Shown here one piece after another: positions 1 through 64,000 of a DNA stretch of 64,000 nucleotides. The stretch lies in contig NZ_CVLB01000003.1 of the NCBI RefSeq assembly GCF_001049755.1, forward strand, positions 248,001 through 312,000, given 5' to 3'. The notes below the pieces were generated by a model. It was not told where the DNA came from, ran no database searches, and saw only the letters and a list, made by a program, of their open reading frames with translations. Source of the DNA: Brachyspira suanatina (lineage in GTDB: Bacteria; Spirochaetota; Brachyspiria; Brachyspirales; Brachyspiraceae). The translations under genes and the position numbers were made by a program. Each line of letters opens with the position of its first letter. Position 1 is the first letter of the stretch.

Positions 1-471
1 TTTTATTCCATTAGTTCCTATTTTTTCGTAGCTTGATTCTTCTATGAGAATATTTCCCATAGAGTTTTTCTTTTCTACTTTAGTTATTGTGACTTCGCTT
101 CCATCTGCATTCTTAAATGGAACTTTTATTTCTTCACCTCTTTTATATGTATCTGATTCTACCACATACTGTTTTGTAACTTCTGTTTTACCATCATATT
201 CGTTTATATTATCAATACCGCCTCTTGCCATAGCATAGTTTTTGAAATTAATTTCTAAACTATCAAGTGAAACCTCAATTTTATGCTCTGTCTGTAGAGT
301 AGCTATAGTTCCTGCATTGTCACTTTCTATATCTGCTGTAGACATAGTTTCTTTTAAACTAACATTGCGTCCTGCCCCTATGTCTACAAGTTTATCAAAT
401 CTATCTCCAATTAAAACTTTTGCACTTCCGTATCTTATTGTACTTTTTTCTTGAACTTGTGTTTGACTCAT
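1..471 (-). CDS. phage major tail (tube) protein, 3' end outside window
   Basis: A reading frame opens at an ATG at 471 on the minus strand (AAGGA about 8 nt upstream) and stays open for 157 codons to the window edge. It begins MSQTQVQEKSTIRYGSAKV and is rich in beta-strand-like alternating residues with few hydrophobic stretches. It is the next gene after the connector and tail-completion genes of an HK97-like head module, which is where the major tail protein normally sits. The family call rests mainly on position and size; I see no diagnostic motif. It is incomplete because the C-terminus lies left of base 1. Confidence 0.6.
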   Translation of the reverse strand, partial: MSQTQVQEKSTIRYGSAKVLIGDRFDKLVDIGAGRNVSLKETMSTADIESDNAGTIATLQTEHKIEVSLDSLEINFKNYAMARGGIDNINEYDGKTEVTKQYVVESDTYKRGEEIKVPFKNADGSEVTITKVEKKNSMGNILIEESSYEKIGTNGIK

Positions 472-486
472 AAAATATCCTTATAA

Positions 487-855
487 TTAATATTTATATA
501 ATATATTTACTATGCTTACAGCTTGATAAAAATCTTCAGTATAGTTATGTGTTTCATTTGAAACGCTGCATCCGCATATTTCTGTATCATCAATAATAGC
601 TGTTAAATTGGTAAAATATTTGCCTATTGCTTTTTGTATATTCAATGCTTTACTCAAATCATTAGAATATACTGCTATTTGATAAACATTCCTGCCATAT
701 TCAAATTCATAATGCGGTGTGCTGCTTGTTAAAGAATAAACTATATATGTTTTATTTTTATCTATTTGAGAATCAGAAACGAAATCTAAATAAACTCCGT
801 CCGCTTCTCTTTTTGTTAATTCTTTAAGTATTGTATATATAGCATTCTCAATCAT
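487..855 (-). CDS. phage tail completion / head-tail joining protein
   Basis: This 122-residue protein starts MIENAIYTILKELTKREADG behind a clear AGGAG. The central part, with HYEFEYGRNVYQIAVYSND, resembles small tail-completion proteins (gp17/DUF3168 type) that cap the tail tube at the neck. It sits between the gp10-like gene and the tail-tube gene, the usual place for this function. The pattern of an N-terminal helix, a middle beta segment and a helix near SKALNIQKAIGKYF fits that fold. The assignment is by position, length and general pattern, not by a catalytic motif. Confidence 0.6.
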   Translation of the reverse strand: MIENAIYTILKELTKREADGVYLDFVSDSQIDKNKTYIVYSLTSSTPHYEFEYGRNVYQIAVYSNDLSKALNIQKAIGKYFTNLTAIIDDTEICGCSVSNETHNYTEDFYQAVSIVNILYKY

Positions 856-920
856 TATTGTTATACTCCTGCTCGGCTATAAATACAAAGCAAATAAATT
901 TGCTTTGTGCCTCGCATTCG

Positions 921-1394
921 CTATTTATTCTTTTTGTTTGCTTTGTCTATTGCTTGCTGTAATTTTTGTTTTATATATTCTTCTATAACATCTTTTTTAC
1001 TTTCAAAAATAGGAATTAAAAGAGGCTGAGGAGGCTGAGAAACTGTCCCATATTCAGGGAAGCGTACATAATATCTATCTCCCTGTTCTTTATACCATTT
1101 TATTTTGTTCTTAGATGGAACTCCGCCGCCTTTTTTTTCTAATGTTCCAACTTTTATAGCTACTGAAGTGTCGCTTCCTTTTGATGATTTTCTTTCTTTT
1201 ACATCATAGTATTTATTTTCACTCCAGCCTCTACTTTTTGCCTCAGCATTGGCTTCTTTTGCAATTTCATTTCCTGCTTTTCTAGCTCCTGCTTTTATAG
1301 CTTTCTTGAAATCGCCGCCTAGTTCTTCTAAAGTCTTTCTGAACTCATCAAGTCCTTTTATACTTATAGAAGTTTTTCTGATAACACCTGACAT
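921..1394 (-). CDS. HK97 gp10-like head-tail component
   Basis: This 157-residue basic protein begins MSGVIRKTSISIKGLDEFRK and has a helical stretch rich in Lys and Ala (about residues 25-55), typical of the HK97 gp10 family that joins head and tail. The later part with RYYVRFPEYGTVSQPPQPLL matches the conserved YGT..QPP..F block of that family. It starts one base after the head-closure gene ends, so the two are translationally linked. It is part of the leftward late operon. Confidence 0.8.
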   Translation of the reverse strand: MSGVIRKTSISIKGLDEFRKTLEELGGDFKKAIKAGARKAGNEIAKEANAEAKSRGWSENKYYDVKERKSSKGSDTSVAIKVGTLEKKGGGVPSKNKIKWYKEQGDRYYVRFPEYGTVSQPPQPLLIPIFESKKDVIEEYIKQKLQQAIDKANKKNK

Positions 1395-1395
1395 A

Positions 1396-1737
1396 TTATC
1401 CGCTTTTATTATTTATCAATTTTTTTATTGTAAATATACATTCTATATTTTTATATGAAACATTTTCTCTATAAATTACTTCATAAATATCATCTTCATT
1501 ATTTATTTTGGCCATCATTCCTTTAGTATCAAACTCTTTGAAATAATGAGTATGTACTTTTAAAGTTCTTTCTAAATCTTTTCTTTTACCTTGCTGTATA
1601 TCTTTAAATGTTATATCTTCAATAGAACATTTAACTTTTCTTAATTCTTTTAATTGAGTTTTTCCTGTTCCATTTTTATTATCTACATATTCAGATATAT
1701 AAAAAGTTATAGAATGTATCAGTTTAGCCACTTTCAT
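1396..1737 (-). CDS. phage head closure / head-tail adaptor protein
   Basis: This is a 113-residue protein in the slot between the head-tail connector and gp10-like genes, where SPP1 gp16-type head-closure proteins sit. Its sequence (SVEDITFKDIQQGKRKDLERTLKV-like middle, then YEVIYRENVSYKNIECIF) shows the beta-rich pattern and the final 'V.Y....Y..I' of the adaptor family. Its ATG overlaps the stop of the upstream connector gene by four bases (ATGA), which indicates coupled translation. Confidence 0.6.
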   Translation of the reverse strand: MKVAKLIHSITFYISEYVDNKNGTGKTQLKELRKVKCSIEDITFKDIQQGKRKDLERTLKVHTHYFKEFDTKGMMAKINNEDDIYEVIYRENVSYKNIECIFTIKKLINNKSG

Positions 1738-2030
1738 AAAGTAAACTTTTCCCTAGCTATAGCCAATAATCTATGCACACCTTCCAAAGCTACTTTTTCA
1801 CTTTGACTGGCTTCTCCTGTTTTGCTTTCAAAATAATGAGTAGCAAGTCCAAGAATTGCATACTTAACTTCAGGAGGACAATCAATTCTTTTGTATTCTG
1901 TTTCATTAACTTTATTACAATAGCTGATTGCACTATCTAAAGCCAATTGCAGTATATCATCATCATAATCAATGCCTTCTAAGTTTAGAAACTTTTTAAA
2001 CTCAGTCAAAGTAACTACGTTTGTCATCAT
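1734..2030 (-). CDS. phage head-tail connector (gp6-like)
   Basis: This 98-residue helical protein begins MMTNVVTLTEFKKFLNLEGI and continues with D-DD-ILQLALDSAISYCN. That is the signature start of gp6-like DNA-packaging connector proteins (L.E.K..L.I...DDD..L...I..A). A second helix with PPEVKYAILGLATHYFESK also fits the family. It lies directly downstream of the major capsid gene and a micro-ORF. Twelve copies of this type of protein normally form a ring below the portal. Confidence 0.8.
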   Translation of the reverse strand: MMTNVVTLTEFKKFLNLEGIDYDDDILQLALDSAISYCNKVNETEYKRIDCPPEVKYAILGLATHYFESKTGEASQSEKVALEGVHRLLAIAREKFTL

Positions 2031-2121
2031 CTTCTGCCTCTTGCGAAAGCACGCCTTTGTCGATTACATTAGAAACATCAATATCTATAGTGTTATCAAT
2101 ACTTTTAGGATTGCTACTCAT
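2002..2121 (-). CDS. small hypothetical protein in phage head operon (39 aa)
   Basis: An ATG at 2121 opens a 39-codon frame that ends in TGA at 2002-2004. It fills the gap between the capsid gene and the connector gene and overlaps the connector start by 29 bases in another frame. The product starts MSSNPKSIDNTIDIDVSNV and ends in an acidic-basic tail. An AAGG lies about 8 nt upstream. Its role is unknown; it may simply couple translation of the connector to that of the capsid gene. The evidence is the fit into the gap and the ribosome site only. Confidence 0.45.
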   Translation of the reverse strand: MSSNPKSIDNTIDIDVSNVIDKGVLSQEAEDDDKRSYFD

Positions 2122-2143
2122 ATAAAAGCCTTATTAAAAATTA

Positions 2144-3424
2144 TTAAGCTGCATACGCTTGATCATTTGCTAATAATCTTACAAATGCTGATTTTTGTAT
2201 AGGAGCACCGTCTCCCCAATATCCTACTTGGAAACCTACCTGATTTGTTTTGCTGTATAATTCATATAGAACCTGCAACTCCATTGATAAACTGTCCATG
2301 ATCCAATAATAATTTAAGTTTCCTAAAAAACCGAAGTATTTTGTAGATTCCAGCTTATCTTCTATAAAGTCATTCTGTATAACAGGTATTCCAAGTAAAA
2401 CACTAGGCTGTCCTGCTACTAAACTTTCCTGCCAAATAGGGCGGTCCTGCTTATCTTTTAATTTTCTTAATGCCGCAATAGCTTTCTTATTGAGCATCCA
2501 CACCGCACCATTTTGGTATCCGCCTTCTAAACCGCTTACGGCATCTACTAAACCATCATAAGTTATAGCAGCATTTGCAGTTCCTACTTTGATATCTCTA
2601 TCAGTTGGAATAGCGGCTGTATTATCTGAAGTCTGTGCGAATATTCCTAAAGGCTTATCTGTTCCATTGCCATATAAATAATTATATTCCAATGTAGCTG
2701 CTAATTTGAATGCTATTCTTTGCTGTACAAAAGCTTGAATATCTATATTGCTCTGCTTTATTAATCTCTTACTAATTTTTACCAATTTAGTTAATTGATT
2801 TGCTTTCATTTCTCTTTTACCGAAAGCCATATTAGCATCTTCTTGAACTTCACCTATTTCTGATGTCCATTCAAGATTATTTAAATCACTTTCTAGCGTT
2901 GGTATTCCTATATTAGAATATCCGTTCATAGCAGGAATTATATTTGCTCTTGTTCTTATTCGTACAGTTTTATCAAGTTCTTTTATAATATCTTTTACAA
3001 GATACTGAGGTGCGATAGTATTACCGCCACCTTCAGCAACTCCTGCCTGAAGTGTTTCCCTTATCTCTTTATCATTGCCTGTTCTAAACCATCTATCTAC
3101 TTTAGATCTTAATTCAGCTTCATTATCAGCATCGGAAGTATCTAAATTATCAGCTGTATTTCTTTTATTCATAGAAGAATTAGTTTGAAGCGATAGAAGT
3201 TTATCATATCTTTCTATCTCTTTATTTCTGTTTTCTATAACCTGCATTAAAGTATCTATATCATTATCTAATTTTGATATATCATCTTTTTTAATGTTTC
3301 TCTCTTCTATACTCATAGAAGAATATGCATTTCTTTTTTGCATAAGTTCATCAAGAGTTGTTAAAGCTAAAGCATTTTCATTTTTTAGTTTTTCTATTAA
3401 AGCTCTTAATTCTTCTGGTTTCAT
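2144..3424 (-). CDS. HK97-family major capsid protein
   Basis: This is a 426-residue protein with the two-part layout of HK97 capsid precursors. An N-terminal coiled coil (about residues 1-75, repeated Lys/Glu/Leu heptads) acts as the scaffolding delta domain. It is followed by the shell domain, which contains GGGNTIAPQYLVKDII, a segment that often marks the start of the mature capsid after protease cleavage. The C-terminal part has PVIQNDFIED and the VGFQVGYWGDG strand typical of this fold. It lies right after the prohead protease gene, and AGGAG precedes the ATG. Confidence 0.93.
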   Translation of the reverse strand: MKPEELRALIEKLKNENALALTTLDELMQKRNAYSSMSIEERNIKKDDISKLDNDIDTLMQVIENRNKEIERYDKLLSLQTNSSMNKRNTADNLDTSDADNEAELRSKVDRWFRTGNDKEIRETLQAGVAEGGGNTIAPQYLVKDIIKELDKTVRIRTRANIIPAMNGYSNIGIPTLESDLNNLEWTSEIGEVQEDANMAFGKREMKANQLTKLVKISKRLIKQSNIDIQAFVQQRIAFKLAATLEYNYLYGNGTDKPLGIFAQTSDNTAAIPTDRDIKVGTANAAITYDGLVDAVSGLEGGYQNGAVWMLNKKAIAALRKLKDKQDRPIWQESLVAGQPSVLLGIPVIQNDFIEDKLESTKYFGFLGNLNYYWIMDSLSMELQVLYELYSKTNQVGFQVGYWGDGAPIQKSAFVRLLANDQAYAA

Positions 3425-3443
3425 AATTTGATACTCCTTGTTG

Positions 3444-4085
3444 TTATTTATTTTTTATTTTTAGATATTGTATTTTTCGCTTATATTCCTTACTTCTATC
3501 TTCAAAGCCATCATTCTCTATAGGTATAGATTTATCAGGTGGTTTTGGAATATATGCATCATTATTTTGATCTCTAACATTTGTTTCTGTATAAGCAGGA
3601 AATGTTACTAATGATATTTCATGCAAAGTAATTTCTTCTACTTCACGAATAGGCATTCCATATTCTTTTAATGTTTCTTTATTATCAAGCCAATTTTCTC
3701 TTACTACTTTGAAGCCGAAAGACATTTGCTTTATATCGCCTCTGTCTACGCTTTCTTTTAAATCTCTTGCCCAAGTAGTATTTGGTAAAGAAACTTCAAA
3801 ATATAAGCCCTTATCATCTTCTCTTAAAATTAGTGTGCCAGCACTTTTTCTGCCAAGTACATATCTTGTGTCATGTCCCCAAAGACATACTTGATCATTT
3901 TCTAATAATGATTTAGTGAAAGCACCTCTGTTTATACGCTCTCTAAATAAATCACCATAAAGAGGCTCACTTAAAGAATTATATACAATAGCATAGCCTC
4001 TTAATTTAAGAGGTTCACCTTCGGTGTCTGTGCTTTTTTGGATATCAATATCTATACTTCTAATTTCATTATTATTCACTGGCAT
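3444..4085 (-). CDS. HK97-family prohead protease
   Basis: This 213-residue U35-type serine protease removes the capsid delta domain during head maturation. Visible features are the LRGYAIVYNSLSEP start of the core, the catalytic His in GHD (H71), and the catalytic Ser in IKQMSFGF (S122); ITLHEISLVTFPAY is the conserved substrate-site strand. The charged C-terminal tail after about residue 180 is probably removed by self-cleavage. The gene overlaps the end of the portal gene by 14 bases. Confidence 0.92.
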   Translation of the reverse strand: MPVNNNEIRSIDIDIQKSTDTEGEPLKLRGYAIVYNSLSEPLYGDLFRERINRGAFTKSLLENDQVCLWGHDTRYVLGRKSAGTLILREDDKGLYFEVSLPNTTWARDLKESVDRGDIKQMSFGFKVVRENWLDNKETLKEYGMPIREVEEITLHEISLVTFPAYTETNVRDQNNDAYIPKPPDKSIPIENDGFEDRSKEYKRKIQYLKIKNK

Positions 4086-5355
4086 TTTTATCTTCCTCTT
4101 CTAATTTTTTATTTTTATCATTATTATTTATATTAAAGTTTTGATTGTCTTCAGTTTCTTTAGGTTCTTCATAAACTGTTTTTATTGGTCTTATTTGTTG
4201 AGAAACGAAATACTCATCTCCATATTCATCATCTACTTCATTAAGGTTTTCTTGTCTTCTCCATTCATTTCTAGTAAGAACACCATTATTCAATTTGATT
4301 TGATTCGCTTGCTGTCTTGTAAGAGTATCGCCTCTCAAAAGTCCGTCCAAATTAAACTCTATATTATATTTTTTTCTTTCTGATTCGCTTAATAAATAGC
4401 CGTTTAATGCTTTTTCTATACGAACACACCAAGGTCTTATGGTATGAGTAACAAACTCTATACTTTGATGTTCTATATTATTATTTGTACTTCTGCTTAA
4501 ATCACCGATTAAATGAGGAGGTACACGGAACACTCGGCATATTTCTTCTACTGAAAATCTTCTGCTTTCTAAAAACTGAGCATCTGACAAATTCATTGTC
4601 ACAGGCTCTATTTTCATTCCTTCTTCAAGAACAACTATACCTTTTTCCCAAGCCTCTCTGAAGCTTTCTTTTAAGTTTTTTTTAGCATCTGAACTTAATT
4701 TTTGCGGATGTGAAATAATTGGAACTTTTTTAACGCCATTAGAAAAGAAATCTAATGCAAAATTATCTTGATAAAGTCCTGTAGTTATTTGCTTACGCAT
4801 CATAGCTATTGGACTGTATCCTATCACTCCGTTCCATCCAAGTCCTGCTATATGCATAACTTGTGCTGGAGATAAAGTGATTATTCCTCCATCATCAGAG
4901 TATTCAAACATTTTATCACCATTTGAATCTCTATATACTTTAATTTTATTAGAATCTATTAAATAAAGTTCTGTTACTCTGTTAAAATTATCTCTTACTA
5001 CTTCTACAAAACCGTTGCCTTGAAGAAGTATTTGGGTGATTAGACTCTCTATAAATGATACGGATGTGCATTCTTCATTAGGAGAGTCATGCAATAATTT
5101 ATATAAAGAATGATCTTTAGCTTTTACTTTATTATTTCCATTTATTTTATATACAAAAAGAGGTAAAGTTGCTATTGTTTCTGCTATAACTCTCACGCAT
5201 GCAAATACTGTAGAGAAAGTTAAAGCAGTATTAGGATTGACTGCTGATAGAGTTTTATCATTTTGAATTGATAAAAAATTACTTCCATCTATATGGCTAA
5301 AATCAGGAAATAGCCATTTTTTTATATAATTCCTTATATTTTTTATTACAGACAT
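4072..5355 (-). CDS. HK97-family phage portal protein
   Basis: This 427-residue portal protein forms the dodecameric DNA gate of the capsid. The conserved portal features are easy to see: TFSTVFACVRVIAETIATLP near residues 48-67, then HSLYKLLHDSPNEECTS, the ILLQGNGFVEVVRD strand, HIAGLGWNG, and FSVEEICRVFRVPPHLIGD, the hallmark of this family. An acidic, Asn-rich tail of about 45 residues ends the protein. It is the first gene of the leftward head operon, and no strong Shine-Dalgarno is seen upstream of this ATG. Confidence 0.95.
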   Translation of the reverse strand: MSVIKNIRNYIKKWLFPDFSHIDGSNFLSIQNDKTLSAVNPNTALTFSTVFACVRVIAETIATLPLFVYKINGNNKVKAKDHSLYKLLHDSPNEECTSVSFIESLITQILLQGNGFVEVVRDNFNRVTELYLIDSNKIKVYRDSNGDKMFEYSDDGGIITLSPAQVMHIAGLGWNGVIGYSPIAMMRKQITTGLYQDNFALDFFSNGVKKVPIISHPQKLSSDAKKNLKESFREAWEKGIVVLEEGMKIEPVTMNLSDAQFLESRRFSVEEICRVFRVPPHLIGDLSRSTNNNIEHQSIEFVTHTIRPWCVRIEKALNGYLLSESERKKYNIEFNLDGLLRGDTLTRQQANQIKLNNGVLTRNEWRRQENLNEVDDEYGDEYFVSQQIRPIKTVYEEPKETEDNQNFNINNNDKNKKLEEEDKNASE

Positions 5356-5450
5356 ATAATATATAAAAAAATATAAGGAAATATAAGTTTTATATTGTTA
5401 TTTTATTACAAGAACTTAAAGTCCCACTGTGTGCCTTTATTTTTACTTAT

Positions 5451-5513
5451 TACGGTATTTGTATATACTGTATTTTTAGTTTTTTATTATTGATTTTTTA
5501 TCTTTTTAAGATA
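5451..5513. promoter_or_regulatory. two palindromes between portal and restriction-modification genes
   Basis: The divergent gap (5356-5552) holds two inverted repeats: TACGGTAT (5451-5458) facing ATACTGTA (5465-5472), and the perfect TATCTT-TTT-AAGATA (5499-5513). The second lies just upstream of a TATAAT (5517-5522) on the plus strand. They look like operators that could control the divergent head operon or the restriction-modification pair. No regulator of the C-protein type is encoded next to them. Confidence 0.4.
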
Positions 5514-5552
5514 GAATATAATATATGTCGATATGTAGAGGGTAAAAATCTA

Positions 5553-6509
5553 ATGTTATATAAAGATTTTGAAGAGAGTAAGAATAATATTATTGCTAAA
5601 AGAAATAAAATATGGATTAAAAATAGAATATTTCCTAAATGGATAAATCCAGAAGAAATAGATTTGGAGCAATTTTTTACAAAAGAAGATACTGCTAAAT
5701 ATTGCTACAATAATCTATTATCTTTTTTAGACAAAGAAAAAATAGATATATCAAACTATACTTTTGTTGAACCTTCAGCTGGTAATGGTGCTTTTTTTAA
5801 TTTATTAGATTCAAAAAATAAAATAGGATTAGATTTAATGCCTTTATCTGATGGTATATTGGAACAAGATTTTTTACTATGGTCGCCTGATGATTTGACT
5901 AAAAAGTATATATTTATAGGTAATCCTCCATTTGGTTACAGGGCTTGGCTTGCTTTAGCTTTTATGAACTCAGCAGCACAATATGCTGATTATATAGGAT
6001 TTATATTGCCTATGTCATTTCAGAGTGATGGAAAAGGTTCTCCAAAAAATAGAGTAAACAATATGAAGTTAGTACATTCTGAAATACTTCCAAATGATAG
6101 TTTTTATAGATTAGATAATAAAAAAATTACTGTGAATGCTTTATGGCAAATATGGAAAAAAGGGAATAGTGATTTAGAAGAAAAGAAGTCTTGTGATGAT
6201 TGGGTAGATATATTTACTGTTGATACTAGAAAAGAAAGAACTTGCGGAATAGAAAAAATGAATAATGCTGATTTTTTTCTTCAAAGAACATATTATACAC
6301 AACAGCCTAAATTAGTAAAAGATTTTTCAGAAGTAAAATATGTATGCGGATATGGTATTATAATAAAAAAATCTAAAAAAAAAGTTGAAAATATATTAAA
6401 CAGTATAAATTGGAATGATTACAGTAATTTGGCAACGCATAATTGCAGACATATAAGTATGTATCATATAGAAAAAGCCTTAATAGATAGGGGAATTGTT
6501 AATGCCTGA
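5553..6509 (+). CDS. DNA adenine methyltransferase (type II-like)
   Basis: The AdoMet-binding motif I is FVEPSAGNGAFF and the catalytic motif IV is GNPPFGY, the N6-adenine (or N4-cytosine) type. QFFTKEDTAKYCYNNL at the N-terminus is the usual substrate-side 'F-T-..A' opening of this class. I place the start at 5553 (MLYKDFEESK), preceded by AGAGGG; an upstream in-frame ATG at 5490 lacks a ribosome site. The stop overlaps the next gene by 8 bases, forming a two-gene restriction-modification operon. It is unusual to find it wedged between the portal and terminase genes of a prophage. Confidence 0.85.
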   Translation: MLYKDFEESKNNIIAKRNKIWIKNRIFPKWINPEEIDLEQFFTKEDTAKYCYNNLLSFLDKEKIDISNYTFVEPSAGNGAFFNLLDSKNKIGLDLMPLSDGILEQDFLLWSPDDLTKKYIFIGNPPFGYRAWLALAFMNSAAQYADYIGFILPMSFQSDGKGSPKNRVNNMKLVHSEILPNDSFYRLDNKKITVNALWQIWKKGNSDLEEKKSCDDWVDIFTVDTRKERTCGIEKMNNADFFLQRTYYTQQPKLVKDFSEVKYVCGYGIIIKKSKKKVENILNSINWNDYSNLATHNCRHISMYHIEKALIDRGIVNA

Positions 6510-7032
6510 TAGTATTTATAGTGAATTATTTTTACATATTTTAGAAAAATATCATAATCATTCTAAATGGGATAATGCCGAATTTAAAAAAATAAAAACA
6601 CTTTCTAATACAGGTGTAGGAAGTGTTGGTCAGGATTTTATTCATGAATTATGTAATAAATTAAATATCAATTCTAAACTTTCTAAAAAGTCTACAGATG
6701 TAAGAGATAAAAATGCATATGATATAGAAATAGAAAATATTGATTTTGAGATAAAAACTGCAACTGAAGATACAAATTTTAATTTTCAATTTAACCATAT
6801 AAGATATCATAGAAAATATGAGGCTATAATTTGTTTAGGTGTCTCTCCAGATGATTTATATTTTAATATATGGTCTAAGTCTGATATTTTAACAGGTAAG
6901 GCAGGTAATTTAGTTAGTATGGAAAAAGGAGCAAATGCTTCTTATAAACTTACAAAATCTAAAAAATCATTATATAAAATAAATGAATTTGAAAATATAT
7001 TATTAAGTTTTATCAATAATTTCAAGAAATAA
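6502..7032 (+). CDS. type II restriction endonuclease, PD-(D/E)xK fold
   Basis: This 176-residue protein is translated from an ATG at 6502 (AGGGGA just upstream) that overlaps the methyltransferase stop. A likely PD-(D/E)xK active site is visible: D in KNAYDIEIENIDF and E-x-K in FEIKTATED, after a helix with VGQDFIHELCNKL. The small size and direct linkage to a methyltransferase make it the cognate restriction enzyme. The recognition site cannot be read from the sequence. No separate controller gene is present. I see the motif; the enzyme identity is inferred. Confidence 0.7.
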   Translation: MPDSIYSELFLHILEKYHNHSKWDNAEFKKIKTLSNTGVGSVGQDFIHELCNKLNINSKLSKKSTDVRDKNAYDIEIENIDFEIKTATEDTNFNFQFNHIRYHRKYEAIICLGVSPDDLYFNIWSKSDILTGKAGNLVSMEKGANASYKLTKSKKSLYKINEFENILLSFINNFKK

Positions 7033-7052
7033 TTTCCAATAACAACTTTCCT

Positions 7053-7130
7053 AACCAGACGACTGTCTGCCTATATCGAAAAAGCTCCTGAATTATTTTT
7101 TTTACGCCATAGGCGGACATTTGTCTAGTT
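7053..7130. repeat. imperfect inverted repeat between restriction and terminase genes
   Basis: A 22-base arm (7053-7074, containing TGTCTGCCTAT) faces its near complement (7109-7130, containing ATAGGCGGACA) across a 34-base loop; 18 of 22 positions pair. Its higher GC stands out from the surroundings. It could be a structured terminator or a scar of insertion of the restriction-modification cassette. Confidence 0.5.
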
Positions 7131-7195
7131 ATAAAATATTATATTACTTATTATTAATGTAGATTTTTAACTAAATTATAATCTCAGGAGTATAA

Positions 7196-7645
7196 ATGCC
7201 CGATAAAGCCAAAAAAGCCCCAAAAAATGCCCAAAATAAGCCAAAAAAAGCCGTTAAAATACCAAATCCTGCTAAAAGCATGCCTACGGCACCAGAATAT
7301 TTTTGTGGGTATTCTTTAAAAAAATGGAAAGAACTTGCTCCTATTTTTGCTGAAAAAAATATGCTTGGAGATGCCGATTTATCAGCATTTGAACTTTTAT
7401 GTCTGCATTATGGTGATGCTATGAATCTTTATGAAGCTATGATTAATGAAGGCGGTTCTATAGCTGGATATTTAGCAGGTAAAAACTCTCAAACAATGGG
7501 CGAATATTTAGCATATCATAAAGCTATAACAGCATATACTAAAATGCTTACCGAGTTCGGTTTAACTCCTGCTTCTAAAAAGAAAGTTCCTGCACCTGAC
7601 ACTATAGAAGAGGATGATCCGCTTGAAAAAATGATAAATGGTTAA
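7196..7645 (+). CDS. phage terminase small subunit, P27 family
   Basis: This 149-residue protein has a very Lys/Pro-rich N-terminus (residues 1-30) followed by the P27 core: W-K-ELAPIFAEKNMLGDADLSAFELLCLHYGDA, then GEYLAYHKAITAYTKMLTEFGLTPASKKKV. The spacing and the final 'GL.P.S..K' are the family signature. It recognises phage DNA and starts packaging together with the large subunit encoded 2 bases further on. CAGGAG precedes the ATG. Confidence 0.9.
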   Translation: MPDKAKKAPKNAQNKPKKAVKIPNPAKSMPTAPEYFCGYSLKKWKELAPIFAEKNMLGDADLSAFELLCLHYGDAMNLYEAMINEGGSIAGYLAGKNSQTMGEYLAYHKAITAYTKMLTEFGLTPASKKKVPAPDTIEEDDPLEKMING

Positions 7646-7647
7646 AT

Positions 7648-9423
7648 ATGATGTATACTTATGAAGAATATATCAATAAAGTTATAAATAAAGAATTACC
7701 AGTCTGTCAAGCTGCTTTTTTATCTGTGAAAAGGCATTTGGACGATATAGAAAAATCAAAAAATAATGATTATCCTTTTTATTTTGATGAGAACGAAGCT
7801 AAACGTCCTATTACTTTTATTCAATCTTTAGTACATACGAAAGGAGAATGGGCAAATCATAATATTATACTAGAGCCTTGGGAACAGTTTATAATAGCAA
7901 GTATATTCGGATGGAGAAGAAAGGAAAATAAACTCAGACGTTACAAAAAAGCATATGTTCAAGTGAGCAGGAAGAATGGAAAAACTACTTTTGCATCTGG
8001 CATTGGTAATTATTGTTTTTTCTGCGACAGTCCTGCAGAGGCTGGAGTTGAAATATACTATATAGCTACTAAAAAAGATCAAGCGAAAATTGCATGGAGT
8101 GAAAGCGAAAGGCAAATAAGAAAAGCAAAAGCTCTTAATAAAGAAGCGATTACATATAAACAAACTTCTACAATTACAAAGAAAAAAGATACTGCCTCAA
8201 AATCCAAACCGCTTGGACAGGACAGCAATACTGAAGACGGATTAAATCCGCATTTAGTTATAGTAGATGAATACCATGCTCATCCTGATAATGAATTATT
8301 AAATGTTCTTGAATCTGGAATGGGAGCTAGAAGGCAGCCTCTTATATTTATAATTACTACGGCTGGATTTGATAAATCTTCAGTATGTTTTTCTGAATAT
8401 GAATATGCAAAGCAAGTATTACAAGGTTCATTAAATAATGATGAGTATTTTACTATAATATACGAGCCTGATAACATCAATGATATTTGGGTATTTATGT
8501 CTGAATATAAAGAAAAGTTAAATAAAAATGAAGATGTTTCAAAGCAGGAAGAATTAATAAATAAAATTATTTTTCAAGCTAATCCTAATATAAATGTTTC
8601 TGTAAAAGACAGTTACCTAAAATCTAGGCTTTTAGAAGGACTAGATAAACCTATTCAAAGAACAGATATTCTTACAAAGAACTTGAATGTTTGGACACAG
8701 GCAAGCGAGGTTTGGATTTCTTCTGACAGGTGGCTTAAATCTTATTCACATCAAAATATAAATATAAATGAATTAAAAGGCAGGAAGGCATGTATTGGTT
8801 TAGATTTGGCAACGACAAGAGATATAGCGGCTTATGTTTTATGTTTTGATTCTATTGATAATGGTCCATATATACTTCTGCCACGATTCTTTATGCCTCA
8901 AGAAAATATCAGGCAGCGTTCTAAAGAGGACAGAGTACCTTATGAATTATGGGCTTCTCAAGGTTTAATTACTTTAACAAGCGGTGATATAATAGATTTT
9001 GATGTTATAGAATCTTCAATCTTAAATGATGCTGCATATTTTGAAATTATAGAAATAGCTTATGACCCTTGGAAAGCTATTGAAATAGTAACACACTTAG
9101 AAAGCGAAGGCTTCAAAATGGAACAGGTTAGGCAGTCTTTTGCTGTTGGAGGTTTATCTGAAGGAACTTCTTTATTTGAAAAAACTATAGATGAACGAAA
9201 ACTTTTACATGGTAATAATGCAGTTCTTAATTGGATGATAAGCTGCTGTGAAGTAAAAACAGATGGTAGAGATAATTATCTTCCTGTAAAACCTGACAGA
9301 AGAAGATCATATAAAAGAATAGATGGTGTTGTAGCCTCTATTATGGCTCTTCATAGAGTGATTAAAAATCATTTTGAAGATACGACAAGTATTTATGAAA
9401 GCGAAGGTGTATTTACCTTATAA
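7648..9423 (+). CDS. phage terminase large subunit
   Basis: This 591-residue packaging motor has ATPase and nuclease halves. The Walker A-like motif is SRKNGKTT (residues 107-114), Walker B is LVIVDEYH (D207/E208), and a TTAGFD coupling motif follows at about residue 237. The RNase H-like nuclease begins at CIGLDLATTRD with Asp386, and AYDPWKA carries a second acidic ligand. Length is normal for the Terminase_1/BcepC6B-type family. It begins ATGATG just after the small subunit, with no separate ribosome site, so it is probably translationally coupled. Confidence 0.94.
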   Translation: MMYTYEEYINKVINKELPVCQAAFLSVKRHLDDIEKSKNNDYPFYFDENEAKRPITFIQSLVHTKGEWANHNIILEPWEQFIIASIFGWRRKENKLRRYKKAYVQVSRKNGKTTFASGIGNYCFFCDSPAEAGVEIYYIATKKDQAKIAWSESERQIRKAKALNKEAITYKQTSTITKKKDTASKSKPLGQDSNTEDGLNPHLVIVDEYHAHPDNELLNVLESGMGARRQPLIFIITTAGFDKSSVCFSEYEYAKQVLQGSLNNDEYFTIIYEPDNINDIWVFMSEYKEKLNKNEDVSKQEELINKIIFQANPNINVSVKDSYLKSRLLEGLDKPIQRTDILTKNLNVWTQASEVWISSDRWLKSYSHQNININELKGRKACIGLDLATTRDIAAYVLCFDSIDNGPYILLPRFFMPQENIRQRSKEDRVPYELWASQGLITLTSGDIIDFDVIESSILNDAAYFEIIEIAYDPWKAIEIVTHLESEGFKMEQVRQSFAVGGLSEGTSLFEKTIDERKLLHGNNAVLNWMISCCEVKTDGRDNYLPVKPDRRRSYKRIDGVVASIMALHRVIKNHFEDTTSIYESEGVFTL

Positions 9424-9426
9424 TCT

Positions 9427-9460
9427 GGATACTTTATATATTATTATATATAAAGTATCC
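9427..9460. terminator. bidirectional hairpin between terminase and small-gene array
   Basis: GGATACTTTATATA (9427-9440) pairs perfectly with 9447-9460 over a six-base loop. It lies between two convergent transcription units and probably ends both. Confidence 0.7.
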
Positions 9461-9482
9461 ATTTAAATAATTAAAAAAAGGT

Positions 9483-9890
9483 TTACAGTACTTTCAAATT
9501 GTCTATTTCATATTTTATTTTATTCATATATCTAGTTAATATTTTGTTAATTTTATTTCTAATTGTATCTTTTTCTAATATTTTAGATGATAACTTTAAT
9601 AATACTGCATAATGTGCCATAAACTCTTTGTTTGTTTCATCACTTATATAAGTAGAGTAAACTGGATAATTGCATACAGTTTTATTATCTTTAATGTGAG
9701 CTCCTATAACTTCATCGTATCTTCTTTTTCCATTTATATAATATTCTATATATACTGCCGCATCATATTCTCGTATGTCTGCAAATAAATTATTATTATT
9801 TAATAATTTTCTTATTTCTATTGTAGCTTCATTATTATTATTTTTTTCTAATGCTTCTAATTGCTTATGATTTTTTGATTTTTTATTCAT
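9483..9890 (-). CDS. array gene, hypothetical (135 aa)
   Basis: Last gene of the leftward small-gene array. It is a paralogue of the 10030-10404 product: both start MNK, then KNNNNEAT-IR-LL, and end with a helical segment (LLKLSS..L.K...NKIN.IL..Y). The family is not recognised. It is Asn/Lys-rich, without signal peptide or membrane segment, probably cytoplasmic. It is preceded by the array's conserved palindromic leader and AGAGGT-type ribosome site, which favours independent expression. Confidence 0.65.
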   Translation of the reverse strand: MNKKSKNHKQLEALEKNNNNEATIEIRKLLNNNNLFADIREYDAAVYIEYYINGKRRYDEVIGAHIKDNKTVCNYPVYSTYISDETNKEFMAHYAVLLKLSSKILEKDTIRNKINKILTRYMNKIKYEIDNLKVL

Positions 9891-9931
9891 TTTTAATTAC
9901 CTCTTTTTAATTAATGATTTATGGTGTGACA

Positions 9932-9978
9932 ATAACTCTTTGTCGAAAGATAGCAAGTCATTTTCTCTAAAAAGTTAT
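9932..9978 (-). repeat. array leader palindrome, copy 1
   Basis: Divergent copy. ATAACT at 9932 faces AGTTAT at 9973, around the invariant GATAGCAAGT core (9949-9958). The inner arms (TTGTCG / TCTCTA) no longer pair. It precedes the 9483-9890 gene. Confidence 0.75.
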
Positions 9979-9987
9979 ATTTTTTAT

Positions 9988-10016
9988 ATACAGCTTTATA
10001 TATAATAAAGCTGTAT
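9988..10016 (-). terminator. terminator of array gene 10030-10404
   Basis: ATACAGCTTTAT (9988-9999) and ATAAAGCTGTAT (10005-10016) form a 12-bp hairpin followed by AT-rich sequence on the minus strand. Unlike most other terminators in the array it lacks the GGGGC stem. Confidence 0.6.
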
Positions 10017-10029
10017 ATTCATTGTTATC

Positions 10030-10404
10030 TTAAGCAATATTTAAATTATTTATTTCTGCCTCTGTTTTTGTTATATAATAACCTAATAATTCATTTATTT
10101 TTGTTTGCATTTCTTTTCTCATCATTCTTGATGATAATTCTAAAAAATCTGCATAATTATTTATAATATCATCGCTTGTATTAGTATCTACTCTCATGCT
10201 ATATACTCTGAAAGAAGATATTATTTTTCCATCTCTATCTTTATCAGTTCTTACTATCTCCTCATTATTAAAATTAACTTCTGCATTATATCTATTCAAA
10301 TCAACATCTAATTTATCATTACTTAATAATTCCCTTATTGCTTTTGTAGCCTCTTTATTATTGTTTTTTATTATTGCTAATTCTTTTTTTAATTGTTTAT
10401 TCAT
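10030..10404 (-). CDS. array gene, hypothetical (124 aa)
   Basis: Paralogue of the neighbouring 135-residue array protein: same N-terminal KNNN-EATKAIRELL block, a divergent beta-like middle part, and a C-terminal helix (FLELSSRMMRKEMQTKINELL). No known domain is recognised. The divergence in the middle with conserved ends suggests a binding surface that changes between copies. It has its own leader palindrome (10443-10490), AGAGGT ribosome site and terminator. Confidence 0.65.
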   Translation of the reverse strand: MNKQLKKELAIIKNNNKEATKAIRELLSNDKLDVDLNRYNAEVNFNNEEIVRTDKDRDGKIISSFRVYSMRVDTNTSDDIINNYADFLELSSRMMRKEMQTKINELLGYYITKTEAEINNLNIA

Positions 10405-10442
10405 TTTTAATTACCTCTTTTTTAATTATTTATGTGATGACA

Positions 10443-10490
10443 ATAACTCTGTTTGGAAAGATAGCAAGTTCTTTTCCCAAAAAAAGTTAT
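10443..10490 (-). repeat. array leader palindrome, copy 2
   Basis: ATAACT...AGTTAT outer arms and a fully pairing inner arm set (TTTGG / CCAAA, different bases from copy 3 but still complementary) surround GATAGCAAGT (10460-10469). It precedes the 10030-10404 gene. Confidence 0.85.
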
Positions 10491-10525
10491 TTTTTTCTCA
10501 CTTATTTATTAAAATTAAGGCAAAA

Positions 10526-10551
10526 AATAATGGGCTTTTAAGCCCATTATT
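10526..10551 (-). terminator. terminator of array gene 10566-10775
   Basis: AATAATGGGC / GCCCATTATT hairpin followed by a T-rich stretch on the minus strand. Confidence 0.75.
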
Positions 10552-10565
10552 TTTCAATATCATAA

Positions 10566-10775
10566 TTAAATATTATTATTATTTAATATGTCACATGCCT
10601 CTATATTCTTTTTTAATACTTCTATTAAATGTTCATAATCTTTTATAGATTCTTTATCTTCTTCAAAAAAAGATAATAACAAATTAAATAAATAGCTAGC
10701 GTTTTCATATCTGCATTCTCTTAATGCCTTAGTTGCCTCACCGTATATTCTAAAATATCTCTCTAATTGAATCAT
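10566..10775 (-). CDS. array gene, 69-aa two-helix protein family
   Basis: This belongs to a four-member family within the array (also at 10929, 11294 and 11527). All begin MI-L and share Y-A---F..LL..LE/FE..K..I..Y..L...I..NI..C. The predicted content is almost entirely helical, like a single TPR-type hairpin pair. No function is known. This copy has a conserved Cys near the end (ACDIL). It is preceded by AGAGGT and leader palindrome copy 3. Confidence 0.65.
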   Translation of the reverse strand: MIQLERYFRIYGEATKALRECRYENASYLFNLLLSFFEEDKESIKDYEHLIEVLKKNIEACDILNNNNI

Positions 10776-10813
10776 TTTTAATTACCTCTTTTTTAATTAT
10801 TTATGTGATGACA

Positions 10814-10861
10814 ATAACTCTGTTGCGAAAGATAGCAAGTTCTTTTCCGCAAAAAAGTTAT
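10814..10861 (-). repeat. array leader palindrome, copy 3
   Basis: The most complete copy. ATAACTCTGTTGCG pairs with CGCAAAAAAGTTAT at 12 of 14 positions around GATAGCAAGT (10831-10840). Outer GTGA/TCAC bases extend the stem further. Confidence 0.9.
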
Positions 10862-10895
10862 TTTTTCTCACTTATTTATTAAAATTAAGGCAAAA

Positions 10896-10921
10896 AATAA
10901 GGGGCTTTAATACCCCTTATT
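10896..10921 (-). terminator. terminator of array gene 10929-11135
   Basis: AATAAGGGG / CCCCTTATT hairpin with an 8-base loop, followed on the minus strand by a T-run. The same sequence is found, cut in half, at 11511-11519. Confidence 0.75.
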
Positions 10922-10928
10922 TTTACTA

Positions 10929-11135
10929 TTAAAGTCCTTTCATAAATAGCTTACATCCTGCTATATTATTATTAATGCTTTCTTTTAACTCTTCATAATC
11001 TTCTATAACATTTTTATTATTTTCTAGCATTTCAAGTAAATATTCAAATTGATCTGCAGCACCATCATATTCTTTTTTTTCTACTAAATCTAAAGCCTTT
11101 TCATAAATTATAAAAAACATTCTTAATTTAATCAT
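10929..11135 (-). CDS. array gene, 68-aa two-helix family (identical to 11527-11733)
   Basis: The 68-residue product, starting MIKLRMFFIIYEKALDLVEK, is identical at protein level to the product at 11527-11733; I see one silent base difference (near 10988). Gene plus leader forms a direct repeat of about 338 bp (10913-11250 and 11511-11848). It is a helical, acidic, soluble protein of unknown role, with its own ribosome site and leader palindrome. Confidence 0.65.
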   Translation of the reverse strand: MIKLRMFFIIYEKALDLVEKKEYDGAADQFEYLLEMLENNKNVIEDYEELKESINNNIAGCKLFMKGL

Positions 11136-11176
11136 TTTTAAATACCTCTTTTTTAATTATTTATTATGGTGTGACA

Positions 11177-11224
11177 ATAACTCTGTTCCAAAAGATAGCA
11201 AGTTCTTTTCCGCAAAAAAGTTAT
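11177..11224 (-). repeat. array leader palindrome, copy 4
   Basis: Outer ATAACT/AGTTAT arms and the GATAGCAAGT core (11194-11203) are intact. The inner arms do not pair: the left arm is of one type (TTCC) and the right arm of the copy-3 type (CCGCAA). Confidence 0.85.
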
Positions 11225-11262
11225 TTTTTCTCACTTATTTATTAAAATTAAGGTAAAAAAAT

Positions 11263-11280
11263 AGGTGGTATGCACCACCT
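11263..11280 (-). terminator. hairpin at end of array gene 11294-11500
   Basis: AGGTGGT (11263-11269) pairs with ACCACCT (11274-11280). On the minus strand it is followed by a run of seven T, a classic intrinsic terminator. Confidence 0.8.
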
Positions 11281-11293
11281 CTTTTTTTGTTAA

Positions 11294-11500
11294 TTAAAAA
11301 AAGTTTTCTAGCTTATTGCACAAATCTATATTGTTTTCTATAGTTAATTTTAAATCATCATAATTATTTATATATTCTTTATGATCTTCTAGTAATGTTA
11401 ATAATACTTTATATTGGAATGAAGCTTCATTATAATTCTTATCTTCAAATGCTTTAAATGCTTTTTTATACAAAGTAAAAAGTTCTTTTAAGTCAATCAT
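11294..11500 (-). CDS. array gene, 68-aa two-helix family, leader lost
   Basis: This member of the 68-residue family begins MIDLKELFTLYKKAFKAF. It is the only array gene of its family without the palindromic leader. Only 26 bases separate it from the 11527 gene, and they include the first half of that gene's terminator (AAAATAAGGGG) fused directly to the AAAATTAAAAATG start region. A recombination or deletion appears to have removed one leader. It may be co-transcribed with 11527-11733, since the terminator is halved. Confidence 0.65.
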   Translation of the reverse strand: MIDLKELFTLYKKAFKAFEDKNYNEASFQYKVLLTLLEDHKEYINNYDDLKLTIENNIDLCNKLENFF

Positions 11501-11526
11501 TTTTAATTTTCCCCTTATTTTTACTA

Positions 11527-11733
11527 TTAAAGTCCTTTCATAAATAGCTTACATCCTGCTATATTATTATTAATGCTTTCTTTTAATTCTTCATAATCTT
11601 CTATAACATTTTTATTATTTTCTAGCATTTCAAGTAAATATTCAAATTGATCTGCAGCACCATCATATTCTTTTTTTTCTACTAAATCTAAAGCCTTTTC
11701 ATAAATTATAAAAAACATTCTTAATTTAATCAT
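11527..11733 (-). CDS. array gene, 68-aa two-helix family (identical to 10929-11135)
   Basis: Second copy of the identical 68-residue protein. The duplicated stretch runs from the terminator remnant through the gene and the whole leader. Near-total nucleotide identity shows that the duplication is recent. The fold prediction is the same as for the first copy: two or more amphipathic helices and no known catalytic motif. The downstream terminator is truncated, so transcription may continue into 11294-11500. Confidence 0.65.
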   Translation of the reverse strand: MIKLRMFFIIYEKALDLVEKKEYDGAADQFEYLLEMLENNKNVIEDYEELKESINNNIAGCKLFMKGL

Positions 11734-11774
11734 TTTTAATTACCTCTTTTTTAATTATTTATTATGGTGTGACA

Positions 11775-11822
11775 ATAACTCTGTTCCAAAAGATAGCAAG
11801 TTCTTTTCCGCAAAAAAGTTAT
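11775..11822 (-). repeat. array leader palindrome, copy 5
   Basis: Duplicate of copy 4 with the same mismatched inner arms and the same core (11792-11801). It lies in front of the 11527-11733 gene. Confidence 0.85.
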
Positions 11823-11861
11823 TTTTTCTCACTTATTTATTAAAAATTAAGGCAAAAAATA

Positions 11862-11879
11862 AGGGGCTTTAATGCCCCT
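11862..11879 (-). terminator. terminator of array gene 11894-12208
   Basis: AGGGGC / GCCCCT hairpin followed on the minus strand by TTATTTTTT. Confidence 0.7.
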
Positions 11880-11893
11880 CATTTTTTATAAAA

Positions 11894-12208
11894 TTACATT
11901 CTATACAATATATAATTAGGACCTTTTGCCATTATTTTTTCTTTGAAAAATAGATAATTTTTATTTTTAATAAAATCTACCAATTCCTTAGTAGTGAACT
12001 CTTTAAATAGATTTACTATTACTTTTATATTAAGATCAATTATAAGTTCTTTTTTTTCTTTATCATATCTCCTTGAAAAAAAACCTCCTTCAAGTGAAAA
12101 GCTAGCATCTTTTATTATAAATTTAGCTATAGCCTCAGATGAAGTTTTAGAAAAATTAGTGTTTTCTAATATTTTTTTAGTAATACTATCTAATGTAAAA
12201 GTTGTCAT
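11894..12208 (-). CDS. array gene, hypothetical (104 aa)
   Basis: This 104-residue protein starts MTTFTLDSITKKILENTNFS. It shares a layout with the next array product (12370-12672): an N-terminal helix that recurs as S.EA.A.FIIKD / SEKAAELLAEHFVIKE, a short beta hairpin, then D.I..N.KEF.T....I..K..L. The two are probably distant paralogues. No known domain is recognised. It has its own leader palindrome and a TAGAGG-type ribosome site. Confidence 0.65.
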   Translation of the reverse strand: MTTFTLDSITKKILENTNFSKTSSEAIAKFIIKDASFSLEGGFFSRRYDKEKKELIIDLNIKVIVNLFKEFTTKELVDFIKNKNYLFFKEKIMAKGPNYILYRM

Positions 12209-12245
12209 TTTATTTACCTCTTTTTTAATTATTTATGTGATGACA

Positions 12246-12293
12246 ATAACTCTGTTGCGAAAGATAGCAAGTTCTTTTCCGTAAAAAAGTTAT
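12246..12293 (-). repeat. array leader palindrome, copy 6
   Basis: TTGCG arm opposite CGTAA (one mismatch), GATAGCAAGT core at 12263-12272, outer ATAACT/AGTTAT intact. Confidence 0.85.
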
Positions 12294-12332
12294 TTTTTCT
12301 CACTTATTTATTAAAATTAAGGCAAAAAAATA

Positions 12333-12349
12333 AGGGGCTTAATGCCCCT
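12333..12349 (-). terminator. terminator of array gene 12370-12672
   Basis: AGGGGC / GCCCCT hairpin with a 5-base loop and a T-rich tail on the minus strand. Confidence 0.7.
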
Positions 12350-12369
12350 CATTTAATATAATAATTATA

Positions 12370-12672
12370 TTATTGTTTCATACAGCATATTATTAAATCA
12401 TCATCACTAGTTAATATTTCATCTCCATATACTTTTTTCTTTCCTTCTAAATATTTAATAAAACCCTCTGTATCAAACTCTTTATAATTATCTCTTATAA
12501 TATCATAGGCTATAGATACTTCATATTCATTATTTTTATTTAATGAAGCTAAAATTGGTAAACTTGATCCTTGCTCTTTTATTACGAAATGTTCTGCTAA
12601 TAATTCAGCTGCTTTTTCTGAGTAGTATTCTTTTAATCCTTCTTTTATATCATTCAAACTAAAATTAACCAT
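12370..12672 (-). CDS. array gene, hypothetical (100 aa)
   Basis: This 100-residue protein starts MVNFSLNDIKEGLKEYYSEK. Its arrangement matches the 11894-12208 product (see the shared KEF-T motif: NYKEFDTEGFIKYLEGKK versus LFKEFTTKELVDFIKNKN), so the two form a second paralogue pair in the array. It is cytoplasmic and acidic, function unknown, with leader palindrome copy 7 upstream. Confidence 0.65.
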   Translation of the reverse strand: MVNFSLNDIKEGLKEYYSEKAAELLAEHFVIKEQGSSLPILASLNKNNEYEVSIAYDIIRDNYKEFDTEGFIKYLEGKKKVYGDEILTSDDDLIICCMKQ

Positions 12673-12712
12673 TTTTAATTACCTCTTATTTTTAATTATT
12701 TATGTGATGACA

Positions 12713-12759
12713 ATAACTCTGTTACAAAAGATAGCAAGTTCTTTTCCCAAAAAAGTTAT
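12713..12759 (-). repeat. array leader palindrome, copy 7
   Basis: Outer ATAACT/AGTTAT intact, core GATAGCAAGT at 12730-12739, inner arms TTACA versus CCCAA only partly pairing. Confidence 0.85.
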
Positions 12760-12797
12760 TTTTTTCTCACTTATTTATTAAAATTAAGGCAAAAAAT

Positions 12798-12818
12798 AGG
12801 ACTGTCTTTGGCAGCCCT
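12798..12818 (-). terminator. terminator of array gene 12837-13073
   Basis: AGGACTG / CAGCCCT hairpin followed on the minus strand by ATTTTTT. The stem sequence differs from the GGGGC type used by most units. Confidence 0.7.
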
Positions 12819-12836
12819 ACAAAAAATTATTTTTCT

Positions 12837-13073
12837 TTATCTTTTCTTTGACAGTTGATTATATAATCTTTTATATAATCTTAAATCATTAGTCATACTT
12901 GAATAATATTTAAATTTCCCTTCTTTAGTAAAAACTATACAGTTCACATTTTTTTTATGTAAAGCATATTTTTCTCTATCAAATACTATAATACTGTTTT
13001 TATTTTCTAATATTAATAAATTATTACCTAATCTTTTTTTGGCATCTTCTAATGTTCTTATTTTATCCTGCAT
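12837..13073 (-). CDS. array gene, hypothetical (78 aa)
   Basis: This 78-residue basic protein begins MQDKIRTLEDAKKRLGNN. It lies 13 bases after the 13087-13398 gene and has a strong GGAGG ribosome site, so these two share one leader and form the only two-gene cassette in the array. The middle (SIIVFDREKYALHKKNVNCIVF) suggests a small beta sheet. No family is recognised. Confidence 0.6.
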   Translation of the reverse strand: MQDKIRTLEDAKKRLGNNLLILENKNSIIVFDREKYALHKKNVNCIVFTKEGKFKYYSSMTNDLRLYKRLYNQLSKKR

Positions 13074-13086
13074 ATATAACCTCCAT

Positions 13087-13398
13087 TTATTTAATCATAA
13101 TGGTTTCTAATATTTTCATTATATTACCATGATTTTTTGTTCTTACCATTTTAGACATTAACAACAATAAATCTCCATAGACATCTCTATCTGTTATATC
13201 AACATCACCTATGCAATTTTGACTTGGAATGTGGTAGTTTAACGTATAAAACTTTCCATAGCAGAATGTAAAATCGGCAATATGTTTTCCGTATGCAAAT
13301 ATTTTTATTTGATTACTAAGAACTTCTATTGTTAAATGATCTGTATCAAATAATTGATTTAATATAAACTCTACATTTTTTATTACTTCTTTATTCAT
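13087..13398 (-). CDS. array gene, hypothetical (103 aa), first in array
   Basis: This 103-residue protein starts MNKEVIKNVEFILNQLFDTD. It is promoter-proximal in the array and lies directly behind leader palindrome copy 8. It has a mixed alpha/beta pattern, with a central FAYGKHIADFTFCYGKFYTLNY segment in which three aromatic-Gly pairs recur. No membrane segment or catalytic motif is seen. Function unknown. Confidence 0.6.
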   Translation of the reverse strand: MNKEVIKNVEFILNQLFDTDHLTIEVLSNQIKIFAYGKHIADFTFCYGKFYTLNYHIPSQNCIGDVDITDRDVYGDLLLLMSKMVRTKNHGNIMKILETIMIK

Positions 13399-13439
13399 TT
13401 TTAATTACCTCTTCTTTAATTATTTATTATGGTGTGACA

Positions 13440-13486
13440 ATAACTCTGTTCCAAAAGATAGCAAGTTCTTTTATGCGAAAAAGTCC
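13440..13486 (-). repeat. array leader palindrome, copy 8 (outermost, right arm degenerate)
   Basis: The left half (ATAACTCTGTTCC) and the GATAGCAAGT core (13457-13466) match the other copies. The right arm has changed (ATGCGAAAAAGTCC), and the sequence beyond it is unique. This marks the upstream end of the array. A TTTACAC / GTGTAAA inverted repeat follows at 13492-13522. Confidence 0.7.
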
Positions 13487-13579
13487 TATTTTTTACACCC
13501 AAAATATTAAATTGTGTGTAAAGATAATTTTTATTATTTATAAATACAATAATTATAATAATAATTTAGAGGAGATATT

Positions 13580-13849
13580 ATGGATTCAAGAAATAGTATA
13601 TCAATTAATTTTAATTAGGATTTGTACAGATGGATTGTTAAGATGGTAAAAAATAATAAAGCAGATCCTTTCAATTATTCTAATGCCACATTTGGAGGTT
13701 TTGTGCAGGCTTGTGTTGCAAAAGCTAAAAAAGAATACGAAGAAAAAGGCAGTGAAATGCAGAAATTAAAAAAAAGAGTAGAAGAATTAGAAGAAACTGT
13801 AAAAAGAATTGATGAATTAGAAAATAAAATTAAAGAATTAGAAAAATGA
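13580..13849 (+). pseudogene. coiled-coil phage protein interrupted by an in-frame TAG
   Basis: GAGGAG precedes an ATG at 13580 that encodes MDSRNSISINFN and then a TAG (13616-13618). The same frame continues as DLYRWIVKMVKNNKADPFNY and runs on to a Leu/Glu-rich coiled coil ending at 13849. The first part reads naturally into the second, so the amber codon is probably a recent nonsense change (one base from GAG or CAG). A shorter product could start at ATG 13643 but has no good ribosome site. Other genes nearby also use TAG as a normal stop, for example at 14494, so general TAG recoding is unlikely. Confidence 0.55.
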
Positions 13850-14023
13850 CATTGATACCCCCTAATAAAAAAGTTATCGCCATGCATAAAAGACTCCCCA
13901 CTCGTTGCACCGATTGAAAGCCTGTAGAGATTTTACCCACCCCCACCAAACAAATATAAATCAGTTATAATTTTATTTAATGAATAAAAGTTAAAAAAAA
14001 ATTATTTTTTTATTAAATTACTA

Positions 14024-14052
14024 TTGACTTTTTGATTAAATGCGTATATAAT
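14024..14052 (+). promoter_or_regulatory. strong sigma-70-type promoter
   Basis: TTGACT (14024-14029), a 17-base spacer and TATAAT (14047-14052). It drives the small membrane peptide gene 35 bases downstream. Confidence 0.75.
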
Positions 14053-14086
14053 ATGTATATATTCAACGAAAGGAGGATATAAAAAT

Positions 14087-14167
14087 ATGGAAGCTATAAC
14101 TTTCATAACTGCAGTGATATACTTGTTAGCCGCAATTATATCATTAGTTAATAGCATAAGAAAATAA
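14087..14167 (+). CDS. 26-residue hydrophobic peptide (toxin- or holin-like)
   Basis: The peptide begins MEAITFITAVIYLLAAIISL and ends with a short basic tail (SIRK). One membrane helix fills nearly its whole length. It has a near-perfect promoter and an exceptional Shine-Dalgarno (AAAGGAGG, 8 bases before the ATG), more like a deliberately expressed small toxin than a chance frame. A GC-rich hairpin follows at 14190-14217. Small hydrophobic type I toxins and holin-like peptides look like this. I cannot identify an antisense RNA. Confidence 0.6.
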   Translation: MEAITFITAVIYLLAAIISLVNSIRK

Positions 14168-14189
14168 GCTATTAATAAGCAGTAGAAAG

Positions 14190-14217
14190 CGGTTGGGGCT
14201 CCGACAAGCTCCAGCCG
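14190..14217 (+). terminator. GC-rich hairpin after hydrophobic peptide gene
   Basis: CGGTTGGGGCT (14190-14200) pairs with AGCTCCAGCCG (14207-14217), with two G-T pairs and a 6-base loop. No T-run follows directly; a long AT palindrome (14231-14257) does. It may be a terminator or part of a structured regulatory RNA. Confidence 0.5.
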
Positions 14218-14284
14218 TAGCTTCCATATAACTATTATTATATATATATATAATAATAAGTCAATATAAATCAAGGAATAAGTT

Positions 14285-14494
14285 ATGGAAAAAAAAGTAA
14301 TAGAAAATAGAGGCGGTAAAAGAGAAGGTGCTGGAAGACCTGTCAGAGATATTAACAAAGGTAAAATGAATAGACATAATATAACTATGCATGATGATAT
14401 ATGGAACAGTATAGTAGAAAAGGCTGCCGAACTTAATTTATCAGCTAGTCAGTATATAGCTATGATACATAAAGAATACATTAATAATAACTAG
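14285..14494 (+). CDS. small ribbon-helix-helix-type DNA-binding protein
   Basis: This 69-residue protein contains NRGGKREGAGRPVRDINKGK, the basic 'GGKREGAGRP' opening found in many phage and plasmid regulators. Then comes NITMHDDIWNSIVEKAAELNLSASQYI, which fits a ribbon-helix-helix (beta strand then two helices). It is likely a repressor or accessory regulator of the lysogeny region. It lies 5 bases upstream of the next gene and ends with TAG. Confidence 0.65.
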   Translation: MEKKVIENRGGKREGAGRPVRDINKGKMNRHNITMHDDIWNSIVEKAAELNLSASQYIAMIHKEYINNN

Positions 14495-14499
14495 ATAAT

Positions 14500-14757
14500 A
14501 TGAATATAAAAAGATATAAAATAAAAGAATTAGAAAATATTATAAAAGATAGATATAAAGAAAGTAATAATATAAAAAATATTATTGTAAGATATAATGA
14601 TATTGTTTTATTATTTAATTCTAATCTTTTAAAATGTCTAATAATAGATGATGAGCTTAGATGTAGCTGGACAGATGAATTGACAGGGAAACATCATATA
14701 AAGCAATATAATAATATTGAAGAATTATTAATTGTATTAGATATCATATTAAATTGA
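14500..14757 (+). CDS. hypothetical phage protein (85 aa)
   Basis: This 85-residue protein is translated directly after the ribbon-helix-helix gene. It starts MNIKRYKIKELENIIKDRYK and has an alternating beta-rich middle (NIIVRYNDIVLLFNS) and a final helix. No known family is seen. Its close position suggests co-regulation with the regulator gene. Confidence 0.55.
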   Translation: MNIKRYKIKELENIIKDRYKESNNIKNIIVRYNDIVLLFNSNLLKCLIIDDELRCSWTDELTGKHHIKQYNNIEELLIVLDIILN

Positions 14758-14763
14758 ACTATA

Positions 14764-14789
14764 GTTGCGATAACATAAATTATCGCAAC
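14764..14789. terminator. hairpin between convergent genes
   Basis: GTTGCGATAA (14764-14773) and TTATCGCAAC (14780-14789) form a perfect 10-bp stem. It separates the rightward regulator pair from the leftward integrase operon. Confidence 0.75.
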
Positions 14790-14793
14790 AATA

Positions 14794-14922
14794 TTAATTA
14801 CTATATTCTAAAATAAGTTTTTTAATATACTTACGTACACTCATGTTCTTTTCTTTAGCTAATCTTTTTAATAGCTTATATTCTTTAGATTTGAATCTGC
14901 AAACTATTAATTGTTTTTTCAT
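14794..14922 (-). CDS. 42-aa ribbon-helix-helix protein coupled to integrase
   Basis: The ATG at 14922 overlaps the integrase stop (TAATG). The 42-residue product starts MKKQLIVCRFKSKEYKLLKR, continues LAKEKNMSVRKYIKKLILEY and ends at 14794. It matches a minimal CopG/Arc ribbon-helix-helix unit: a beta strand with basic residues and two helices with the 'S.R.YI..LI' pattern. Coupling to the recombinase suggests an excisionase or auto-repressor role. GGAGG lies just before the overlap, within the integrase gene. Confidence 0.65.
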   Translation of the reverse strand: MKKQLIVCRFKSKEYKLLKRLAKEKNMSVRKYIKKLILEYSN

Positions 14923-15848
14923 TATTCTACCTCCAAACTTTTTAAGTATATGCCTGTTATAGCTATACTGCTATGATTTAATGCCTGTCTAATAAGTTCT
15001 ATATCTTTGGTTTGTTTGTATAGGGTAACAGCAAAATAATGCCTTATATCATGTATAGAGTAGGCGGCTTTTATTTTACCTTGATTATACAAACGCTTTG
15101 AACTTCTATAAAAAATGTTTCTTATTACTTCAGAGCTTTTATTTCTGAAAGGATTATTAAAAGAAAGATTATTCTGTTTTAATAATTTAATAACTTTGTC
15201 AGTAACTTTCCAGCTTATTTCCTTGCCTTTTGAATATGAATAATATTTGTTATTTCTTATTTCTAGTTTAGGTAAAGCACCAACACGCACACCGCATTCC
15301 ATTATAAAAATGATGGCCACTTTTATGAGAGGATCAGATATATCTTTAATTATTAATTCAATTTCTTTTTTAGTTGGCACTTCCAAACGTTTCTTATTTT
15401 TTACAGGCGGACGAGTTTTTGTACCTCGAAAAGGATTTTTCATAAATGGATATCTTCTTTCTAAAAATGAAAAGAAAGAAGAGCAGGAAGAAACTAATGC
15501 ACGTATACTTAAATTAGAAAGCTCACTAGAATTAACTTCTGTTATAAAATCATCAGCTTCTCTTGCTTTAATAAATAAAATATTTTTATTATTCATTTTG
15601 CAGTATTCCTCTAGTTTATTAAGTCCGTTTTTATACTGTCTTTTTGTGTGATTGCTTTTTGTTTTTGAACATTGCTTAAAAAAGTTTTCTTTTTCTGTTT
15701 CATAATCTATCTGTTTAATAAGCTGCTCTTCTTTCATATAGTCAAGTATATTCAAGTAGTTAGCTTGTTTGTAAAGAAGTTCTGCTTGCTCTTGGCTTAT
15801 TATATTATTATTTTGTAATATTAATTCTTTATATTTTTTAGAAGCCAT
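14922..15848 (-). CDS. tyrosine recombinase / phage integrase
   Basis: This 308-residue integrase has all catalytic residues in order: Arg188 (CGVRVGAL), His266 and Arg269 (SIHDIRHYFAV), His292 (LNHSSIAITG) and nucleophile Tyr301 (GIYLKS). The N-terminal SAM-like core-binding domain spans about residues 55-140 (HTKRQYKNGLNKLEEYC). It lacks the extra helix typical of integron integrases. It probably integrates the prophage; the neighbouring palindrome array makes a second substrate thinkable. Confidence 0.9.
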   Translation of the reverse strand: MASKKYKELILQNNNIISQEQAELLYKQANYLNILDYMKEEQLIKQIDYETEKENFFKQCSKTKSNHTKRQYKNGLNKLEEYCKMNNKNILFIKAREADDFITEVNSSELSNLSIRALVSSCSSFFSFLERRYPFMKNPFRGTKTRPPVKNKKRLEVPTKKEIELIIKDISDPLIKVAIIFIMECGVRVGALPKLEIRNNKYYSYSKGKEISWKVTDKVIKLLKQNNLSFNNPFRNKSSEVIRNIFYRSSKRLYNQGKIKAAYSIHDIRHYFAVTLYKQTKDIELIRQALNHSSIAITGIYLKSLEVE

Positions 15849-15979
15849 GTTTATACCTTTTCATTAAATTAAAGACAAAAGCCTTCATTTAATGAAAAGA
15901 ATATAAACTTTTATAACTTTTTAAATATACATAGCTATTATTTATTTTTAAACTTTTATATTATATTATTTTCAATCAA

Positions 15980-16016
15980 TACCGTAAAAATATTAGTAGG
16001 TGATATTTTTACAGTA
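15980..16016. repeat. inverted repeat upstream of integrase gene
   Basis: TACCGTAAAAATAT (15980-15993) faces ATATTTTTACAGTA (16003-16016) across 9 bases, 13 of 14 pairing. The 277-base gap 15849-16125 has no gene. This could be the terminator of the early operon or part of an attachment or regulatory site. Confidence 0.55.
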
Positions 16017-16125
16017 TCATAGTGATGTTACGAAGATAAGTGTTAATCTGTTAAAACTTGGAATTAGTTTCCTCAAAATCTGACTTTGAGAATTCCCTCC
16101 TTTACAATTATAAGATTAAAAATGC

Positions 16126-16866
16126 CTACTTCATTTTTGATAATTGTCTATTATTGAATACTCTAATTACTCCAGATGTACATAGTCTATTAGTAGATAC
16201 TTCATTATCTTTTAAATAACTATCATATTTTTGTACTCGTCTATGTACATTAGATTTACTTATATTTAATTTTTTAGCTATTGAATAAATACTTAAATGC
16301 TGATAGTAATACATATTAAATATAATTCTGTCTAAATCATTATTTATTGATTTATAACAATTAGATAAAACTATATCAGAATATTTATAATGAAAAAATA
16401 TATATTCAGGCTCATACTTTTTATTGTCTGATATTGTATCAATTAAATATTTTTCTTTTTTATCATCATCTTTATATTTATAATCGCATACTTTTTCATA
16501 AAGCGATTTAGTACCTAATCTATAATTTATATGTTTTCTTCTGCCATGTAAAAATCTGTCTAATTCTCTAAAAATAAAATATTTTATAGTATAAAATAAA
16601 ATCTTTGTATAAGTTTCTGCTATAATAGGTTTTGTACTATGTTTTATATAATTCAAACCTTTTATAAGTCCCATAAAACCAATGTTAATTAACTCTTCTT
16701 TTTCAAAAGATTTTATATAATATAAACTATTAACTACTTTATACACTAACAATTTCAAATTAATCAATATTTTATTTCGCATTATTATACTTTCTTCTTC
16801 ATTAGTTATCTTTTTCCATTCTTTAATTATATTAAAATCATATTGTTTTTTTTCTTGTAATGTCAT
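16126..16866 (-). CDS. phage sigma-70-family RNA polymerase sigma factor
   Basis: This 246-residue protein has a sigma region 2-like segment (KEELINIGFMGLIKGLNYI, about residues 55-75, with the following FRELDRFLHGRRK) and a region 4-like helix-turn-helix (RIIFNMYYYQHLSIYSIAKKL then NISKSNVHRRVQKY, about residues 183-218). It ends the tightly packed early operon, where a late-gene sigma factor would be expected. Its start overlaps the upstream gene's stop by 4 bases. Its target promoters are not obvious to me. Confidence 0.75.
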   Translation of the reverse strand: MTLQEKKQYDFNIIKEWKKITNEEESIIMRNKILINLKLLVYKVVNSLYYIKSFEKEELINIGFMGLIKGLNYIKHSTKPIIAETYTKILFYTIKYFIFRELDRFLHGRRKHINYRLGTKSLYEKVCDYKYKDDDKKEKYLIDTISDNKKYEPEYIFFHYKYSDIVLSNCYKSINNDLDRIIFNMYYYQHLSIYSIAKKLNISKSNVHRRVQKYDSYLKDNEVSTNRLCTSGVIRVFNNRQLSKMK

Positions 16867-17114
16867 TTTTCACCTTTAAAGTAATTATAAAGTTCTTTTA
16901 TTACACTTACTACTTTATCATCAATATTTAATAATATAGCATTTAATATCATAGCTGTATCTCTTGAAGTTTTATAACTTTGAATAAATATACCTTTTTT
17001 ATTTTTTGGCACTATTCCTATAACATGAATACAGCCTTGTTTTTTTAATTTATTGGTAAACTCTTCAATATCTTTCTTTAATTCATCATTATCAATTAAT
17101 TTAGTTATATTCAT
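16863..17114 (-). CDS. hypothetical early phage protein (83 aa)
   Basis: This 83-residue protein begins MNITKLIDNDELKKDIEEFT. It starts in the TAATG overlap with the SSB stop and ends in the ATGA overlap with the sigma gene start, so it is a genuine operon member. A mixed alpha/beta pattern is seen (CIHVIGIVPKNKKGIFIQSY). No known family is recognised. Confidence 0.6.
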   Translation of the reverse strand: MNITKLIDNDELKKDIEEFTNKLKKQGCIHVIGIVPKNKKGIFIQSYKTSRDTAMILNAILLNIDDKVVSVIKELYNYFKGEK

Positions 17115-17500
17115 TAAAACGGTACCTCTTCATCATCTTCCTGACTATTATTTTCTGCTGTATTATTAGAATCTTTTTTATCAGCAAGCATCTGCATTGA
17201 CTGCATAATAATTCTCACCTTAGATCTAGTAGTGTTTGTGTTTTTATCCTGCCACCTTTCCTGCCTTAGTGTTCCGCTTATACAAACCTGCTTTCCTTTT
17301 GTAAGATATTTATTTGCCGTTTCTGCAAGTTTATCAAATGCCACTATATCGAAATAATTTACTTCTGTAGTATTTTTTGTACTTATATAATAATTATTTG
17401 CTATAGAGAACTCGGAAATTTCTTTTCCGCCTTGGCTATACTTTCTCTGAGGATCAGCAGTCAATCTTCCTATTAATGTTACACCATTATGATCTGTCAT
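17114..17500 (-). CDS. ssb: single-stranded DNA-binding protein
   Basis: This 128-residue phage SSB has an OB fold with VTLIGRLTADPQRKYSQGGK, FSIANNYY, YFDIVAFDKLAETANKYLTK and GKQVCISGTLRQERWQDK, the standard SSB order. A short Asn/Glu linker leads to the acidic C-terminal tip DDEEVPF, which recruits partner proteins. It lies in the early replication operon between small unknown genes and the sigma factor, and is probably involved in phage DNA replication. Confidence 0.95.
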   Translation of the reverse strand: MTDHNGVTLIGRLTADPQRKYSQGGKEISEFSIANNYYISTKNTTEVNYFDIVAFDKLAETANKYLTKGKQVCISGTLRQERWQDKNTNTTRSKVRIIMQSMQMLADKKDSNNTAENNSQEDDEEVPF

Positions 17501-17509
17501 AATAACTCC

Positions 17510-17674
17510 TTAACTCAATTTTTCTGCTATTAAAAAAAGCATACCGATTATGTCCGATAAAAAGAAACAAAGTAAATAAAATGCTTTGCCAATAGGATTT
17601 TTATTTGTTATGCTAAAAAATATACATATAAATCCAACTATATGCCAAGCATAAAAAAATAAATAACACATCAT
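17510..17674 (-). CDS. small membrane protein (54 aa)
   Basis: A doubled ATG at 17674/17671, after AGAGG, opens a 54-codon frame ending TAA at 17510. The product has two predicted membrane segments (starting MMCYLFFYAWHIVGFICIF, and AFYLLCFFLSDIIGMLFLIA). Its start overlaps the stop of the 39-residue frame upstream by four bases (ATGA), a coupling seen throughout this operon. Function unknown. Confidence 0.6.
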   Translation of the reverse strand: MMCYLFFYAWHIVGFICIFFSITNKNPIGKAFYLLCFFLSDIIGMLFLIAEKLS

Positions 17675-17790
17675 TTATATACCTCTACCTGACTATAATA
17701 ATTTTTATATGATAGTGCTAATTTTCTAGGAAGTTTTGAAACTCTCTTAAATAATAAGCATTGATATTTTTTACCAATTATGCCAAACAT
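17671..17790 (-). CDS. small basic protein (39 aa)
   Basis: This frame starts at ATG 17790, encodes MFGIIGKKYQCLLFKRVSKL followed by a basic Tyr-rich end, and stops in the ATGA that begins the 54-residue membrane protein. It overlaps the preceding 28-codon frame by 20 bases. It is supported by its fit in a chain of overlaps, not by homology. Confidence 0.45.
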   Translation of the reverse strand: MFGIIGKKYQCLLFKRVSKLPRKLALSYKNYYSQVEVYK

Positions 17791-17857
17791 ATCTAATACG
17801 CCTTTTTATTCTTTTATAAATAGCTTTATATTTATTAGCTTTATTCTTTAAAGTCAT
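17771..17857 (-). CDS. very small basic protein (28 aa)
   Basis: AAGGA precedes an ATG at 17857 that overlaps the upstream gene's TGA by four bases. The product begins MTLKNKANKYKAIYKRIKRR and is strongly basic. It may bind nucleic acid or only serve translational coupling. Evidence is the ribosome site and overlap alone. Confidence 0.4.
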   Translation of the reverse strand: MTLKNKANKYKAIYKRIKRRIRYVWHNW

Positions 17858-18141
17858 AATAATTCCTTATCAAATAAGTTCTGTATTTCTTCTTCAAACT
17901 CTTTATATATATCTTTTAAACATTTTCTTATTTTATTGTTCATATCAGATATATTTTCAACTTTAGTTCCTTTTTTTATCCTTATATATTCATGATGCAT
18001 ATATAAATCTATATATTTTAATTGTTTGTAATCTTTATCAAAATGAATCTTAAAGTCTAATTCATTAAACGGAAGCATATTTTTTAATATACTTTTTACT
18101 TTTTCTCTTAAAATTATTATTTCTTTATTAAGCATTTTCAA
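17854..18141 (-). CDS. hypothetical early phage protein (95 aa)
   Basis: This 95-residue protein, mostly helical and highly charged, starts MKMLNKEIIILREKVKSIL. A short central strand region (KQLKYIDLYMHHEYIRIKKG) lies between two helices. It is linked by overlap to the small gene downstream and by a 3-base gap to the one upstream. No family recognised. Confidence 0.55.
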   Translation of the reverse strand: MKMLNKEIIILREKVKSILKNMLPFNELDFKIHFDKDYKQLKYIDLYMHHEYIRIKKGTKVENISDMNNKIRKCLKDIYKEFEEEIQNLFDKELL

Positions 18142-18144
18142 ACC

Positions 18145-18384
18145 TTATTTAATATATTTTTCTACTGCCTGCATATAAAAACCTAAACTATGATTACAGT
18201 CTAATTTTTCATTATTAATAGTTACAAATAATTCATTTTTATTTCCGTTTCGGCATACCCTTGGTATTATTTTGTTATAGCTTATATCAATATTTTCATA
18301 TTGATGCTTTAACACTCCTAAAATGTCATTCATTCTTCTAAACTCATCATCTACATCATTATAATTAATAATAGCTTTAATCAT
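18145..18384 (-). CDS. hypothetical early phage protein (79 aa)
   Basis: This 79-residue protein starts MIKAIINYNDVDDEFRRMND. Its start overlaps the end of the upstream gene by 8 bases. Two Cys residues (PRVCRNG, LDCNHS) are present but do not form a clear metal site. No known domain. Confidence 0.55.
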   Translation of the reverse strand: MIKAIINYNDVDDEFRRMNDILGVLKHQYENIDISYNKIIPRVCRNGNKNELFVTINNEKLDCNHSLGFYMQAVEKYIK

Positions 18385-18688
18385 CAGTTTTTATCTCTTT
18401 AATATATTTATGAAATTGTAACATCTTTATATAATGTAAAACTTCATTTAAATAATTACTTGAATATAATTTTTTACTGCTTTTGCTATATAAAATAAAT
18501 CTTTTTGTTTTCTTTTCATATATCAAACAAAAATCTCTGCTTTTACCATTGGCATAAAAGTTTTTTATAGAGAAATAAAAAGATACAGACTGTTCTTTTA
18601 TATTCTCCATCACAACTATATCTTTTTTATAAGTGAAAAATAATCTAGTGAATATTTGTGATATTATTCTTTTTTCTTTATTCTTCAT
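18377..18688 (-). CDS. hypothetical early phage protein (103 aa)
   Basis: This 103-residue basic protein, MKNKEKRIISQIFTRLFFTY at its start, has an alternating hydrophobic middle (VSFYFSIKNFYANGKSRDFC). It overlaps both neighbours by 8-11 bases. No family recognised; part of the early operon. Confidence 0.55.
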   Translation of the reverse strand: MKNKEKRIISQIFTRLFFTYKKDIVVMENIKEQSVSFYFSIKNFYANGKSRDFCLIYEKKTKRFILYSKSSKKLYSSNYLNEVLHYIKMLQFHKYIKEIKTDD

Positions 18689-18884
18689 TATCTTCCTCTT
18701 CTAAATCAATAATTATTGGAATACCTCTGAAGAATGCTTTACTTAGACATTTTCTGCATATATTTTTTAAAACTTTTCTATATCTAGTTTTGCATTTTTT
18801 ATCTTTAACTTTCATTGTAATTTTACATGGAATTAAAGCATTATCAGTTTCCTTTTTTCTTAATCCACATATACAGCAAATCAT
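18678..18884 (-). CDS. small zinc-ribbon-like phage protein (68 aa)
   Basis: This 68-residue protein has two Cys pairs: CCICGLRKKE near the N-terminus (C3, C4, C6) and NICRKCLSKAF (CxxC) in the middle, with a further Cys in KCKTRY. This fits a zinc-binding ribbon. It ends with an acidic tail (DLEEEDNEE). It may be a nucleic-acid or protein adaptor in phage replication. The Cys pairs are visible; the metal binding is inferred. Confidence 0.6.
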   Translation of the reverse strand: MICCICGLRKKETDNALIPCKITMKVKDKKCKTRYRKVLKNICRKCLSKAFFRGIPIIIDLEEEDNEE

Positions 18885-19111
18885 TTTTTATTCCTTTTAT
18901 TCTTTTTTATGTATTTAAATAAAGTTTCTTTATTATCTTTAACTTTATATAATATATCCAAAACAACATCTTCTGGTTTTTTATTATTTTTTATAGCAGT
19001 TTGATATATAAGAGTTGTATATCCTATTAATATATCATCATAACTACCTTTTATTTTTCCAATAGTTTCATTTTCTTTTGTATTATCAAACAATATAAAT
19101 GTATCTTTCAT
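18881..19111 (-). CDS. hypothetical early phage protein (76 aa)
   Basis: This 76-residue protein, MKDTFILFDNTKENETIGKI at its start, is helical in its second half (DDILIGYTTLIYQTAIKNN then EDVVLDILYKV) and ends in a Lys/Arg-rich tail. AGGG precedes the ATG; the stop overlaps the next gene by 4 bases. Unknown function. Confidence 0.55.
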   Translation of the reverse strand: MKDTFILFDNTKENETIGKIKGSYDDILIGYTTLIYQTAIKNNKKPEDVVLDILYKVKDNKETLFKYIKKNKRNKK

Positions 19112-19120
19112 TTATAAACC

Positions 19121-20056
19121 CTAATCAGCAAAAAGCATTTTATTGCCTTCACTATCCACTTTATCACCATCTGCATCAAAGTCCCATCTGTTTATATTAT
19201 CTTCATCTACACCTGAACTTAATGGATCTTCTTCATTCTCCTCATCTATTCTATAATTTGAATCATCTTCATCTTCTCCGAAAGATATTATCTCATTGTT
19301 TTCTTTTAATGTGTCTTCAAAAGATTTATTTTTTCTTTTATTAATTTCTTCTTGTATATCTTCTTTATAATTATCAAGCATTGTTACTTTTTTTAATTCT
19401 TCTAATTCTTCAAGAGTAAGTTCTGATAACCTTCTTCCTTGTGTTATTTTATTTTCAAGTTCACGGCTATGATTAAACTTCCTGCCTTGTAAAATATGTT
19501 TTGCCGTTTCATTGTAATTATTATCTATATTTTTTATTTCACTTTCTAATAAAGATATTTCTTCTAATTCCTCATTAGAAAGCTGTGTCATATCTCTTCC
19601 ATTTTTTATATTTTCTATTTTATTATTAAGTTCATGCTCTTTTATATTTTCTATTATTGTGTTTGATTTTTCCGCATTTTTAGTATTGTTATTATTGCTA
19701 CTTTTCTTTTTTGATTTAGTCATACTTAAATCAAAAATACCTCTTCTATTTAATTCTTTTTTTATATAATCTTTATACCCTTGCTCTAACTCTTCACTAT
19801 TATACAACTCAATTAATTTGTTATCACTGAATAAATTTAAATATACATTTTTACTAGGTCCATCCAGAGGATATCTTGAATAGTCTTTTTCAGGATATTC
19901 ACAGTTATTATCAATATTTTCTTTTGTTTCTTTTTTACTAACTTTTGATATAAACCTCTGTATAGCATTCATAACTGTATTGGCTTCTTCTTTATCATCA
20001 GATTTGAATGTTATACCAAAAAGTCCGTTATCTTCTATAAAGTTTAGCTCTCTCAT
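19121..20056 (-). CDS. large acidic repeat-containing phage protein
   Basis: This 311-residue, strongly acidic protein has three similar helical units: LFSDNKLIELYNSEELEQGY (about residue 72), TQLSNEELEEISLLESEI (about residue 157) and RRLSELTLEELEELKKV (about residue 208). Each starts with an Leu-Ser/Asp-turn and ends with a basic Arg/Lys stretch. The C-terminus (about residues 245-311) is extremely Asp/Glu-rich. Such a layout suggests a DNA-mimic or a replication scaffold, but this is inference. It overlaps the upstream gene by 4 bases. Confidence 0.55.
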   Translation of the reverse strand: MRELNFIEDNGLFGITFKSDDKEEANTVMNAIQRFISKVSKKETKENIDNNCEYPEKDYSRYPLDGPSKNVYLNLFSDNKLIELYNSEELEQGYKDYIKKELNRRGIFDLSMTKSKKKSSNNNNTKNAEKSNTIIENIKEHELNNKIENIKNGRDMTQLSNEELEEISLLESEIKNIDNNYNETAKHILQGRKFNHSRELENKITQGRRLSELTLEELEELKKVTMLDNYKEDIQEEINKRKNKSFEDTLKENNEIISFGEDEDDSNYRIDEENEEDPLSSGVDEDNINRWDFDADGDKVDSEGNKMLFAD

Positions 20057-20283
20057 TCTTTATTTCCTCTTTTATTTTCTAATTCTTCTTTTTTAATTAT
20101 TGCTTGACCTATCATCATTAAGAATATATTTGGAGATATATTTTCTTTTTTACTTACAAAATATATAAACTCAGATAATAAATATAAAATATCTTCCCCG
20201 TTTACATTTTTTACTTCAATTAATAACTTTTCTTCTGATGCATCTTTTTCCAAATGTATATATTCTCTATCATCTGTTTCCAT
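20053..20283 (-). CDS. hypothetical early phage protein (76 aa)
   Basis: This 76-residue acidic protein starts METDDREYIHLEKDASEEKL. A good GAGGTGA ribosome site precedes the ATG. The second half (LYLLSEFIYFVSKKENISPNIFLMMIGQAI) is helical and resembles small phage proteins of no known role. Confidence 0.55.
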   Translation of the reverse strand: METDDREYIHLEKDASEEKLLIEVKNVNGEDILYLLSEFIYFVSKKENISPNIFLMMIGQAIIKKEELENKRGNKE

Positions 20284-20294
20284 AACTCACCTCA

Positions 20295-20564
20295 TTAATA
20301 ATCTTTCTTTTTATTTCCAAAAGCTCCATCTTCTTTTGCTGTTTTTCTGGAATGGCATCTTTTGCACAAAGCCTGCAAGTTGCTCTCATCATAAAATAAT
20401 GGATCATCTTCGCTTTCTATTCTTTTTATATGGTCCACATGTTCAGCAAAGTTATGGCATTCAGGAAAGTTTTTACAAAGCGGATTTTTATTTAAAAAAC
20501 TTTCTCTCAATGCACGCCATTTTTTACTTTTATATCTTTTATATGCTTTTTCATTACTTCGCAT
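20295..20564 (-). CDS. HNH endonuclease
   Basis: This is an HNH nuclease with the metal-finger HNH fold: CKNFPECHNFAEHVDHIKRI supplies the first Cys pair and the catalytic His of the 'VDHI' motif, and NLQALCKRCHSRKT gives the second Cys pair with the final His. I choose ATG 20564 (MRSNEKAYKRYK, AAGAG upstream); an earlier in-frame GTG is less likely. Small HNH genes of this type often assist terminase in phage DNA cleavage, but here it is in the early operon. Confidence 0.85.
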   Translation of the reverse strand: MRSNEKAYKRYKSKKWRALRESFLNKNPLCKNFPECHNFAEHVDHIKRIESEDDPLFYDESNLQALCKRCHSRKTAKEDGAFGNKKKDY

Positions 20565-20589
20565 TATAAACACTCTTTACTTTTGAACA

Positions 20590-20633
20590 TCTTATTTACA
20601 AGTTATCAACATTGTTGACAACTTATAAACAAT
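20590..20633. promoter_or_regulatory. inverted repeat upstream of HNH operon segment
   Basis: AAGTTATCAACA faces TTGACAACTTAT in the gap upstream of the HNH gene. The minus strand contains TTGTCA/TTGATA boxes that could serve as a -35. It may be an operator or promoter. The gap 20565-20814 holds no gene. Confidence 0.35.
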
Positions 20634-20661
20634 TATTGCTATGCTCAAAAAAGCCTATAAT

Positions 20662-20696
20662 CCGCTAGCTTATAAATAAGCCAGCGGGCTTTTTTT
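20662..20696. terminator. strong hairpin between DnaC-like and HNH genes
   Basis: CCGCTAGCTTAT (20662-20673) pairs with ATAAGCCAGCGG (20676-20687), 11 of 12, followed by GGGCTTTTTTT on the plus strand and by TTTTTT beyond the stem on the minus strand. It may end the replication transcript before the HNH section. A CACCC-GTAA-GGGTG hairpin (20721-20734) and a repeated CCTACTCGG (20735-20743 and 20789-20797) lie next to it. Confidence 0.7.
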
Positions 20697-20814
20697 CGCT
20701 TTATTGTTGTTATGTTCGCCCACCCGTAAGGGTGCCTACTCGGTCGCTTTCTAATTCCCGAGCCTGTTTACAGTCTTGCAGTTAGGCACCTACTCGGCTC
20801 ACTTATATTTATTG

Positions 20815-21672
20815 CTATGCTGTTATAAGCTCCTTAGACTTTTGCATTTCAAGTTCTATAATATTCAAGTTCTTTAATCTGCTTGTAAGCCTGCCTTTGA
20901 TTTCATCAATATTATCTTTTCTTGTTTTAATATTTAGACTGTTCATTAAGTTGCTGTAGCTTTTATTTGATGTTAGTATCACTGTTTTTTCTAATTCTCT
21001 GATTTTATCAAATAGTTTATAATAGCCTTCAGCCGCATAATGAAAACCTACGCTGTCAATATCATCTATCATAATAATATCTGCAAATTTTATATTATCT
21101 ATTTTGGCATCTATACTTGATTTCAAATCTCTGTCCTGAGCATTTTTATTGAATAAATTTTTATGCATATCTTCAAAAATAGATGCTCTCATATACAATG
21201 GCTTGATATCATTAATAGCATATATCTGCCATAACATTTTAAGCATTGTAGTTTTACCTGTTCCGCTTTCTCCTTCAATATATAGAGAGTTCATACTTCC
21301 TAAGTCTAAATATTTTTTTATAGAATTGATTAAATCCGTTTGATTAAATCTTTCTGCAAAAATATTTAATGTCATATCATTGTCCAATTGACTAAATGCC
21401 ATATTGTATTTTTTTATTGTTGTTTCCAGCTCTTCTATTTTCCTTTCCAGCTTACTCTTTTCATCGCTCACGCAATGACATATAATAGGAAGTAGATTTT
21501 TTTTAGAAGATGTATCAGGATTGCTGCCTATAACAAATCCAAACTCATCGCATTTTGTGCAGTGAGGGTCTTTGCCTTCTCTTGCCGTTTTTTTCAATTC
21601 TTCCAAATGTTTTTTATAGCTAAGAAGGCAATAACTGCTATCCGCAATTTGCAATTTTAGCATACGCTTCAT
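20815..21672 (-). CDS. DnaC-like helicase loader ATPase
   Basis: This 285-residue AAA+ protein has Walker A GESGTGKT (residues 134-141) and Walker B IIMIDDID (D203/D204), then VILTSNKSYSNLM (sensor I) and RLTSRL (Arg finger region). A Cys cluster (C38, C41, C65, C67) before the ATPase domain is typical of phage DnaC/IstB-type loaders. It loads the replicative helicase onto phage DNA. Its start overlaps the initiator gene by 35 bases. Confidence 0.88.
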   Translation of the reverse strand: MKRMLKLQIADSSYCLLSYKKHLEELKKTAREGKDPHCTKCDEFGFVIGSNPDTSSKKNLLPIICHCVSDEKSKLERKIEELETTIKKYNMAFSQLDNDMTLNIFAERFNQTDLINSIKKYLDLGSMNSLYIEGESGTGKTTMLKMLWQIYAINDIKPLYMRASIFEDMHKNLFNKNAQDRDLKSSIDAKIDNIKFADIIMIDDIDSVGFHYAAEGYYKLFDKIRELEKTVILTSNKSYSNLMNSLNIKTRKDNIDEIKGRLTSRLKNLNIIELEMQKSKELITA

Positions 21673-22582
21673 TTATGTTTCCTCCTTTTTCTAATTCATT
21701 TAATAAGAAATCTAATTTATCAAGCCCTCGAGGTATTGAGTATTTTTTGTTATCTTCCTGTGTTTTATTTTCTTTATTGGTATTATTTTGATGATTTTCA
21801 TTTTTTTGACATAAAGCCATTCTTAATAAGTCTTGAAGTTTTAATGAATATCTTTTATTTAGTGGTAATTTTAAGAAATTAAACTTTACTATAGATAATG
21901 CTTCATCAAAATTATCATGCACACGTTTTTTGAATATATCAATTAAAAAGCTAGTATATATTTTATGATATTTATGATTGATTTTAACGCCTATTAATTC
22001 TTTATGAAGCTCATTATATTTTTCTAAAAACTCTTCCTGCTTTTTATCCTCTTCTTTTTCCTCAGGAGTTTTTTCTTCTTCGCTTTTTTCTTTTTCTTCT
22101 TTGATTAATTTCGGAGGCTGTAAAGGTTCTGTGTTTACATCATCATTAAACAAGCTAGGCTCATCGTATTTCTGCTCTACAGGTGCATCCATATTTTGTA
22201 TTGCTCTGTCTTCTTCAACAAGCATCTCTATAGCTTTTTTTAATCCTGAGAAATTATATACTGTTCCTTTTCCCCTGAATATATTATTTTTATATATATT
22301 CCTACTTGAAAAAGTTAAATAGCCTTTTGCATATAAACTCTGTCTTTGTCTGCAATAATGCTGAGTCGTCGGATTGATTTCTTTATCTCTGATTTCTTTT
22401 TCTTCTCTCCAGCTCAAACTCATTACAGCGATTATAAACTCAAACTCGCTTGCAGTAAGTCCTAGTCTTTTTCTGTAATAAATTAATGTGTTCGGTATAG
22501 AGGTAAAACCTCTATCAAGCATAGCATCGCCATACGTTGATATTAAGTATTCGCTTTTTACTTCTGGTGTTTCTGTAGTCAT
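21638..22582 (-). CDS. phage replication initiator (winged-helix, replisome organiser)
   Basis: This 314-residue protein has an N-terminal winged-helix domain: FTSIPNTLIYYRKRLGLTAS, FEFIIAVMSLSWREEKE, then QRQSLYAKGYLTFSSRN. This matches replisome-organiser or RepA-N-like initiators. A Lys/Glu-rich linker (about residues 160-185) leads to a helical C-terminal part. I use ATG 22582 (MTTETPEVK) because GGAG sits 8 bases upstream; an ATG at 22597 lacks one. It is the first gene of the early operon. Confidence 0.75.
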   Translation of the reverse strand: MTTETPEVKSEYLISTYGDAMLDRGFTSIPNTLIYYRKRLGLTASEFEFIIAVMSLSWREEKEIRDKEINPTTQHYCRQRQSLYAKGYLTFSSRNIYKNNIFRGKGTVYNFSGLKKAIEMLVEEDRAIQNMDAPVEQKYDEPSLFNDDVNTEPLQPPKLIKEEKEKSEEEKTPEEKEEDKKQEEFLEKYNELHKELIGVKINHKYHKIYTSFLIDIFKKRVHDNFDEALSIVKFNFLKLPLNKRYSLKLQDLLRMALCQKNENHQNNTNKENKTQEDNKKYSIPRGLDKLDFLLNELEKGGNINEAYAKIANCG

Positions 22583-22770
22583 TATACTGCTCCGCATAAA
22601 TATTTTTTTGATTTGTTTTCAAATGATTTAAATAAATTTGTATTGCATTGATTTGTTATTTTTTTAACTGATGGATAGTTAAAAGATATGCTCATATTTA
22701 TATTAAAAAAGTTATAAAAAAACTTTTTATTTGCTTTTATTTTCGAGATTTTTAAAAATTGATTTTGTTT

Positions 22771-22805
22771 AAAATCTAGTATGTTTTTTACGCATACTAG
22801 ATTTT
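22771..22805. terminator. terminator-like hairpin near prophage edge
   Basis: AAAATCTAGTATG (22771-22783) pairs perfectly with CATACTAGATTTT (22793-22805), with T-rich sequence after it on the plus strand. Confidence 0.65.
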
Positions 22806-22921
22806 TTATTGTGTCGATTTTTATTATGAACGAAGATTTTGAAACCTGTACCGCTTTCCATATTCTTTTGAAATTCGTTAAAATTATTATTTTTTATTAT
22901 TACTAAATTAGAATTTATTAG

Positions 22922-23040
22922 CACACACCCAAGCGTTATTTAAATTTAGAATATTACACACCGCACGCGAGGTAAAATTTAGATATATGCTTATTAATAA
23001 TTGCAATCTAAATTATATATAAATCCTGCTTACCGTGCGT
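22922..23040. repeat. dispersed palindromic repeat, partial copy
   Basis: Contains ACCCAAGCGTTATTTA (end of the GC core unit) followed by CCGCACGC ... ACCGTGCGT, the long inverted repeat also seen at 40992-41073 and 53026-53103. Confidence 0.6.
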
Positions 23041-23067
23041 TTTTAAGATAAAATAAATAATAAAAAA

Positions 23068-23964
23068 TTACTCGGCGAAATTTATAAGCTCGCCAATATT
23101 TTCTATAGAGCAAATTATCTTATCTCCTTTTTTCATGTATTTAGGAGGATTAAAAGACATTCCAACACCTCCAGGGGTTCCTGTGGCAATTATATCTCCT
23201 GCTTCTAAAGTCATACCTTTTGATATATCAGACACTAAATAATTTATATCATGAATCATATATTTAGTATTTGAAGATTGTCTTACTTCATCACTTAGAA
23301 TACTTTTTATATTTAGTTCTAGAGGTAATTTAAAATCATCTTTATGAACTATGCAAGGTCCCATAGCACTGTATGAATCCAAACTTTTTCCTTTATACCA
23401 CTGAGAATGTTCTTTTTGTATATTTCTAGAAGATATATCGTTGAATATGCTGTATCCAAATATATAATCATTAACTTCTTCAGGTTTTATATCTTTTGCA
23501 GTTTTTCCTATAATTACAGCTAATTCAACCTCATAGTCAAGGCATTCATCTAAATCGAATCTTGCTTTTATTTTATCGCCGAAACCAATTATTTCTATGG
23601 CCCTTTTAGAAAAGTATACAGGTGCTTTAACTTCCTTAAAATCTTTCATATCCTTTTTTATTTCACCTAAATGATCACTATAATTCACACCTACGCATAT
23701 AATATCATGAATTGGCTTTCTTATAGGAGATAATATTTTAACATTTTCTATAGAGTATGCTCTCTCAAAATTTTCTTCAGCATATTTCAATTTATTTAAA
23801 ATGTCGCTGTTTTCATTGATCATGTTTATTAATTGTATCATAGGGTTATTATTGCATTTGAAATCAGATATTATTTCACTTATAGCAATAACTTTATTTC
23901 CATCCTTGCTTAATATACCTACAGACTCCGTATTATTCCATTCAACAAAAGATATGAATTTCAT
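23068..23964 (-). CDS. fumarylacetoacetate hydrolase (FAH) family protein
   Basis: This 298-residue enzyme carries the C-terminal FAH domain: IICVGVNYSDHLGE, then PVYFSKRAIEIIGFGDKI, and the metal ligands in LDYEVELAVIIG (Glu-x-Glu) and FNDISSRNIQ (Asp). The final TGTPGGVGMSFNPPKYMKKGD is the family's substrate loop. It probably acts on 2-keto acids (hydrolase or decarboxylase). The exact substrate cannot be read. Cytoplasmic; it is the first host gene after the prophage. Confidence 0.92.
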   Translation of the reverse strand: MKFISFVEWNNTESVGILSKDGNKVIAISEIISDFKCNNNPMIQLINMINENSDILNKLKYAEENFERAYSIENVKILSPIRKPIHDIICVGVNYSDHLGEIKKDMKDFKEVKAPVYFSKRAIEIIGFGDKIKARFDLDECLDYEVELAVIIGKTAKDIKPEEVNDYIFGYSIFNDISSRNIQKEHSQWYKGKSLDSYSAMGPCIVHKDDFKLPLELNIKSILSDEVRQSSNTKYMIHDINYLVSDISKGMTLEAGDIIATGTPGGVGMSFNPPKYMKKGDKIICSIENIGELINFAE

Positions 23965-24124
23965 TATATAACTCCGAAAAATATTTTTATTGATATATTA
24001 AACTTCTCTATACGATTATCATTTTAATAAAAAATTGAGATAATTTTTAAAGTTTTTTAATCAATAGTGTTTCATACATTATAGTAAATTTATAAATGTT
24101 TTTCAATATAACGATAATAAAAAC

Positions 24125-24152
24125 TTGAATATTAAAGAATATAAAATATAAT
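24125..24152 (+). promoter_or_regulatory. promoter of the UvrD/PcrA gene
   Basis: TTGAAT (24125-24130), 16-base spacer, TATAAT (24147-24152), 31 bases before the start codon. Confidence 0.65.
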
Positions 24153-24182
24153 TAGTATCTATTTTTATATTAAGGTGCATAT

Positions 24183-26162
24183 ATGGATATACTTGAAAAT
24201 GTGAGCGAAGTTCAAAGAGAAGGAATATTGCATACCGGAAGTCCGCTTCTTCTCTTAGCTGGTGCAGGAAGCGGTAAAACTTTAGTTATTACCAGAAAAA
24301 TAGCTTATCTTATTAATGAACTTGAGGTCGCTCCTGAAAATATAATGGCTGTAACTTTTACCAACAAAGCAGCACATGAAATGAAAGAGAGAGTATGCAG
24401 TCTGCTTCCAGATATAAAGCCAAGCAGATTATTTATAAGAACTTTTCACTCTGCATGTTTAAGAATATTGAAAGAGAATGCACATTTTTTGGGATATAAA
24501 TCTAATTTTCTAATTTTAGATGAAGGAGATAAGGCTTCTGTCATTAAAAGAATAATGAAGGAAGAAGAAGTGCCAAAAAGTATAGGACAGAAACTTATAA
24601 CAAGATTTATATCTAATGTAAAAAATGGAATGGATGACGGTATAGTTTTCGACAGAGATATTTTTGAAAATGTTTATAAAAAATATACAGAGTATGAATT
24701 TAATGAAAATGTAATGGATTTTGATGATTTAATTTTAAATACTATAAAATTATTTGAACAAGAAAATAAAGTTTTGAATTATTATAGAAACAGATTTAAA
24801 TATATATTAGTAGATGAGTTTCAGGACACTAATCCTCAGCAGTATAAATTAATAAAATTATTAACTCAAGATGCAGATAATGATTTAACGGTTGTAGGCG
24901 ATGATGATCAGAGTATATATGCATTCAGAGGTGCGGACGTTTTGAACATACTTGATTTTGAAAAAGATTATCCTAATACAAAGATAGTTCGTCTTGAAGA
25001 GAATTACAGATGTCCTAAGGATATTGTAGAAGCTGCTTTGAGTGTTATAAAAAATAATAGTAATCGTCATGAAAAGAATGTATTTTCTAATAAGCCTAAT
25101 GAGTTTAAAATAGAAAATTGGATTTGCTATAGTGATTTAGAAGAGGCTAGAAGTGTAGTTAATGAAATAGAATCTTTATTTGATAATGGATTTGAAGCAA
25201 GGGATATTGTTGTATTATTTAGGACAAACAGCCAGTCTAGAGCTTATGAAAAGGAGTTAAGGCTTCATTCTATAAATTATAAAATAGTTGGAGGAGTTGG
25301 ATTCTTTGAACGTATTGAGATAAAAGATTCAATTTCTTTTTTAAGACTTATGACTGGTTTCGGAGATAATTTCAGTGTAAGGCGTACTATAAATGTTCCG
25401 CCTAGAGGAATAGGGGAGAAGAGCTTCAGCAATTTTGAAACTTTTGCAAATAGCAGAAAATTAACCCTTTATAATGCTATTGATTATATTGATGAATCAG
25501 GGCTTTCTAAAAAAGCTATTTTGAATATAAAGGCATACAAAAATATTATAGAAGAATATGCTGTGAAAATAAAAGAAGATATCATAAATGAAGAAGGTAT
25601 TCATATAGAATTATTATTCTTTGAGTTTTTAAAAGATATAGATTATTTTTCAATATTTAAAGGCGATGGTAATGAGAGAGTAATAACAGCAGAAGAGAAT
25701 ATTAAAGAACTTTTCAGAGGTTTTTATGATTATAAATCAATGGAGCCTAATGCTACACTCATAACATTCTTAGAGGAAAATACTTTGTACAGAGATTTAA
25801 CTACTAATGATGATAAAGAAGATTATGTAATATTGATGACTATTCATAATGCTAAGGGTTTGGAATTTGATGTTGTATTTATGACTGGAATGGAGCAGGG
25901 AGTTTTTCCTCATTATTTTTCGCTTGAAGAAGAAAATGGTATTGATGAAGAGAGAAGGCTTTGCTATGTAGGCATAACAAGGGCAAGGAGAAAACTTTAT
26001 CTCACATACTCAAAAAAACGAAGGGTAAGCACTGGTATAATGGAGCAGATTCCTTCTTCATTCTTAATGGAAATACCTAAAAAGTTAATGCTGATAAAAG
26101 AAAAAGCTAATTATTATTCTGGAAATTATATGGATATAGATGAAGATGCTTTTGATTATTAA
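24183..26162 (+). CDS. UvrD/PcrA-family DNA helicase
   Basis: This 659-residue superfamily 1A helicase has all motifs in order: Walker A GAGSGKT (27-33), VTFTNKAAHEMKERV, FHSACLRIL, DEFQDTNPQQ, GDDDQSIYAFRGA, ENYRCP, FRTNSQSRAYE, LMTIHNAKGLEFDVVF and ERRLCYVGITRARRKL. It unwinds DNA in repair (nucleotide excision, mismatch repair, clearing of RecA). It is slightly shorter than typical PcrA (about 720), ending soon after motif VI. The ATG has AAGGTG upstream. The gene stands alone with its own promoter. Confidence 0.96.
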   Translation: MDILENVSEVQREGILHTGSPLLLLAGAGSGKTLVITRKIAYLINELEVAPENIMAVTFTNKAAHEMKERVCSLLPDIKPSRLFIRTFHSACLRILKENAHFLGYKSNFLILDEGDKASVIKRIMKEEEVPKSIGQKLITRFISNVKNGMDDGIVFDRDIFENVYKKYTEYEFNENVMDFDDLILNTIKLFEQENKVLNYYRNRFKYILVDEFQDTNPQQYKLIKLLTQDADNDLTVVGDDDQSIYAFRGADVLNILDFEKDYPNTKIVRLEENYRCPKDIVEAALSVIKNNSNRHEKNVFSNKPNEFKIENWICYSDLEEARSVVNEIESLFDNGFEARDIVVLFRTNSQSRAYEKELRLHSINYKIVGGVGFFERIEIKDSISFLRLMTGFGDNFSVRRTINVPPRGIGEKSFSNFETFANSRKLTLYNAIDYIDESGLSKKAILNIKAYKNIIEEYAVKIKEDIINEEGIHIELLFFEFLKDIDYFSIFKGDGNERVITAEENIKELFRGFYDYKSMEPNATLITFLEENTLYRDLTTNDDKEDYVILMTIHNAKGLEFDVVFMTGMEQGVFPHYFSLEEENGIDEERRLCYVGITRARRKLYLTYSKKRRVSTGIMEQIPSSFLMEIPKKLMLIKEKANYYSGNYMDIDEDAFDY

Positions 26163-26257
26163 AAATTTTAATTAAATAATATTATCTAAATATAAATTTA
26201 ATATTAAAATAATACTATGGATAATGGTAAGTATTATTTTAATTTTTAAACTTACTA

Positions 26258-26590
26258 ACGCACGGTGAGTAGAATTTCATATACTATTTAAATTATAATT
26301 ATTAATTGGCGTATATTTTATGCGTTGTGTAAATAATAAATTTAAATACAGCTAGGGTGGGATTAAAAAAATCTAATTTACGTAATAAATAATAAAAAGT
26401 AAAAATTTTATATTTTAATAATAGACCTAAAGGGTGGGCAAATGTAATTAAATTTTAAAACTTAATTTACATACCCCGCCCTTTATTCTTTGGTATTTTA
26501 CTATGAAATTTTAATTTTGCTTTACCTAATATCTATTTATAAATATTAACACCCGCACAAGCTTTCATTAGATTTATAATATACCCCTAT
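26258..26590. repeat. composite palindromic repeat, degenerate copy
   Basis: ACGCACGG at 26258 starts the first arm. AGGGTGGG at 26354, an inner hairpin AAAGGGTGGGCAAATGTAAT ... ACATACCCCGCCCTTT (26429-26483) and CACCCGCACAAG (26550) follow. The rest of the gap 26163-26670 holds only the promoter of the next gene. Confidence 0.75.
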
Positions 26591-26606
26591 AGTTATATCA
26601 TAAAAT

Positions 26607-26634
26607 TTGATTTTTTTTTCTTTCATGCTAAAAT
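26607..26634 (+). promoter_or_regulatory. promoter of the MutM-like gene
   Basis: TTGATT (26607-26612), 16-base spacer ending in TGC (extended -10), TAAAAT (26629-26634). Confidence 0.6.
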
Positions 26635-26670
26635 ATAAAGTAAACATAATATACAGGAAGATTAAAAGCT

Positions 26671-27327
26671 ATGAAAGAACTGCCAAATTTAATTACATTA
26701 ATAAACTCAATCAAAAGTGAAATTTGCTATTCTTATATAAATAAAATAGTAGCCATAGATAAACAATACAAAGAAATGGAAGATATAGAAGGACAGAAAA
26801 TAATAGATGTACTCAGATACGGAGGATATATGCATTTTCAGTTTTCTCAAGATGCTATGCTTGTAGATTTAGGGCCAAACGGCTCTTTTGTATTAACTGA
26901 AGATGATGATTATGAAAACAGTATATTAAAATTAGAAACAGATCATGGTAATTTCTTCGTTGTAGATGATGGTAAAGATAAGAATGAAATTACTAAAATA
27001 ATACCTATTTGGAAAGATTCTACTACTATGCCTCAAATAGGGTATGATCCTCTTACTAAACAATTCAATTACAATTTATTTTGTCAATTATTAGCGGATA
27101 ATGATACAACAGTAGAAAAACTTATAAAAAACCCATTAATATTGAGCGGAATAGGTAATGTATATGGTGATATGATATTGAAGAAGGCATCTATTACTAA
27201 AAAAACTAAAACATCAGATGTAACTAAAGTAAAAGCAAGAGAAATATTTGATGCTATAAAACAAGTTCTAAGAGAAGCTTCTGGAAATACAGAAGAAGAT
27301 GACGGAGATCCTTCAGAAGAGGAATAA
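26671..27327 (+). CDS. formamidopyrimidine-DNA glycosylase-like protein without the catalytic proline
   Basis: The C-terminal half shows the helix-two-turn-helix domain of the Fpg/MutM/Nei family: DPLTKQFNYNLFCQLLAD followed by NPLILSGIGNVYGDMILKKA with Asn163 and then FDAIKQVLREA. The N-terminal half keeps the beta-sandwich pattern (IIDVLRYGGYMHFQF, AMLVDLGPNGSFVL). However, the start is MKELPN rather than MPELPE, so the Pro2 nucleophile is missing. The C-terminal zinc finger is also absent; it is replaced by an acidic tail (TEEDDGDPSEEE). It may bind DNA without canonical glycosylase activity. Length 218, versus about 270 for MutM. Confidence 0.75.
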   Translation: MKELPNLITLINSIKSEICYSYINKIVAIDKQYKEMEDIEGQKIIDVLRYGGYMHFQFSQDAMLVDLGPNGSFVLTEDDDYENSILKLETDHGNFFVVDDGKDKNEITKIIPIWKDSTTMPQIGYDPLTKQFNYNLFCQLLADNDTTVEKLIKNPLILSGIGNVYGDMILKKASITKKTKTSDVTKVKAREIFDAIKQVLREASGNTEEDDGDPSEEE

Positions 27328-27358
27328 TTTTGTAATTTTTAAGTTATAAGATAATAAA

Positions 27359-27383
27359 AAGCCCTGAAATAATTTCAGGGCTT
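27359..27383. terminator. shared terminator between convergent genes
   Basis: AAGCCCTGAAA and TTTCAGGGCTT form an 11-bp stem with a 3-base loop, flanked by A-runs and T-runs on both sides. Confidence 0.9.
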
Positions 27384-27405
27384 ATTTTTTATAGTAAATT
27401 AAATA

Positions 27406-28233
27406 TTAATAGAATAATTCAGGCTCAGCTCTTCTTTTAAACTCATCTTCCAAATCATGCTGATGGTATAAGAAACCTTCATCATCATAATATCTGCAAT
27501 GCTCAGGACATTTCTTAATACAAGCACCGCATTTTATACATTTACCTACATATTTTGTAATATCTTCGAAATCAATTGAAGCCAAAGGACATACATGAGC
27601 GCAAGTTTTGCAATTAGTACATTTTGAAGTATCTACTTTAGGTTTAACCTTTAATATATCTATAGCATGTTCATTCTTGTCTTTAGGCATATAATAAGGA
27701 CGAATAGGGTCATTTCCTCTAACCTTAATAGGTTCTTTAGGAATATCAGTCATATTTTTGATTTTTTCAACAACTTTATCAACGAATTCAGCGGCAATAG
27801 CCATATCTTTATCATCAGGTCTTCCAGCACCAAGCACATAAGAGAAAGCATGTTCTCCTATAAATCCAGCACCTGCTATAGTATAAAAACCATTTTCCTG
27901 CATAGTATTTCTAAGCTCAATTAAAGAATCATCGAAATTTCTGTTTCCATATAATACAACCGGAATAGCTAAAGCTCCATTAGCCTTGATATTATTCTTG
28001 TAGTATGGAAGCATTACATTAGGTATTCTTCCGGCATAAGTAGGAGTTCCGCATATTACCAAATCATTTTCTTTGAACTCCAATATACCTTCTCTTTTCT
28101 TTGGTAAAGTAAAATTATACTTTTCAAATTCAACATTAAGTTTCTTAGCTATATTTTCGCCTATATAAGAAACTATCTTTTGAGTAGTACCTGTGGCACT
28201 ATAATATATTGAATAAACTTTGTCAACTTTCAT
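27406..28233 (-). CDS. EFR1-type flavodoxin-ferredoxin fusion protein
   Basis: The N-terminal flavodoxin-like domain (IYYSATGTTQKIVSYIG, about residues 8-24, and GTPTYAGRIP) binds FMN. The C-terminal part has two [4Fe-4S] motifs, CTNCKTCAHVCPL and CIKCGACIKKCP. This combination is the EFR1 family, common in anaerobes; the electron partner is unknown. I choose ATG 28233 (MKVDKVYS) since GGGAG is then spaced correctly; ATG 28242 is too close to it. Confidence 0.9.
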   Translation of the reverse strand: MKVDKVYSIYYSATGTTQKIVSYIGENIAKKLNVEFEKYNFTLPKKREGILEFKENDLVICGTPTYAGRIPNVMLPYYKNNIKANGALAIPVVLYGNRNFDDSLIELRNTMQENGFYTIAGAGFIGEHAFSYVLGAGRPDDKDMAIAAEFVDKVVEKIKNMTDIPKEPIKVRGNDPIRPYYMPKDKNEHAIDILKVKPKVDTSKCTNCKTCAHVCPLASIDFEDITKYVGKCIKCGACIKKCPEHCRYYDDEGFLYHQHDLEDEFKRRAEPELFY

Positions 28234-28276
28234 AATAAACATACTCCCTTCATGTATTTTTTACTATATAATAATT

Positions 28277-28305
28277 TATTATGTAAATTTATTTGAGTAA
28301 GTCAA
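28277..28305 (-). promoter_or_regulatory. promoter of the EFR1 gene
   Basis: On the minus strand: TTGACT (28305-28300), 17-base spacer, ATAATA (28282-28277). Confidence 0.55.
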
Positions 28306-28373
28306 TAGCAAATAGATAAAAAAGTATTTAATATCATATTTACATATAAAATAAAAAAATATTCATTTAAGTA

Positions 28374-28401
28374 TTGACTTTTTTTTTAATTATTATATAA
28401 T
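28374..28401 (+). promoter_or_regulatory. tRNA promoter
   Basis: TTGACT (28374-28379), 16-base spacer, TATAAT (28396-28401), 35 bases before the tRNA. Confidence 0.65.
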
Positions 28402-28436
28402 AATTAAATCTAAAGAATAATTTTCTTGAGATTTAG

Positions 28437-28510
28437 GGGCCAGTAGCTCAGTCGGTTAGAGCAGATGACTCATAATCATCGGGTCCGGGGTTCAAGTCCC
28501 TGCTGGCCCA
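28437..28510 (+). tRNA. tRNA with CAT anticodon (elongator Met; Ile2 possible)
   Basis: A cloverleaf is read directly: acceptor stem GGGCCAG / CTGGCCC, D-arm GCTC...GAGC, anticodon stem GATGA / TCATC with loop CTCATAA, T-arm CGGGG-TTCAAGT-CCCTG and discriminator A. No CCA is encoded. The anticodon stem lacks the three G-C pairs of initiator tRNA. A lysidine-modified tRNA-Ile has the same anticodon and cannot be excluded. Confidence 0.95.
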
Positions 28511-28626
28511 ATACCCTAAAAAACATCATTTATCATATTTACACATTACAGGCTTTTATTTTAACCTGGCTTATTTAGCAAATAAGATTTTTTTTATAAA
28601 TAAAACTTTTTTCTATTATAAATATA

Positions 28627-28668
28627 AAAAAATCAGTTTTCTTAATTATTTTAAGTGACTGATTTTTT
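28627..28668. terminator. terminator downstream of the 105-aa gene
   Basis: AAAAAATCAGT pairs with ACTGATTTTTT around an inner CTTAA/TTAAG stem. T-run on both strands. Confidence 0.75.
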
Positions 28669-28985
28669 TATGCTCTATTTAAAGTTACATTTCTTGTAAC
28701 TATTAAACTGCCGCTAATCTTTTCAGGTAATTCTATTTCTATAGAATTATTAGAATTAAATTTTATATGAAAAATATCTTCTCCAAATTTCATATCATAA
28801 TTATCTTTGTCATAATCAGAACCCAAAGATATACTATGACTTATTTTACCAACTATAGGTGCTATAGTGCTTACTTTTATTTCGCCTTTTTCGTCTATTA
28901 AAGCTTCTATATCTATATCGAAACTAAGAAAATTTTTTATTGTTGCATTGCCTCTGTAAAGGCCTTTTCTATCTTTTAATAACAT
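28668..28985 (-). CDS. hypothetical beta-rich protein (105 aa)
   Basis: This 105-residue protein starts MLLKDRKGLYRGNATIKNFL. Regularly alternating strands dominate (IDIEALIDEKGEIKVSTIAP, FGEDIFHIKFNSNNSIEIEL), pointing to an all-beta fold. No signal peptide and no known family. It stands alone between the tRNA and the oligopeptide-binding protein gene, with its own terminator. Confidence 0.6.
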   Translation of the reverse strand: MLLKDRKGLYRGNATIKNFLSFDIDIEALIDEKGEIKVSTIAPIVGKISHSISLGSDYDKDNYDMKFGEDIFHIKFNSNNSIEIELPEKISGSLIVTRNVTLNRA

Positions 28986-29082
28986 AATATAATCCCCGAA
29001 TAATTTTTATATAAATATAATAACATTTTTTATGAAAAAAGACAAATTTAAAAAAGTGTCTAATATTGTAAATTACATAAAT

Positions 29083-29121
29083 AAAGACGGATTTTTCTAA
29101 AATATTAGAAAATCCGCCTTT
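29083..29121 (-). terminator. terminator of the OppA-like gene
   Basis: AAAGACGGATTTTTCTAA pairs with TTAGAAAATCCGCCTTT to give a long hairpin just after the stop of the minus-strand gene. Confidence 0.8.
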
Positions 29122-29146
29122 AATATTATAAAATCAATTAATTTTA

Positions 29147-30760
29147 TTATTCAGCTAATTTCGCATAATAGAATTTATGGGCTCCAAGAGGATCAAAAAT
29201 AACATCAGATAACTTTTTACTAATCATAATAGGGTCAGTGTAGAAATAAAGAGGTATCAATCCCATATCTTCCATAAGTATATCTTCTGCCTCATGCATA
29301 GCTTTCATTCTTATATCCTGATCTATTGTTGACATGGCAAGCTTCAATTTATCATCATAAGCTTTATTAGAGTAGCCTCCATTATTTTGTATGCTATAGC
29401 TTAAGAATACGCCTAAAAAACTCATAGGATCATTATAATCAGCTATCCAGCCATGACGTGCTATAACATAGTTTTTTTCTTGTCTTGTAGTTTGGAAAGT
29501 AGCCCATTCTTCCTGAGCTATAGTAGAGTCTATACCAAGACCCTCTTTCCACATCTGCTGAACTGCTTCAAATATTTGTATATGCTCTCCTGAATTTGAT
29601 TTGAACTCTATAACAGGGAAATTTTCACCATTAGGATAACCGGCATCTGCTAGAAGTTGTTTTGCCTCTTCTAAATTCTTTTGATGATCTTCAGGTTTTA
29701 TACTGTAATAATCACCGCCTACCTTTCTAAAATCTCCATCAGCTCCTTCAACATCATTTACTCCGCTAGGAACCCAGGCACTTGCAGGAAGCTGTCCGGC
29801 TCTTGTTACTTGTTCTACTAGATAATTTCTATCTATAGCTAAAGTTAAAGCCTTACGAACTCTAGCATCTTTTAATATTTCATTAGTGATATTCAAACAA
29901 TAATAATATGTACCCAAGTAAGGAGAAATATGCATTAAACCTTCGCTTTTTAAATTTTCAATATCCTGAAGCGGAGGATTATTAGCAAAATGCAAAGAAC
30001 CTTCTTTTATACCAGCAACAGCAGCAGTACCATTTTGCATAAGTATAAATACCAATTTTTCAGGAACTATATTATTAACATTCCAATAATTAGTATTTTT
30101 TACAACTACTATTCTGTCATCTGTTCTTCTTTCTGTCATTATAAAAGGTCCGTTTCCTATATAAGTATCAGGAGAGAGTGTCCAATTATCTCCATTTTCT
30201 TCTATCATATCTTTTCTAACAGGATAGAATGTATAAAAAGCAACTAGCTCTAAAAAATAAGCCGTAGGGGCATTCAATTTTACTTCCAAAGTTTTTTCAT
30301 CTATAGCTTTAATACCTAATTCAGAAACTGGCTTCTTGCCAGAATTAATGTCCATAGCATTTAATACAGGTTCAAACTGATAAGCATATTCGCTTGCAGT
30401 AACAGGATCAACCACCCTCTGCCAAGCATAAACAAAATCCTCTGCTGTAATCTTTTCACCGTCAGACCATTTAGCATTATCTCTTATATGGAATGTATAA
30501 GTAAGTCCGTCTTCACTTATATCCCAGCTTTCAGCAACGCCTGGTACTATTTTATTATCCTTATCTCTTGTAGCAAGTCCCTCAAAAACATGCTGAATAT
30601 AGATATTAGCATCTACAGTAGAATTTAAAGCAGGATCTATAGTTTTAGGCTCAGGTCCCACATTAATATATATAGCTCCTTCTTCATTTTTCTTTCCGCC
30701 GCATGATATAAATAATAGCATCATGCTTACAGATAAAATCATAATTAGAATCTTTTTCAT
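29147..30760 (-). CDS. oligopeptide ABC transporter substrate-binding lipoprotein
   Basis: This 537-residue solute-binding protein of family 5 (OppA type) has a lipoprotein signal peptide MKKILIMILSVSMMLLFISC with lipobox FISC (Cys20), followed by GGKKNEEG. EPKTIDPALNSTVDANIYIQ, the start of the mature domain, and RKALTLAIDRNYLVEQV with AEQLLADAGYPNG-type text are typical. It would capture peptides for an Opp permease. The permease genes are not adjacent, so the protein is encoded alone with its own promoter and terminator. Confidence 0.92.
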   Translation of the reverse strand: MKKILIMILSVSMMLLFISCGGKKNEEGAIYINVGPEPKTIDPALNSTVDANIYIQHVFEGLATRDKDNKIVPGVAESWDISEDGLTYTFHIRDNAKWSDGEKITAEDFVYAWQRVVDPVTASEYAYQFEPVLNAMDINSGKKPVSELGIKAIDEKTLEVKLNAPTAYFLELVAFYTFYPVRKDMIEENGDNWTLSPDTYIGNGPFIMTERRTDDRIVVVKNTNYWNVNNIVPEKLVFILMQNGTAAVAGIKEGSLHFANNPPLQDIENLKSEGLMHISPYLGTYYYCLNITNEILKDARVRKALTLAIDRNYLVEQVTRAGQLPASAWVPSGVNDVEGADGDFRKVGGDYYSIKPEDHQKNLEEAKQLLADAGYPNGENFPVIEFKSNSGEHIQIFEAVQQMWKEGLGIDSTIAQEEWATFQTTRQEKNYVIARHGWIADYNDPMSFLGVFLSYSIQNNGGYSNKAYDDKLKLAMSTIDQDIRMKAMHEAEDILMEDMGLIPLYFYTDPIMISKKLSDVIFDPLGAHKFYYAKLAE

Positions 30761-30793
30761 AGCTGTTATCCTATATATTTTTTATTTAAAAGT

Positions 30794-30821
30794 ATTATAT
30801 TTTATATTAACTATTAATCAA
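30794..30821 (-). promoter_or_regulatory. promoter of the OppA-like gene
   Basis: On the minus strand: TTGATT (30821-30816), 16-base spacer, TATAAT (30799-30794). Confidence 0.65.
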
Positions 30822-30997
30822 TGATTTTTTTTACATTTAAACATATTTATCTAAAATAATTAATCTACTCATAAATTTTATACTTTATATATAAGAAATT
30901 ATTTTAAATTTCTTCAAAAATGTATGATTTGTATTATATGTTAATTTACAATTAATTTACAATACTATATTTTTTGTAAAATTTATTTAAATTTACC

Positions 30998-31026
30998 TTT
31001 ACAAAACTTATTTAATGTGCTATACT
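30998..31026 (+). promoter_or_regulatory. promoter of the small membrane protein operon
   Basis: TTTACA (30998-31003), 17-base spacer, TATACT (31021-31026). AAGGAGG follows before the first start codon. Confidence 0.7.
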
Positions 31027-31059
31027 TTAATTATAAGGGATTAATAAGGAGGTAATAAT

Positions 31060-31260
31060 ATGAAAAAGTTAAGTTTAATGGCTTTAGTATCTGCCTTTAT
31101 TATGACTGCCAATTTATACTCTTTTGATTTAATAGAAGATACTTTTGACTTTATTTTTGATGATTTAGCAAAAATAATTGGTATTGTAGTAATAATAGCA
31201 GCGGGAGTATATGTATTCAAAAAATATGTTAAAAAAGATAATAATTCTGATGACAGATAA
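31060..31260 (+). CDS. small membrane protein, acidic-helix/TM family (66 aa)
   Basis: First of three related genes. It has a signal-like start (MKKLSLMALVSAFIMTANLY), an acidic amphipathic stretch (FDLIEDTFDFIFDDLAKI) and a membrane helix (IGIVVIIAAGVYVFKKYV), then a short charged tail. The second and third genes repeat the acidic stretch plus membrane helix. Function unknown; anchored in the inner membrane with a cytoplasmic tail is the likely arrangement. AAGGAGG precedes the ATG. Confidence 0.7.
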   Translation: MKKLSLMALVSAFIMTANLYSFDLIEDTFDFIFDDLAKIIGIVVIIAAGVYVFKKYVKKDNNSDDR

Positions 31261-31286
31261 TAAAAAATAATGGGAGAAAGTAAGTA

Positions 31287-31838
31287 ATGAAAAAATTAGG
31301 ATTAAAAGCTTTTATTTTCAATTTGATTATGGCTGCAAATCTATACTGTTTCGATTTAATAGATGATGTAGATGATTTTATTGAAGATATAATAAAGCTT
31401 ATACTCATGGTTGTTGTAATACTAGCCGTGATATACTTTATAAAAAAAGTTTTGAAAGATGATAATACTTCAGGAAAGATAAGAAAGAGTGATAGGGATG
31501 ATGATTACAGAAGACCAAGCAGAAGAAGAAAAGTCAGAAGAAGAGATGATTATTATGATGACTATGATGATGATTATGATAGCAGAGTAAGAAATGATAG
31601 GCATTATGATGATTATGAAGATGATTATAGAAATGAAAGAACTAACAGAAGAGAAAGAATAAAAGAAGATGATATACAATATGAATATGATATGAGAGAT
31701 TATGACAGAAGAGAGAGAAGACTTCCAAATAATATAAAAAGCAATATAGACAGCAGAGAAAATGATCCAAGATACGAAAAAGTTTATGAATTAAAACCTG
31801 AGTATAAATTAAAAGATGATAAAAAAAGAATAAGATAA
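31287..31838 (+). CDS. membrane protein with Asp/Arg/Tyr-rich tail (183 aa)
   Basis: It is clearly a paralogue of the preceding gene: MKKLGLKAFIFNLIMAANLY signal, acidic stretch FDLIDDVDDFIEDIIKLI and membrane helix. From about residue 66 onward it carries a long low-complexity tail of Asp, Arg and Tyr (DDYYDDYDDDYDSR and similar), probably disordered and multivalent. GGGAG lies before the ATG. Role unknown. The tail could bind nucleic acids or cell-envelope polymers; this is speculation. Confidence 0.65.
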   Translation: MKKLGLKAFIFNLIMAANLYCFDLIDDVDDFIEDIIKLILMVVVILAVIYFIKKVLKDDNTSGKIRKSDRDDDYRRPSRRRKVRRRDDYYDDYDDDYDSRVRNDRHYDDYEDDYRNERTNRRERIKEDDIQYEYDMRDYDRRERRLPNNIKSNIDSRENDPRYEKVYELKPEYKLKDDKKRIR

Positions 31839-31862
31839 TTTATTTATTATAAAGGAGGAATC

Positions 31863-32387
31863 ATGAAAAATAATATAATGTCTGTTGTAAAATCAAGAAA
31901 GTTTATAATTATTTCTGCTTCAATAGCTGCAGCTGCATTATTTATAGCGGCAATAAGATTTTTAGGTTTGCAGTATTATATGTTTTATTTGATGCATGAT
32001 TTTGATGAGTTCTTAGAGGCATTATTAAAGATAGCAGTTTTCGCTGTAATGGTAATGTTTGCTATTGTTTTATTTAGAAAAATAGATTCAAAAGATAATA
32101 AAGAATCAAAAGCAAATGAAGCTGAATCTAACAATAATGAAAAAAAAGATCTTATAGTTGTTAAAGAAAAAAATAATAAATCTGCTAAAGGTCTAATCAT
32201 ATCTATGGCTGTAATTGCTGTATTAGCATTGATAGCATTATTCATATTCTCTTCAAGGTTCTTTGGAATGCATTATATGCTATATAATTTAGATGATATT
32301 ATAGAAGGTATTTTCCAATTAGCAGTTGTTGTAGCTGTTATAGGTTTTGGAGCTGTATTCGCTAAAAAAGTTTTAGAAAAATTATAA
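31863..32387 (+). CDS. membrane protein with internal duplication (174 aa)
   Basis: This protein consists of two similar halves. Each half has a membrane helix, a LGLQYYMFYLMHDFDEFLE or FGMHYMLYNLDDIIEGIFQ segment and a second membrane helix ending in FRKI or AKKVL. A charged linker of about 30 residues joins them. The acidic-helix-plus-membrane unit is the same as in the two upstream genes, so the trio is a small family with one tandem fusion. GGAGG precedes the ATG. Function unknown. Confidence 0.65.
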   Translation: MKNNIMSVVKSRKFIIISASIAAAALFIAAIRFLGLQYYMFYLMHDFDEFLEALLKIAVFAVMVMFAIVLFRKIDSKDNKESKANEAESNNNEKKDLIVVKEKNNKSAKGLIISMAVIAVLALIALFIFSSRFFGMHYMLYNLDDIIEGIFQLAVVVAVIGFGAVFAKKVLEKL

Positions 32388-32416
32388 TTTAATAGTATAT
32401 TATAAATATTAGAAAT

Positions 32417-32448
32417 AAATGCGGCAGAGTGTATACTTTACCGCATTT
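32417..32448 (+). terminator. terminator of the small membrane protein operon
   Basis: AAATGCGG / CCGCATTT stem with a further GTATAC within the loop, followed by a T-run. Confidence 0.8.
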
Positions 32449-32469
32449 TTTATTATTTATTAAATAACT

Positions 32470-32740
32470 TTATTAAAGTTTTAAACTCCATTACATTTCC
32501 CGCCCTTTAGGTTTAAAATGCGTATAGTTATTTCTGTATTACGCTTCTGTTTAGCCTTTACTGCTGTTATGACATCCCCCCAAGATCTTTTTTAAATTTA
32601 TTGCTGAACCTAGATTATTTGTATAATAAAATGCAATCTGCCGAACGTACATTGTACTTTGAATAAAGAAAGGCAATACCATTCTGGAAGTACGCACGAT
32701 GAGTACTGTAATTTCTAAGTAGGCAGAAAGATAAAATGAA
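32470..32740. repeat. fragments of dispersed palindromic repeats
   Basis: TTTCCCGCCCTTTAGG (32497 on) is the right half of the inner GGGTGGG/CCCGCCC hairpin. Further right, GTACATTGTACTTTG and AAGTACGCACGATGAGTACT sit between CTGCC (32639) and GGCAG (32733). This is the intergenic stretch 32388-32857; no gene is seen in it. Confidence 0.5.
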
Positions 32741-32798
32741 TTAAACTTTTATAGTAAAATATTAAAGAAAAAAGTATTGGTAATTAGAATAAATTAAA

Positions 32799-32831
32799 AA
32801 GCCTGCATTTGATTCACACAAACACAGGCTT
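32799..32831 (-). terminator. terminator of purA
   Basis: AAGCCTG / CAGGCTT stem around a loop that itself can pair (TTTG/CAAA), 27 bases after the purA stop. Confidence 0.7.
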
Positions 32832-32857
32832 AGTAATTCTTATATTATAAATATAAA

Positions 32858-34141
32858 TTAAAAAATCTTCTTAACTATTATAGTTTCATCTCTTCCAGCA
32901 CCTACTGAAACAATAGATATATCTGTTTCAATAACTTCGCTCAATCTCTTAAGATATTTTTTAGCATTTTCCGGAAGTTTATCATATTCTCTTATGTATC
33001 TTGTACTAGTTTTCCAGCCTTCAAACTCTTCATAAACAGGCTCAACTTTTGAAAGTATATCTAAATCTGCAGGATATCCTTCCAATATTTCACCATTATA
33101 TTTATAGGCAACACATATTTTTAATTTATCCAATTCATCTAATATATCAAGTCTAGTTATGGCAATAGAATCAAGCCCATTAACATAAGAAGCATATTTA
33201 ACAACGCAAGCATCAAGCCATCCGCATCTTCTTGCTCTTCCTGTAACAGTACCATATTCACCGCCTTTATCTCTTATGAACTGACCCACATCATCAAAAA
33301 GCTCTGAAGGGAAAGGACCTTCTCCAACCCTTGTAGCATAAGCCTTAACTACACCAATAACATTATCAATTTTTCTAGGGCCAACTCCTGAACCTGTACA
33401 AGCTCCGCCGGCAGCAGGATAAGATGAAGTTACAAAAGGATAAGTACCATGATCCAAATCAAGCATAGTAGCCTGAGCACCTTCAAATAATATATTTTTC
33501 TTTTCTTTTATAGCTTTATTTAATATAGTAGTAGTGTCAGCAACATAAGGTCTTAATCTATCAGCATATTCTAAATACTCTTTTAGTAATTCATCATAAT
33601 TAACGCCTTCATGATTATAAAGTTTTTTGAGTAATTTATTTTTTAGCTCAACATTAAACTTTAATTTTTTAGCGAATGTCTCTTTATTCATAAGATCAAC
33701 TATTCTTATACCCAAACGGCTTGATTTATCCATATAGCAAGGACCTATACCGTTTTTAGTAGTGCCTAGTTTATTTTCTCCAAGGTCTTCTTCCTGAAGC
33801 TCATCTAAAATTTTATGATAAGGCATAAGAACATGGGCTCTGTCTGATATTTTAAGATTTGATATATCAACTTTTTTTTCTATTAATGAATCTATTTCAC
33901 TTAGAAAAACTTTGGGCTCTATAACCACACCATTACCAATTACACAAACTTTATTTTTATGAAGTATACCGGAAGGTAAAAGTCTTAATTTATATTTAAC
34001 ATTATCCACAACAACGGTATGACCGGCATTGCTGCCTCCTTGAGAACGAACAACATATTCGCAATTTTCAGCAAGATAATCAACTATTTTTCCCTTACCT
34101 TCATCACCCCATTGAGTGCCTACAATAATTACTGAAGCCAT
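32858..34141 (-). CDS. purA: adenylosuccinate synthetase
   Basis: This 427-residue enzyme makes adenylosuccinate from IMP, GTP and aspartate, the first step from IMP to AMP. The signature GTQWGDEGKGKIVDYL (GTP/Mg loop, residues 8-23), SNAGHTVV, the FEGAQATMLDLDHGTYPFVT stretch and TRVGEGPFPSEL are all present, and length is normal (about 430). It is encoded alone on the minus strand with AGGAG upstream. Confidence 0.97.
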   Translation of the reverse strand: MASVIIVGTQWGDEGKGKIVDYLAENCEYVVRSQGGSNAGHTVVVDNVKYKLRLLPSGILHKNKVCVIGNGVVIEPKVFLSEIDSLIEKKVDISNLKISDRAHVLMPYHKILDELQEEDLGENKLGTTKNGIGPCYMDKSSRLGIRIVDLMNKETFAKKLKFNVELKNKLLKKLYNHEGVNYDELLKEYLEYADRLRPYVADTTTILNKAIKEKKNILFEGAQATMLDLDHGTYPFVTSSYPAAGGACTGSGVGPRKIDNVIGVVKAYATRVGEGPFPSELFDDVGQFIRDKGGEYGTVTGRARRCGWLDACVVKYASYVNGLDSIAITRLDILDELDKLKICVAYKYNGEILEGYPADLDILSKVEPVYEEFEGWKTSTRYIREYDKLPENAKKYLKRLSEVIETDISIVSVGAGRDETIIVKKIF

Positions 34142-34718
34142 TTTTAACTCCTTATTCTATTATTAAAAAATAGATATTTTATGAAAATTTTTGTAAAAAT
34201 AAAAAATTTCTATAAAACACACAAGGGCTATTATATTAATATTTTTTAAGAATTTCAAGCGAATTTGATTAGAAATTTCTATTCATAATAATGCTATGTT
34301 GATAATTTTATAGTATGAAACAATCATTTATCATAATGGTATTTACAAGATGTTATTATTAATTGATTATTTTATATATGATATACAACAATTTTTAAGT
34401 TTTTTAATTTTTATTATTTGTGGGGACTATCCCCCACACCCCCACTTCTTTTGTTGTCACAAAGAAGCAAAAAGACTGCAATTTTCTATATTAAAATTAA
34501 TTATTATAGAATATGTATAGAATTCTAAATCATTTTTTATAATCAATACCATTTTATTATAGAACTCTATAATTTCATTTTTATTATACAATACCTATTA
34601 GTAACATTATACAAGAGTTCAATTTTAAAACACCAATAAACTATATATTGTTTTAATATTTTTATAATGCTTTATAATTAAGTATATTTTAATGTAAAAA
34701 AATATTTTGGATTATTTT
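34142..34718. other. 577-base gene-free AT-rich region
   Basis: I see no gene. GTGGGG...CCCCAC (34420-34437) and CTTCTTTTG...CAAAGAAG (34445-34467) form two hairpins that differ in GC content from the surroundings. The rest is AT-rich spacer with no obvious promoter. Confidence 0.5.
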
Positions 34719-36923
34719 ATGACTAAAGAATTAAAAACAAAAATACAAAACCTAATAGAAGAAAAACATTTTGAAGAAGCAATAAAACTATGCGATGAAG
34801 CCATTGAAAAAGATGATAAAGATGAGTATGCATACTTTCTAAAATCAAATTGTTATTTTGAATTAGAAGATTATGATATTGCAATAGAAAATTTGAATAA
34901 GGTAACAGATTTAAACCCTAATAATGGAAATGCTTATTTTAGTAAAGGCTTTTTTTATTCTATTTTGAAAAAATATGAAAAATCTATTGAGAACTATAGT
35001 AAATCTATAGAACTAAATCCAAATAATGAAAATGGATACATTAGCAGAGGTTTTATAAAATCAAATTTAAAAATGTATGAAGAATCTATAGAAGATTATA
35101 ATAAATCTATAGAATTAAATTCAAATAATGAAATAGCCTTCATTAGCAGAGGGTTTTCAAAATTAAATTTAAAAATGTATGAAGAAGCCATAAAAGATTT
35201 TAATAAAGTTATAGAATTAAATCCAGAAGAACAAAGTGCATATCTTAATATAGGAGTATTAAAATCAAATCTAAAATTATATGAAGAGTCCATAAAAGAT
35301 TTCAATAAAGTTATAGAGCTAAATCATAAAGATGAAAAAGGATATTTTAACAGAGGACTTTCTAAATTAAATTTAAAAATGTATGAAAAAGCTATAAATG
35401 ATTTTGATCAAGTTATAGAATTAAATAATAAAAATGAATATGCTTATTTATTAATAGTTTTTGCTCAAATTAATTTGAAAAAATATATAGAATCAATAAA
35501 TTATATTGATAAAGCCATAGAATTAAATAATAATAGATATTGGTACTATTTAAGATTTCTATCTAAAATAAATTTATATGAATATAATGAAGCTATAAAT
35601 GCTATAAATAATTTTATACAATTAGATAAAAGACATTTAAAAATACCATGTATAATATTAATATTTCAAGCATTAGAAAAATATTATAATGTAGATAAAT
35701 TATTTATATTATTAACTGATATTAATAATAATAATTTATGGGAAAATGAACCAATAACAAATTTAATTTCTCGATTTGATGAGAGTAAAAAATTTGATGA
35801 TAAGCTTAAAGAAAATATAAAATATCTTTTATTATACGAATATTTTTTACTTAAAATTTTAACTTTTGATACTGAAGAAGAAGATAATATAGAAATATCA
35901 CATTACACTTCTTTAGATATTCTGCCATTATTATTAAATGTTAAAGGAAATACAAAAGAAAGCGGAAATATAAGAATAAATAATATAACAACTGCTAATG
36001 ACCCTAAAGAAGGAAAAGTTTTAGAAAGAATTTTAAATAAAAATAATATAAATATAAAAATAGGAAATGATGAAAAAGCTTTAACATTACAAACATCATA
36101 TTCAAGAAATAAAGATTCTCTTACAATGTTTAGACTTTATGGTAAAAAAGAAAATAAAGAAGCTACAGGGATATGTTTAGTTTTAGATAACAAATATTTT
36201 AATAATTCATATACTTCTCCTTATTCTTATGAATATGAATCAAAAATAAATTATGAAATTATTAAAGAATTAAGAAGCAGCATAAAAGTTGATGAAAATA
36301 AAACTATTAATGATATTGATAATGAAGAAATAGTATTTATACAAAAAAGAAATTTATATTGGGTGCTTTATTATAATGAGAAAGAAAATCAGCTTATTTA
36401 TAATAAAGAAAAATCTAAATATGCAAGCAATATTATTGATTTAAATGATTTGAATAGTCCTAATTATAAAGCAGAGTTAAAAGAAGATGATAAAAAAGAA
36501 GATATGATTAAATATGCATTTGCAAAAATATTTCATTATACAAAAGAGATTAAAAAACAGATAGAAGGAAGTGAAATTTATAAAAATATTAAAAATCAAT
36601 TATACAGCTATTTATTTGAAAATATAAAATACATAATAAAACATGAAGCATTCTTTGAAGAACAGGAACTTAGAATGCTTGTAACAAATGATTATAAATC
36701 AGATGAGATATCAATTGATAATGATAATAAAAAACTTTATATTGATTATATAAAACTTTTTGATGAAAATAATAATTATATAAAAGAAATAATAATAGGC
36801 TCTAAAGTAGAAAATAATGAAGCAGTTGCAGAATATATAAGAAAGGTACTTCACTCAAAAAATACAGAGATGAATAAATTGGATGATATAAAGGTGAGCA
36901 TATCAGAAGCCCCTCTCAGATAA
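34719..36923 (+). CDS. TPR protein fused to a DUF2971-like domain
   Basis: This 734-residue protein starts at ATG 34719 (an earlier in-frame TTG is less likely). Residues about 1-290 form seven or more TPR repeats of the 'Y.NRG.SKLNLKMYEEAI.DFNK.IELNP' type, several nearly identical. The second half has ISHYTSLDILPLLL and NITTANDPKEGK, matching the 'HYTS...ND..EG' core of DUF2971. Such fusions are rare; the pairing suggests a protein-binding sensor plus an unknown enzymatic or binding unit. No clear ribosome site. Confidence 0.75.
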   Translation: MTKELKTKIQNLIEEKHFEEAIKLCDEAIEKDDKDEYAYFLKSNCYFELEDYDIAIENLNKVTDLNPNNGNAYFSKGFFYSILKKYEKSIENYSKSIELNPNNENGYISRGFIKSNLKMYEESIEDYNKSIELNSNNEIAFISRGFSKLNLKMYEEAIKDFNKVIELNPEEQSAYLNIGVLKSNLKLYEESIKDFNKVIELNHKDEKGYFNRGLSKLNLKMYEKAINDFDQVIELNNKNEYAYLLIVFAQINLKKYIESINYIDKAIELNNNRYWYYLRFLSKINLYEYNEAINAINNFIQLDKRHLKIPCIILIFQALEKYYNVDKLFILLTDINNNNLWENEPITNLISRFDESKKFDDKLKENIKYLLLYEYFLLKILTFDTEEEDNIEISHYTSLDILPLLLNVKGNTKESGNIRINNITTANDPKEGKVLERILNKNNINIKIGNDEKALTLQTSYSRNKDSLTMFRLYGKKENKEATGICLVLDNKYFNNSYTSPYSYEYESKINYEIIKELRSSIKVDENKTINDIDNEEIVFIQKRNLYWVLYYNEKENQLIYNKEKSKYASNIIDLNDLNSPNYKAELKEDDKKEDMIKYAFAKIFHYTKEIKKQIEGSEIYKNIKNQLYSYLFENIKYIIKHEAFFEEQELRMLVTNDYKSDEISIDNDNKKLYIDYIKLFDENNNYIKEIIIGSKVENNEAVAEYIRKVLHSKNTEMNKLDDIKVSISEAPLR

Positions 36924-36947
36924 TTAATTATAAAAATATATAAAAAA

Positions 36948-38111
36948 TTATCTTGAATACATTTGACTGTTTCTTGCTTTGTAGCTATTCATAAGCCTGT
37001 AAACCTCATCAGGATTCAAAGCCTGTTCTACATTGATAGTAACATTCCAAATATCGCCTTTAGAAAAATTTTGCTCCTGAAGTTGAGCATTACTTTGAAC
37101 GGTGATTCTTCCTGATTTATTGCTTACAAGTTCAGCACCCATTTCCCCAACTATAGCAGAGCCTCCGTCTGGAATAGTGTATCCTGTTGTACCGAATGCA
37201 AATTGAGGGGCTTGAGGAGGATTAGATTTTATTGCATCTAATGCATTGGCTGATGATACTATACCTGAAGCGGCAGAAATTGCTGATGATATTGCAGTTG
37301 CTGATATTATAAGCCCAGCTGCAAATCCTGCAGGACCTCCTTGTGCAAATGAAGCAGCAACTCCCAAAGCTGATTGAGCTATGGCAAGAGAAGGTATTAA
37401 AACGGCATCCGCTATTGCTTTAGATTTTTCCATCTCTGCAAGTTTTACATTATTATCCCACTCAGCATAGGATTTATTGTACTTTGCTTGTGCTAATTTT
37501 TTTTCTAATAATTCTCTTTGATTTTGTATTTCTTTTTCTTTTTGTAAATCTTCTTTTTCTTTATCCTGTTTTTTCTTTAACTCTTCTTTTTTTATTCGTA
37601 TAGCTTCGGCACTCATAGCATCTTTATTTTCAATTGCTAATTCTAATTCTTCATCGAGCCTTGCCAAATAGTTCTCATAATCTTCATCATCTTCTGATTT
37701 TTTATTTTCTTTTAATTCTCTTTGATAATCATCGAACTCTTGAAGTTTATTTTTAGCTTCTTTGATTGCATTATCATAAGAACTTAAATCATAATGAAAA
37801 AAGTCAGAAAAACTTGCACTTAAATCTTTATATATACTTGATACGCTTGAAATAGAATCTTTTATGCCGTCAGTGAAATTTTTTATATTAATACTTTTAA
37901 TGCTTTCATCAAGATAGTTTATAGATGATGATGTATTATCTATTGCTTTATTTGCTTCTTCTGCTGAGATTGTAAAGTCATTAAATTTATTTGCTGAATC
38001 ATTAAAAAACAAAGAAGATTCAAATGATGAATTTATTTTTTTTATACTATTTTCTATATTTTGCAATTCTTTATTGGTATCGGAAATATTTTTGTTTAGA
38101 TTGTTATTCAT
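36948..38111 (-). CDS. phage tail protein, short tape-measure-like
   Basis: This 387-residue protein has long coiled-coil segments (residues 1-50 and 100-230, Lys/Glu-rich), then a hydrophobic Ala/Gly-rich segment (PSLAIAQSALGVAASFAQGG to about residue 290). The ending is FAFGTTGYTIPDGGSAIVGE followed by MGAELV; 'GG.A.VGE.GAE.V' closes many tape-measure proteins. At 387 residues it is short for a tape measure and may be only its C-terminal gene. It is the last of three leftward tail genes. Confidence 0.7.
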   Translation of the reverse strand: MNNNLNKNISDTNKELQNIENSIKKINSSFESSLFFNDSANKFNDFTISAEEANKAIDNTSSSINYLDESIKSINIKNFTDGIKDSISSVSSIYKDLSASFSDFFHYDLSSYDNAIKEAKNKLQEFDDYQRELKENKKSEDDEDYENYLARLDEELELAIENKDAMSAEAIRIKKEELKKKQDKEKEDLQKEKEIQNQRELLEKKLAQAKYNKSYAEWDNNVKLAEMEKSKAIADAVLIPSLAIAQSALGVAASFAQGGPAGFAAGLIISATAISSAISAASGIVSSANALDAIKSNPPQAPQFAFGTTGYTIPDGGSAIVGEMGAELVSNKSGRITVQSNAQLQEQNFSKGDIWNVTINVEQALNPDEVYRLMNSYKARNSQMYSR

Positions 38112-38153
38112 ATTTATAAACCTCTTTTATTAACTTTCTGTAAATAACTATAA

Positions 38154-39746
38154 TTAAAAACCGCTGCTGTTTAATATTCTCTCAAGATTTTTTCTTCGCT
38201 CTTCCTGATTATATAAATAATTAGTAAGATTGACATTCATCTTCGCAAGTTCCAAATCTATATTAAGAGAATTCTTTTCAAATTTATAATCTATAGTACG
38301 CACATTCATATCAACAACTCTTGAACCTATATCAAAAAAGCAAATGAATTTATCATATAAAATATTGCCTCTTTCTGAAGTTATTATAATATTTCTTTTA
38401 TCATAACCTCTAACATCAAATACACCAAATCCATTAGTAAAATACTTTCTTTGAAAATGCTCTTTGTCTTCAATTTGAAATACTGCTGAAACATTTTTAT
38501 TTTTTTCTTCATCTTGAATACCATCAGAAAAAAATATTACTATCTTTGTAATGTTATAACTTTGATTGCAAATCTGTTTATAATATCTGTCTATATCTGT
38601 AAGCGTAACTGACTGCTGCTGTTTATAATTTGGATATTTTCTATATTCTATACTTGCATCAATGTCTATTATATCCGATGAATAAACTTTATTTAATCTG
38701 CTTTCTGTTTCTGTGAAATCATTAAAATCTATAATCTGATAAAAATTGTTAGTTGGCTTTAATATGCATTCTATACATTCATTAATATTTAAATCATAAT
38801 TTTTGCTGTTAAGAGTTTTTATTTTAACAATTTCTTTTTTAGTCTGATTAGTTAAAAATTGATAAGCGAACTTATAAGCTAAATCATAATTTTCTAATTT
38901 ATATTCTATTTCAAATATATCAGTTTTTATTCCAATCTCTTTTTCTAATGGTATTTGAGGATATAGTTTATCGGCACCAACTATTTTTGGAAGTGTCCTG
39001 TATACTTCTTCTTCATTGCCTTCATCATCTGTAAGAGTATCTTTCATTTTAATAATATAACGGCTAACTAAATCTGCAGAATCCTCTTCATATTCACTAT
39101 CTGAAAAATCATTATTATGCCAATTCAATTTTTTAGTAGGTATATCAGAAAATTCTTTAAAATAAAAATATCCGTTAAAATCTACTCCCCAGCACCAAGT
39201 ATCAGATAAATTTTCTTCTACTTCATCAAGTATATCAGAAATATTTTTTCCGCTGAATGACATTGTTATTTGTTTATCATTATTAAGAGTGATATTTTTT
39301 TCATCGAATATTATACCCATCTCTTCAATTTTTTCTCTTAAAGATAAAACTATATCCAATGCTCCTTTAGTTGCTTCTAATATTAAATCTCCCTGTATAT
39401 ATTGATGAAGTAGTTTTCCCCATATTGGAATAATACTTAAATTAAGTCCTGCATTATCTATACTTTCCACATATCCTGCAAATCTTTTTTTACCGTTTAA
39501 ATAATATTCAACTTTATCATTTATATTAAAATAATTAAGAGGCGTACTAAAACTTACTTTGCTTACATCGCCTCCTCTTTTATTAACTTTAAACTCATAA
39601 CTTAAATAAGTATTATAGCCATTTTCTGAATATATATTTCCATTAATTTTTATATAAGTACCTAACTCTTCAAAATTAATATAAGGAGATGGAGGAAGTT
39701 TATATATTTTATTTCTCAAAAAATGATAAGGCATTTTTTTCATCAT
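38154..39746 (-). CDS. phage tail-tip / baseplate-like protein (530 aa)
   Basis: This 530-residue, beta-rich protein starts with a basic segment and continues YINFEELGTYIKINGNIYSE, later DKVEYYLNGKKRFAGYVESI. That resembles the siphovirus tail-tip (gp27/Tal-like) opening: 'G.V.Y..NG...F.G.V..I' is a common tail-hub pattern. It lies between the tape-measure-like and distal-tail-like genes. An alternative is a receptor-binding component. Confidence 0.55.
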   Translation of the reverse strand: MMKKMPYHFLRNKIYKLPPSPYINFEELGTYIKINGNIYSENGYNTYLSYEFKVNKRGGDVSKVSFSTPLNYFNINDKVEYYLNGKKRFAGYVESIDNAGLNLSIIPIWGKLLHQYIQGDLILEATKGALDIVLSLREKIEEMGIIFDEKNITLNNDKQITMSFSGKNISDILDEVEENLSDTWCWGVDFNGYFYFKEFSDIPTKKLNWHNNDFSDSEYEEDSADLVSRYIIKMKDTLTDDEGNEEEVYRTLPKIVGADKLYPQIPLEKEIGIKTDIFEIEYKLENYDLAYKFAYQFLTNQTKKEIVKIKTLNSKNYDLNINECIECILKPTNNFYQIIDFNDFTETESRLNKVYSSDIIDIDASIEYRKYPNYKQQQSVTLTDIDRYYKQICNQSYNITKIVIFFSDGIQDEEKNKNVSAVFQIEDKEHFQRKYFTNGFGVFDVRGYDKRNIIITSERGNILYDKFICFFDIGSRVVDMNVRTIDYKFEKNSLNIDLELAKMNVNLTNYLYNQEERRKNLERILNSSGF

Positions 39747-39760
39747 ATTAAAAATTCCTT

Positions 39761-40555
39761 TTATATTAATATTCCCCTTTTATAACTTATAGAAGCCTTA
39801 ACACAAGTTTGATTGCTTTCCAAATAAAATATATTATTACCAACATTTAATTCAGGCTGAACTCCTTTATAATTATAAGATACTCCATTTACATTTAATT
39901 TCTCACCGTCAAAATCAATATTATAAACTCCGTTTCTTAGTTCTGCATTAAATTGTATTCCAAAGTTCTGTCTATTAGCAAATAAGAATTCCAATGCCCC
40001 GCCTACAACTATAAACTCTAAATTAAAATTCACAGGAACAGGTACTAAACTTAATGATTTATAATTTATATCCTGTTTATTTTCTTCTGTAATAGGTAAT
40101 TCATATTCCTCTTCTTTTTGTCTTAAAAAAACTTTGTCCAATGCTTCAAGTGAAATATCTATCACCCCCAAATTATTTATATATTTTATATTATATCCGC
40201 CAACTGATTTCATAATATATTCTGCTTCATAAACTTCATCTTCAAATATAGTTCTTATGAAATATCTTTTAACATTACTAGACAAAATCATGCTTGTATA
40301 TTTAGCATATTGTTCTTCTATTCTTACCCAAGAACCTAATTCATTTTTATATTCGTAAATAGGAATTCCTATATTAAAAGCTCTTCCGCTTACGATATTT
40401 CCTATACCTGTTTTTATAGAGTATGATCTGTTTCCGTCATTTACTTTATAATCAGTTTTTATATCATCAGACTTTATACTTTCTACTGTATTTATAATAT
40501 CAAAAATCTCTTCTGAATATTTATCTCTTACTATCAGTTTAAAATCAAAAGCCAT
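39761..40555 (-). CDS. phage distal tail protein-like (264 aa)
   Basis: This 264-residue protein has the alternating pattern of distal tail (Dit/Sipho_tail) proteins: FDFKLIVRDKYSEEIFDII, KTGIGNIVSGRAFNIGI, then FNLEFIVVGGALEFLFA and the closing GNNIFYLESNQTCVKASISY, which resembles the conserved 'G.N.I...' end. It is the first gene of the three-gene tail block and has AGGAG upstream. No head genes accompany it. Confidence 0.55.
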   Translation of the reverse strand: MAFDFKLIVRDKYSEEIFDIINTVESIKSDDIKTDYKVNDGNRSYSIKTGIGNIVSGRAFNIGIPIYEYKNELGSWVRIEEQYAKYTSMILSSNVKRYFIRTIFEDEVYEAEYIMKSVGGYNIKYINNLGVIDISLEALDKVFLRQKEEEYELPITEENKQDINYKSLSLVPVPVNFNLEFIVVGGALEFLFANRQNFGIQFNAELRNGVYNIDFDGEKLNVNGVSYNYKGVQPELNVGNNIFYLESNQTCVKASISYKRGILI

Positions 40556-40646
40556 AATAAAAACTCCTCATATATTTATACTAATAGTAAAAAATATAAG
40601 GATTTATAAGCATTATTAATTCTATGATTTAAAAAATTTTCTTTAA

Positions 40647-41073
40647 ACGCACGGTGAATATATTTCTATTTTTTATTTAAATTAGAATTATCAATAAACT
40701 TATATTTTAAATTTTGTTTATCGTGCGTTTGTAGTTTTTTAATTTTAATAAAAACTTGGGTGGGTGCTATAATTTCTAATGAAGCAATAAAGAAGTTGAA
40801 AATAAAAATAACAAAATAAATTAAAAAGCATAAAGGGTGGGCGAGTGTAATTAAATTTTAAAACTTAATTTACATACCACGCCCTTTTGTTTTTTCTGCT
40901 TAGTTTTGAAATTATAATTTTAATTTGTTTTGATGCTGAATTAGAAATGTTAACGCCCGCCCAAGTGATTATTAGATTAAAAATATATTCAACGCACGTT
41001 TAACTAAGATTTAATTTCAATGAATAATTTGAAATCGAAATAAATTTATATTTTTGGCTTTACTCTCCGTGCG
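40647..41073. repeat. composite palindromic repeat, full copy
   Basis: Four nested parts: ACGCACGGT ... TCGTGCGT (40647-40738); CTTGGGTGGGTG ... CGCCCGCCCAAG (40755-40965); within it an inner hairpin AAAGGGTGGGCG ... ACGCCCTTTT (40832-40887); and a second long pair ACGCACG ... CCGTGCG (40992-41073). The same order recurs at 52677-53104. There is no gene in this 427-base stretch. Confidence 0.8.
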
Positions 41074-41098
41074 ATATATGAGAATTTAAGAAATAAAA

Positions 41099-41129
41099 AA
41101 GCATCAGGTAATAAAAATACTTGATGCTT
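41099..41129 (-). terminator. terminator of the chemoreceptor gene
   Basis: AAGCATCAGGTA / TACTTGATGCTT, 12-bp stem with one G-T pair, immediately downstream of the minus-strand stop. Confidence 0.8.
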
Positions 41130-41154
41130 TGAATTCAATTTTTATAAAATGATT

Positions 41155-43356
41155 TTAGAATGAAGCGAAACCATCATCAGTCATACCATTTGAAGTAGAA
41201 GAATATGTAACTCCAAATTCATCGTTTCTTACTGTAGTATTATCCTGCTTTTGAGATTCCATAGCTCTTGCTCTTTCTACAGAAGGCGGAACTTTTAATT
41301 CTTTTTTATTATTTTCTTTTGTTATATTTTCTTTTTTTGGAGTTTCTCTTTTAACATTATCTTTTATATAAAAATCTTGTTTTTTTGTACTTTCATATTT
41401 AATCTCTTCTTTTTTAGTGCTTATATTTTCTTTTATCTCTTTTTTAACTTCTTTTTTTACTTTTGTTGTATTATCTTTTTTTAAGTCGTCTTCACTTAAT
41501 TTAAAGAAACTTACAGTATCTTTAAGAACATGAGCCTGTGCAAGAAGTGATTCAGAAGTATTCGCACTTTCCTGTACCAAAGAAGCATTATGCTGAGTTA
41601 CAGTATCCATTTCAGCAACGGCTCTGTTAACCTGATCTACTCCTGTCTGCTGTTCCATAGCAGTAGCACTAATATCCTGCATTATTCTGGCAGTATCTTC
41701 TATTTTCTGCTGAATGTCTATAAATATGTCTTGAGATTGACGGGCCGTTTCTGTGGCTTTATTAATTTTTTCATTTGTGTTGTCAACTAAAACAGTAATG
41801 TCTTTAACAGATGACTGAGTAGTTTGAGCTAGATTTCTAACTTCAGAAGCAACAACCGCAAAACCCTTACCTTGATCTCCTGCTCTAGCTGCCTCTACTG
41901 CTGCATTCAAAGCAAGTATATTAGTTTGAAATGCTATATCTTCAATTATTTTAGTAATGTTTTTAATCTTAGTACTTGCTTCATATACTTCTTCTATATT
42001 TGTTGTGGTTTCAGCAATGATTTTTCCGGCATTTTCTACAGCCTCTCTTGAAGCAACCATCATATTATTTCCAGCAACGGCATGGTCTGTAGATGATTTT
42101 ATTGTAGAAGCCATCTCTTCCATAGAGCTTGCAGTTTCTTCAAGACTTGCTGCCTGCGATTCAGTTCTTCTTGATAAATCAGTATTTCCTTGAGATAATT
42201 CCTGAGCAGCTTTTACTATATTATTAGAAGCGGTATTAACATCTGTAATAGTTTCAGCAAGTTTTCTTCTCATACTGACAAAAGATTTTGATAAGACACC
42301 TATCTCATCTTTTCTAGGTTTTATACGCTGCTTGATATTGCTTAAATCACCTCTCTCTATTTCCTGAGCTTCTTCAACAACTATTTCAAGAGGCTTGGTT
42401 ATAGTTCCAATAAATAAACTTACAAATATTGCAAGTGCCACTATTGATATGATTCCAATAATAATTGTTGCTATTATTAATTTTTGATTATGAGCAAATA
42501 TTTCATAATCCATCATAGCAAGAGCTATTATCCAAGGTCTGCTTTTCATTTTATAATAAGCAGCTGTTCTTTGCTCTCCATTTACATCATAAGTAATTAT
42601 TCCGCTTCCAGCACCAGTGAATGCTTGTTTATATATAGGATTAATCTTCATATTAGCTATATTTTCATATTTTGAATCCATTATATTGTAAAGGTTTTCA
42701 CTAGTTATGAATAGTCCTCCTGTAGTTCCTAAATCTATATTAGAAAAATGTGTTTGATGAAGTATAGACCAATCAAATAGAACATATATATATCCTGCAT
42801 TTTGATTATTACTGTCTTTCACAAGTTTTATAGCAGGCATAGCCCATTTGCCTGTAACTTCAGATTGCATTAAAGTATCTGAAAATATAATTTCTTCTTT
42901 ATTAGCAGATTCTTGAGACCAAGCATTTGGAATATAATCTTTTAAATTCCTACCTACAAGTGCAGATGATGCGGAATCAGCAATTATATTTCCGTTCATA
43001 TCAGCAAGTCCCATATTTATTATATAAAGATTATTGTTTTTGAAATTTTTTATTGTGTTTAATAATAATTCTAATGAAGTATCCTGATAACCTTCTAAAT
43101 ATCTGATAACTACAGGAGTTACAGCATAAGTATTTACTAAGGAGCTTTCAAGTCCGAACCAAGTATCTAAAACAGAAGCATATCCTGCTATGGTGCTATT
43201 AAAGCCTCCAAGTTTACTATCGCTTATTCCCTTACTTCCTATTTTTATAGAGGATATAAGCATTGCTATTATTATAACTACAACCATAACACATATAACG
43301 AAAGGCATTCTAAATGCTAAACTGTTTATTTTCTTCATAAAATTATTATTCTCCAA
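41155..43356 (-). CDS. methyl-accepting chemotaxis protein
   Basis: This 733-residue chemoreceptor has a membrane helix at about residues 17-38 ([20 protein letters not shown]), a large outer cache-type sensor domain (about 40-285, with [20 protein letters not shown]-like closing) and a second membrane helix (about 290-313). A HAMP domain follows, then the signalling hairpin with tip [21 protein letters not shown] Lys-rich tail and a short end TDDGFASF follow. The ligand is unknown. It lies 600 bases upstream, in transcription order, of the isolated tail block. Confidence 0.95.
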
Positions 43357-43540
43357 AATAAAAATTTATTTACAATAAAATAAATATTATTATATATATA
43401 GTAACAAATAATTATAATTTTTGATAAATAAATTGCTAAATTTAACAATTTTTTTTTAAAATACAATCTATTTTATCAAAAATTAATAATAAACAATATG
43501 TAAGTTAAAAATTAATTATAATGGAGTATGTAAAAACTGC

Positions 43541-43583
43541 AAAAATAAAAGCTATAGTAAAACATACTATAGCCTTTATTTTT
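43541..43583. terminator. terminator downstream of the iron alcohol dehydrogenase
   Basis: GCTATAGTA / TACTATAGC core with flanking AAAAATAAA / TTTATTTTT pairing makes a 19-bp stem with one mismatch. Confidence 0.85.
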
Positions 43584-43603
43584 ACAAAAATTAAAATATG
43601 AAA

Positions 43604-44764
43604 TTATCTATAAGATTTTTCTAATACGCTTAAAACTTCTTCATCTGTAAAATTATGAGGATCGCATTCAAATAATCCGCCCATAGCGAATTTAGCATTT
43701 TTAGCTATAGCAGGTAAATCCTCTTTTTTCATTCCATAATCTGAAAGCTTCAAATTATCAACACCGCATGCTTTTTGAAGTTCTACTAATGCATCAACAA
43801 AATCCATAGCTTTATCAGCATCTTTTTTACCCAAAGCTTTCGCCATATTTATCATTTTTTCATCGCAGTCATGAGAATTAGCAATAACTGTATAATATTC
43901 TTTACTGATAATGATAAGTCCAGCACCATGTTCAAGTTTAGGATAATAAGCACTCATAGCATGCTCCATAGAATGTTCAGAAGTGCAGCTTGAAGTACTT
44001 TCTACTATACCGGATAAAGTATTAGCCATAGCAACGTTCTCTCTGGCTTCCATATTGTTTCCATCTTTAACAGCATCAGCTAAACTTTTGCCTATAAGCT
44101 CTATAGACTTTAAAGCGAATAAGTCGCTCATCTCGCTAGCAATTTTATTTATATAACCTTCTGTACTGTGGAATAATGCATCAAAACCTTGATAAGCTGT
44201 AAGTTTTGGAGGAACTGTTTTCATAAGTTCAGGATCTACTATAGAAAGATAAGGATAAGTTTTTTCATATCCGAAACCTATTTTCTCATTTCCATTAGTT
44301 ATAACAGTCCAAGGATCTGCTTCTGTTCCTGTACCTGCAGTTGTAGTTATTGCTACTATTGGTAAAGGATCATTTGGTATAGGTTTTCCTTTACCTGTAC
44401 CGCCGAATATATAATCCCAATAATCGCCTTCATTTGTAGCCATTATAGCAATAGACTTTGATGAGTCCATACTGCTTCCGCCGCCTATTCCTATAACAAA
44501 ATCACAATTTTCTTTTTTTGCTAAAGCAGCACCTTCCATTACATGGTCTTTAATAGGATTTGGAAGTATTTTATCAAACAAACAATAATTTATATTTGCT
44601 TTATCTAATTGTTCTTCCAATCTTTTTAAATATCCGTATTTTTTTACAGATGTACCCCCTGTAACTATTAATGCTTTTTTACCCGGTAATTTTTGTTTAT
44701 GAAGTTTTTCTAATGAACCGCATCCAAATATTACTTTACTAGGCATATAAAAATTAAAATTCAT
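43604..44764 (-). CDS. iron-containing alcohol dehydrogenase
   Basis: This 386-residue enzyme of the Fe-ADH (type III) family has the NAD(P) binding part with KKALIVTGGTSVKKYGYLK and GGGSSMDSSKS (about residues 95-105). Metal-binding His residues lie in FHSTEGYI, SEHSMEHAMSAYY and LEHGAGL. It oxidises or reduces short alcohols and aldehydes (butanol-dehydrogenase-like). The substrate is not resolved. A single gene with its own promoter and terminator. Confidence 0.93.
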   Translation of the reverse strand: MNFNFYMPSKVIFGCGSLEKLHKQKLPGKKALIVTGGTSVKKYGYLKRLEEQLDKANINYCLFDKILPNPIKDHVMEGAALAKKENCDFVIGIGGGSSMDSSKSIAIMATNEGDYWDYIFGGTGKGKPIPNDPLPIVAITTTAGTGTEADPWTVITNGNEKIGFGYEKTYPYLSIVDPELMKTVPPKLTAYQGFDALFHSTEGYINKIASEMSDLFALKSIELIGKSLADAVKDGNNMEARENVAMANTLSGIVESTSSCTSEHSMEHAMSAYYPKLEHGAGLIIISKEYYTVIANSHDCDEKMINMAKALGKKDADKAMDFVDALVELQKACGVDNLKLSDYGMKKEDLPAIAKNAKFAMGGLFECDPHNFTDEEVLSVLEKSYR

Positions 44765-44808
44765 ATTACTACCCCTTATGAAATTAATACCAATATATTA
44801 TGTTTACT

Positions 44809-44837
44809 ATTATATATCTATAATTCATTTAAATCAA
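44809..44837 (-). promoter_or_regulatory. promoter of the iron alcohol dehydrogenase
   Basis: On the minus strand: TTGATT (44837-44832), 17-base spacer, TATAAT (44814-44809). Confidence 0.7.
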
Positions 44838-45028
44838 ATTGATTTATTATATGCCTAAACAACTATATTTTATCAATTTTGATATTTTGAAAATGTATTA
44901 TCAACTTTTTTGACGGACTTCATCAAATGCAGTCTTTCGCGAAGCGTGTGCGACAAAAAGTTGACAACATATATATGATGTACAGTAGCCTGAAAATTAA
45001 ATCGTTTCAGTATATATAAAATTTATGA

Positions 45029-48000
45029 TTATGAGGAACGAGGAAGTTTCTTTATTATTTGAAGATACTTAATAAATCTTCTTATCTTTACATTTCTTTT
45101 ATTTATGTTCAATGCTTTTTTGTAATAGTCTAAAGAATTATTGAAATACTCATTTACTTCTCTGTGTTTTTTATATTTAAAATAATAGCATATTCCCAGA
45201 TTAAAATAAATTTCATAATTATTTTTACCGTAATATTTATTTTCTATAGACATATTATAATTGTATATTGCTCTGTCTAAATATTCTTCATCTGGTTTAT
45301 GTTTTTTATATAAAAGTAAATATATATCTCCCATCAATGAATAGGCTTCTATATTTCCAAGTTTAACAGAACATACAAGATTATCAAAAGCATTTTCTAT
45401 AAAATACATTTTTGAAGTCTTTTCAAATAAATGTTTTAATATTAAGGCTCTATTATAATTGCATTTAGGATATTTAGGATTTATATCCAAAACTCTGCTG
45501 TAGCAATGAAAAGAGTTTACAGCGTATTCATAATTTTTAGTTTTTAAAAATATTTTATAATGCAGAATTCCCATATCAAAATAATAGTCTATATTATTTT
45601 TTTCTATATTTATTATATATTCCAAATAAAATAATGAGAATAATGCATACTTTATTCTTTTTGTAATATCAAATAAATGTTTAAAAAAATCTATGCATAA
45701 TCTTATAGAAAATATATCTATATTCAAACTACTTAAGCATTTACCAGCCTTTATAAGATATTTATTATTTTTATGAATATCATACATAACATTATTTAAA
45801 ATAAATAAATATTTATTTGCAAGTATTCTATTTTCATGCATAAGATTTATATACTTATCGAAATAATCATTTATTATAATTTTATTATCATATTCACTAA
45901 ATAATAAAAAATAAATGCTGCTTAATTTTTTATAAATAGTATCTATGCCTACACCAAGATTTAAAGCTTCATTATAATAATCTAAACATTTCATTATATA
46001 TTCATATTTAGTTTCTTTATCAAAATCATTATTATGAATTTTTAAATTGTATATATCTCCCAATCCTTCTAATGATATCAATGATTTTTTATTATTATAT
46101 AGTACAGTTTCAAAACAGGATAAACTATTATTAAATATTTCTTCAACATTATAATTGCTGTAAAGATTATTATATAAAAAACCTAAATTCTCTTTTGCAA
46201 TATAATATGTACTATCAATATCAATAGCTTTAAGATAATTTTTTTCTGCTGATTGATAATTTTCAAAACTGCTTTCAAGTAATTGTAAATGATGAAGAAT
46301 GGCTAAATTATAATATAATGTTTTATCATATTCATTTATTTCCAAAGCATAATTTAAATTTTCTAAAGCGGTATTAAAATATTTTATATCTTTTTCTACT
46401 TTGTATGCTTCATAATAAAGTATTGCTTTTTGGGATAAATTTTTTATATCATATCTAAAACTGTTAAAATGTTTTTCTATATATGATAGAGATAAATTAA
46501 AATATTTATTGCTGTTATGATCTTCAATATATTTAAGTCTGTAAAGATCACTTATTGCAATAAGAGAATTTGAATGGCTGAAAAATAATAATGCCTTATT
46601 AAAAAATTCATCTCTCAAATTATTATTTGAGCTTGAAAAATTATCTTCCAAACTATTGCTGTATAAAAAATGATAAAAACATCCTAAATTATAATTCATA
46701 TAATAGCTTAATGTATTATCATTATTTAATTGCCCGTCATTTAATAAAGTTTCATAATCATTAATAACAAATTTAAAATAATTTACATCATCAAAATAGC
46801 AAAATGCTAATCTATATAATTCAAATCTATTAATATATGTGTAAAGATAATCACAATCTATGGCAAGTGCTTTATTATAATAAAATAAAGAATTATTAAA
46901 ATCATCTTTATTTTTAGTTATTGAAAATTTGCATTCATATATATAAGCAATAGAATTTAATATATCAATATCATCTGTATATAAATGATTGAATGCTGAT
47001 AAAGAAGCGTTGAAATATAATTCATCTCCCGTATTTTTATAGCATAATATATAAAGATAGCCAATAAAATAATAAGCATTATTATCTGTATCCTTAGCCT
47101 TATTATAATAATTCATAGCAGAAGAAAAATCTTCATCGTTTTTAGTTAAGCCGTATCTTATGCTGTAGACATATCCTAAAAGATTATATAATATATTATT
47201 AGAATTATTAATATCTTCTATCTTTTTTAAAACTGAAACAGCATCATCAGAAAATTGTATGTACTTACTATACTTAAACATAATGGTGTGTAAAAAGCCA
47301 ACATTAAGTAAAATATCAATATCATTAGAGGAATAATACAAATCTATATAATAATTTATAGAAAGTAAATAATAGTCAGGGTTTTTAGTATGAAGAAATT
47401 CTTCTTTATATAATTTAGCTACATGCTCTAAAGCAAACATATTGTCATGATCAAAATCTAAAATTTCTAAATACACTTCTGCGGCAATATTGAAATGCTT
47501 TTCTTTTTCAGCATTTGAATATTTGGATTTATATAATGAGAAAATATTATAGCTTAAATTTATATCGCTGCCTATTGTATTCAATACTTCTTTATAATAG
47601 TCTAATGCCTTATTAAAATAATTATTATTTTTAGTTCTTACATATTTTATATGATTTAGTATAGCTAAAATAAAATAGCTAATTTCATTATTATGATGAA
47701 TTATTCTTTCTATATGATCAGACACTATATCATAATAGATATCATCATAATCATAAATATATTTAGTATAATATAGAAATGCGGCTTTATTTCTTGCATA
47801 TATATTACCGCTGTTTTTTATGAGTATTGAATTTATACTTCCTATAACATTTTCAAAACTTTCATTATCTCCATTATAAGCACATTCATCTATATAGGAA
47901 TCTATTAATAATTGAAGTATAGCAGTATCATTATATTTAATATTTAATCTTTTATCATTTTTTAGTTTTTCAGTAAAATTATAAAAGAATGAATCATTAT

Positions 48001-48085
48001 TTTCTAATGTTTCAAAATCAAGTTTTTTGAGAAGTGAAAGAGCAGAATCTGCTTTCATATTATGAATAAAATTATAATGATTCAT
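45029..48085 (-). CDS. giant TPR-repeat protein (1018 aa)
   Basis: This 1018-residue protein is built almost wholly of tetratricopeptide-like helical pairs. It has recurring units of the form 'YFN.AL.YYNKAL.ID...YYNLG.LY...F..T...D', with many Tyr/Phe/Asn and a repeat length near 45. No signal peptide or other domain is seen. It starts 3 bases after the 114-residue Spy-like gene and is thus in one operon with it. It is likely a scaffold for protein contacts; partners unknown. Confidence 0.75.
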   Translation of the reverse strand: MNHYNFIHNMKADSALSLLKKLDFETLENNDSFFYNFTEKLKNDKRLNIKYNDTAILQLLIDSYIDECAYNGDNESFENVIGSINSILIKNSGNIYARNKAAFLYYTKYIYDYDDIYYDIVSDHIERIIHHNNEISYFILAILNHIKYVRTKNNNYFNKALDYYKEVLNTIGSDINLSYNIFSLYKSKYSNAEKEKHFNIAAEVYLEILDFDHDNMFALEHVAKLYKEEFLHTKNPDYYLLSINYYIDLYYSSNDIDILLNVGFLHTIMFKYSKYIQFSDDAVSVLKKIEDINNSNNILYNLLGYVYSIRYGLTKNDEDFSSAMNYYNKAKDTDNNAYYFIGYLYILCYKNTGDELYFNASLSAFNHLYTDDIDILNSIAYIYECKFSITKNKDDFNNSLFYYNKALAIDCDYLYTYINRFELYRLAFCYFDDVNYFKFVINDYETLLNDGQLNNDNTLSYYMNYNLGCFYHFLYSNSLEDNFSSSNNNLRDEFFNKALLFFSHSNSLIAISDLYRLKYIEDHNSNKYFNLSLSYIEKHFNSFRYDIKNLSQKAILYYEAYKVEKDIKYFNTALENLNYALEINEYDKTLYYNLAILHHLQLLESSFENYQSAEKNYLKAIDIDSTYYIAKENLGFLYNNLYSNYNVEEIFNNSLSCFETVLYNNKKSLISLEGLGDIYNLKIHNNDFDKETKYEYIMKCLDYYNEALNLGVGIDTIYKKLSSIYFLLFSEYDNKIIINDYFDKYINLMHENRILANKYLFILNNVMYDIHKNNKYLIKAGKCLSSLNIDIFSIRLCIDFFKHLFDITKRIKYALFSLFYLEYIINIEKNNIDYYFDMGILHYKIFLKTKNYEYAVNSFHCYSRVLDINPKYPKCNYNRALILKHLFEKTSKMYFIENAFDNLVCSVKLGNIEAYSLMGDIYLLLYKKHKPDEEYLDRAIYNYNMSIENKYYGKNNYEIYFNLGICYYFKYKKHREVNEYFNNSLDYYKKALNINKRNVKIRRFIKYLQIIKKLPRSS

Positions 48086-48088
48086 ATA

Positions 48089-48433
48089 CTAGTTTTCTGT
48101 TTTTATTTTATTATATTCCTGAAGAAAATCATTGGCTATTTTTTTTAATTCTTTATTATATTCTATATTTAATTGTATGCTTTCATCTATGATTTTTTGA
48201 TTTCTTTTTTCTTTGCACATTTCTATATCTATTTTGATTTTTTCTATACTAATTTTTTGTTTTAATTCATGAAATTTTGGCTGATATTTTTCTTTTAACT
48301 TTATTATTTCCTGTAATTGTTTTTCTGTTAAACCTTCTGCATTTATAATAAAATAATCATAATTATCATACGGACAATAGTAAGAAAATAAAAAAGATGA
48401 AAAAATAAATAATAATGCAGCAATTTTTTTCAT
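48089..48433 (-). CDS. Spy/CpxP-like periplasmic protein (114 aa)
   Basis: An N-terminal signal peptide (MKKIAALLFIFSSFLFSYYC) is followed by an LTEKQLQEIIKLKEKYQPK segment, the 'LT..Q...I..L...' motif of Spy/CpxP-type periplasmic chaperones or metal sensors. The remainder is a long helix with coiled-coil character. It is a paralogue of the gene at 48575-48934 and lies upstream of the giant TPR gene. Size fits the family (about 100-160). Confidence 0.75.
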   Translation of the reverse strand: MKKIAALLFIFSSFLFSYYCPYDNYDYFIINAEGLTEKQLQEIIKLKEKYQPKFHELKQKISIEKIKIDIEMCKEKRNQKIIDESIQLNIEYNKELKKIANDFLQEYNKIKTEN

Positions 48434-48517
48434 AATTTATCCTCAAAAAATAATTACTGCTTATATTATACATGTAAAAGCAATTTATTGAAATATAAAA
48501 AATGATTTTATATAAAA

Positions 48518-48544
48518 AAAGGAGAGATAATTAATCCCTCCTTT
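48518..48544. terminator. hairpin between the two Spy-like genes
   Basis: AAAGGAG / CTCCTTT with an inner GAT/ATC pair. It separates the two paralogues, so they probably have separate transcripts. Confidence 0.65.
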
Positions 48545-48574
48545 AGTAAAATATGGTTTTATTTATCATGTGAG

Positions 48575-48934
48575 TTATTTGTTATTTTTTATTTCATTAT
48601 ATTCCTGAAGAAAATCATTGGCTATCTTTTTTAATTCTTTTGCATATTCCATATTCAATTTTAGCGAATTATTGATAATAAGTTCATCGGGATTTTTTTT
48701 AGACATTTCCAAGTTTATTTTAGTTCTTTCCAAATACATTTTTTTTCTTAGTTCTGAAATTTTAGGCTGATATTCGCTTTTTAATACTATTATTTCATTT
48801 AATTGTTTTTCGGTAAGTGAATCTTCATTATAAATAAAGTAGGTATAAGGTTCATCAGTACAATAATAATTTTCAGCAAATAATGATATAGATAATATAA
48901 CCGTAATAAAAAGAACCATAATAATGCGTTTCAT
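48575..48934 (-). CDS. Spy/CpxP-like periplasmic protein (119 aa)
   Basis: Paralogue of the 114-residue protein: signal peptide MKRIIMVLFITVILSISLFA, then SLTEKQLNEIIVLKSEYQPK and the same C-terminal helix ending KELKKIANDFLQEYNEIK. The two differ mainly in the signal peptide. A periplasmic stress role is inferred from family only. Confidence 0.75.
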   Translation of the reverse strand: MKRIIMVLFITVILSISLFAENYYCTDEPYTYFIYNEDSLTEKQLNEIIVLKSEYQPKISELRKKMYLERTKINLEMSKKNPDELIINNSLKLNMEYAKELKKIANDFLQEYNEIKNNK

Positions 48935-49059
48935 AGTTTTTGCTCCTAATACTAACTTTTAATTTTATAATTAGACGAATTGAATAATTAAAAGTTCCCA
49001 AATATTTAAAATATTTTAAATTTTATCGGCGGTGTGAAGATATTCAATTTAAATATAGC

Positions 49060-49195
49060 TAGGGTGGGTAGCAAAAAAATCTAATTAGGCAGCATAGAAA
49101 TAAAAAATATAAATTGCATATTATGGCTATAAATATAAATGGCGGGGTAGTGTAAATATATTTTTAAACCTAATTAAGCAAAACGCCATTTTAAT
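49060..49195. repeat. composite palindromic repeat, partial copy
   Basis: CTAGGGTGGGTAG at 49060 and an inner hairpin AATGGCGGGGTAGTGTAAAT ... AAAACGCCATT (49138-49190). Only the central part of the larger unit is kept. Confidence 0.6.
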
Positions 49196-49228
49196 TTTTT
49201 GTTTATTTTTATTAATGTACTGCTTGCT

Positions 49229-52003
49229 TTACCAAGACATTTGAAGTCCAAAGCCTATATATAAATCATTTAAAGTAGGATAATTTCCTATTACACTTTT
49301 ATCTAAACTTGTTGGAAGCCTTAAAGCTAATAATATATAAGGTTCGCCTGTTACAATATTCTGATATCCTGATACTGGAATGCTGGCATCAAATCCTACT
49401 TTTAAAGCTGCTGAATGCATATATTCTTTTGAGTAATAAGTAAATCTATATGAAAGAGAACCGAAGAAATTATCAAAATATATATGGCTCAAATTAAAAT
49501 GCGAACTCAAATATCCTAAAAGCTCCACATCGCCGCCTAAAAAATAATTTGATTTATATTTTTTATTCTGAACATAAGCGTAAAACTCTTCAGGTGCTTT
49601 TACTTCGCTTGATCCAAATACTGTAGAAGCACCATCGAATGCAGTATTAGTATCAAAAGCATAAGAACCATAGAAACTAGCTCTTATAGGTACATATCTA
49701 GTTTGAAACTTTGTACTGAAATCTATAGCAAATTTATTGTATCTAATAGAGTATTTAGGTATAACAGTAAGATTTACTAAATCATCTCTATAAGGCTTAT
49801 CAGTTTGTACTCTAAATATCATTGAAGCTTTTAAAGAAACATTTAATGTCCAAGAAGAATATTTCCAATTAAATGCTGCTGATGCATTAGTTTGAGGATT
49901 AACAAATTCAGAAAATAAAGCTCCTGAAACCGAAGGCTCAAGCATAAAATATAATTTATCGCTTTCAGTATTTAGCATAAACTGCATAGCAAGATAAGAG
50001 TTTAATCTCCAATAGTTATGAGTAGAATATACTACATCGCTTTTAAATCCAAAGTATAAAGGGTAAAGCAATTTAAAAGAAGTAACAGTTAATTCAGTCT
50101 GTAAAAAATTAGAAGGTATATCATATCCAATCCAAATTGAAGCAATATTATCAGCAGAAGGTGAGGCTACCACAGATAATATACCAAGCCCATTGATAAA
50201 AAATGGGAAAGTATCGCTCATTTGAGGCAGAGGCACCCACATAGCCCAAGGCTTAAAATATTTAAAACCATTATAATTACCAAGCTCCATTTGAGGAGTA
50301 AATTCATATTTACTTATTGTTTTGTCAGTATATGCGAAATTTTTTGTTATGAATGTATTATCAAAATATTTCATAAGCCTGTCAAATTCTGAGAATCTTC
50401 CTCTATAATAAACACTTCCATTAGCATAGGTTGGAGATAAAACTCCGCCTGAATAGTCTTTAGTATAAAGCTTCATTTGATTATTATTTAAATCAATTTC
50501 ACCTAATTTATAAAATCTGTCATTATTATTGTATGAGAAAAGAAGTTTATTATTCGAATATCTTAAAGTTCTTACATAATTTAAAGTATTATCTTTTGTA
50601 TCAATATATCTTAATGATTTATTATTATAATTGAATATTGCTATATGTTTAATTCCGTTTTCAGTAACTATTAAAGCTATATTATTATCATCTATAACAG
50701 TAGGAGAACTATATCCGAAATTATCATTAGCCTGTAATAAAATTTCTTTTTCATTATTTTCGTTTACATATATTAAAATAGAGTTATGCAAATCTTTTGA
50801 CACACCTATAATACCATTTCTAAAATATCTTGCATACTGCATATCAAACCATTTTCTTTTAGTTCTAGTTCTTTTATTTAGATCATATTCTTTAACTATA
50901 TATTTATAAAGTCCCCCATTAAACATATAAGAAACTATTAAAGCATAATTGCCGTCTTTTGATATATCCAAGCTTTCAGAATATTGATCTATTAAGAATT
51001 CTAATTTCAAATCTTTTTTATTGTTTTGATAGTTTCTTTTTTCTTTGTAGGAATATAAAGCTCCTATATCTCCGTCTATATAATAAACTGTATCATTATA
51101 AGAATTAACATCATTTATAAAAGTTTTTTTATTATTTGCTATTAATTCTTCGCTTGGATTAACATTTTCTAATGCTAATGAATTTTGGAAGTCTGCCCAT
51201 ACTTCTATAAATTCCATTCCATAAACTTTCTTGAAAGCTCCGTAAACTCCTGAGTTATAAATAAGAAATGAAAAGCTAAGACTAGTCTGCATTTTTTTCC
51301 AAAACTCTGTATATTTTTCCATTCCGAATCTATCTTGTAAATATTTTGAGAATAGTCCGCCGTATTCATAATAAACATTTCCATAAGGGCTTTTAGTCCA
51401 AACATAAGAAGCTTGAATAGGAGTTCTGAAATTTCCTTCAAATATATCTTGCCTTAATCTTTGCTTTACCAAAGGATCATTAGCACGTCCGAAACCTGTT
51501 AAACTTTCCATGCTCACAGGGGCACCCTCAATCATAAAAGGCATAGCATTAATATGCACAAATGAAGCCCAATTGCCCAAAACTTTTGTGGAAAGTCCTG
51601 TATTTTCTGAGGCCATAGAAAGTAAATGTGTAAGTTCATGTATAAATGCTGTTTCAAAGTTATTATTATAGCTTGTAAGATTTTCATCCATATTTGTATC
51701 ATATAGTATTAAACTTGAATACGGTATTATCATAGCCACTGAATTAAACATATTTATATCTGGTGTTATTGTTATTGGAATTTTTCCTGCTACTGTGCTA
51801 TTTAAAATTTTTGAATACTTTTCATATATATCATCAGCTACTTTTGCTAGATTTTCTGCTGTTCTTCTTGATTCTATAGGAAATATTATTTCAAATTTTT
51901 TTGTTTGTATAGTATATAGTTTTCTAAATGGTTTAAAAACTTGCGGATAGAGATTAGCCGCTATAATTAATATTAAAGTAAAATATAGAAGAAGTCTTTT
52001 CAT
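49229..52003 (-). CDS. gluzincin-like surface metalloprotease with propeller and beta-barrel end
   Basis: This 924-residue protein has a signal peptide (residues about 1-20, ending AANLYP), then a zinc-protease domain with HELTH (His122, Glu123, His126) and a downstream FMIEGAPVSME Glu (E159) as third ligand, the gluzincin arrangement. About residues 290-560 show repeated 'Y..DG.IGAL' and 'SKDGNYALIVSYMFNGG' blades, a TolB-like propeller. The last 300 residues look like outer-membrane beta strands (alternating aromatic ends, final Trp). Probably a secreted or outer-membrane peptidase. Confidence 0.75.
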   Translation of the reverse strand: MKRLLLYFTLILIIAANLYPQVFKPFRKLYTIQTKKFEIIFPIESRRTAENLAKVADDIYEKYSKILNSTVAGKIPITITPDINMFNSVAMIIPYSSLILYDTNMDENLTSYNNNFETAFIHELTHLLSMASENTGLSTKVLGNWASFVHINAMPFMIEGAPVSMESLTGFGRANDPLVKQRLRQDIFEGNFRTPIQASYVWTKSPYGNVYYEYGGLFSKYLQDRFGMEKYTEFWKKMQTSLSFSFLIYNSGVYGAFKKVYGMEFIEVWADFQNSLALENVNPSEELIANNKKTFINDVNSYNDTVYYIDGDIGALYSYKEKRNYQNNKKDLKLEFLIDQYSESLDISKDGNYALIVSYMFNGGLYKYIVKEYDLNKRTRTKRKWFDMQYARYFRNGIIGVSKDLHNSILIYVNENNEKEILLQANDNFGYSSPTVIDDNNIALIVTENGIKHIAIFNYNNKSLRYIDTKDNTLNYVRTLRYSNNKLLFSYNNNDRFYKLGEIDLNNNQMKLYTKDYSGGVLSPTYANGSVYYRGRFSEFDRLMKYFDNTFITKNFAYTDKTISKYEFTPQMELGNYNGFKYFKPWAMWVPLPQMSDTFPFFINGLGILSVVASPSADNIASIWIGYDIPSNFLQTELTVTSFKLLYPLYFGFKSDVVYSTHNYWRLNSYLAMQFMLNTESDKLYFMLEPSVSGALFSEFVNPQTNASAAFNWKYSSWTLNVSLKASMIFRVQTDKPYRDDLVNLTVIPKYSIRYNKFAIDFSTKFQTRYVPIRASFYGSYAFDTNTAFDGASTVFGSSEVKAPEEFYAYVQNKKYKSNYFLGGDVELLGYLSSHFNLSHIYFDNFFGSLSYRFTYYSKEYMHSAALKVGFDASIPVSGYQNIVTGEPYILLALRLPTSLDKSVIGNYPTLNDLYIGFGLQMSW

Positions 52004-52125
52004 AAATAATTGGATGATAGTATATTATAGTTTAGCATTTTTGCAATAAATTGTTATATATAACTTGATTATAATTAAAAAAAAAATTTAAGAAATAAAA
52101 AATATAAGATTTTAGACTTAAATCA

Positions 52126-52554
52126 TCATAATCGATATTTATTTTTATTTACAATATAAATTCCAAAATAAATTATTAGCAATCCTATAATAATGCTTAA
52201 TATATAAGAAATACTATCAGAAAATGGAAGTTTTATTTTTTGTGGTTCATCAGGATCATACCATAAAGGTAATTCATCGCCTACTTTTCTAAATGGATAA
52301 TGACTTCTTAAAGTAGCATATAATGTTCCATGATTATCAGCTTCATAGCTTATTACCATTGTTTTTTCATATCTAGTTTCTCCAGATTTATATATCCTTT
52401 TTCTTCTATCACACTCTTCAACTACTCCTACAGTATGAATATAATTTTTTGTATCAATAAAAGAAAACAATCCTGCTACACCATTCAAAGTTAAAACTAT
52501 TCCTGCAAAATATATTGCTATTATTTTTATAATTGAAATTTTTTTTCTATTCAT
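52126..52554 (-). CDS. DUF3592-like membrane protein, inverted copy 1
   Basis: This 142-residue protein has a membrane helix near each end (IKIIAIYFAGIVLTLNGVAG and SYILSIIIGLLIIYFGIYIV), and a soluble middle ending ATLRSHYPFRKVGDELPLWY, the pattern of DUF3592. It is about 80 % identical to the opposite-strand gene at 56020-56439. The two lie in inverse orientation 3.5 kb apart. GGAG precedes the ATG. Confidence 0.7.
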   Translation of the reverse strand: MNRKKISIIKIIAIYFAGIVLTLNGVAGLFSFIDTKNYIHTVGVVEECDRRKRIYKSGETRYEKTMVISYEADNHGTLYATLRSHYPFRKVGDELPLWYDPDEPQKIKLPFSDSISYILSIIIGLLIIYFGIYIVNKNKYRL

Positions 52555-52676
52555 TATTAAAACTCCAATATTATTTTTTATTAAAATAACTTTGCATTCT
52601 ATTTAATTTGATATTGTTTTTTCATTAATAAAATTGATAGAAAGTATATTATAATTTTGATTTTTTTCAAATACCT

Positions 52677-53104
52677 ACGCACGGTAAATATAATATATAC
52701 ATAATTTACATTAATTTATTTTTTATTATTCAATATATTAAATTTATTTTTACGTGCGGTAAATGCATTTTTAATTTAAAAAAAAAACTTGGGTGGGCGT
52801 TTACAAATTCTATTTTTGTAATAAAGAAGTTAAAGTTTTAATGTCAAATTTAAATTATAAGGATAGAGGGTGGGCAAATGTAATCAAACTTTAAAACTTT
52901 TATTACATACCCCGCCCTTTAAAATTTATTGCTTTATTTTTCATTTTAGCATTAATTATATTTAAAGTATTATTATGAAATAAAACCCCCACCCAAGATT
53001 TAATTAGATTTAAAAATATTTTAACCGCACGATAAATGCATCTTTATATATTGTTTAAATTATGATTCAAATTTTTTTATGTTTAGAATTATCTTACCGT
53101 GCGT
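52677..53104. repeat. composite palindromic repeat, full copy
   Basis: Same order as at 40647-41073: ACGCACGG ... ACGTGCGG (52677-52759); CTTGGGTGGGCG ... CCCACCCAAG (52788-52997) enclosing AGAGGGTGGGCAAATGTAAT ... ATACCCCGCCCTTT (52865-52920); then CCGCACG ... ACCGTGCGT (53026-53104). It fills most of the 650-base gap between two genes. Confidence 0.8.
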
Positions 53105-53141
53105 ATAATGAAATTTTGTATTTTTTGTTAATACAAAATAC

Positions 53142-53179
53142 AAAAATAAGCAAGCTTAAAATTAAGCTCGCTTATTTTT
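53142..53179. terminator. terminator of the symporter gene
   Basis: AAAAATAAGCAAGCTTA pairs with TAAGCTCGCTTATTTTT, 16 of 17 positions, T-runs on both sides. Confidence 0.85.
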
Positions 53180-53208
53180 ATAAAAAGATAGGAGAAATAT
53201 TTTATAAC

Positions 53209-54390
53209 TTAGCTGATATTTTCTTTTTTAAATATACCCTGAAGTATTAAGGCTAAAGCACCATCTCCTGTAACATTACATGCAGTACCGAAACTATCTT
53301 GTAATGCAAATATAGCAAGTATCAAAGCCGTACCATCATCATTAAATCCTAAAACAGAAATTATTATTCCCAAAGATGCGACTACAGTTCCTCCAGGTAC
53401 ACCAGGAGCACCAACCGCAAATATACCAAGTAATATAACGAATAAAATCATAGTACTAACAGCAGGAAGCTGACCGTATAATATTTTAGATATAGTCATA
53501 ACAAAGAAAGTTTCAGTAAGTACAGATCCGCATAAATGTATAGTTGCTCCCATAGGTATTGCGAAGTTTACAATATCTTTATCTAATGCATCAGATTTGC
53601 TTGCACATTTTAAAGCTACAGGCAAAGTTGCAGCAGATGACATAGTACCAACAGCGGTTAAATAAGCCGGACCATAATGCTTGAATACTCTTGCCGGATT
53701 TTTCTTTGATACAATACCAGCTATAGAATATAAAACTGTAAGCCATATAAAATGTCCTACTATTGCTATGACTATAATTATTAAAAATACAGGTATACTT
53801 TTAATTATAGTACCTTCATATGATAAAGTAGCAAAAGTAGTTCCTATATAAAATGGTAATACTGGTACTACTACATTATTTACTAAAAATAATATTATAT
53901 TATTAAGTTCATCTAGTAGATTTTCAAAGTATTTTGATTTAGTTTTTATAACAGCTACTCCTCCGCATATAGCCAAGAATAATGCAGTTATTACAGGAAA
54001 TATTGGGTTGATATCCAATTTGAATATTATTTCAGGAAGTTCTTTACCGCCTGCAACATTTGAAGCTATATTTAAATTAGGAATTATTATATATCCGGCA
54101 ATAGTGGCAAATAAAGCAGCGCCTACTGAAGAAAAATATGCAAGTGCTAGAATAACTCCAAGCATCTTATTTGCTTTGCTTCCCATTCTAGTAATAGCAG
54201 GAGCAATAAAGCCCAATACAATTAATGGAACCATAAATGATATTACTTGATTAAGTACATATTTAATAGATTGTATGACATTAATTACAGCCTCATTACA
54301 TATCATGCCTATTACAATACCTAAAGCTATGCCTATTGCTAGTTTTATTAATAGGTAGTCTTTTTTAGCTTTTGGTTCTAGATCTTCCAT
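53209..54390 (-). CDS. dicarboxylate/amino acid:cation symporter (DAACS family)
   Basis: This 393-residue transporter has eight or so membrane helices and the DAACS hairpin motifs: GTMSSAATLPVAL (HP1, serine-rich), AIPMGATIHLCGSV and GAPGVPGGTVVASL with CNVTGDGALALIL (HP2/TM8 region). Likely substrates are glutamate, aspartate, serine/threonine or dicarboxylates. I place the start at ATG 54390 (MEDLEPKAKK), with GAGGA 7 bases upstream. An earlier in-frame ATG at 54546 would overlap the riboswitch promoter and is unlikely. Confidence 0.93.
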   Translation of the reverse strand: MEDLEPKAKKDYLLIKLAIGIALGIVIGMICNEAVINVIQSIKYVLNQVISFMVPLIVLGFIAPAITRMGSKANKMLGVILALAYFSSVGAALFATIAGYIIIPNLNIASNVAGGKELPEIIFKLDINPIFPVITALFLAICGGVAVIKTKSKYFENLLDELNNIILFLVNNVVVPVLPFYIGTTFATLSYEGTIIKSIPVFLIIIVIAIVGHFIWLTVLYSIAGIVSKKNPARVFKHYGPAYLTAVGTMSSAATLPVALKCASKSDALDKDIVNFAIPMGATIHLCGSVLTETFFVMTISKILYGQLPAVSTMILFVILLGIFAVGAPGVPGGTVVASLGIIISVLGFNDDGTALILAIFALQDSFGTACNVTGDGALALILQGIFKKENIS

Positions 54391-54424
54391 AAAAATATCC
54401 TCAAAATTTTTATTATTATAAGAT

Positions 54425-54452
54425 AGTATATTCAATTTATATGCATTTGCAA
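54425..54452 (-). promoter_or_regulatory. promoter of the symporter gene
   Basis: On the minus strand: TTGCAA (54452-54447), 16-base spacer, TATACT (54430-54425). Confidence 0.55.
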
Positions 54453-54524
54453 ATAAAATTAAGTTTTTAATAAATTTTTTTATTTTAATTAATATATTAT
54501 ATTTTAAAATTATATTAAAAAAGC

Positions 54525-54553
54525 TTGATAAAAATTTGTTTTTCATATATAAT
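54525..54553 (+). promoter_or_regulatory. promoter of the cobalamin riboswitch transcript
   Basis: TTGATA (54525-54530), 17-base spacer, TATAAT (54548-54553). Transcription should begin near 54560, just ahead of the riboswitch. Confidence 0.75.
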
Positions 54554-54559
54554 GTTATT

Positions 54560-54665
54560 CTGTTTTTATACGGGGGAATGAGGGTGAAAGTCCTTCGCTG
54601 GCACGCAACCGTAAAGTTTAATTTATCAATACTAAATTAACGAAGTCGGATTACCCGCTAATAAA
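54560..54665 (+). ncRNA. cobalamin riboswitch without a downstream gene
   Basis: The plus strand has the conserved cobalamin aptamer pieces in order: GGGGGAATGAGGGTGAAAGT with CC (54572-54592), GCTGGCACGCAACCGTAAAG (54597 on) and, after a variable helix, GAAGTCGGATTACCCGC (54642-54658), the B12-box region. It has its own promoter. Downstream are two small hairpins and a terminator at 54793-54828, but no open frame. The next gene on this strand is a DUF3592-like gene 1.36 kb away, beyond a leftward gene. The radical SAM gene next door is on the other strand. Confidence 0.8.
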
Positions 54666-54792
54666 TAATCAGTCGAGTGCACTAGATTATGTTCTAAACT
54701 TGCGCTCCTATTATTAATTACTTTAAAAATGATTATAACAATATAAATTTGATTGATCTCTTATACATAAATAAACCAAATATCTAAAACTA

Positions 54793-54828
54793 GGCAGGAG
54801 TTAATTTTTTAATTCCTGCCGTATTTTT
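54793..54828. terminator. terminator of the riboswitch transcript, shared with the radical SAM gene
   Basis: GGCAGGAGTTAA / TTAATTCCTGCC, a 12-bp stem with one G-T pair and 4-base loop, followed by GTATTTTT on the plus strand. Confidence 0.85.
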
Positions 54829-55798
54829 AAAAAATATAGTTTATACCTTGAATGATATTTTTTTCTTTCATTCTTTTTGTTATTAGATTTATTATTTCGC
54901 CTTTAGATTTTTTCCATTTTGGAGCGATTAAACTATCCCCTAAACTATCACCCATTAAACGAGCTATTATAATATCTGACCTTGTAAAAGAAATTGCATC
55001 GCTCATTAAATCTATATAAAAATCTTCGTCTAAAGTTGGAAAATTATAATCTCTATACATATTTTCAAAATAAGAATCTTTTACTATATCAAGCTGATGA
55101 AATTTTATAGCATCAATTTTTAAAGCAGATACATCTTTAACAGTTTTTATCATATCATATTTGCTTTCCAATTCTATTGTTTTTTTGTCATCATCATTAA
55201 ATTTTTTAGGCAGTCCGAATATTATATGAGTGCATATTATTATATTACTGTAATCACTTTTTATATGATTTACCGTTTCAGCAAATGATTTGTAATCATG
55301 GCCTCTATTAATAAATTTTGAAGTTTCATCATTAGAAGATTGAAGTCCCATTTCAAGCCAAATTTCCTTACCAGATAAGTAAGATAAATCACTAAGTTCT
55401 TTCAGTACATCATCTTCAAGCATATCGCTTCTTGCTCCGAACATTAAGCCTACACATTCATCAAAATGAACTAACTTATTAGCATATTTCAAAGATTCTT
55501 TGGAGGCTAATGGAGATAATGGTGTGCCTAGCTGAAAATATCCGTAGAATTTTTGATATCTTCCTTTATAGTTTTTTAATCCGTTAATCCATTGATTATT
55601 AATATCTTCTTCTGCTACATAAGGCGGCTTATAGCTATTTAAATTACAGAATCTGCACCCTCCATCATTAGCTTTATGAGCACATCCGAAATCTGTATCT
55701 ATAGAAATTTTTCCTACTTTCACTCCGAATTTATTTTTTACATAATCAGAAAATGAATAGTAATTTTTATTATTTTGTTTATTATCTTTGTTTTGCAT
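54827..55798 (-). CDS. radical SAM protein, TIGR01212/YhcC family
   Basis: This 323-residue radical SAM enzyme has a cluster motif with Cys39, Cys48 and Cys51 (CAHKANDGGCRFC), FYGYFQLGTPLSPLA, EIWLEMGLQSSNDETSKFIN and ICTHIIFGLPKK, all standard for this family. The substrate is unknown, perhaps tRNA or a protein. Its -10 element (TGCTATACT) lies only about 10 bases before the ATG, so the mRNA may be almost leaderless. It is not known to need B12, so the adjacent riboswitch does not obviously relate to it. Confidence 0.9.
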   Translation of the reverse strand: MQNKDNKQNNKNYYSFSDYVKNKFGVKVGKISIDTDFGCAHKANDGGCRFCNLNSYKPPYVAEEDINNQWINGLKNYKGRYQKFYGYFQLGTPLSPLASKESLKYANKLVHFDECVGLMFGARSDMLEDDVLKELSDLSYLSGKEIWLEMGLQSSNDETSKFINRGHDYKSFAETVNHIKSDYSNIIICTHIIFGLPKKFNDDDKKTIELESKYDMIKTVKDVSALKIDAIKFHQLDIVKDSYFENMYRDYNFPTLDEDFYIDLMSDAISFTRSDIIIARLMGDSLGDSLIAPKWKKSKGEIINLITKRMKEKNIIQGINYIF

Positions 55799-56019
55799 AC
55801 TTCTTTTAGTATAGCATAAATTTTCAAAACTGAAAGTATTATAATTTATATTGATTTTTAGTTTTTATATGTTAGAATCCTGATATAAATTTAGGCAGTA
55901 AATACATTTTTATGAAGAAAGAATATTTTTAGTTTTTTGATAAATTTATTTCAAAAGATAATGTGTTTATTAAAGCAATAACAAAAGTAAAATTATTAAA
56001 AAATAGTGTGTGGGTAATA

Positions 56020-56439
56020 ATGAATAGAAAAAAAATTTCAATTATAGAAAAAATATTAATATATTCTGTAGGAATAGTTTTAACTTTTGATGGGGTAGTA
56101 GGATTCTTTTCTTTTATTAATACAAGAAATTATATTCATACTGTAGGAGTGGTTGAAGAGTTAGATAGAAAAAAAATAGTATATAACCCTAGAAAAATTG
56201 GATATAAAAAGGTAATGGTAATAAGATATGAAACTGATAATCATGGAACATTATATGCTACTTTAAGAAGTCATTATCCATTTAGAAAAGTAGGAGATGA
56301 ATTGCCTTTATGGTATGATCCTGATGAACCAAAAAATATAAAACTTCCTTTTTCTGATAGTATTTCTTATATATTAAGCATTGTTATAGGAGTGCTAATA
56401 ATTTATTTTGGACTTTTTATTGTAAATAAAAATAGATAG
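56020..56439 (+). CDS. DUF3592-like membrane protein, inverted copy 2
   Basis: This 139-residue protein is the near duplicate of the 52126-52554 product (shared ending ATLRSHYPFRKVGDELPLWY, then membrane helix). I choose ATG 56020 (MNRKKISIIEKIL) because it matches the start of the paralogue; an upstream frame to 55963 adds 19 residues without support. The pair forms an inverted repeat around the symporter, riboswitch and radical SAM genes. Confidence 0.7.
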   Translation: MNRKKISIIEKILIYSVGIVLTFDGVVGFFSFINTRNYIHTVGVVEELDRKKIVYNPRKIGYKKVMVIRYETDNHGTLYATLRSHYPFRKVGDELPLWYDPDEPKNIKLPFSDSISYILSIVIGVLIIYFGLFIVNKNR

Positions 56440-56736
56440 CTATATTGCTGTTATTATATAAAGTTTATATTTTTAGCTTTATGATTAAGTATATGATATT
56501 TTTATTTCTTAAATTTTTTAAATTATAATTAATATATAACAGTTTATTTATATTTGAGAATTTAATATACATATTTTCTGAATTTCTTAATCCTGATATA
56601 TGTTTAGTATGCAAAATATTATTAAGATACTGTTTACCGATATAACAGGTTAGTTTTATATTAGACTTGCTGCAAATTTAGATAAGAATCTAACTTCAAA
56701 TTATTTTATTTTCAAATGTTATGGCGGCATTTTATA
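56440..56736. other. AT-rich gene-free region upstream of the structured RNAs
   Basis: No gene is seen. TTAGAT-AAGA-ATCTAA (56678-56693) is a possible operator, and a CTGTT/AACAG pair lies near 56621-56647. The promoter of the next RNA begins at 56737. Confidence 0.5.
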
Positions 56737-56765
56737 TTGACAAAATTGATACTAAATAATAAAAT
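56737..56765 (+). promoter_or_regulatory. promoter of the structured RNA locus
   Basis: TTGACA (56737-56742), 17-base spacer, TAAAAT (56760-56765). It would start transcription about 56772, exactly where the first stem begins. Confidence 0.75.
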
Positions 56766-56772
56766 AAAAAGC

Positions 56773-56834
56773 AGATCCCAACAGCAAAATAATATAAATC
56801 CATAAAGACTGGGTTAAATGGAATCTAGTTTTTT
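56773..56834 (+). ncRNA. small structured RNA element, first of a tandem pair
   Basis: AGATCCC (56773-56779) pairs with GGAATCT (56820-56826), one mismatch, and TCTAGTTTTTT follows. Within it, TCCAT (56799-56803) and ATGGA (56818-56822) can also pair as an alternative. AACAGCAA follows the first stem arm, as in the second element. The two share this sequence and the same TCTAGTTTTTTA ending, so they are probably related RNAs. Confidence 0.5.
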
Positions 56835-56854
56835 ATTTTGAAATAATATTTTTT

Positions 56855-56943
56855 AGACACGAACAGCAATTTAATGAAGTTGGTCATAAGAAGGTTCAAA
56901 TCCTTTAGCCATTTTTAATGGTGTATATCGTGTCTAGTTTTTT
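56855..56943 (+). ncRNA. tRNA-like (Y-RNA-like) small RNA upstream of the Ro60-like gene
   Basis: AGACACGA (56855-56862) closes with TCGTGTCT (56928-56935) and a T-run follows (56938-56943). Inside lie a D-arm-like hairpin ATGA-AGTTGG-TCAT (56874-56887), a T-arm-like hairpin GAAGG-TTCAAAT-CCTTT (56890-56906) and a third GCCAT-TTTTA-ATGGT (56908-56922). T-loop TTCAAAT and D-loop GG are the classic tRNA tertiary contacts, but no anticodon arm exists. Bacterial YrlA-type Y RNAs carry such a tRNA-like module and are encoded next to Ro60 homologues, as here. Confidence 0.6.
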
Positions 56944-56944
56944 A

Positions 56945-56984
56945 ATTCTATGCTTATATATTTAATAGGCATAGAATATTTTTT
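56945..56984 (+). terminator. terminator/attenuator directly before the Ro60-like gene
   Basis: ATTCTATGC (56945-56953) pairs with GCATAGAAT (56969-56977) and TTTTTT follows. The start codon is only 21 bases beyond, with AGGAGA between. Expression of the gene must therefore come through this hairpin. Confidence 0.75.
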
Positions 56985-57004
56985 ATTATAGGAGAATTAA
57001 TTTT

Positions 57005-58504
57005 ATGTCTTTTTTAGATTTGCTTAAAAATTCTTTTAATAAAACTTATACACAGAATTTTGCTGATACTAATATTTCATCATTAAGCAGTGTAATAGAT
57101 TTATTTGCCACTATGGGAGCAAGCAGATTAAAAGAAGATGATGAATTATTAAAATATTTTATAGATGCTTGGAGAGAAAGTCCTGAACTTACAGCTAAAT
57201 CTATAATGTATTTAAGAGATATAAGAAACGGCATCGGTGAGAGAGAAGTTTTCAGAAAATATATTAATATTATGATTAAACAAAATCATACTCTCACTGC
57301 AATAGAAATTTTAAAAACTATACCAGAGCTTGGAAGATGGGACGATATTATTTATATATGGTATGATAATAGAGAAAATAAAAATATTTCTGACTTTACA
57401 AAAAATATAATATTAGAGCAATTAGAAAAAGATAAAACTACTGATAATGTTTCGCTTCTTGCTAAATGGCTTCCTAGTGAAAATACTTCATCAAAAAATA
57501 CAAGAAGCATTGCAAGAGAATTAATAAAACTTTTAAATATAAACACTAAAGAATATAGAAAAACTTTATCTACTTTAAGAAAGAAAATAAAAATAATAGA
57601 AAATAATTTAAGAGAAAAAGATTATACATTTAATTATTCTTCAGTTCCTTCGCTTGCTATGAGAAAATACTCAAAAGCATTTATTAGAAATGATGAAGAA
57701 AGATATAATAATTTTTTTGAAGATGTAAAGTCAGGAAAAGTAAAATTAAATACAAGCGTCTTAACTCCTTTTGATGTTATAAGAGAGATTTTAGACTGTG
57801 CCGAAGAAGATATAGATTCAAGAAAAGAAGAATTTGATTTAACTTGGAAAAATCTTCCAAATATTTTTGGAGATAATAATTTAAATGCAATAGTTGCATG
57901 CGATGTATCTGGAAGTATGGGAATGGTTTTGAATGGTGAGCCTTTAATATGTTCTGTGGCTTTGGGAATATATATAGCGCAATTAAATAAATCTGCATTT
58001 CATAATCATTTTATAGATTTCTGCGGCAATTCTAAAATGCATGACATATCAAATATAGATAATATTGTTGATATAGTTAATTATGTTTTAAGATCATCTG
58101 TTGATTACAGTACAAATATAGATTCGGTATTTAAAGTGTTGCTTGATACTGCTGTAAAAAATCATGTACCTAATGAAGAACTTCCTAAATATATAATAAT
58201 AATTTCTGATATGGAATTTAATCAATGCGAATTGAAAAATAAAACTAATTTTGAATATTGGAGAGCAATATTTACTGAAAATAATTATAAGCTTCCTAGA
58301 ATAATTTTCTGGAATGTAAACTCATTAAGCAGAATAATGCCTGCTTTAAAAAATGATGATGTATTATTTGTTTCTGGAAGAAGTCAGAATGTTATAAAAA
58401 ATATAATCAATATAGACAAATACGATTTAACAAATCAAGATGAAATATCAATGCTTTTAATACTTGATACTTTGAAAGATTATAGTATTGATATAAAGGA
58501 TTAA
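57005..58504 (+). CDS. Ro60/TROVE-like protein (DUF2828 type) with vWA domain
   Basis: This 499-residue protein has an all-helical N-terminal part (MSFLDLLKNSFNKTYTQNFA; YLRDIRNGIGEREVFRKYI; LLAKWLPSENTSSK; PSLAMRKYSKAFIRN), the DUF2828/TROVE-like opening. A C-terminal von Willebrand A domain has an intact metal site: D300-V-S302-G-S304 in ACDVSGSMG, and IIISDMEFNQ. This two-domain plan is that of Ro60, a ring that binds misfolded RNA and Y RNAs. The adjacent tRNA-like RNA supports an RNA-quality-control role; DUF2828 itself has no proven function that I know of. Confidence 0.85.
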   Translation: MSFLDLLKNSFNKTYTQNFADTNISSLSSVIDLFATMGASRLKEDDELLKYFIDAWRESPELTAKSIMYLRDIRNGIGEREVFRKYINIMIKQNHTLTAIEILKTIPELGRWDDIIYIWYDNRENKNISDFTKNIILEQLEKDKTTDNVSLLAKWLPSENTSSKNTRSIARELIKLLNINTKEYRKTLSTLRKKIKIIENNLREKDYTFNYSSVPSLAMRKYSKAFIRNDEERYNNFFEDVKSGKVKLNTSVLTPFDVIREILDCAEEDIDSRKEEFDLTWKNLPNIFGDNNLNAIVACDVSGSMGMVLNGEPLICSVALGIYIAQLNKSAFHNHFIDFCGNSKMHDISNIDNIVDIVNYVLRSSVDYSTNIDSVFKVLLDTAVKNHVPNEELPKYIIIISDMEFNQCELKNKTNFEYWRAIFTENNYKLPRIIFWNVNSLSRIMPALKNDDVLFVSGRSQNVIKNIINIDKYDLTNQDEISMLLILDTLKDYSIDIKD

Positions 58505-58509
58505 TTTTT

Positions 58510-58558
58510 ATATGGAGTTATGGAATCCTTTATTTTAAAGTACTCTATAACTCCATAT
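58510..58558. terminator. terminator between the Ro60-like and sulfatase genes
   Basis: ATATGGAGTTAT (58510-58521) pairs perfectly with ATAACTCCATAT (58547-58558). It serves both convergent genes. Confidence 0.85.
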
Positions 58559-58562
58559 ATTA

Positions 58563-60062
58563 CTAATTATTTAATTCATCAGACAAACCTATTCTATCAT
58601 ATTGTTCTTTTGGTGAATCATTTTCCTTCATTTTTTTTATTAATAATTTTTTGTATTTATTTTCTAATGTTTCATCTTTAATAGGATTAAGCTGATTTGG
58701 ATCATTTTCTATATCAAATAATAAATCACCATATTTTGCTACATCATATTTTTCTTTGGATTTTATTTTTAAGACTTTGCATCCTTTGGTAAAAGAAAAT
58801 CCTTCAAATAATTCTGCTGTTTTTAATTCATCAACTGTAAATCTTTTATTCATATGCATTGGCATTAAAGTATAATTATATATATCATCTTTTTTATTTT
58901 TTAAAGCTGACTTCATATATATATATTTTCCATCGCATATGTTTACATGTCCGCTGAATACTCCAAATATTATCTCATCTCTTAGTTTTTCATTATTTCT
59001 TATGAGATTCAATATATTTTTACCCTGCATATCTTTAGGAACAGGCAATCCAAAAAAATTTAATATTGTAACAGGCCAATCTATTATTTGAACTAATTCA
59101 TCTAATGTTTTTTCTTTTAATTTGCTAATAGGATCATATATAAAAAATGGAGTATTAGCTATTTCATTATAATATGGCATAGTGTTTTTTCCCCATTTAT
59201 CATGTTCTCCCAATAAGAATCCATGATCAGTACCCAATATTAATAATGTATCTTTCCACATATCATATTGATCCATCATATCTAGAATTAAACCTAAATT
59301 ATAATCACACATTGAAATCAATGCTTTATAATGTTCTATACAATGTTCAATTTCTTCTTTAGTTTGTGAAGCATCGCCTCTAGGCCAATCAAAATGTTTT
59401 CCATTATAGTTTTTATTTATAAACATTTCTACATATGAATCAGGTATATAAAAAGGTTCATGCGGGTCAAAGGTTTCTATTTGCAACAACCAATTATCAG
59501 AATTATGATTTTTTTCTATGAAGTCTCTTCCCAATTTAAATGTTTTATTTTGAGGAAAATCTTCAAAATTTTTAATGTATTTTCTATTTACCCAATCATA
59601 TCTCCAAAGAGCAGATTCTTTATCAGCATCATTGCTTTTAGGAACCATAACAGTTTCAGGTATGTCTGGTCTTTTTACCTCTCCCTTCCAATGATCTCCT
59701 TCTTGTCCTCTTACCATTTCAAAACTGCTGTATCTTGTATGGAAAGTAGCTCCTCCATCTTCAAAATAATGCAAATGGTCGCTTATTAAATGAGTGTATA
59801 TACCATTATTTTTTAAAATTTCAGGCATAGAATCATCAAATGGTTCTATAGGTCCCCATTCTCTATGCAAGAAGTTATGTCTTCCTGTATGAAGTTCTCT
59901 TCTAGCTGGAATACATGGCATTGATCCTATATATGAATTTGAAAATTTTATTGCTTTTTTAGCTAGTCTGTTGAAGTTTGGCGTATCAATTTTTGAATCT
60001 TTATTATACGTCTGCAAAAATTTTTTATTCAAACTGTCAAAAAAAATTATTATAGCTTTCAT
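58563..60062 (-). CDS. sulfatase, cytoplasmic (no signal peptide)
   Basis: This 499-residue sulfatase/arylsulfatase-family enzyme has the maturation motif CIPAR (Cys50 to Arg54, within SMPCIPARRELHTGR); Cys50 would be turned into formylglycine. Metal-binding residues appear in IIFFDSLNKK (Asp9) and LGTDHGFLLGEHDKWGK. There is no signal peptide, so the enzyme acts in the cytoplasm. It is the last gene of a PTS operon (30-base gap), which suggests that sulfated sugars enter via the PTS and are desulfated inside. Confidence 0.92.
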   Translation of the reverse strand: MKAIIIFFDSLNKKFLQTYNKDSKIDTPNFNRLAKKAIKFSNSYIGSMPCIPARRELHTGRHNFLHREWGPIEPFDDSMPEILKNNGIYTHLISDHLHYFEDGGATFHTRYSSFEMVRGQEGDHWKGEVKRPDIPETVMVPKSNDADKESALWRYDWVNRKYIKNFEDFPQNKTFKLGRDFIEKNHNSDNWLLQIETFDPHEPFYIPDSYVEMFINKNYNGKHFDWPRGDASQTKEEIEHCIEHYKALISMCDYNLGLILDMMDQYDMWKDTLLILGTDHGFLLGEHDKWGKNTMPYYNEIANTPFFIYDPISKLKEKTLDELVQIIDWPVTILNFFGLPVPKDMQGKNILNLIRNNEKLRDEIIFGVFSGHVNICDGKYIYMKSALKNKKDDIYNYTLMPMHMNKRFTVDELKTAELFEGFSFTKGCKVLKIKSKEKYDVAKYGDLLFDIENDPNQLNPIKDETLENKYKKLLIKKMKENDSPKEQYDRIGLSDELNN

Positions 60063-60091
60063 ATAAAACCTTTATTTATATTTTATTTAAA

Positions 60092-60409
60092 TCAGCTTTT
60101 AGCATCAGGATATTTTTCAAGAACTATTTTCTCTATATCTTTTGCTATAGTTTTACCATCCATTATATTAACTATTTCTAGCACATCTTTATCAGAGTAT
60201 GATTTTAAATCTACTCCTTCAGCTAATTTTTTTGATATGCATATAATATCAGACCAGTCTTTAAATTGACTCATTTCACCTACAGAAGTATGTTTTAATT
60301 CTGAGGATATAGAACATGCATTTAGAGCTTTTTTTACAACAGTTTCTGATATAGCACTGCTTCCAACTCCATAACCGCATACAAATAAAATATTTATTTT
60401 GTTTTTCAT
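60092..60409 (-). CDS. PTS IIB component (ascorbate/galactitol-like)
   Basis: This 105-residue IIB has the phosphocysteine loop NILFVCGYGVGSSAIS (Cys11), matching lactose/ascorbate-type IIB. It lies between the IIC and sulfatase genes. It transfers phosphate from a IIA to the incoming sugar. No IIA is encoded in this operon, so one must come from elsewhere. Confidence 0.88.
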   Translation of the reverse strand: MKNKINILFVCGYGVGSSAISETVVKKALNACSISSELKHTSVGEMSQFKDWSDIICISKKLAEGVDLKSYSDKDVLEIVNIMDGKTIAKDIEKIVLEKYPDAKS

Positions 60410-60441
60410 ATTTACTCCTTTTTGTTATTTAAATAAATTTT

Positions 60442-61743
60442 TTAATTTATAAAACTTCCTATTAATTTAATTCCTTCAGTAATTAAAGGCCATACAGTAG
60501 CAAAATCAAACATACCGCTCCAACCAACTCCGCTAGGATATGCCATAAGTTTGATAGCCCACACTGTACCAAAAGTTTGTATCATACCTAAAAGAATAGA
60601 ACAAACTATAATTGATTTTATTCCGCCGTATTTATTTGCAACAACTCCGATAGGACCGCCTGAGAAAAATAAAGGTACAAATCCTGGAAGAACCATTATA
60701 GGACTTTTTATAACTAATAGTATTATCATAGATATTATAGTTCCTATAGTAGTGAATATAAATCCTAAAGTAGCGGCATTTGGAGAAAAAGGTAATATTG
60801 CCGCAACGTCTATAGCAGGTATTGCATTAGGAACTATTTTTTCTTGTATACCTCTGAATGCTGAAGTTAATTCTCCAACCATCATTCTAACACCTGTTAA
60901 AAGTATAACCATATTCATAGAGAAATTAATTCCTATCATTATTATATATATAAACCAATTAGTGCCTTTAGAAATTTTTTCTATACCATCTATTCCAAGA
61001 GGTATCATAAATGCCCCTACAAATATTATCATTATAACTGCTACAGAAACAACATTATTATTAAATACGCTTAGCCATCCAGGAAGTGTTAATTTTTCAG
61101 CATCTTCTTTTTCAGGATCTCCAAATAAATGAGCAAATTTTGAGAAGAACCATATACCAATCTGCTGGTTATGACCAATAGTAAATCCTGATCCTCCAGT
61201 TACTTTTTCAACAGCATCAAATGCTATAGTTGTAGAATAAGCCCAATATATACCAACTAGTATTCCTGATACAATAGTAGAAAATATACTTCCTTTTCCT
61301 AAGTATACTAAAACTAACCATAATATAGCTTGAGAATGAGCTATGCCAGCATTTCCAGTTAAAAATACACCTTTTGCTTTAGTATATTTACCGAAATATA
61401 CTAATACGATATTTACAATAAATGCTATTAAAAAAACGTATCCAACTAAACCAAAATTAGATCCTAAAGCTTCTTGAGTAGCTGATTTCATGGCATAAGA
61501 ATCCATTATATAACCGGATACTCCAAAATTATTATTTATAGCTTCGGTAATAGGTTTGAATAATCCTGTAAATTGGTTTCCTCCAAATATAACTAGGCTA
61601 ATTCCTACCATAGATGTGATAGTGCCTGTTATTACTTTTACAGGTTTTTCTTTTAATGCTATATATCCAACACATATTAAAGCACCTATCATTATTACAG
61701 GAGATGTTAGTAATCCATTAAGAATGTTTTTTAATATTTCCAT
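60442..61743 (-). CDS. PTS IIC permease, UlaA/SgaT-like
   Basis: This 433-residue membrane protein has about ten helices. PVIMIGALICVGYIAL, GVFLTGNAGIAHSQAILWLV and the conserved TIGHNQQIG (residue near 200) with FSPNAATLGF are the UlaA-type features. The true start is ATG 61743 (MEILKNILNGLL), with AAGGAG 10 bases upstream; an earlier in-frame ATG at 61803 lies upstream of the predicted mRNA start and is unlikely. It probably imports a sulfated or acidic sugar. It is the first gene of the operon, divergent from the SorC regulator. Confidence 0.9.
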   Translation of the reverse strand: MEILKNILNGLLTSPVIMIGALICVGYIALKEKPVKVITGTITSMVGISLVIFGGNQFTGLFKPITEAINNNFGVSGYIMDSYAMKSATQEALGSNFGLVGYVFLIAFIVNIVLVYFGKYTKAKGVFLTGNAGIAHSQAILWLVLVYLGKGSIFSTIVSGILVGIYWAYSTTIAFDAVEKVTGGSGFTIGHNQQIGIWFFSKFAHLFGDPEKEDAEKLTLPGWLSVFNNNVVSVAVIMIIFVGAFMIPLGIDGIEKISKGTNWFIYIIMIGINFSMNMVILLTGVRMMVGELTSAFRGIQEKIVPNAIPAIDVAAILPFSPNAATLGFIFTTIGTIISMIILLVIKSPIMVLPGFVPLFFSGGPIGVVANKYGGIKSIIVCSILLGMIQTFGTVWAIKLMAYPSGVGWSGMFDFATVWPLITEGIKLIGSFIN

Positions 61744-61774
61744 TTGAAAATGCTCCTTAATTAAATGTATTTTC

Positions 61775-61803
61775 AGTATAGTAAGTATTATAAATGTTGT
61801 CAA
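61775..61803 (-). promoter_or_regulatory. promoter of the PTS-sulfatase operon
   Basis: On the minus strand: TTGACA (61803-61798), 17-base spacer, TATACT (61780-61775), a near-consensus promoter. Confidence 0.8.
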
Positions 61804-61859
61804 TCAAAAATGATATTTTTCACATAATTATACTTTTTTAGAATAAAAAATGAAATTAA

Positions 61860-61888
61860 TTGCAGTTTTGTTATTTTTTGAATATACT
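61860..61888 (+). promoter_or_regulatory. promoter of the SorC regulator gene
   Basis: TTGCAG (61860-61865), 17-base spacer, TATACT (61883-61888). The two divergent promoters are 56 bases apart, leaving room for an operator. Confidence 0.65.
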
Positions 61889-61917
61889 ATATATATGATT
61901 AATTTTTGGAGGCATAT

Positions 61918-62871
61918 ATGAAAGATGAAAAATTAATTAGATTAATAGAAGTTGGGGAATTATATTATATTAAGAGGTATTCTCAAGTTCAAATATCTGA
62001 AATGTTTGGTTATTCTAGGTCTAAAGTATCTAGGATGTTAAAAAAATGTTTGGACTGCGGTATAGTGGAAATTAATATAAATTATCCGCTAGATAGAGTA
62101 AGTTTTTTAGAAGAGAGAATTAAAACACATTTTTCACTTAAAGATGTATTAGTATTAAAAGATTATTATAGTCAGGAATATTTATTGCAAAAAAGATATT
62201 CAAAAATGGCATCAAATTATTTAATTAAATTAATAAAAAATGGAATGAAAATAGGAATGGGATCAGGAAAAACATTGTATAGAATAATAGATAAAATGAG
62301 ATATGTAAAGAAGAAATCTGTTAATATAGTACAATTAAAAGGCATGGCTCATCAAGAAAAAAATTATAAATATGATTCTCCAATCTTAATTAGGTATTTA
62401 TCAAAAAAGTTAAATGCTAATTATAATTTATTATACTCCCCATTATATATAAGAAATGAGATGGCAAGGAAGTATATTTGTGAAGATAAATTAATAGAAA
62501 AAACTTTGAAAGAAGCAAAAAATGTGGATATAGTTTTAACCGGTATATCAGCTATAAAATATAATAATCCTAATCTTTCATCATGGTCTGGGTATTTAGA
62601 GAAAAATGAAATAGAGTTAATGAAATCAAATAATTTATCAGCATGTATGCTTGCTCATTTTATAAAAGAAGATGGTACATTAATGAATCCTGATTTGGAA
62701 GAGTCAATAATTGGAATTAGTATAGAAGATTTAAAAAATATTGACAATGTTGTTTTATGTGCTATATCAAAAAATAAGGCAAAATCAGTATTAAGTGCTT
62801 TAAAGACTAATGCTATAAATACATTAATAACAAATGAAGAGTTAGCAAAAGAATTAATATCATATTTATAA
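61918..62871 (+). CDS. SorC-family sugar-responsive transcriptional regulator
   Basis: This 317-residue protein starts at ATG 61918 (MKDEKLIRLIE; GGAGG upstream). A helix-turn-helix lies at about residues 20-48 (YSQVQISEMFGYSRSKVSRM). The C-terminal sugar-binding domain has KIGMGSGKTLYRIIDKM, the typical 'G.G.T' effector site, and VLTGISAIK. It probably controls the divergent PTS-sulfatase operon in response to a sugar phosphate. Confidence 0.92.
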   Translation: MKDEKLIRLIEVGELYYIKRYSQVQISEMFGYSRSKVSRMLKKCLDCGIVEININYPLDRVSFLEERIKTHFSLKDVLVLKDYYSQEYLLQKRYSKMASNYLIKLIKNGMKIGMGSGKTLYRIIDKMRYVKKKSVNIVQLKGMAHQEKNYKYDSPILIRYLSKKLNANYNLLYSPLYIRNEMARKYICEDKLIEKTLKEAKNVDIVLTGISAIKYNNPNLSSWSGYLEKNEIELMKSNNLSACMLAHFIKEDGTLMNPDLEESIIGISIEDLKNIDNVVLCAISKNKAKSVLSALKTNAINTLITNEELAKELISYL

Positions 62872-62963
62872 TAGTATCATTAATAAAAACTTATAATCAC
62901 TTATATTTTTTATTATTAATATAAAGATTAATTTTTTAATATAAGTTAAAAAGGTTTTTATTT

Positions 62964-64000
62964 ATGCAAAATATAGAAAATAAACAGTCACAAATAGAAA
63001 AAATTATTGAAGAATATGATAATAAATTGAAAGATAAAAACAGAGAGATAGAAAAATTAAATGATGAATTAAACAGAGTATCTACTAATAATTATAATTC
63101 AGGCATTCCAAATGTGATATCAAATAGGGGAGATGAAAGCGATGATTTTTCATTTCCTCATAAATGGGCATTAACTTGTAAGAGAATGGAGAACTCTATT
63201 TATCTTGAGCCTATACTTCAGTTTTACAGAGGAGTTTTTAATTCTTTTAATTATTTTGTAGAGAAGCCAAAAGAATGCGAAGATAATGAAAAAGTAAATA
63301 ATGCATATAACTTTTTTATAAGCCAATTTGAAAGAGCAGGCGGACTTAAAAACTTAATAGTTAATGTTTCTTATAATGCATTAGTTTACGGCTTTTGTTT
63401 TTTTACTCCTAAATTAGAAGTTCTGCCTGCTAGGGCTTATGGATTTAAAGGAAGACTTGACGGTTTAAAAGGATTTAAATATTATGATCCTTCTTCAATA
63501 TACAGATTCAATTTTGATGAACAAGACAGCGATGAAATAAAAAGTATAAGCATTATAAAAAGACATAAAGAAATTTTTAATGGTTCTTATGATGAAGCTA
63601 GTATTATAGATATAGATTTTGATTTAGCTTTAGCAGGATATGCAAGTTACGGAAGCATTGAAGGCGATGTTATAGGTAAGCCATTTTTATACAGTGCATA
63701 TTCACTTTGGCAGATTTTAGAATCTATGGATAATAGTTTCAACCGCAATTTAAAAAATATAGGAGAGCATAGTTTTAATTTTATAGCAAACACTGAACTT
63801 AATGATTCGAAGCGTAAGGAGGCAGAACGTGAGATAAGAAATTTTATAAATAACGGCGGCGGAATTTTTATTTCTAAGTACGGAAAGATTGAAAAAATAG
63901 AAAGTATTGATGCTAATGAATGGTATAATTTTAGAGACAGCATGCTTTCAGCCTTATTTAAAAATAAAGGTGTAGATATTAAAGCACTTGGTCTAAACAA
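62964..64000 (+). CDS. phage portal-like protein (DUF935-type), 3' end outside window
   Basis: This frame of at least 345 codons starts at ATG 62964 (AAGG upstream) and is open to the window end. After a coiled-coil start (residues 1-35) come KWALTCKRMENSIYLEPILQ, NVSYNALVYGFCFFTPKLEV, GFKYYDPSSIYRF and a PFLYSAYSLWQILESMD segment. These fit a Mu-like DUF935 portal. It implies a second phage or gene-transfer-agent module beginning here, separate from the prophage at the left. Confidence 0.6.
   Translation, partial: MQNIENKQSQIEKIIEEYDNKLKDKNREIEKLNDELNRVSTNNYNSGIPNVISNRGDESDDFSFPHKWALTCKRMENSIYLEPILQFYRGVFNSFNYFVEKPKECEDNEKVNNAYNFFISQFERAGGLKNLIVNVSYNALVYGFCFFTPKLEVLPARAYGFKGRLDGLKGFKYYDPSSIYRFNFDEQDSDEIKSISIIKRHKEIFNGSYDEASIIDIDFDLALAGYASYGSIEGDVIGKPFLYSAYSLWQILESMDNSFNRNLKNIGEHSFNFIANTELNDSKRKEAEREIRNFINNGGGIFISKYGKIEKIESIDANEWYNFRDSMLSALFKNKGVDIKALGLN

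Follow-up and report, generated by a model that had tools for sequence, protein, structure and literature searches.

A single-locus array of small gene cassettes with a conserved promoter/operator-like leader in temperate phages of Brachyspira

RESULTS AND DISCUSSION

Ten small genes and eight copies of one leader

The array lies in the 64-kb stretch of Brachyspira suanatina DNA analyzed here (referred to as the window), where ten open reading frames (ORFs), all on the minus strand, span positions 9483 to 13398. This bears out the preliminary description of ten small leftward genes, eight of them with a nearly identical leader: the exact sequence GATAGCAAGT occurs at 9949, 10460, 10831, 11194, 11792, 12263, 12730, and 13457 and, without mismatch, at no further site in the window. 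They mark the center of a 103-nt repeat whose eight copies are 72 to 100% identical. A weight-matrix scan for the leader core, run over the prophage part of the window, found no site above shuffled background besides the eight of the array.

At the array head, leader core 1 (AAAAGAACTTGCTATCTTTTGGAACAGAGTTATTGTCAC, 13434 to 13472, minus strand, as are all cores) precedes cassette A (13087 to 13398, 103 amino acids [aa], with an ortholog in locus L169), which is followed by gene B (12837 to 13073, 78 aa). Gene B is one of the two genes without their own leader here; in the related locus L041 it has one. Core 2 (12707 to 12745) precedes cassette C (12370 to 12672, 100 aa), core 3 (12240 to 12278) cassette D (11894 to 12208, 104 aa), and core 4 (11769 to 11807) cassette E' (11527 to 11733, 68 aa). 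The second leaderless gene, F (11294 to 11500, 68 aa), has lost its own leader and is fused behind E', with a ribosome site, AAGGGG, that is now supplied by half of a terminator. The remaining cassettes are E (core 5, 11171 to 11209; ORF, 10929 to 11135, 68 aa), whose product is identical to that of E', G (core 6, 10808 to 10846; ORF, 10566 to 10775, 69 aa), H (core 7, 10437 to 10475; ORF, 10030 to 10404, 124 aa), and I (core 8, 9926 to 9964; ORF, 9483 to 9890, 135 aa).

That the genes belong to different families is correct in part, since the families are only a few: E, F, and G form one, C and D (weakly similar, 16 to 20% identity) a second, and H and its paralog I (39% identity) a third that extends, through H, to a sister genus, with A and B in addition. 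The coding genes are under purifying but relaxed selection, with a median dN/dS of 0.14 to 0.68 (0.55 for C and 0.68 for D) versus 0.08 for the terminase large subunit (TerL). Their products had no notable match in Pfam, PHROG, or solved structures and none in the defense library PADLOC, and these searches found no member known or shown to counter defense; INPHARED yielded no relative. The predicted structure of H (pLDDT 52) was set aside.

Most gene ends had also been described as carrying a private terminator, and we found 10 terminator-like hairpins between 9400 and 14100, against 0.6 expected from shuffles. Terminators on the minus strand follow A-B (12796 to 12820), C (12328 to 12354), D (11853 to 11888), F (11263 to 11280), and G (10521 to 10556), and a hairpin listed on the plus strand by the tool follows H (9986 to 10018). 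The proposed cassette plan of leader, gene, and terminator, with a shared control element ahead of the genes, is therefore supported.

The leader is conserved as a two-block core and not as a stem

The leader had been regarded as a conserved imperfect palindrome. This holds for its right half and loop, which are nearly invariant, whereas the left half varies without compensation. Among 41 unique leaders from the related phages, the right arm AGTTAT is present in all 41, while the left arm ATAACT is found in 21 and missing in 20; the head copy in the window (13457) has TAGGACT in its place. In the leader alignment (n = 62 leaders), information content peaks at two blocks with variable positions between them, and the invariant part is an asymmetric element, AAAAGAACTTGCTATCTTT-N4-ACAGAGTTATTGTCAT, with fixed spacing and an end about 35 to 45 nt before the start codon. 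We saw no indels in this core, given that a gapped nhmmer search recovered the same leaders as a substitution-only search; a scan of genome contigs with a 14-nt pattern was unspecific. Orthologous leaders diverge by a p-distance of 0.059 across the core as against 0.290 across the left arm, and this much slower evolution of the core indicates that selection maintains it.

The same comparison bears on the idea that a single ancestral gene unit was recently duplicated in tandem, leaving the repeats as a by-product with no function beyond that of the original promoter. The paralogous families E/F/G and H/I, and perhaps C/D, would fit such an origin, but the selection on the core and its presence before unrelated families leave this explanation only a very slim chance.

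If the leader instead acted as RNA in the 5' untranslated region of each gene, as a riboswitch, attenuator, or protein-binding hairpin, a maintained structure would be expected. About half of the leaders do fold into a hairpin (down to −16.5 kcal/mol), and its inner pairs, AAAAG..CTTTT, hardly vary. However, stem strength has a z score near zero where the left arm differs, and the outer stem is broken in 5 to 15 of 30 sequences per pair (columns 4 to 10), its pairs never having changed on both sides; covariation in the stem did not exceed that in shuffles. Moreover, no Rfam family matches the leader, no promoter is conserved upstream, and the sequences upstream of the head leaders are unrelated. 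An RNA switch, as suggested earlier, is therefore very unlikely.

We read the core, from its conservation, as a promoter/operator that would give each gene its own transcript. It offers a −35-like TTGCTA and a −10-like TATTGT separated by 16 nt, also in the head copy that lacks the left palindrome arm, and together these match the sigma-70 consensus at 8 of 12 positions. A promoter scan does not pick up this pair; since the scan yields as many promoters in shuffled sequence, it is uninformative in DNA this rich in AT. The invariant stretch of about 39 nt exceeds the need of a bare promoter, so that another binder or function of the core is likely.

Candidate regulators of the core

We found no regulator that the arrays share and that would read the core; the candidates examined were a sigma-like protein and the product of p88, a small gene that diverges from the array head (13580 to 13849, plus strand). 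Close orthologs of the sigma-like phage protein (16126 to 16866) occur only in G000, G008, G015, G023, and a few viral contigs, and it was rejected as a dedicated reader because most array carriers do not have it.

The second candidate corresponds to a reading in which the core is mainly the operator of a single phage regulator, for example p88, which keeps all cassettes off in the prophage and permits zygotic expression upon infection, as in p576 and SIRV2. These known systems provide parallels, p88 is divergent at the array head in the carriers whose flank is covered, and the gene is often broken in array-less relatives (by a frameshift in G015 and a missing start in L218, L227, and L233). 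For its product we would guess a ribbon-helix-helix-like start plus a coiled coil; the AF2 model has an extended N terminus (pLDDT 43) and helices at residues 11 to 28 and 35 to 88, and Pfam, PDB, and fold searches gave no match. Between the array head and p88 lies a further palindrome (TTTACACCC..GTGTGTAAA, 13492 to 13530), a candidate operator of p88. This palindrome occurs as four sequence types, which go together with types of the p88 N terminus. The core, however, is the same throughout, and p88 was rejected as the reader of all leaders. In addition, the large array of the window coexists with a p88 interrupted by TAG at codon 13 (13616 to 13618; CAG or CAA in most relatives), whereas in L219 p88 is intact and the array emptied. 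A core that serves mainly such a single regulator is unlikely.

Gene content varies between phages while gene order is constant

Homologous arrays of 1 to 10 genes are present in most related Brachyspira prophages that have p88 as divergent neighbor. They are always located between p88 and the gene for TerL (7648 to 9423, plus strand, in the window), whose 3' end bounds the array in complete loci. Relatives without an array have different cargo in this position, indicating that the locus is a site for accessory genes. In the sister genus, two H-family genes adjoin TerL and have their own, different 55-nt leader, which is 96% identical between both.

The preliminary description had proposed to compare cassette order and number among relatives. 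Content does vary, with ABCDEFEGHI, CDEYH, BFEYHI, ABCDXGH, JKCDEH, CDEI, FEYI, FGH, EH, EY, E, and H as distinct arrays, but order is strictly constant: all of them fit one order, as did none of 20,000 random orderings. Arrays of G005 had appeared to be split over several places; a junction in L172 contains Illumina adapter sequence (AGATCGGAAGAGCGT), and for this reason the arguments on order and turnover do not draw on the loci L171 to L174, although the leader alignment and folding still include some of them.

Turnover of whole cassettes is directly visible. Exactly one cassette, H, separates the sister phages L041 and L177; it was deleted with a crossover inside the leader that left a hybrid leader. 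In the window, a fresh duplication of gene plus leader (300 nt, 99% identity) generated E' from E. Identities to related arrays are mosaic (98% for E and 85% for C with L038; 78% for E and 94% for D with L170). Leaders are also slightly more similar within arrays (87.9%) than between them (85.1%), a small effect reached by 1 of 1,000 permutations.

The cassettes had been called exchangeable, with the palindrome as a possible recombination site of attC-like shape. Turnover between phages agrees with the first part of this claim and not with the second. A second tyrosine recombinase, XerA/C/D-like (14922 to 15848, minus strand) and distinct from the integrase found where the prophage probably has its left end, lies 1 to 6 kb from the array in carriers whose flank is covered and might use the leader as its site with an integron-like effect; the crossover captured inside the leader fits site-specific and homologous recombination alike. 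However, gene order is fixed, the recombinase is also present in relatives without an array, it scores only 34.6 bits against the NCBIfam integron integrase profile (integrase_gron; cutoff, 265), and the paired arms are not kept by structure. Thus, the array resembles an integron in its row of small exchangeable genes close to a tyrosine recombinase but differs in its constant order, in the promoter-like leader of each gene, in the absence of attC structure, and in a recombinase that is not IntI. On these points the integron/attC reading was rejected, and they leave little probability to any role of the leader as a site of this recombinase. Fixed order, the leader-internal crossover, and the duplication point to homologous recombination between leaders and not to integron-like insertion, and ordinary homologous recombination across about 75 to 100 nearly identical nucleotides suffices to explain the data.

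A model of the locus and its known parallels

Taken together, we consider it probable that a family of temperate Brachyspira siphoviruses keeps its accessory genes at this locus, as single-gene cassettes with promoter/operator leaders, and that recombination between these leaders reshapes it. Each cassette would comprise the two-block promoter/operator, a 5' region of about 35 to 45 nt with AGAGG at its end, and a single small ORF, in most cases followed by its own intrinsic terminator; most genes would accordingly be transcribed singly. RNA polymerase, probably together with a regulator, would recognize the element in double-stranded DNA, and the element would not act as a hairpin. As direct repeats, the leaders would allow homologous recombination to delete or duplicate whole cassettes, and exchange with coinfecting or coresident relatives would swap cassette alleles at the same rank; in this way, content would change while order stays.

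The closest known systems are the PeSLs of T4-type phages and the shared early promoters of archaeal-virus antidefense genes. PeSLs of T4-type myoviruses are described as composite promoter-terminator motifs (PMC4503421, citing Arbiol 2010 and Comeau 2014), repeated as a unit between small accessory ORFs and shuffling genes by recombination between units. Here, too, genes turn over through the repeated unit, as the hybrid leader after the single-cassette deletion shows, and terminators are present, with the promoter part suggested by conservation. Going by that description and not by sequence comparison, the present array is set apart by its location in a temperate spirochete siphovirus, its single fixed locus, its constant order, and its nearly invariant core of about 39 nt that is not a sigma-70 consensus. 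The early and antidefense genes of SIRV2 (PMC11065993) are likewise small, mostly single, differing genes with a highly similar regulatory sequence, paralogous families, and a candidate DNA-binding neighbor; here as well, a single regulatory sequence is shared by small genes that are unrelated, although in a bacterial phage and with no member recognized as antidefense by database searches.

The SAS/ESAS elements of cluster K mycobacteriophages (PMC3203893, PMC12699233) also place an imperfect inverted repeat before many small nonstructural genes, with a consensus that differs between subclusters, much as the sister genus has a leader of its own. They are spread genome-wide, and the available accounts describe no terminator per gene, whereas our array is contiguous and its inverted repeat unconserved. 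In the establishment regulon of p576 (PMC8708921), the ribbon-helix-helix repressor Reg similarly combines dispersed promoters with a small repressor gene after its own operator, but p576 is a plasmid, its operators are TTATCCC repeats, and p88 would share no more than a putative fold with Reg, the core being at most a candidate site for it.

An antidefense role of the locus products is plausible. It is possible, if rather doubtful, that the array is an "antidefense battery" of fast-evolving counterdefense or superinfection cassettes, with one promoter/operator firing on entry and diversification from leader to leader, the sister-genus phage using the same locus with another leader. None of the array genes has a named relative, and within the collections searched they are confined to these phages. 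Given this and their fast evolution, the shared leader is a practical tag for finding new accessory, perhaps antidefense, genes of Brachyspira phages. More generally, the locus would be a natural case of a phage that maintains changeable accessory genes through repeated promoter-terminator units serving as both control element and recombination substrate.

Layout and products of the array

Positions 9483-13398 hold ten small ORFs, all on the − strand and named, from upstream to downstream, A B C D E′ F E G H I. One flank of the array is the 3′ end of TerL, the gene for the terminase large subunit (7648-9423, +), and the other is a divergent small gene, p88, at 13580. Eight of the ten ORFs have leaders, as the preliminary description had noted, and we confirmed these as ~100-nt copies of a single family, 72 to 100% identical, each centred on a perfect copy of GATAGCAAGT; the two exceptions are B and F. 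Outside the array, the prophage part of the window contained no copy of the core, the nearly invariant two-block part of the leader. Terminator-like hairpins at the array numbered 10, versus 0.6 expected. E′ equals E at the protein level, with 99% identity over 300 nt, leader included.

The products matched no named family. Paralogous sets are {E,F,G}, {H,I} and, weakly, {C,D,J,K}, the last two members being known from relatives. Given median dN/dS values of 0.14 to 0.68, compared with 0.08 for TerL and 0.10 for a recombinase at 14922-15848, the array ORFs are real, fast-evolving genes.

The leader as a promoter-like element

We aligned 62 leaders (60 unique), including some from genome G005, which was set aside later. 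The nearly invariant part reads AAAAGAACTTGCTATCTTT-N4-ACAGAGTTATTGTCAT within an overall asymmetric pattern, and the left arm of the supposed palindrome takes many forms (TAACTTTTTTGCGG, TTATAGTTTCGCAGG, GTTGTATTTTTGGAGG, GTTTTATTTTCTGCGG and others). Among unique leaders, AGTTAT was present in 41 of 41 and ATAACT in 21 of 41, and orthologous leaders differed at 5.9% of sites in the core versus 29.0% in the adjacent arm, so that the palindrome is not supported as a conserved feature. Nor did an RNA switch find support: pair counting in 30 leaders revealed no more covariation in the stem than in shuffled controls, in the outer stem the two partners of a pair never changed together, and alternative left arms gave hairpin z-scores of ~0. 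The likeness to integron attC sites was not upheld either.

The core consists of two blocks with variable positions between them, ending ~35 to 45 nt before the AGAGG/ATG start; their spacing is fixed, and a gapped profile search found no indel variants. With this layout the core appears promoter-like, and TTGCTA-16-TATTGT retains the main −35 and −10 bases. An extra binder is likely, since the match is 8/12 and the invariant stretch exceeds the length of a simple promoter.

Candidate regulators

The protein p88 (13580-13849), of ~88 amino acids in relatives, starts with MDSRN.[IV][ST]INF, followed by two predicted helices and a coiled coil. A ribbon-helix-helix fold would be our guess, which neither profiles nor a fold search confirmed. 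Codon 13 (13616-13618), which encodes glutamine in most relatives, is TAG in the window copy, and p88 is also broken in several array-less relatives. Four palindrome types between p88 and the array head pair with four p88 N-terminal types (S/S, G/T, S/T and G/S at residues 6 and 8), which suggests self-regulation, although linkage alone could yield the same pairing. Because the core stays constant across these types, p88 is no obvious reader of all leaders. A phage sigma-70-like protein (16126-16866; TIGR02937 above cutoff) occurs in a minority of the phage family only and is absent from most array carriers.

Immediately 3′ of p88, GC-richer noncoding DNA (13850-13945; CCCCCTAATAAAAAAGTTATCGCC...CACTCGTTGCACCGATTG...) is conserved in most related phages, perhaps as a packaging site or RNA; an TAGGGGGTAT-like stretch lies close to the array in the sister-genus locus L264.

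Cassette turnover

G005 was left out of the array comparison on account of Illumina adapter sequence at its array junction (L172:9285-9357, oriented), an assembly artefact. The remaining distinct arrays, in which X and Y are further genes of relatives, are ABCDEFEGHI, CDEYH, BFEYHI, ABCDXGH, JKCDEH, CDEI and FEYI, in addition to FGH, EH (two), EY, E and H (two). Apart from the duplicated E′, the eight longest are consistent with a single gene order, as were 0 of 20,000 random orderings. The phages L041 (..Y H I) and L177 (..Y I) are sisters, with shared genes 94 to 99% identical. Exactly one cassette separates them here, and the L177 leader of I is a hybrid, its upstream half from H and its downstream half from I, with the switch point within ~75 shared nt. 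In the window, the copying of E′ into the position ahead of F cost F its own leader, and the AAGGGG before F now comes from half of a terminator. Identities are mosaic, both against L038 (E 98%, C 85%) and against L170 (D 94%, E 78%), and leaders are slightly more alike within arrays than between them (87.9% versus 85.1%; 1/1000 permutations). Together, the fixed order, hybrid leader, duplication, mosaic identities and within-array likeness fit homologous recombination, both among direct repeats and, at matching positions, between related phages. The hybrid leader, mosaic identities and varying array content support turnover of cassettes between phages, in keeping with the exchangeable array proposed in the preliminary description.

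The recombinase at 14922-15848 (Pfam integrase; XerA/XerC/XerD-like) may have a role in the array, but nothing requires it; the gene is found in array-less relatives as well. It is probably not the main integrase of the phage, because AAAATTATTATTT marks the right prophage boundary at ~22880 and recurs at L234:1111, where a 408-amino-acid integrase (L234:1984-3210) adjoins the left prophage end. One prophage carries two tyrosine recombinases, of which only the latter adjoins the probable attachment site.

An accessory-gene spot in the phage family

Leader matches were found in 15 of 26 genomes of the genus (E ≤ 0.001), several only short and weak, and in ten viral-contig records; among genome records, one was named Brachyspira. 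Searches of INPHARED phages with DNA and with the H protein found no relative. The same genome has a ninth leader copy on the short contig C31, whose sequence equals that of the window from the end of H, across I and TerL, into the terminase small-subunit gene (TerS) and diverges beyond it. Either a second prophage that has recombined or an assembly effect would account for this.

In all relatives seen, the terminase genes are oriented opposite to the portal and capsid genes (4072-9423 in the window). Between portal and TerS, positions 5490-7032 hold a likely restriction-modification pair, whose second member has a PADLOC match to REase_II (E 3e-14).

In the complete loci, the array lies between TerL and p88. 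In array-less relatives, the stretch from TerL to the recombinase is taken up by different cargo: a methyltransferase-like gene, possibly phase-variable, that follows repeated CTGGT units (L218/L281), a large ATPase-like protein (G010) or other genes (G023); in L219, a remnant of I is all that survives of the array. The phage family thus uses this site for accessory genes. A sister genus (G065) has a pair of H-family genes next to a TerL of 65% identity (L264:4120-5047), each preceded by a 55-nt leader (pair 96% identical) that contains TTGACT and is unlike the array leader, showing that the leader-gene scheme outlives its particular leader sequence.

A selected-term search of Brachyspira phage papers (PMC8845278, PMC3163572) found no mention of such an array. 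Parallels are the PeSLs of T4-type phages (as cited in PMC4503421), the SAS/ESAS of cluster K mycobacteriophages (PMC3203893, PMC12699233), the anti-defence genes of SIRV2 with shared early promoters (PMC11065993) and the establishment regulon of p576 with its ribbon-helix-helix repressor (PMC8708921). The array would work most like the T4-type PeSLs and the shared early promoters of SIRV2.

Follow-up and report, generated by a model that had tools for sequence, protein, structure and literature searches.

The locus described here raises the question of whether an uncharacterized DUF2828 gene of Brachyspira suanatina encodes a relative of Ro60, and whether the DNA ahead of it encodes dedicated RNA partners of that protein. 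In the bacterial Ro systems, the closing stem of the Y RNA YrlA binds the ring of the Ro protein Rsr, and its tRNA-like module faces other factors (PMC8394870). An initial annotation, made from the sequence alone, had suggested that a tRNA mimic resembling Y RNA adjoins a Ro60-like gene in the window, i.e., the whole 64,000-nt stretch of DNA that was analyzed. This proposal is now supported by comparison of protein folds and by the presence of structured RNAs at most of the sampled DUF2828 genes across phyla and phages. The features of the locus are collected in Table 1.

Table 1. Features of the DUF2828 locus, numbered from the first nucleotide of the window
Feature	Position	Strand	Basis
Sigma-70-type promoter, TTGACA-17-TAAAAT	56737..56765	+	11/12 consensus positions; kept in relatives
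RNA A, short Y-RNA-like element	56773..56834	+	Sequence, relatives, fold of a relative's copy
RNA B, tRNA-like Y-RNA-like element	56855..56943	+	Sequence, folding, genus distribution, covariance model
ACAGCAA signature motif just inside RNA B closing stem	56863..56869	+	Highest-ranked strand-specific heptamer ahead of DUF2828 genes
T-arm-like hairpin of RNA B, GAAGG-TTCAAAT-CCTTT	56890..56906	+	Sequence; loop fits tRNA T-loop consensus TTCRANY
Third hairpin of RNA B, GCCATTTTTAATGGT (GCCATT...AATGGT)	56908..56922	+	Almost invariant in the genus, hence no covariation to test it
Intrinsic terminator between RNA array and gene	56945..56977	+	13-bp stem, then T-run
DUF2828/DUF7788 protein gene	57005..58504	+	Pfam, PHROG 850, AlphaFold2 model, fold searches, invariant columns

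Two RNA elements lie between a promoter and a terminator

On the + strand, the locus reads promoter, RNA A, RNA B, terminator and DUF2828 gene. The -10 box, TAAAAT here, is TATAAT in several relatives, and RNA A starts about 7 nt past the promoter. One terminator was found at its position as compared to 0.0 expected in shuffles. An AGGAG at 56990 precedes the ATG of the gene, which is separated from the T-run of RNA B by 61 nt. Both RNAs are built alike: a closing stem whose 5′ arm is followed immediately by ACAGCAA, then a variable interior, the 3′ arm and TAGTTTTTT.

The closing stem of RNA B pairs AGACACGA (56855-56862) with TCGTGTCT (56928-56935) over 8 bp, and the T-run occupies positions 56938-56943. 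Its folding beats 200 out of 200 dinucleotide shuffles (z -2.97). The initial annotation had described RNA B with a closing stem, a D-arm-like hairpin, a T-arm, a third hairpin and a U-run, all of which held except that the D-arm-like hairpin is weak, comprising about three A-U pairs in the B. suanatina window and being slightly better in relatives. It covered RNA B only, missing RNA A although this element lies at the start of the very interval it addressed. In RNA A, ACAGCAA (56781-56787) adjoins a closing stem formed by 56773-56780 and 56819-56826, and a U-run follows at 56829-56834. This stem carries one mismatch here (AGATCCC); most relatives have a perfect stem with a pairing T (AGATTCC), and a relative's copy folds with a z of -3.05.

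Of 26 Brachyspira genomes, 15 have an orthologue of the DUF2828 gene, and one more (G024) holds merely a 38%-identical relative. RNA B occurs in 15/15 of the genomes that have the orthologue and in 0/11 of the others (Fisher p 1.3e-7, uncorrected for shared ancestry), twice in each of two genomes (G002 and G015), and RNA A sits ahead of it in nearly all Brachyspira loci. Conservation of the stems in relatives held, with pairing kept in 97.9% of cells for RNA B overall and in 93.3% for its T-arm-like stem. The search for compensatory changes within the genus gained little, only one pair being changed on both sides; RNA B sequences vary too little among Brachyspira for a covariation test to be informative.

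No tRNA is predicted at 56855-56943 by ARAGORN or by Rfam, and Rfam searches near the locus at E values up to 10 returned chance families only. A blastn search of the locus against phages gave no matches, so RNA B is akin to the phage copies described below in plan and motif only.

Several irregular loci were seen in the genus. In G021 (L014, L017), the DUF2828 gene is broken by stop codons while RNA B is retained, which could reflect either decay or an assembly error. The 38%-identical gene of G024, on contig 107 (L016), has its own promoter and an ACAGCAA hairpin; this contig might stem from contamination or from transfer. Pieces of a DUF2828 gene's 3′ end, found directly upstream of the array (L008-L011) or elsewhere (G005 contig 14), are probably remnants of a duplicated copy.

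The DUF2828 protein is predicted to adopt a Ro60-type fold

Pfam recognizes DUF2828 and DUF7788 in the window protein but not TROVE (PF05731; no match at E up to 1), and none of the 26 Brachyspira genomes holds a TROVE gene. The protein is assigned to PHROG 850, annotated as 'RNA-binding protein', and is matched by 680 phage records, e.g., gp54 of mycobacteriophage Moostard. Single-sequence structure prediction was poor (pLDDT 41), and we instead used an AlphaFold2 model built with 50 homologues (mean pLDDT 92.9, pTM 0.90).

The 13 best Foldseek matches of this model in the PDB are all Ro60/TROVE structures. A second aligner matched it to Xenopus Ro (1YVR) over nearly the whole length (Z 24.2, rmsd 4.2, 427 residues aligned) and to Ro with RNA (1YVP) with a Z of 24.1, compared to 12.4 for Deinococcus Rsr and at most 11.3 for proteins that are vWA only. 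The MIDAS residues of the vWA domain (D300, S302, S304, T370 and D402) are invariant across the 50 sequences. Aligned with hhalign, the DUF2828 and TROVE profiles match with 97.0% probability (E 8.1e-11), but most of the 243 aligned columns fall in the vWA half. In the ring, resemblance to TROVE at the sequence level is only slight, and the protein is about 11% identical to Ro60. PDB matches obtained by sequence search (FliS, STAT3) were discarded as chance hits.

We thus predict, on the strength of the model, that DUF2828/DUF7788 forms a Ro60-type helical ring closed by a vWA domain and lies outside the TROVE model. It is treated here as a Ro60-fold relative rather than a TROVE member because the fold matches and PF05731 does not. 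The suggestion that this family is linked to RNA binding, also made in the initial annotation, is supported by the Ro60 fold; binding itself remains an inference.

A strand-specific RNA signature accompanies DUF2828 genes

Homologues were gathered from bacterial genomes and viral contigs by protein similarity alone, with TROVE proteins collected likewise as controls; removal of near-duplicates left 126 DUF2828 and 65 TROVE loci. The DUF2828 sample consists of the best-scoring matches rather than a random draw, so percentages apply to the closer members of the family.

ACAGCAA with a closing stem was found upstream in 91/124 DUF2828 regions, but in 0/124 on the other strand and in 0/64 TROVE upstream regions. 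When all heptamers were ranked without prior choice, ACAGCAA came first for DUF2828 (93 loci versus 2 on the opposite strand) and TTACTTC for TROVE (57 loci versus 0); the T-loop word GGTTCGA was enriched at both (DUF2828, 45 versus 2; TROVE, 24 versus 0). On either side of the gene, ACAGCAA elements were present at 98/126 DUF2828 loci, compared to 3 on the reverse strand and 1/65 TROVE loci. Relaxing the motif by one letter at either end gave 110/126, 8 and 5/65, respectively, leaving 16/126 DUF2828 loci without an element even so.

At the level of single sites, 205/225 of the ACAGCAA occurrences ahead of DUF2828 genes are enclosed by a stem, and none on the other strand is. The stem register of the 206 elements was chosen by pairing, and exchange of 3′ halves between loci served as the fair control; swapped halves formed stems in 16.7% of cases versus the 206/226 observed. 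These 206 elements are spread over 92 loci, with one to five per locus and a median length of 72 nt, and comprise 143 different 5′ arms with matching 3′ arms, several pair types occurring at every stem position. We correct the initial annotation in one respect: the shared signature is the closing stem plus ACAGCAA, with a T-arm in only a minority of elements (32/206).

At the majority of the other loci, the element closest to the gene stops about 50 nt short of the start codon. Downstream elements exist in 16 of the 34 loci that lack upstream ones, and copies in Mycobacterium phages, Moostard included, and in Escherichia phages are located downstream of the gene. Phage DUF2828 genes and their RNAs are often found among tRNA genes. 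In a Bacillus phage (L022:440-2409) and a Felix O1-type phage (L197:3722-4365), ACAGCAA elements are interspersed with tRNA genes beyond the neighborhood of the DUF2828 gene.

The RNA signature at TROVE loci differs, being GTTACTTC rather than ACAGCAA. Among the TROVE loci (L221-L300, L201-L203), phage TROVE upstream regions share the strand-specific GTTACTTC together with tRNA-like hairpins.

tRNA mimicry and covariation outside Brachyspira

The 32 elements with a T-arm, many of which enclose an entire cloverleaf, compare to 0.06 expected after shuffling. Among them, a D-arm candidate precedes the T-arm in 18, follows it in 2 and is found on both sides in 1. Fifteen clostridial copies of ~96 nt align as a closing stem with ACAGCAA followed by D, anticodon and T arms. 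In these, double changes affect 14 of the 26 pairs, and the number of double-changed cells, 42, exceeds the 13.9 ± 3.4 of shuffled alignments, with 0/500 shuffles reaching it. The strong evidence from covariation thus comes from outside Brachyspira, not from within the genus. Only the tRNA model of Rfam matches copies of the clostridial type (34-51 bits). ARAGORN calls tRNAs on elements at L064:1871-1946 (Ile), L066:1949-2018 (Phe), L073:2384-2455 (Met) and L079:2379-2452 (Phe); public annotations may accordingly list some ACAGCAA RNAs as tRNAs.

A covariance model, R1, was built from the clostridial cloverleaf copies without any Brachyspira sequence. It matches RNA B at 56854-56936 over the full model length with matching ends (33.4 bits, E 1.8e-5 over 631 kb). 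The match is supportive but not decisive alone, because ordinary tRNAs of the same genome score similarly and RNA B no higher; the other R1 matches that were checked proved to be true tRNAs, and they lack ACAGCAA. In addition, the R1 alignment places the T-arm-like hairpin of RNA B at the position of the anticodon arm, and we regard the exact correspondence to tRNA as unsettled.

Some bacterial DUF2828 genes neighbor RtcB

The RNA ligase RtcB neighbors 34/126 DUF2828 loci. By neighbor clustering, its 33 loci are all bacterial. In the majority RtcB lies downstream in the same orientation, and about 30 loci have genes from families of WYL-like regulators on the upstream side. Pfam clearly supports RtcB; of three upstream proteins scanned, one passed the WYL cut-off, another fell just short of it with matches to WYL and WCX, and the third was unmatched. 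The RtcB-adjoining loci are L053, L064, L066, L078, L093, L097 and about 28 other bacterial ones, often downstream of WYL-like genes. In Brachyspira, no RtcB gene was found near the DUF2828 gene; it is encoded elsewhere in the genome, in 14/15 genomes with the DUF2828 gene versus 4/11 without (p 0.003, uncorrected for ancestry).

A Salmonella operon unites rsr, Y RNAs and rtcBA (PMC7790460; see also PMC8394870). The DUF2828-RtcB-WYL grouping may represent an RNA-repair operon distinct from rsr-rtcBA, and this context looks like an arrangement that runs parallel to rsr-yrlBA-rtcBA of Salmonella.

Alternative explanations

One alternative is that the hairpins are a cis-acting 5′ leader controlling the DUF2828 gene, the protein, for example, binding the leader and altering read-through of the 56945-56977 terminator, with no role for a free RNA. 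The position of the Brachyspira hairpins between promoter and terminator, and the proximity of the nearest element to the start codon in most other loci, would fit. Nevertheless, we consider this reading unlikely: there are as many as five copies per locus, phages of Mycobacterium and Escherichia carry copies past the gene, as do 16 of the 34 loci with none upstream, others are scattered through phage tRNA arrays, and a leader has no need for tRNA-like cloverleaves.

Also unlikely is that RNA B is a strict member of the described YrlA, or TROVE-linked, Y RNA family. The plan is alike, with a closing stem, a tRNA-like module and a neighboring gene for a Ro60-fold protein. YrlA has the order T-arm, hairpin, D-arm, and a few DUF2828-linked RNAs (L089, L178) are ordered in this way. 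Against this, TROVE-linked loci carry GTTACTTC instead of ACAGCAA, and all 26 Brachyspira genomes lack a TROVE gene. The Rfam YrlA model (RF02553) does not match RNA B either, but it also misses TROVE-adjacent RNAs and was hence dropped as a discriminator. The likeness to YrlA seen in the initial annotation is therefore no ground for filing RNA B as YrlA.

A type III toxin-antitoxin-like pair, in which the RNA array would neutralize a toxic protein encoded past the terminator, seems very unlikely. The layout of promoter, repeated RNAs, terminator and gene does match such systems, and overproduction of mycobacteriophage LeBron's Ro-like protein has toxic effects (PMC13148394). However, the predicted fold is that of Ro60 and not a known RNase toxin fold of the ToxN type, RNA copies may lie downstream of the gene and contain tRNA mimics, and the RtcB neighbors point to repair.

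Decayed tRNA genes or DNA-level inverted repeats such as mobile-element ends, without any RNA function, can be all but excluded: tRNA-like pieces and inverted repeats do exist and ARAGORN calls some copies tRNAs, but closing stems differ in sequence between copies yet remain paired, the motif is strand-specific, presence tracks the gene exactly in Brachyspira, and the checked R1 matches at other sites of the same genome are true tRNAs that lack ACAGCAA.

Relation to known systems

The DUF2828 loci resemble the bacterial systems of Ro60 (Rsr) and YrlA-type Y RNAs known from Deinococcus and from the rsr-yrlBA-rtcBA operon of Salmonella in combining a Ro60-fold protein with adjoining small RNAs that have an end-to-end closing stem, in the tRNA-like module of some of these RNAs, and in having RtcB beside many family members. 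They differ in that the window protein belongs to Pfam DUF2828/DUF7788 and not TROVE, in their RNA signature (ACAGCAA versus GTTACTTC), in the mostly normal tRNA order of their cloverleaves, and in the WYL-like regulators, and not RtcR, seen at the bacterial loci. Compared to tRNA (RF00005), the clostridial ~96-nt copies share the D, anticodon and T arms but are closed by the ACAGCAA stem and have no acceptor stem of their own.

The initial annotation held that neither a YrlA-like RNA nor a Ro60 homologue had been described for this spirochaete group or for DUF2828 proteins, which is only partly true for the latter. The window protein belongs to the same family as phage proteins labeled 'Ro-like RNA binding protein' (SEA-PHAGES; PHROG 850), a label that annotators have already given to mycobacteriophage members. 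Unlike the RNAs adjoining the genes here, no RNA partner of these phage proteins is mentioned in the literature searched, in which DUF2828 by name turns up in four plant studies only. Chen et al. (2014) reportedly described Y RNAs located close to Ro60 from more than 250 species of bacteria and phages. The DUF2828-linked RNAs may thus be new as RNA partners, though only provisionally so in view of possible overlap with Chen et al. (2014) and with Burroughs and Aravind (2016).

A putative RNA-care particle

The computational results establish a predicted fold for the protein and show the RNA elements to be conserved, to covary across phyla and to be specifically linked to the gene. The explanation we favor is that RNA A and RNA B are dedicated Y-RNA-like partners of the Ro60-type DUF2828 protein in an RNA-care particle. 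We consider this likely, with transcription, binding and function being inferred.

According to this proposal, the one promoter directly upstream would drive transcription of both RNAs. The DUF2828 protein would be an RNA-binding ring on which RNA A and RNA B act like bacterial Y RNAs, their closing stem and ACAGCAA being the likely protein-binding handle; this binding mode is proposed by analogy with Rsr and YrlA (PMC8394870). RNA A would be a simple occupant of the ring and RNA B would present the tRNA mimic, whose interior, imitating part of a tRNA, may compete with or recruit tRNA-handling factors. The particle would most likely function in the quality control or repair of RNA that has been damaged, especially tRNA, a role we propose because of the fold, the tRNA mimicry and the linkage to RtcB. 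In the absence of transcript, binding or phenotype data, transcription of the RNAs, protein binding via the ACAGCAA stem and the action in RNA care are all inferences.

A bolder reading, which we merely regard as possible, is that of a second Ro60/Y-RNA-type system apart from TROVE/YrlA, with an RNA-recognition code of its own, in which the varied anticodon loops of full cloverleaf decoys bait or sense nucleases that cut tRNA, both in RNA repair and in conflict between phages and bacteria.

Bacterial relatives of Ro60 have been implicated in triggering Ro60 autoimmunity (reviewed in PMC11277228). Further Ro60-fold proteins in gut bacteria may be relevant here, though identity to Ro60 is only ~11% and any cross-reaction is hypothetical. 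The closing stem with ACAGCAA is a brief RNA signature, easily checked, which annotation pipelines overlook or report as a tRNA. An uncharacterized family with 680 phage records and members in many gut bacteria gains a predicted fold, a probable partner RNA and a role in RNA care that can be put to the test.
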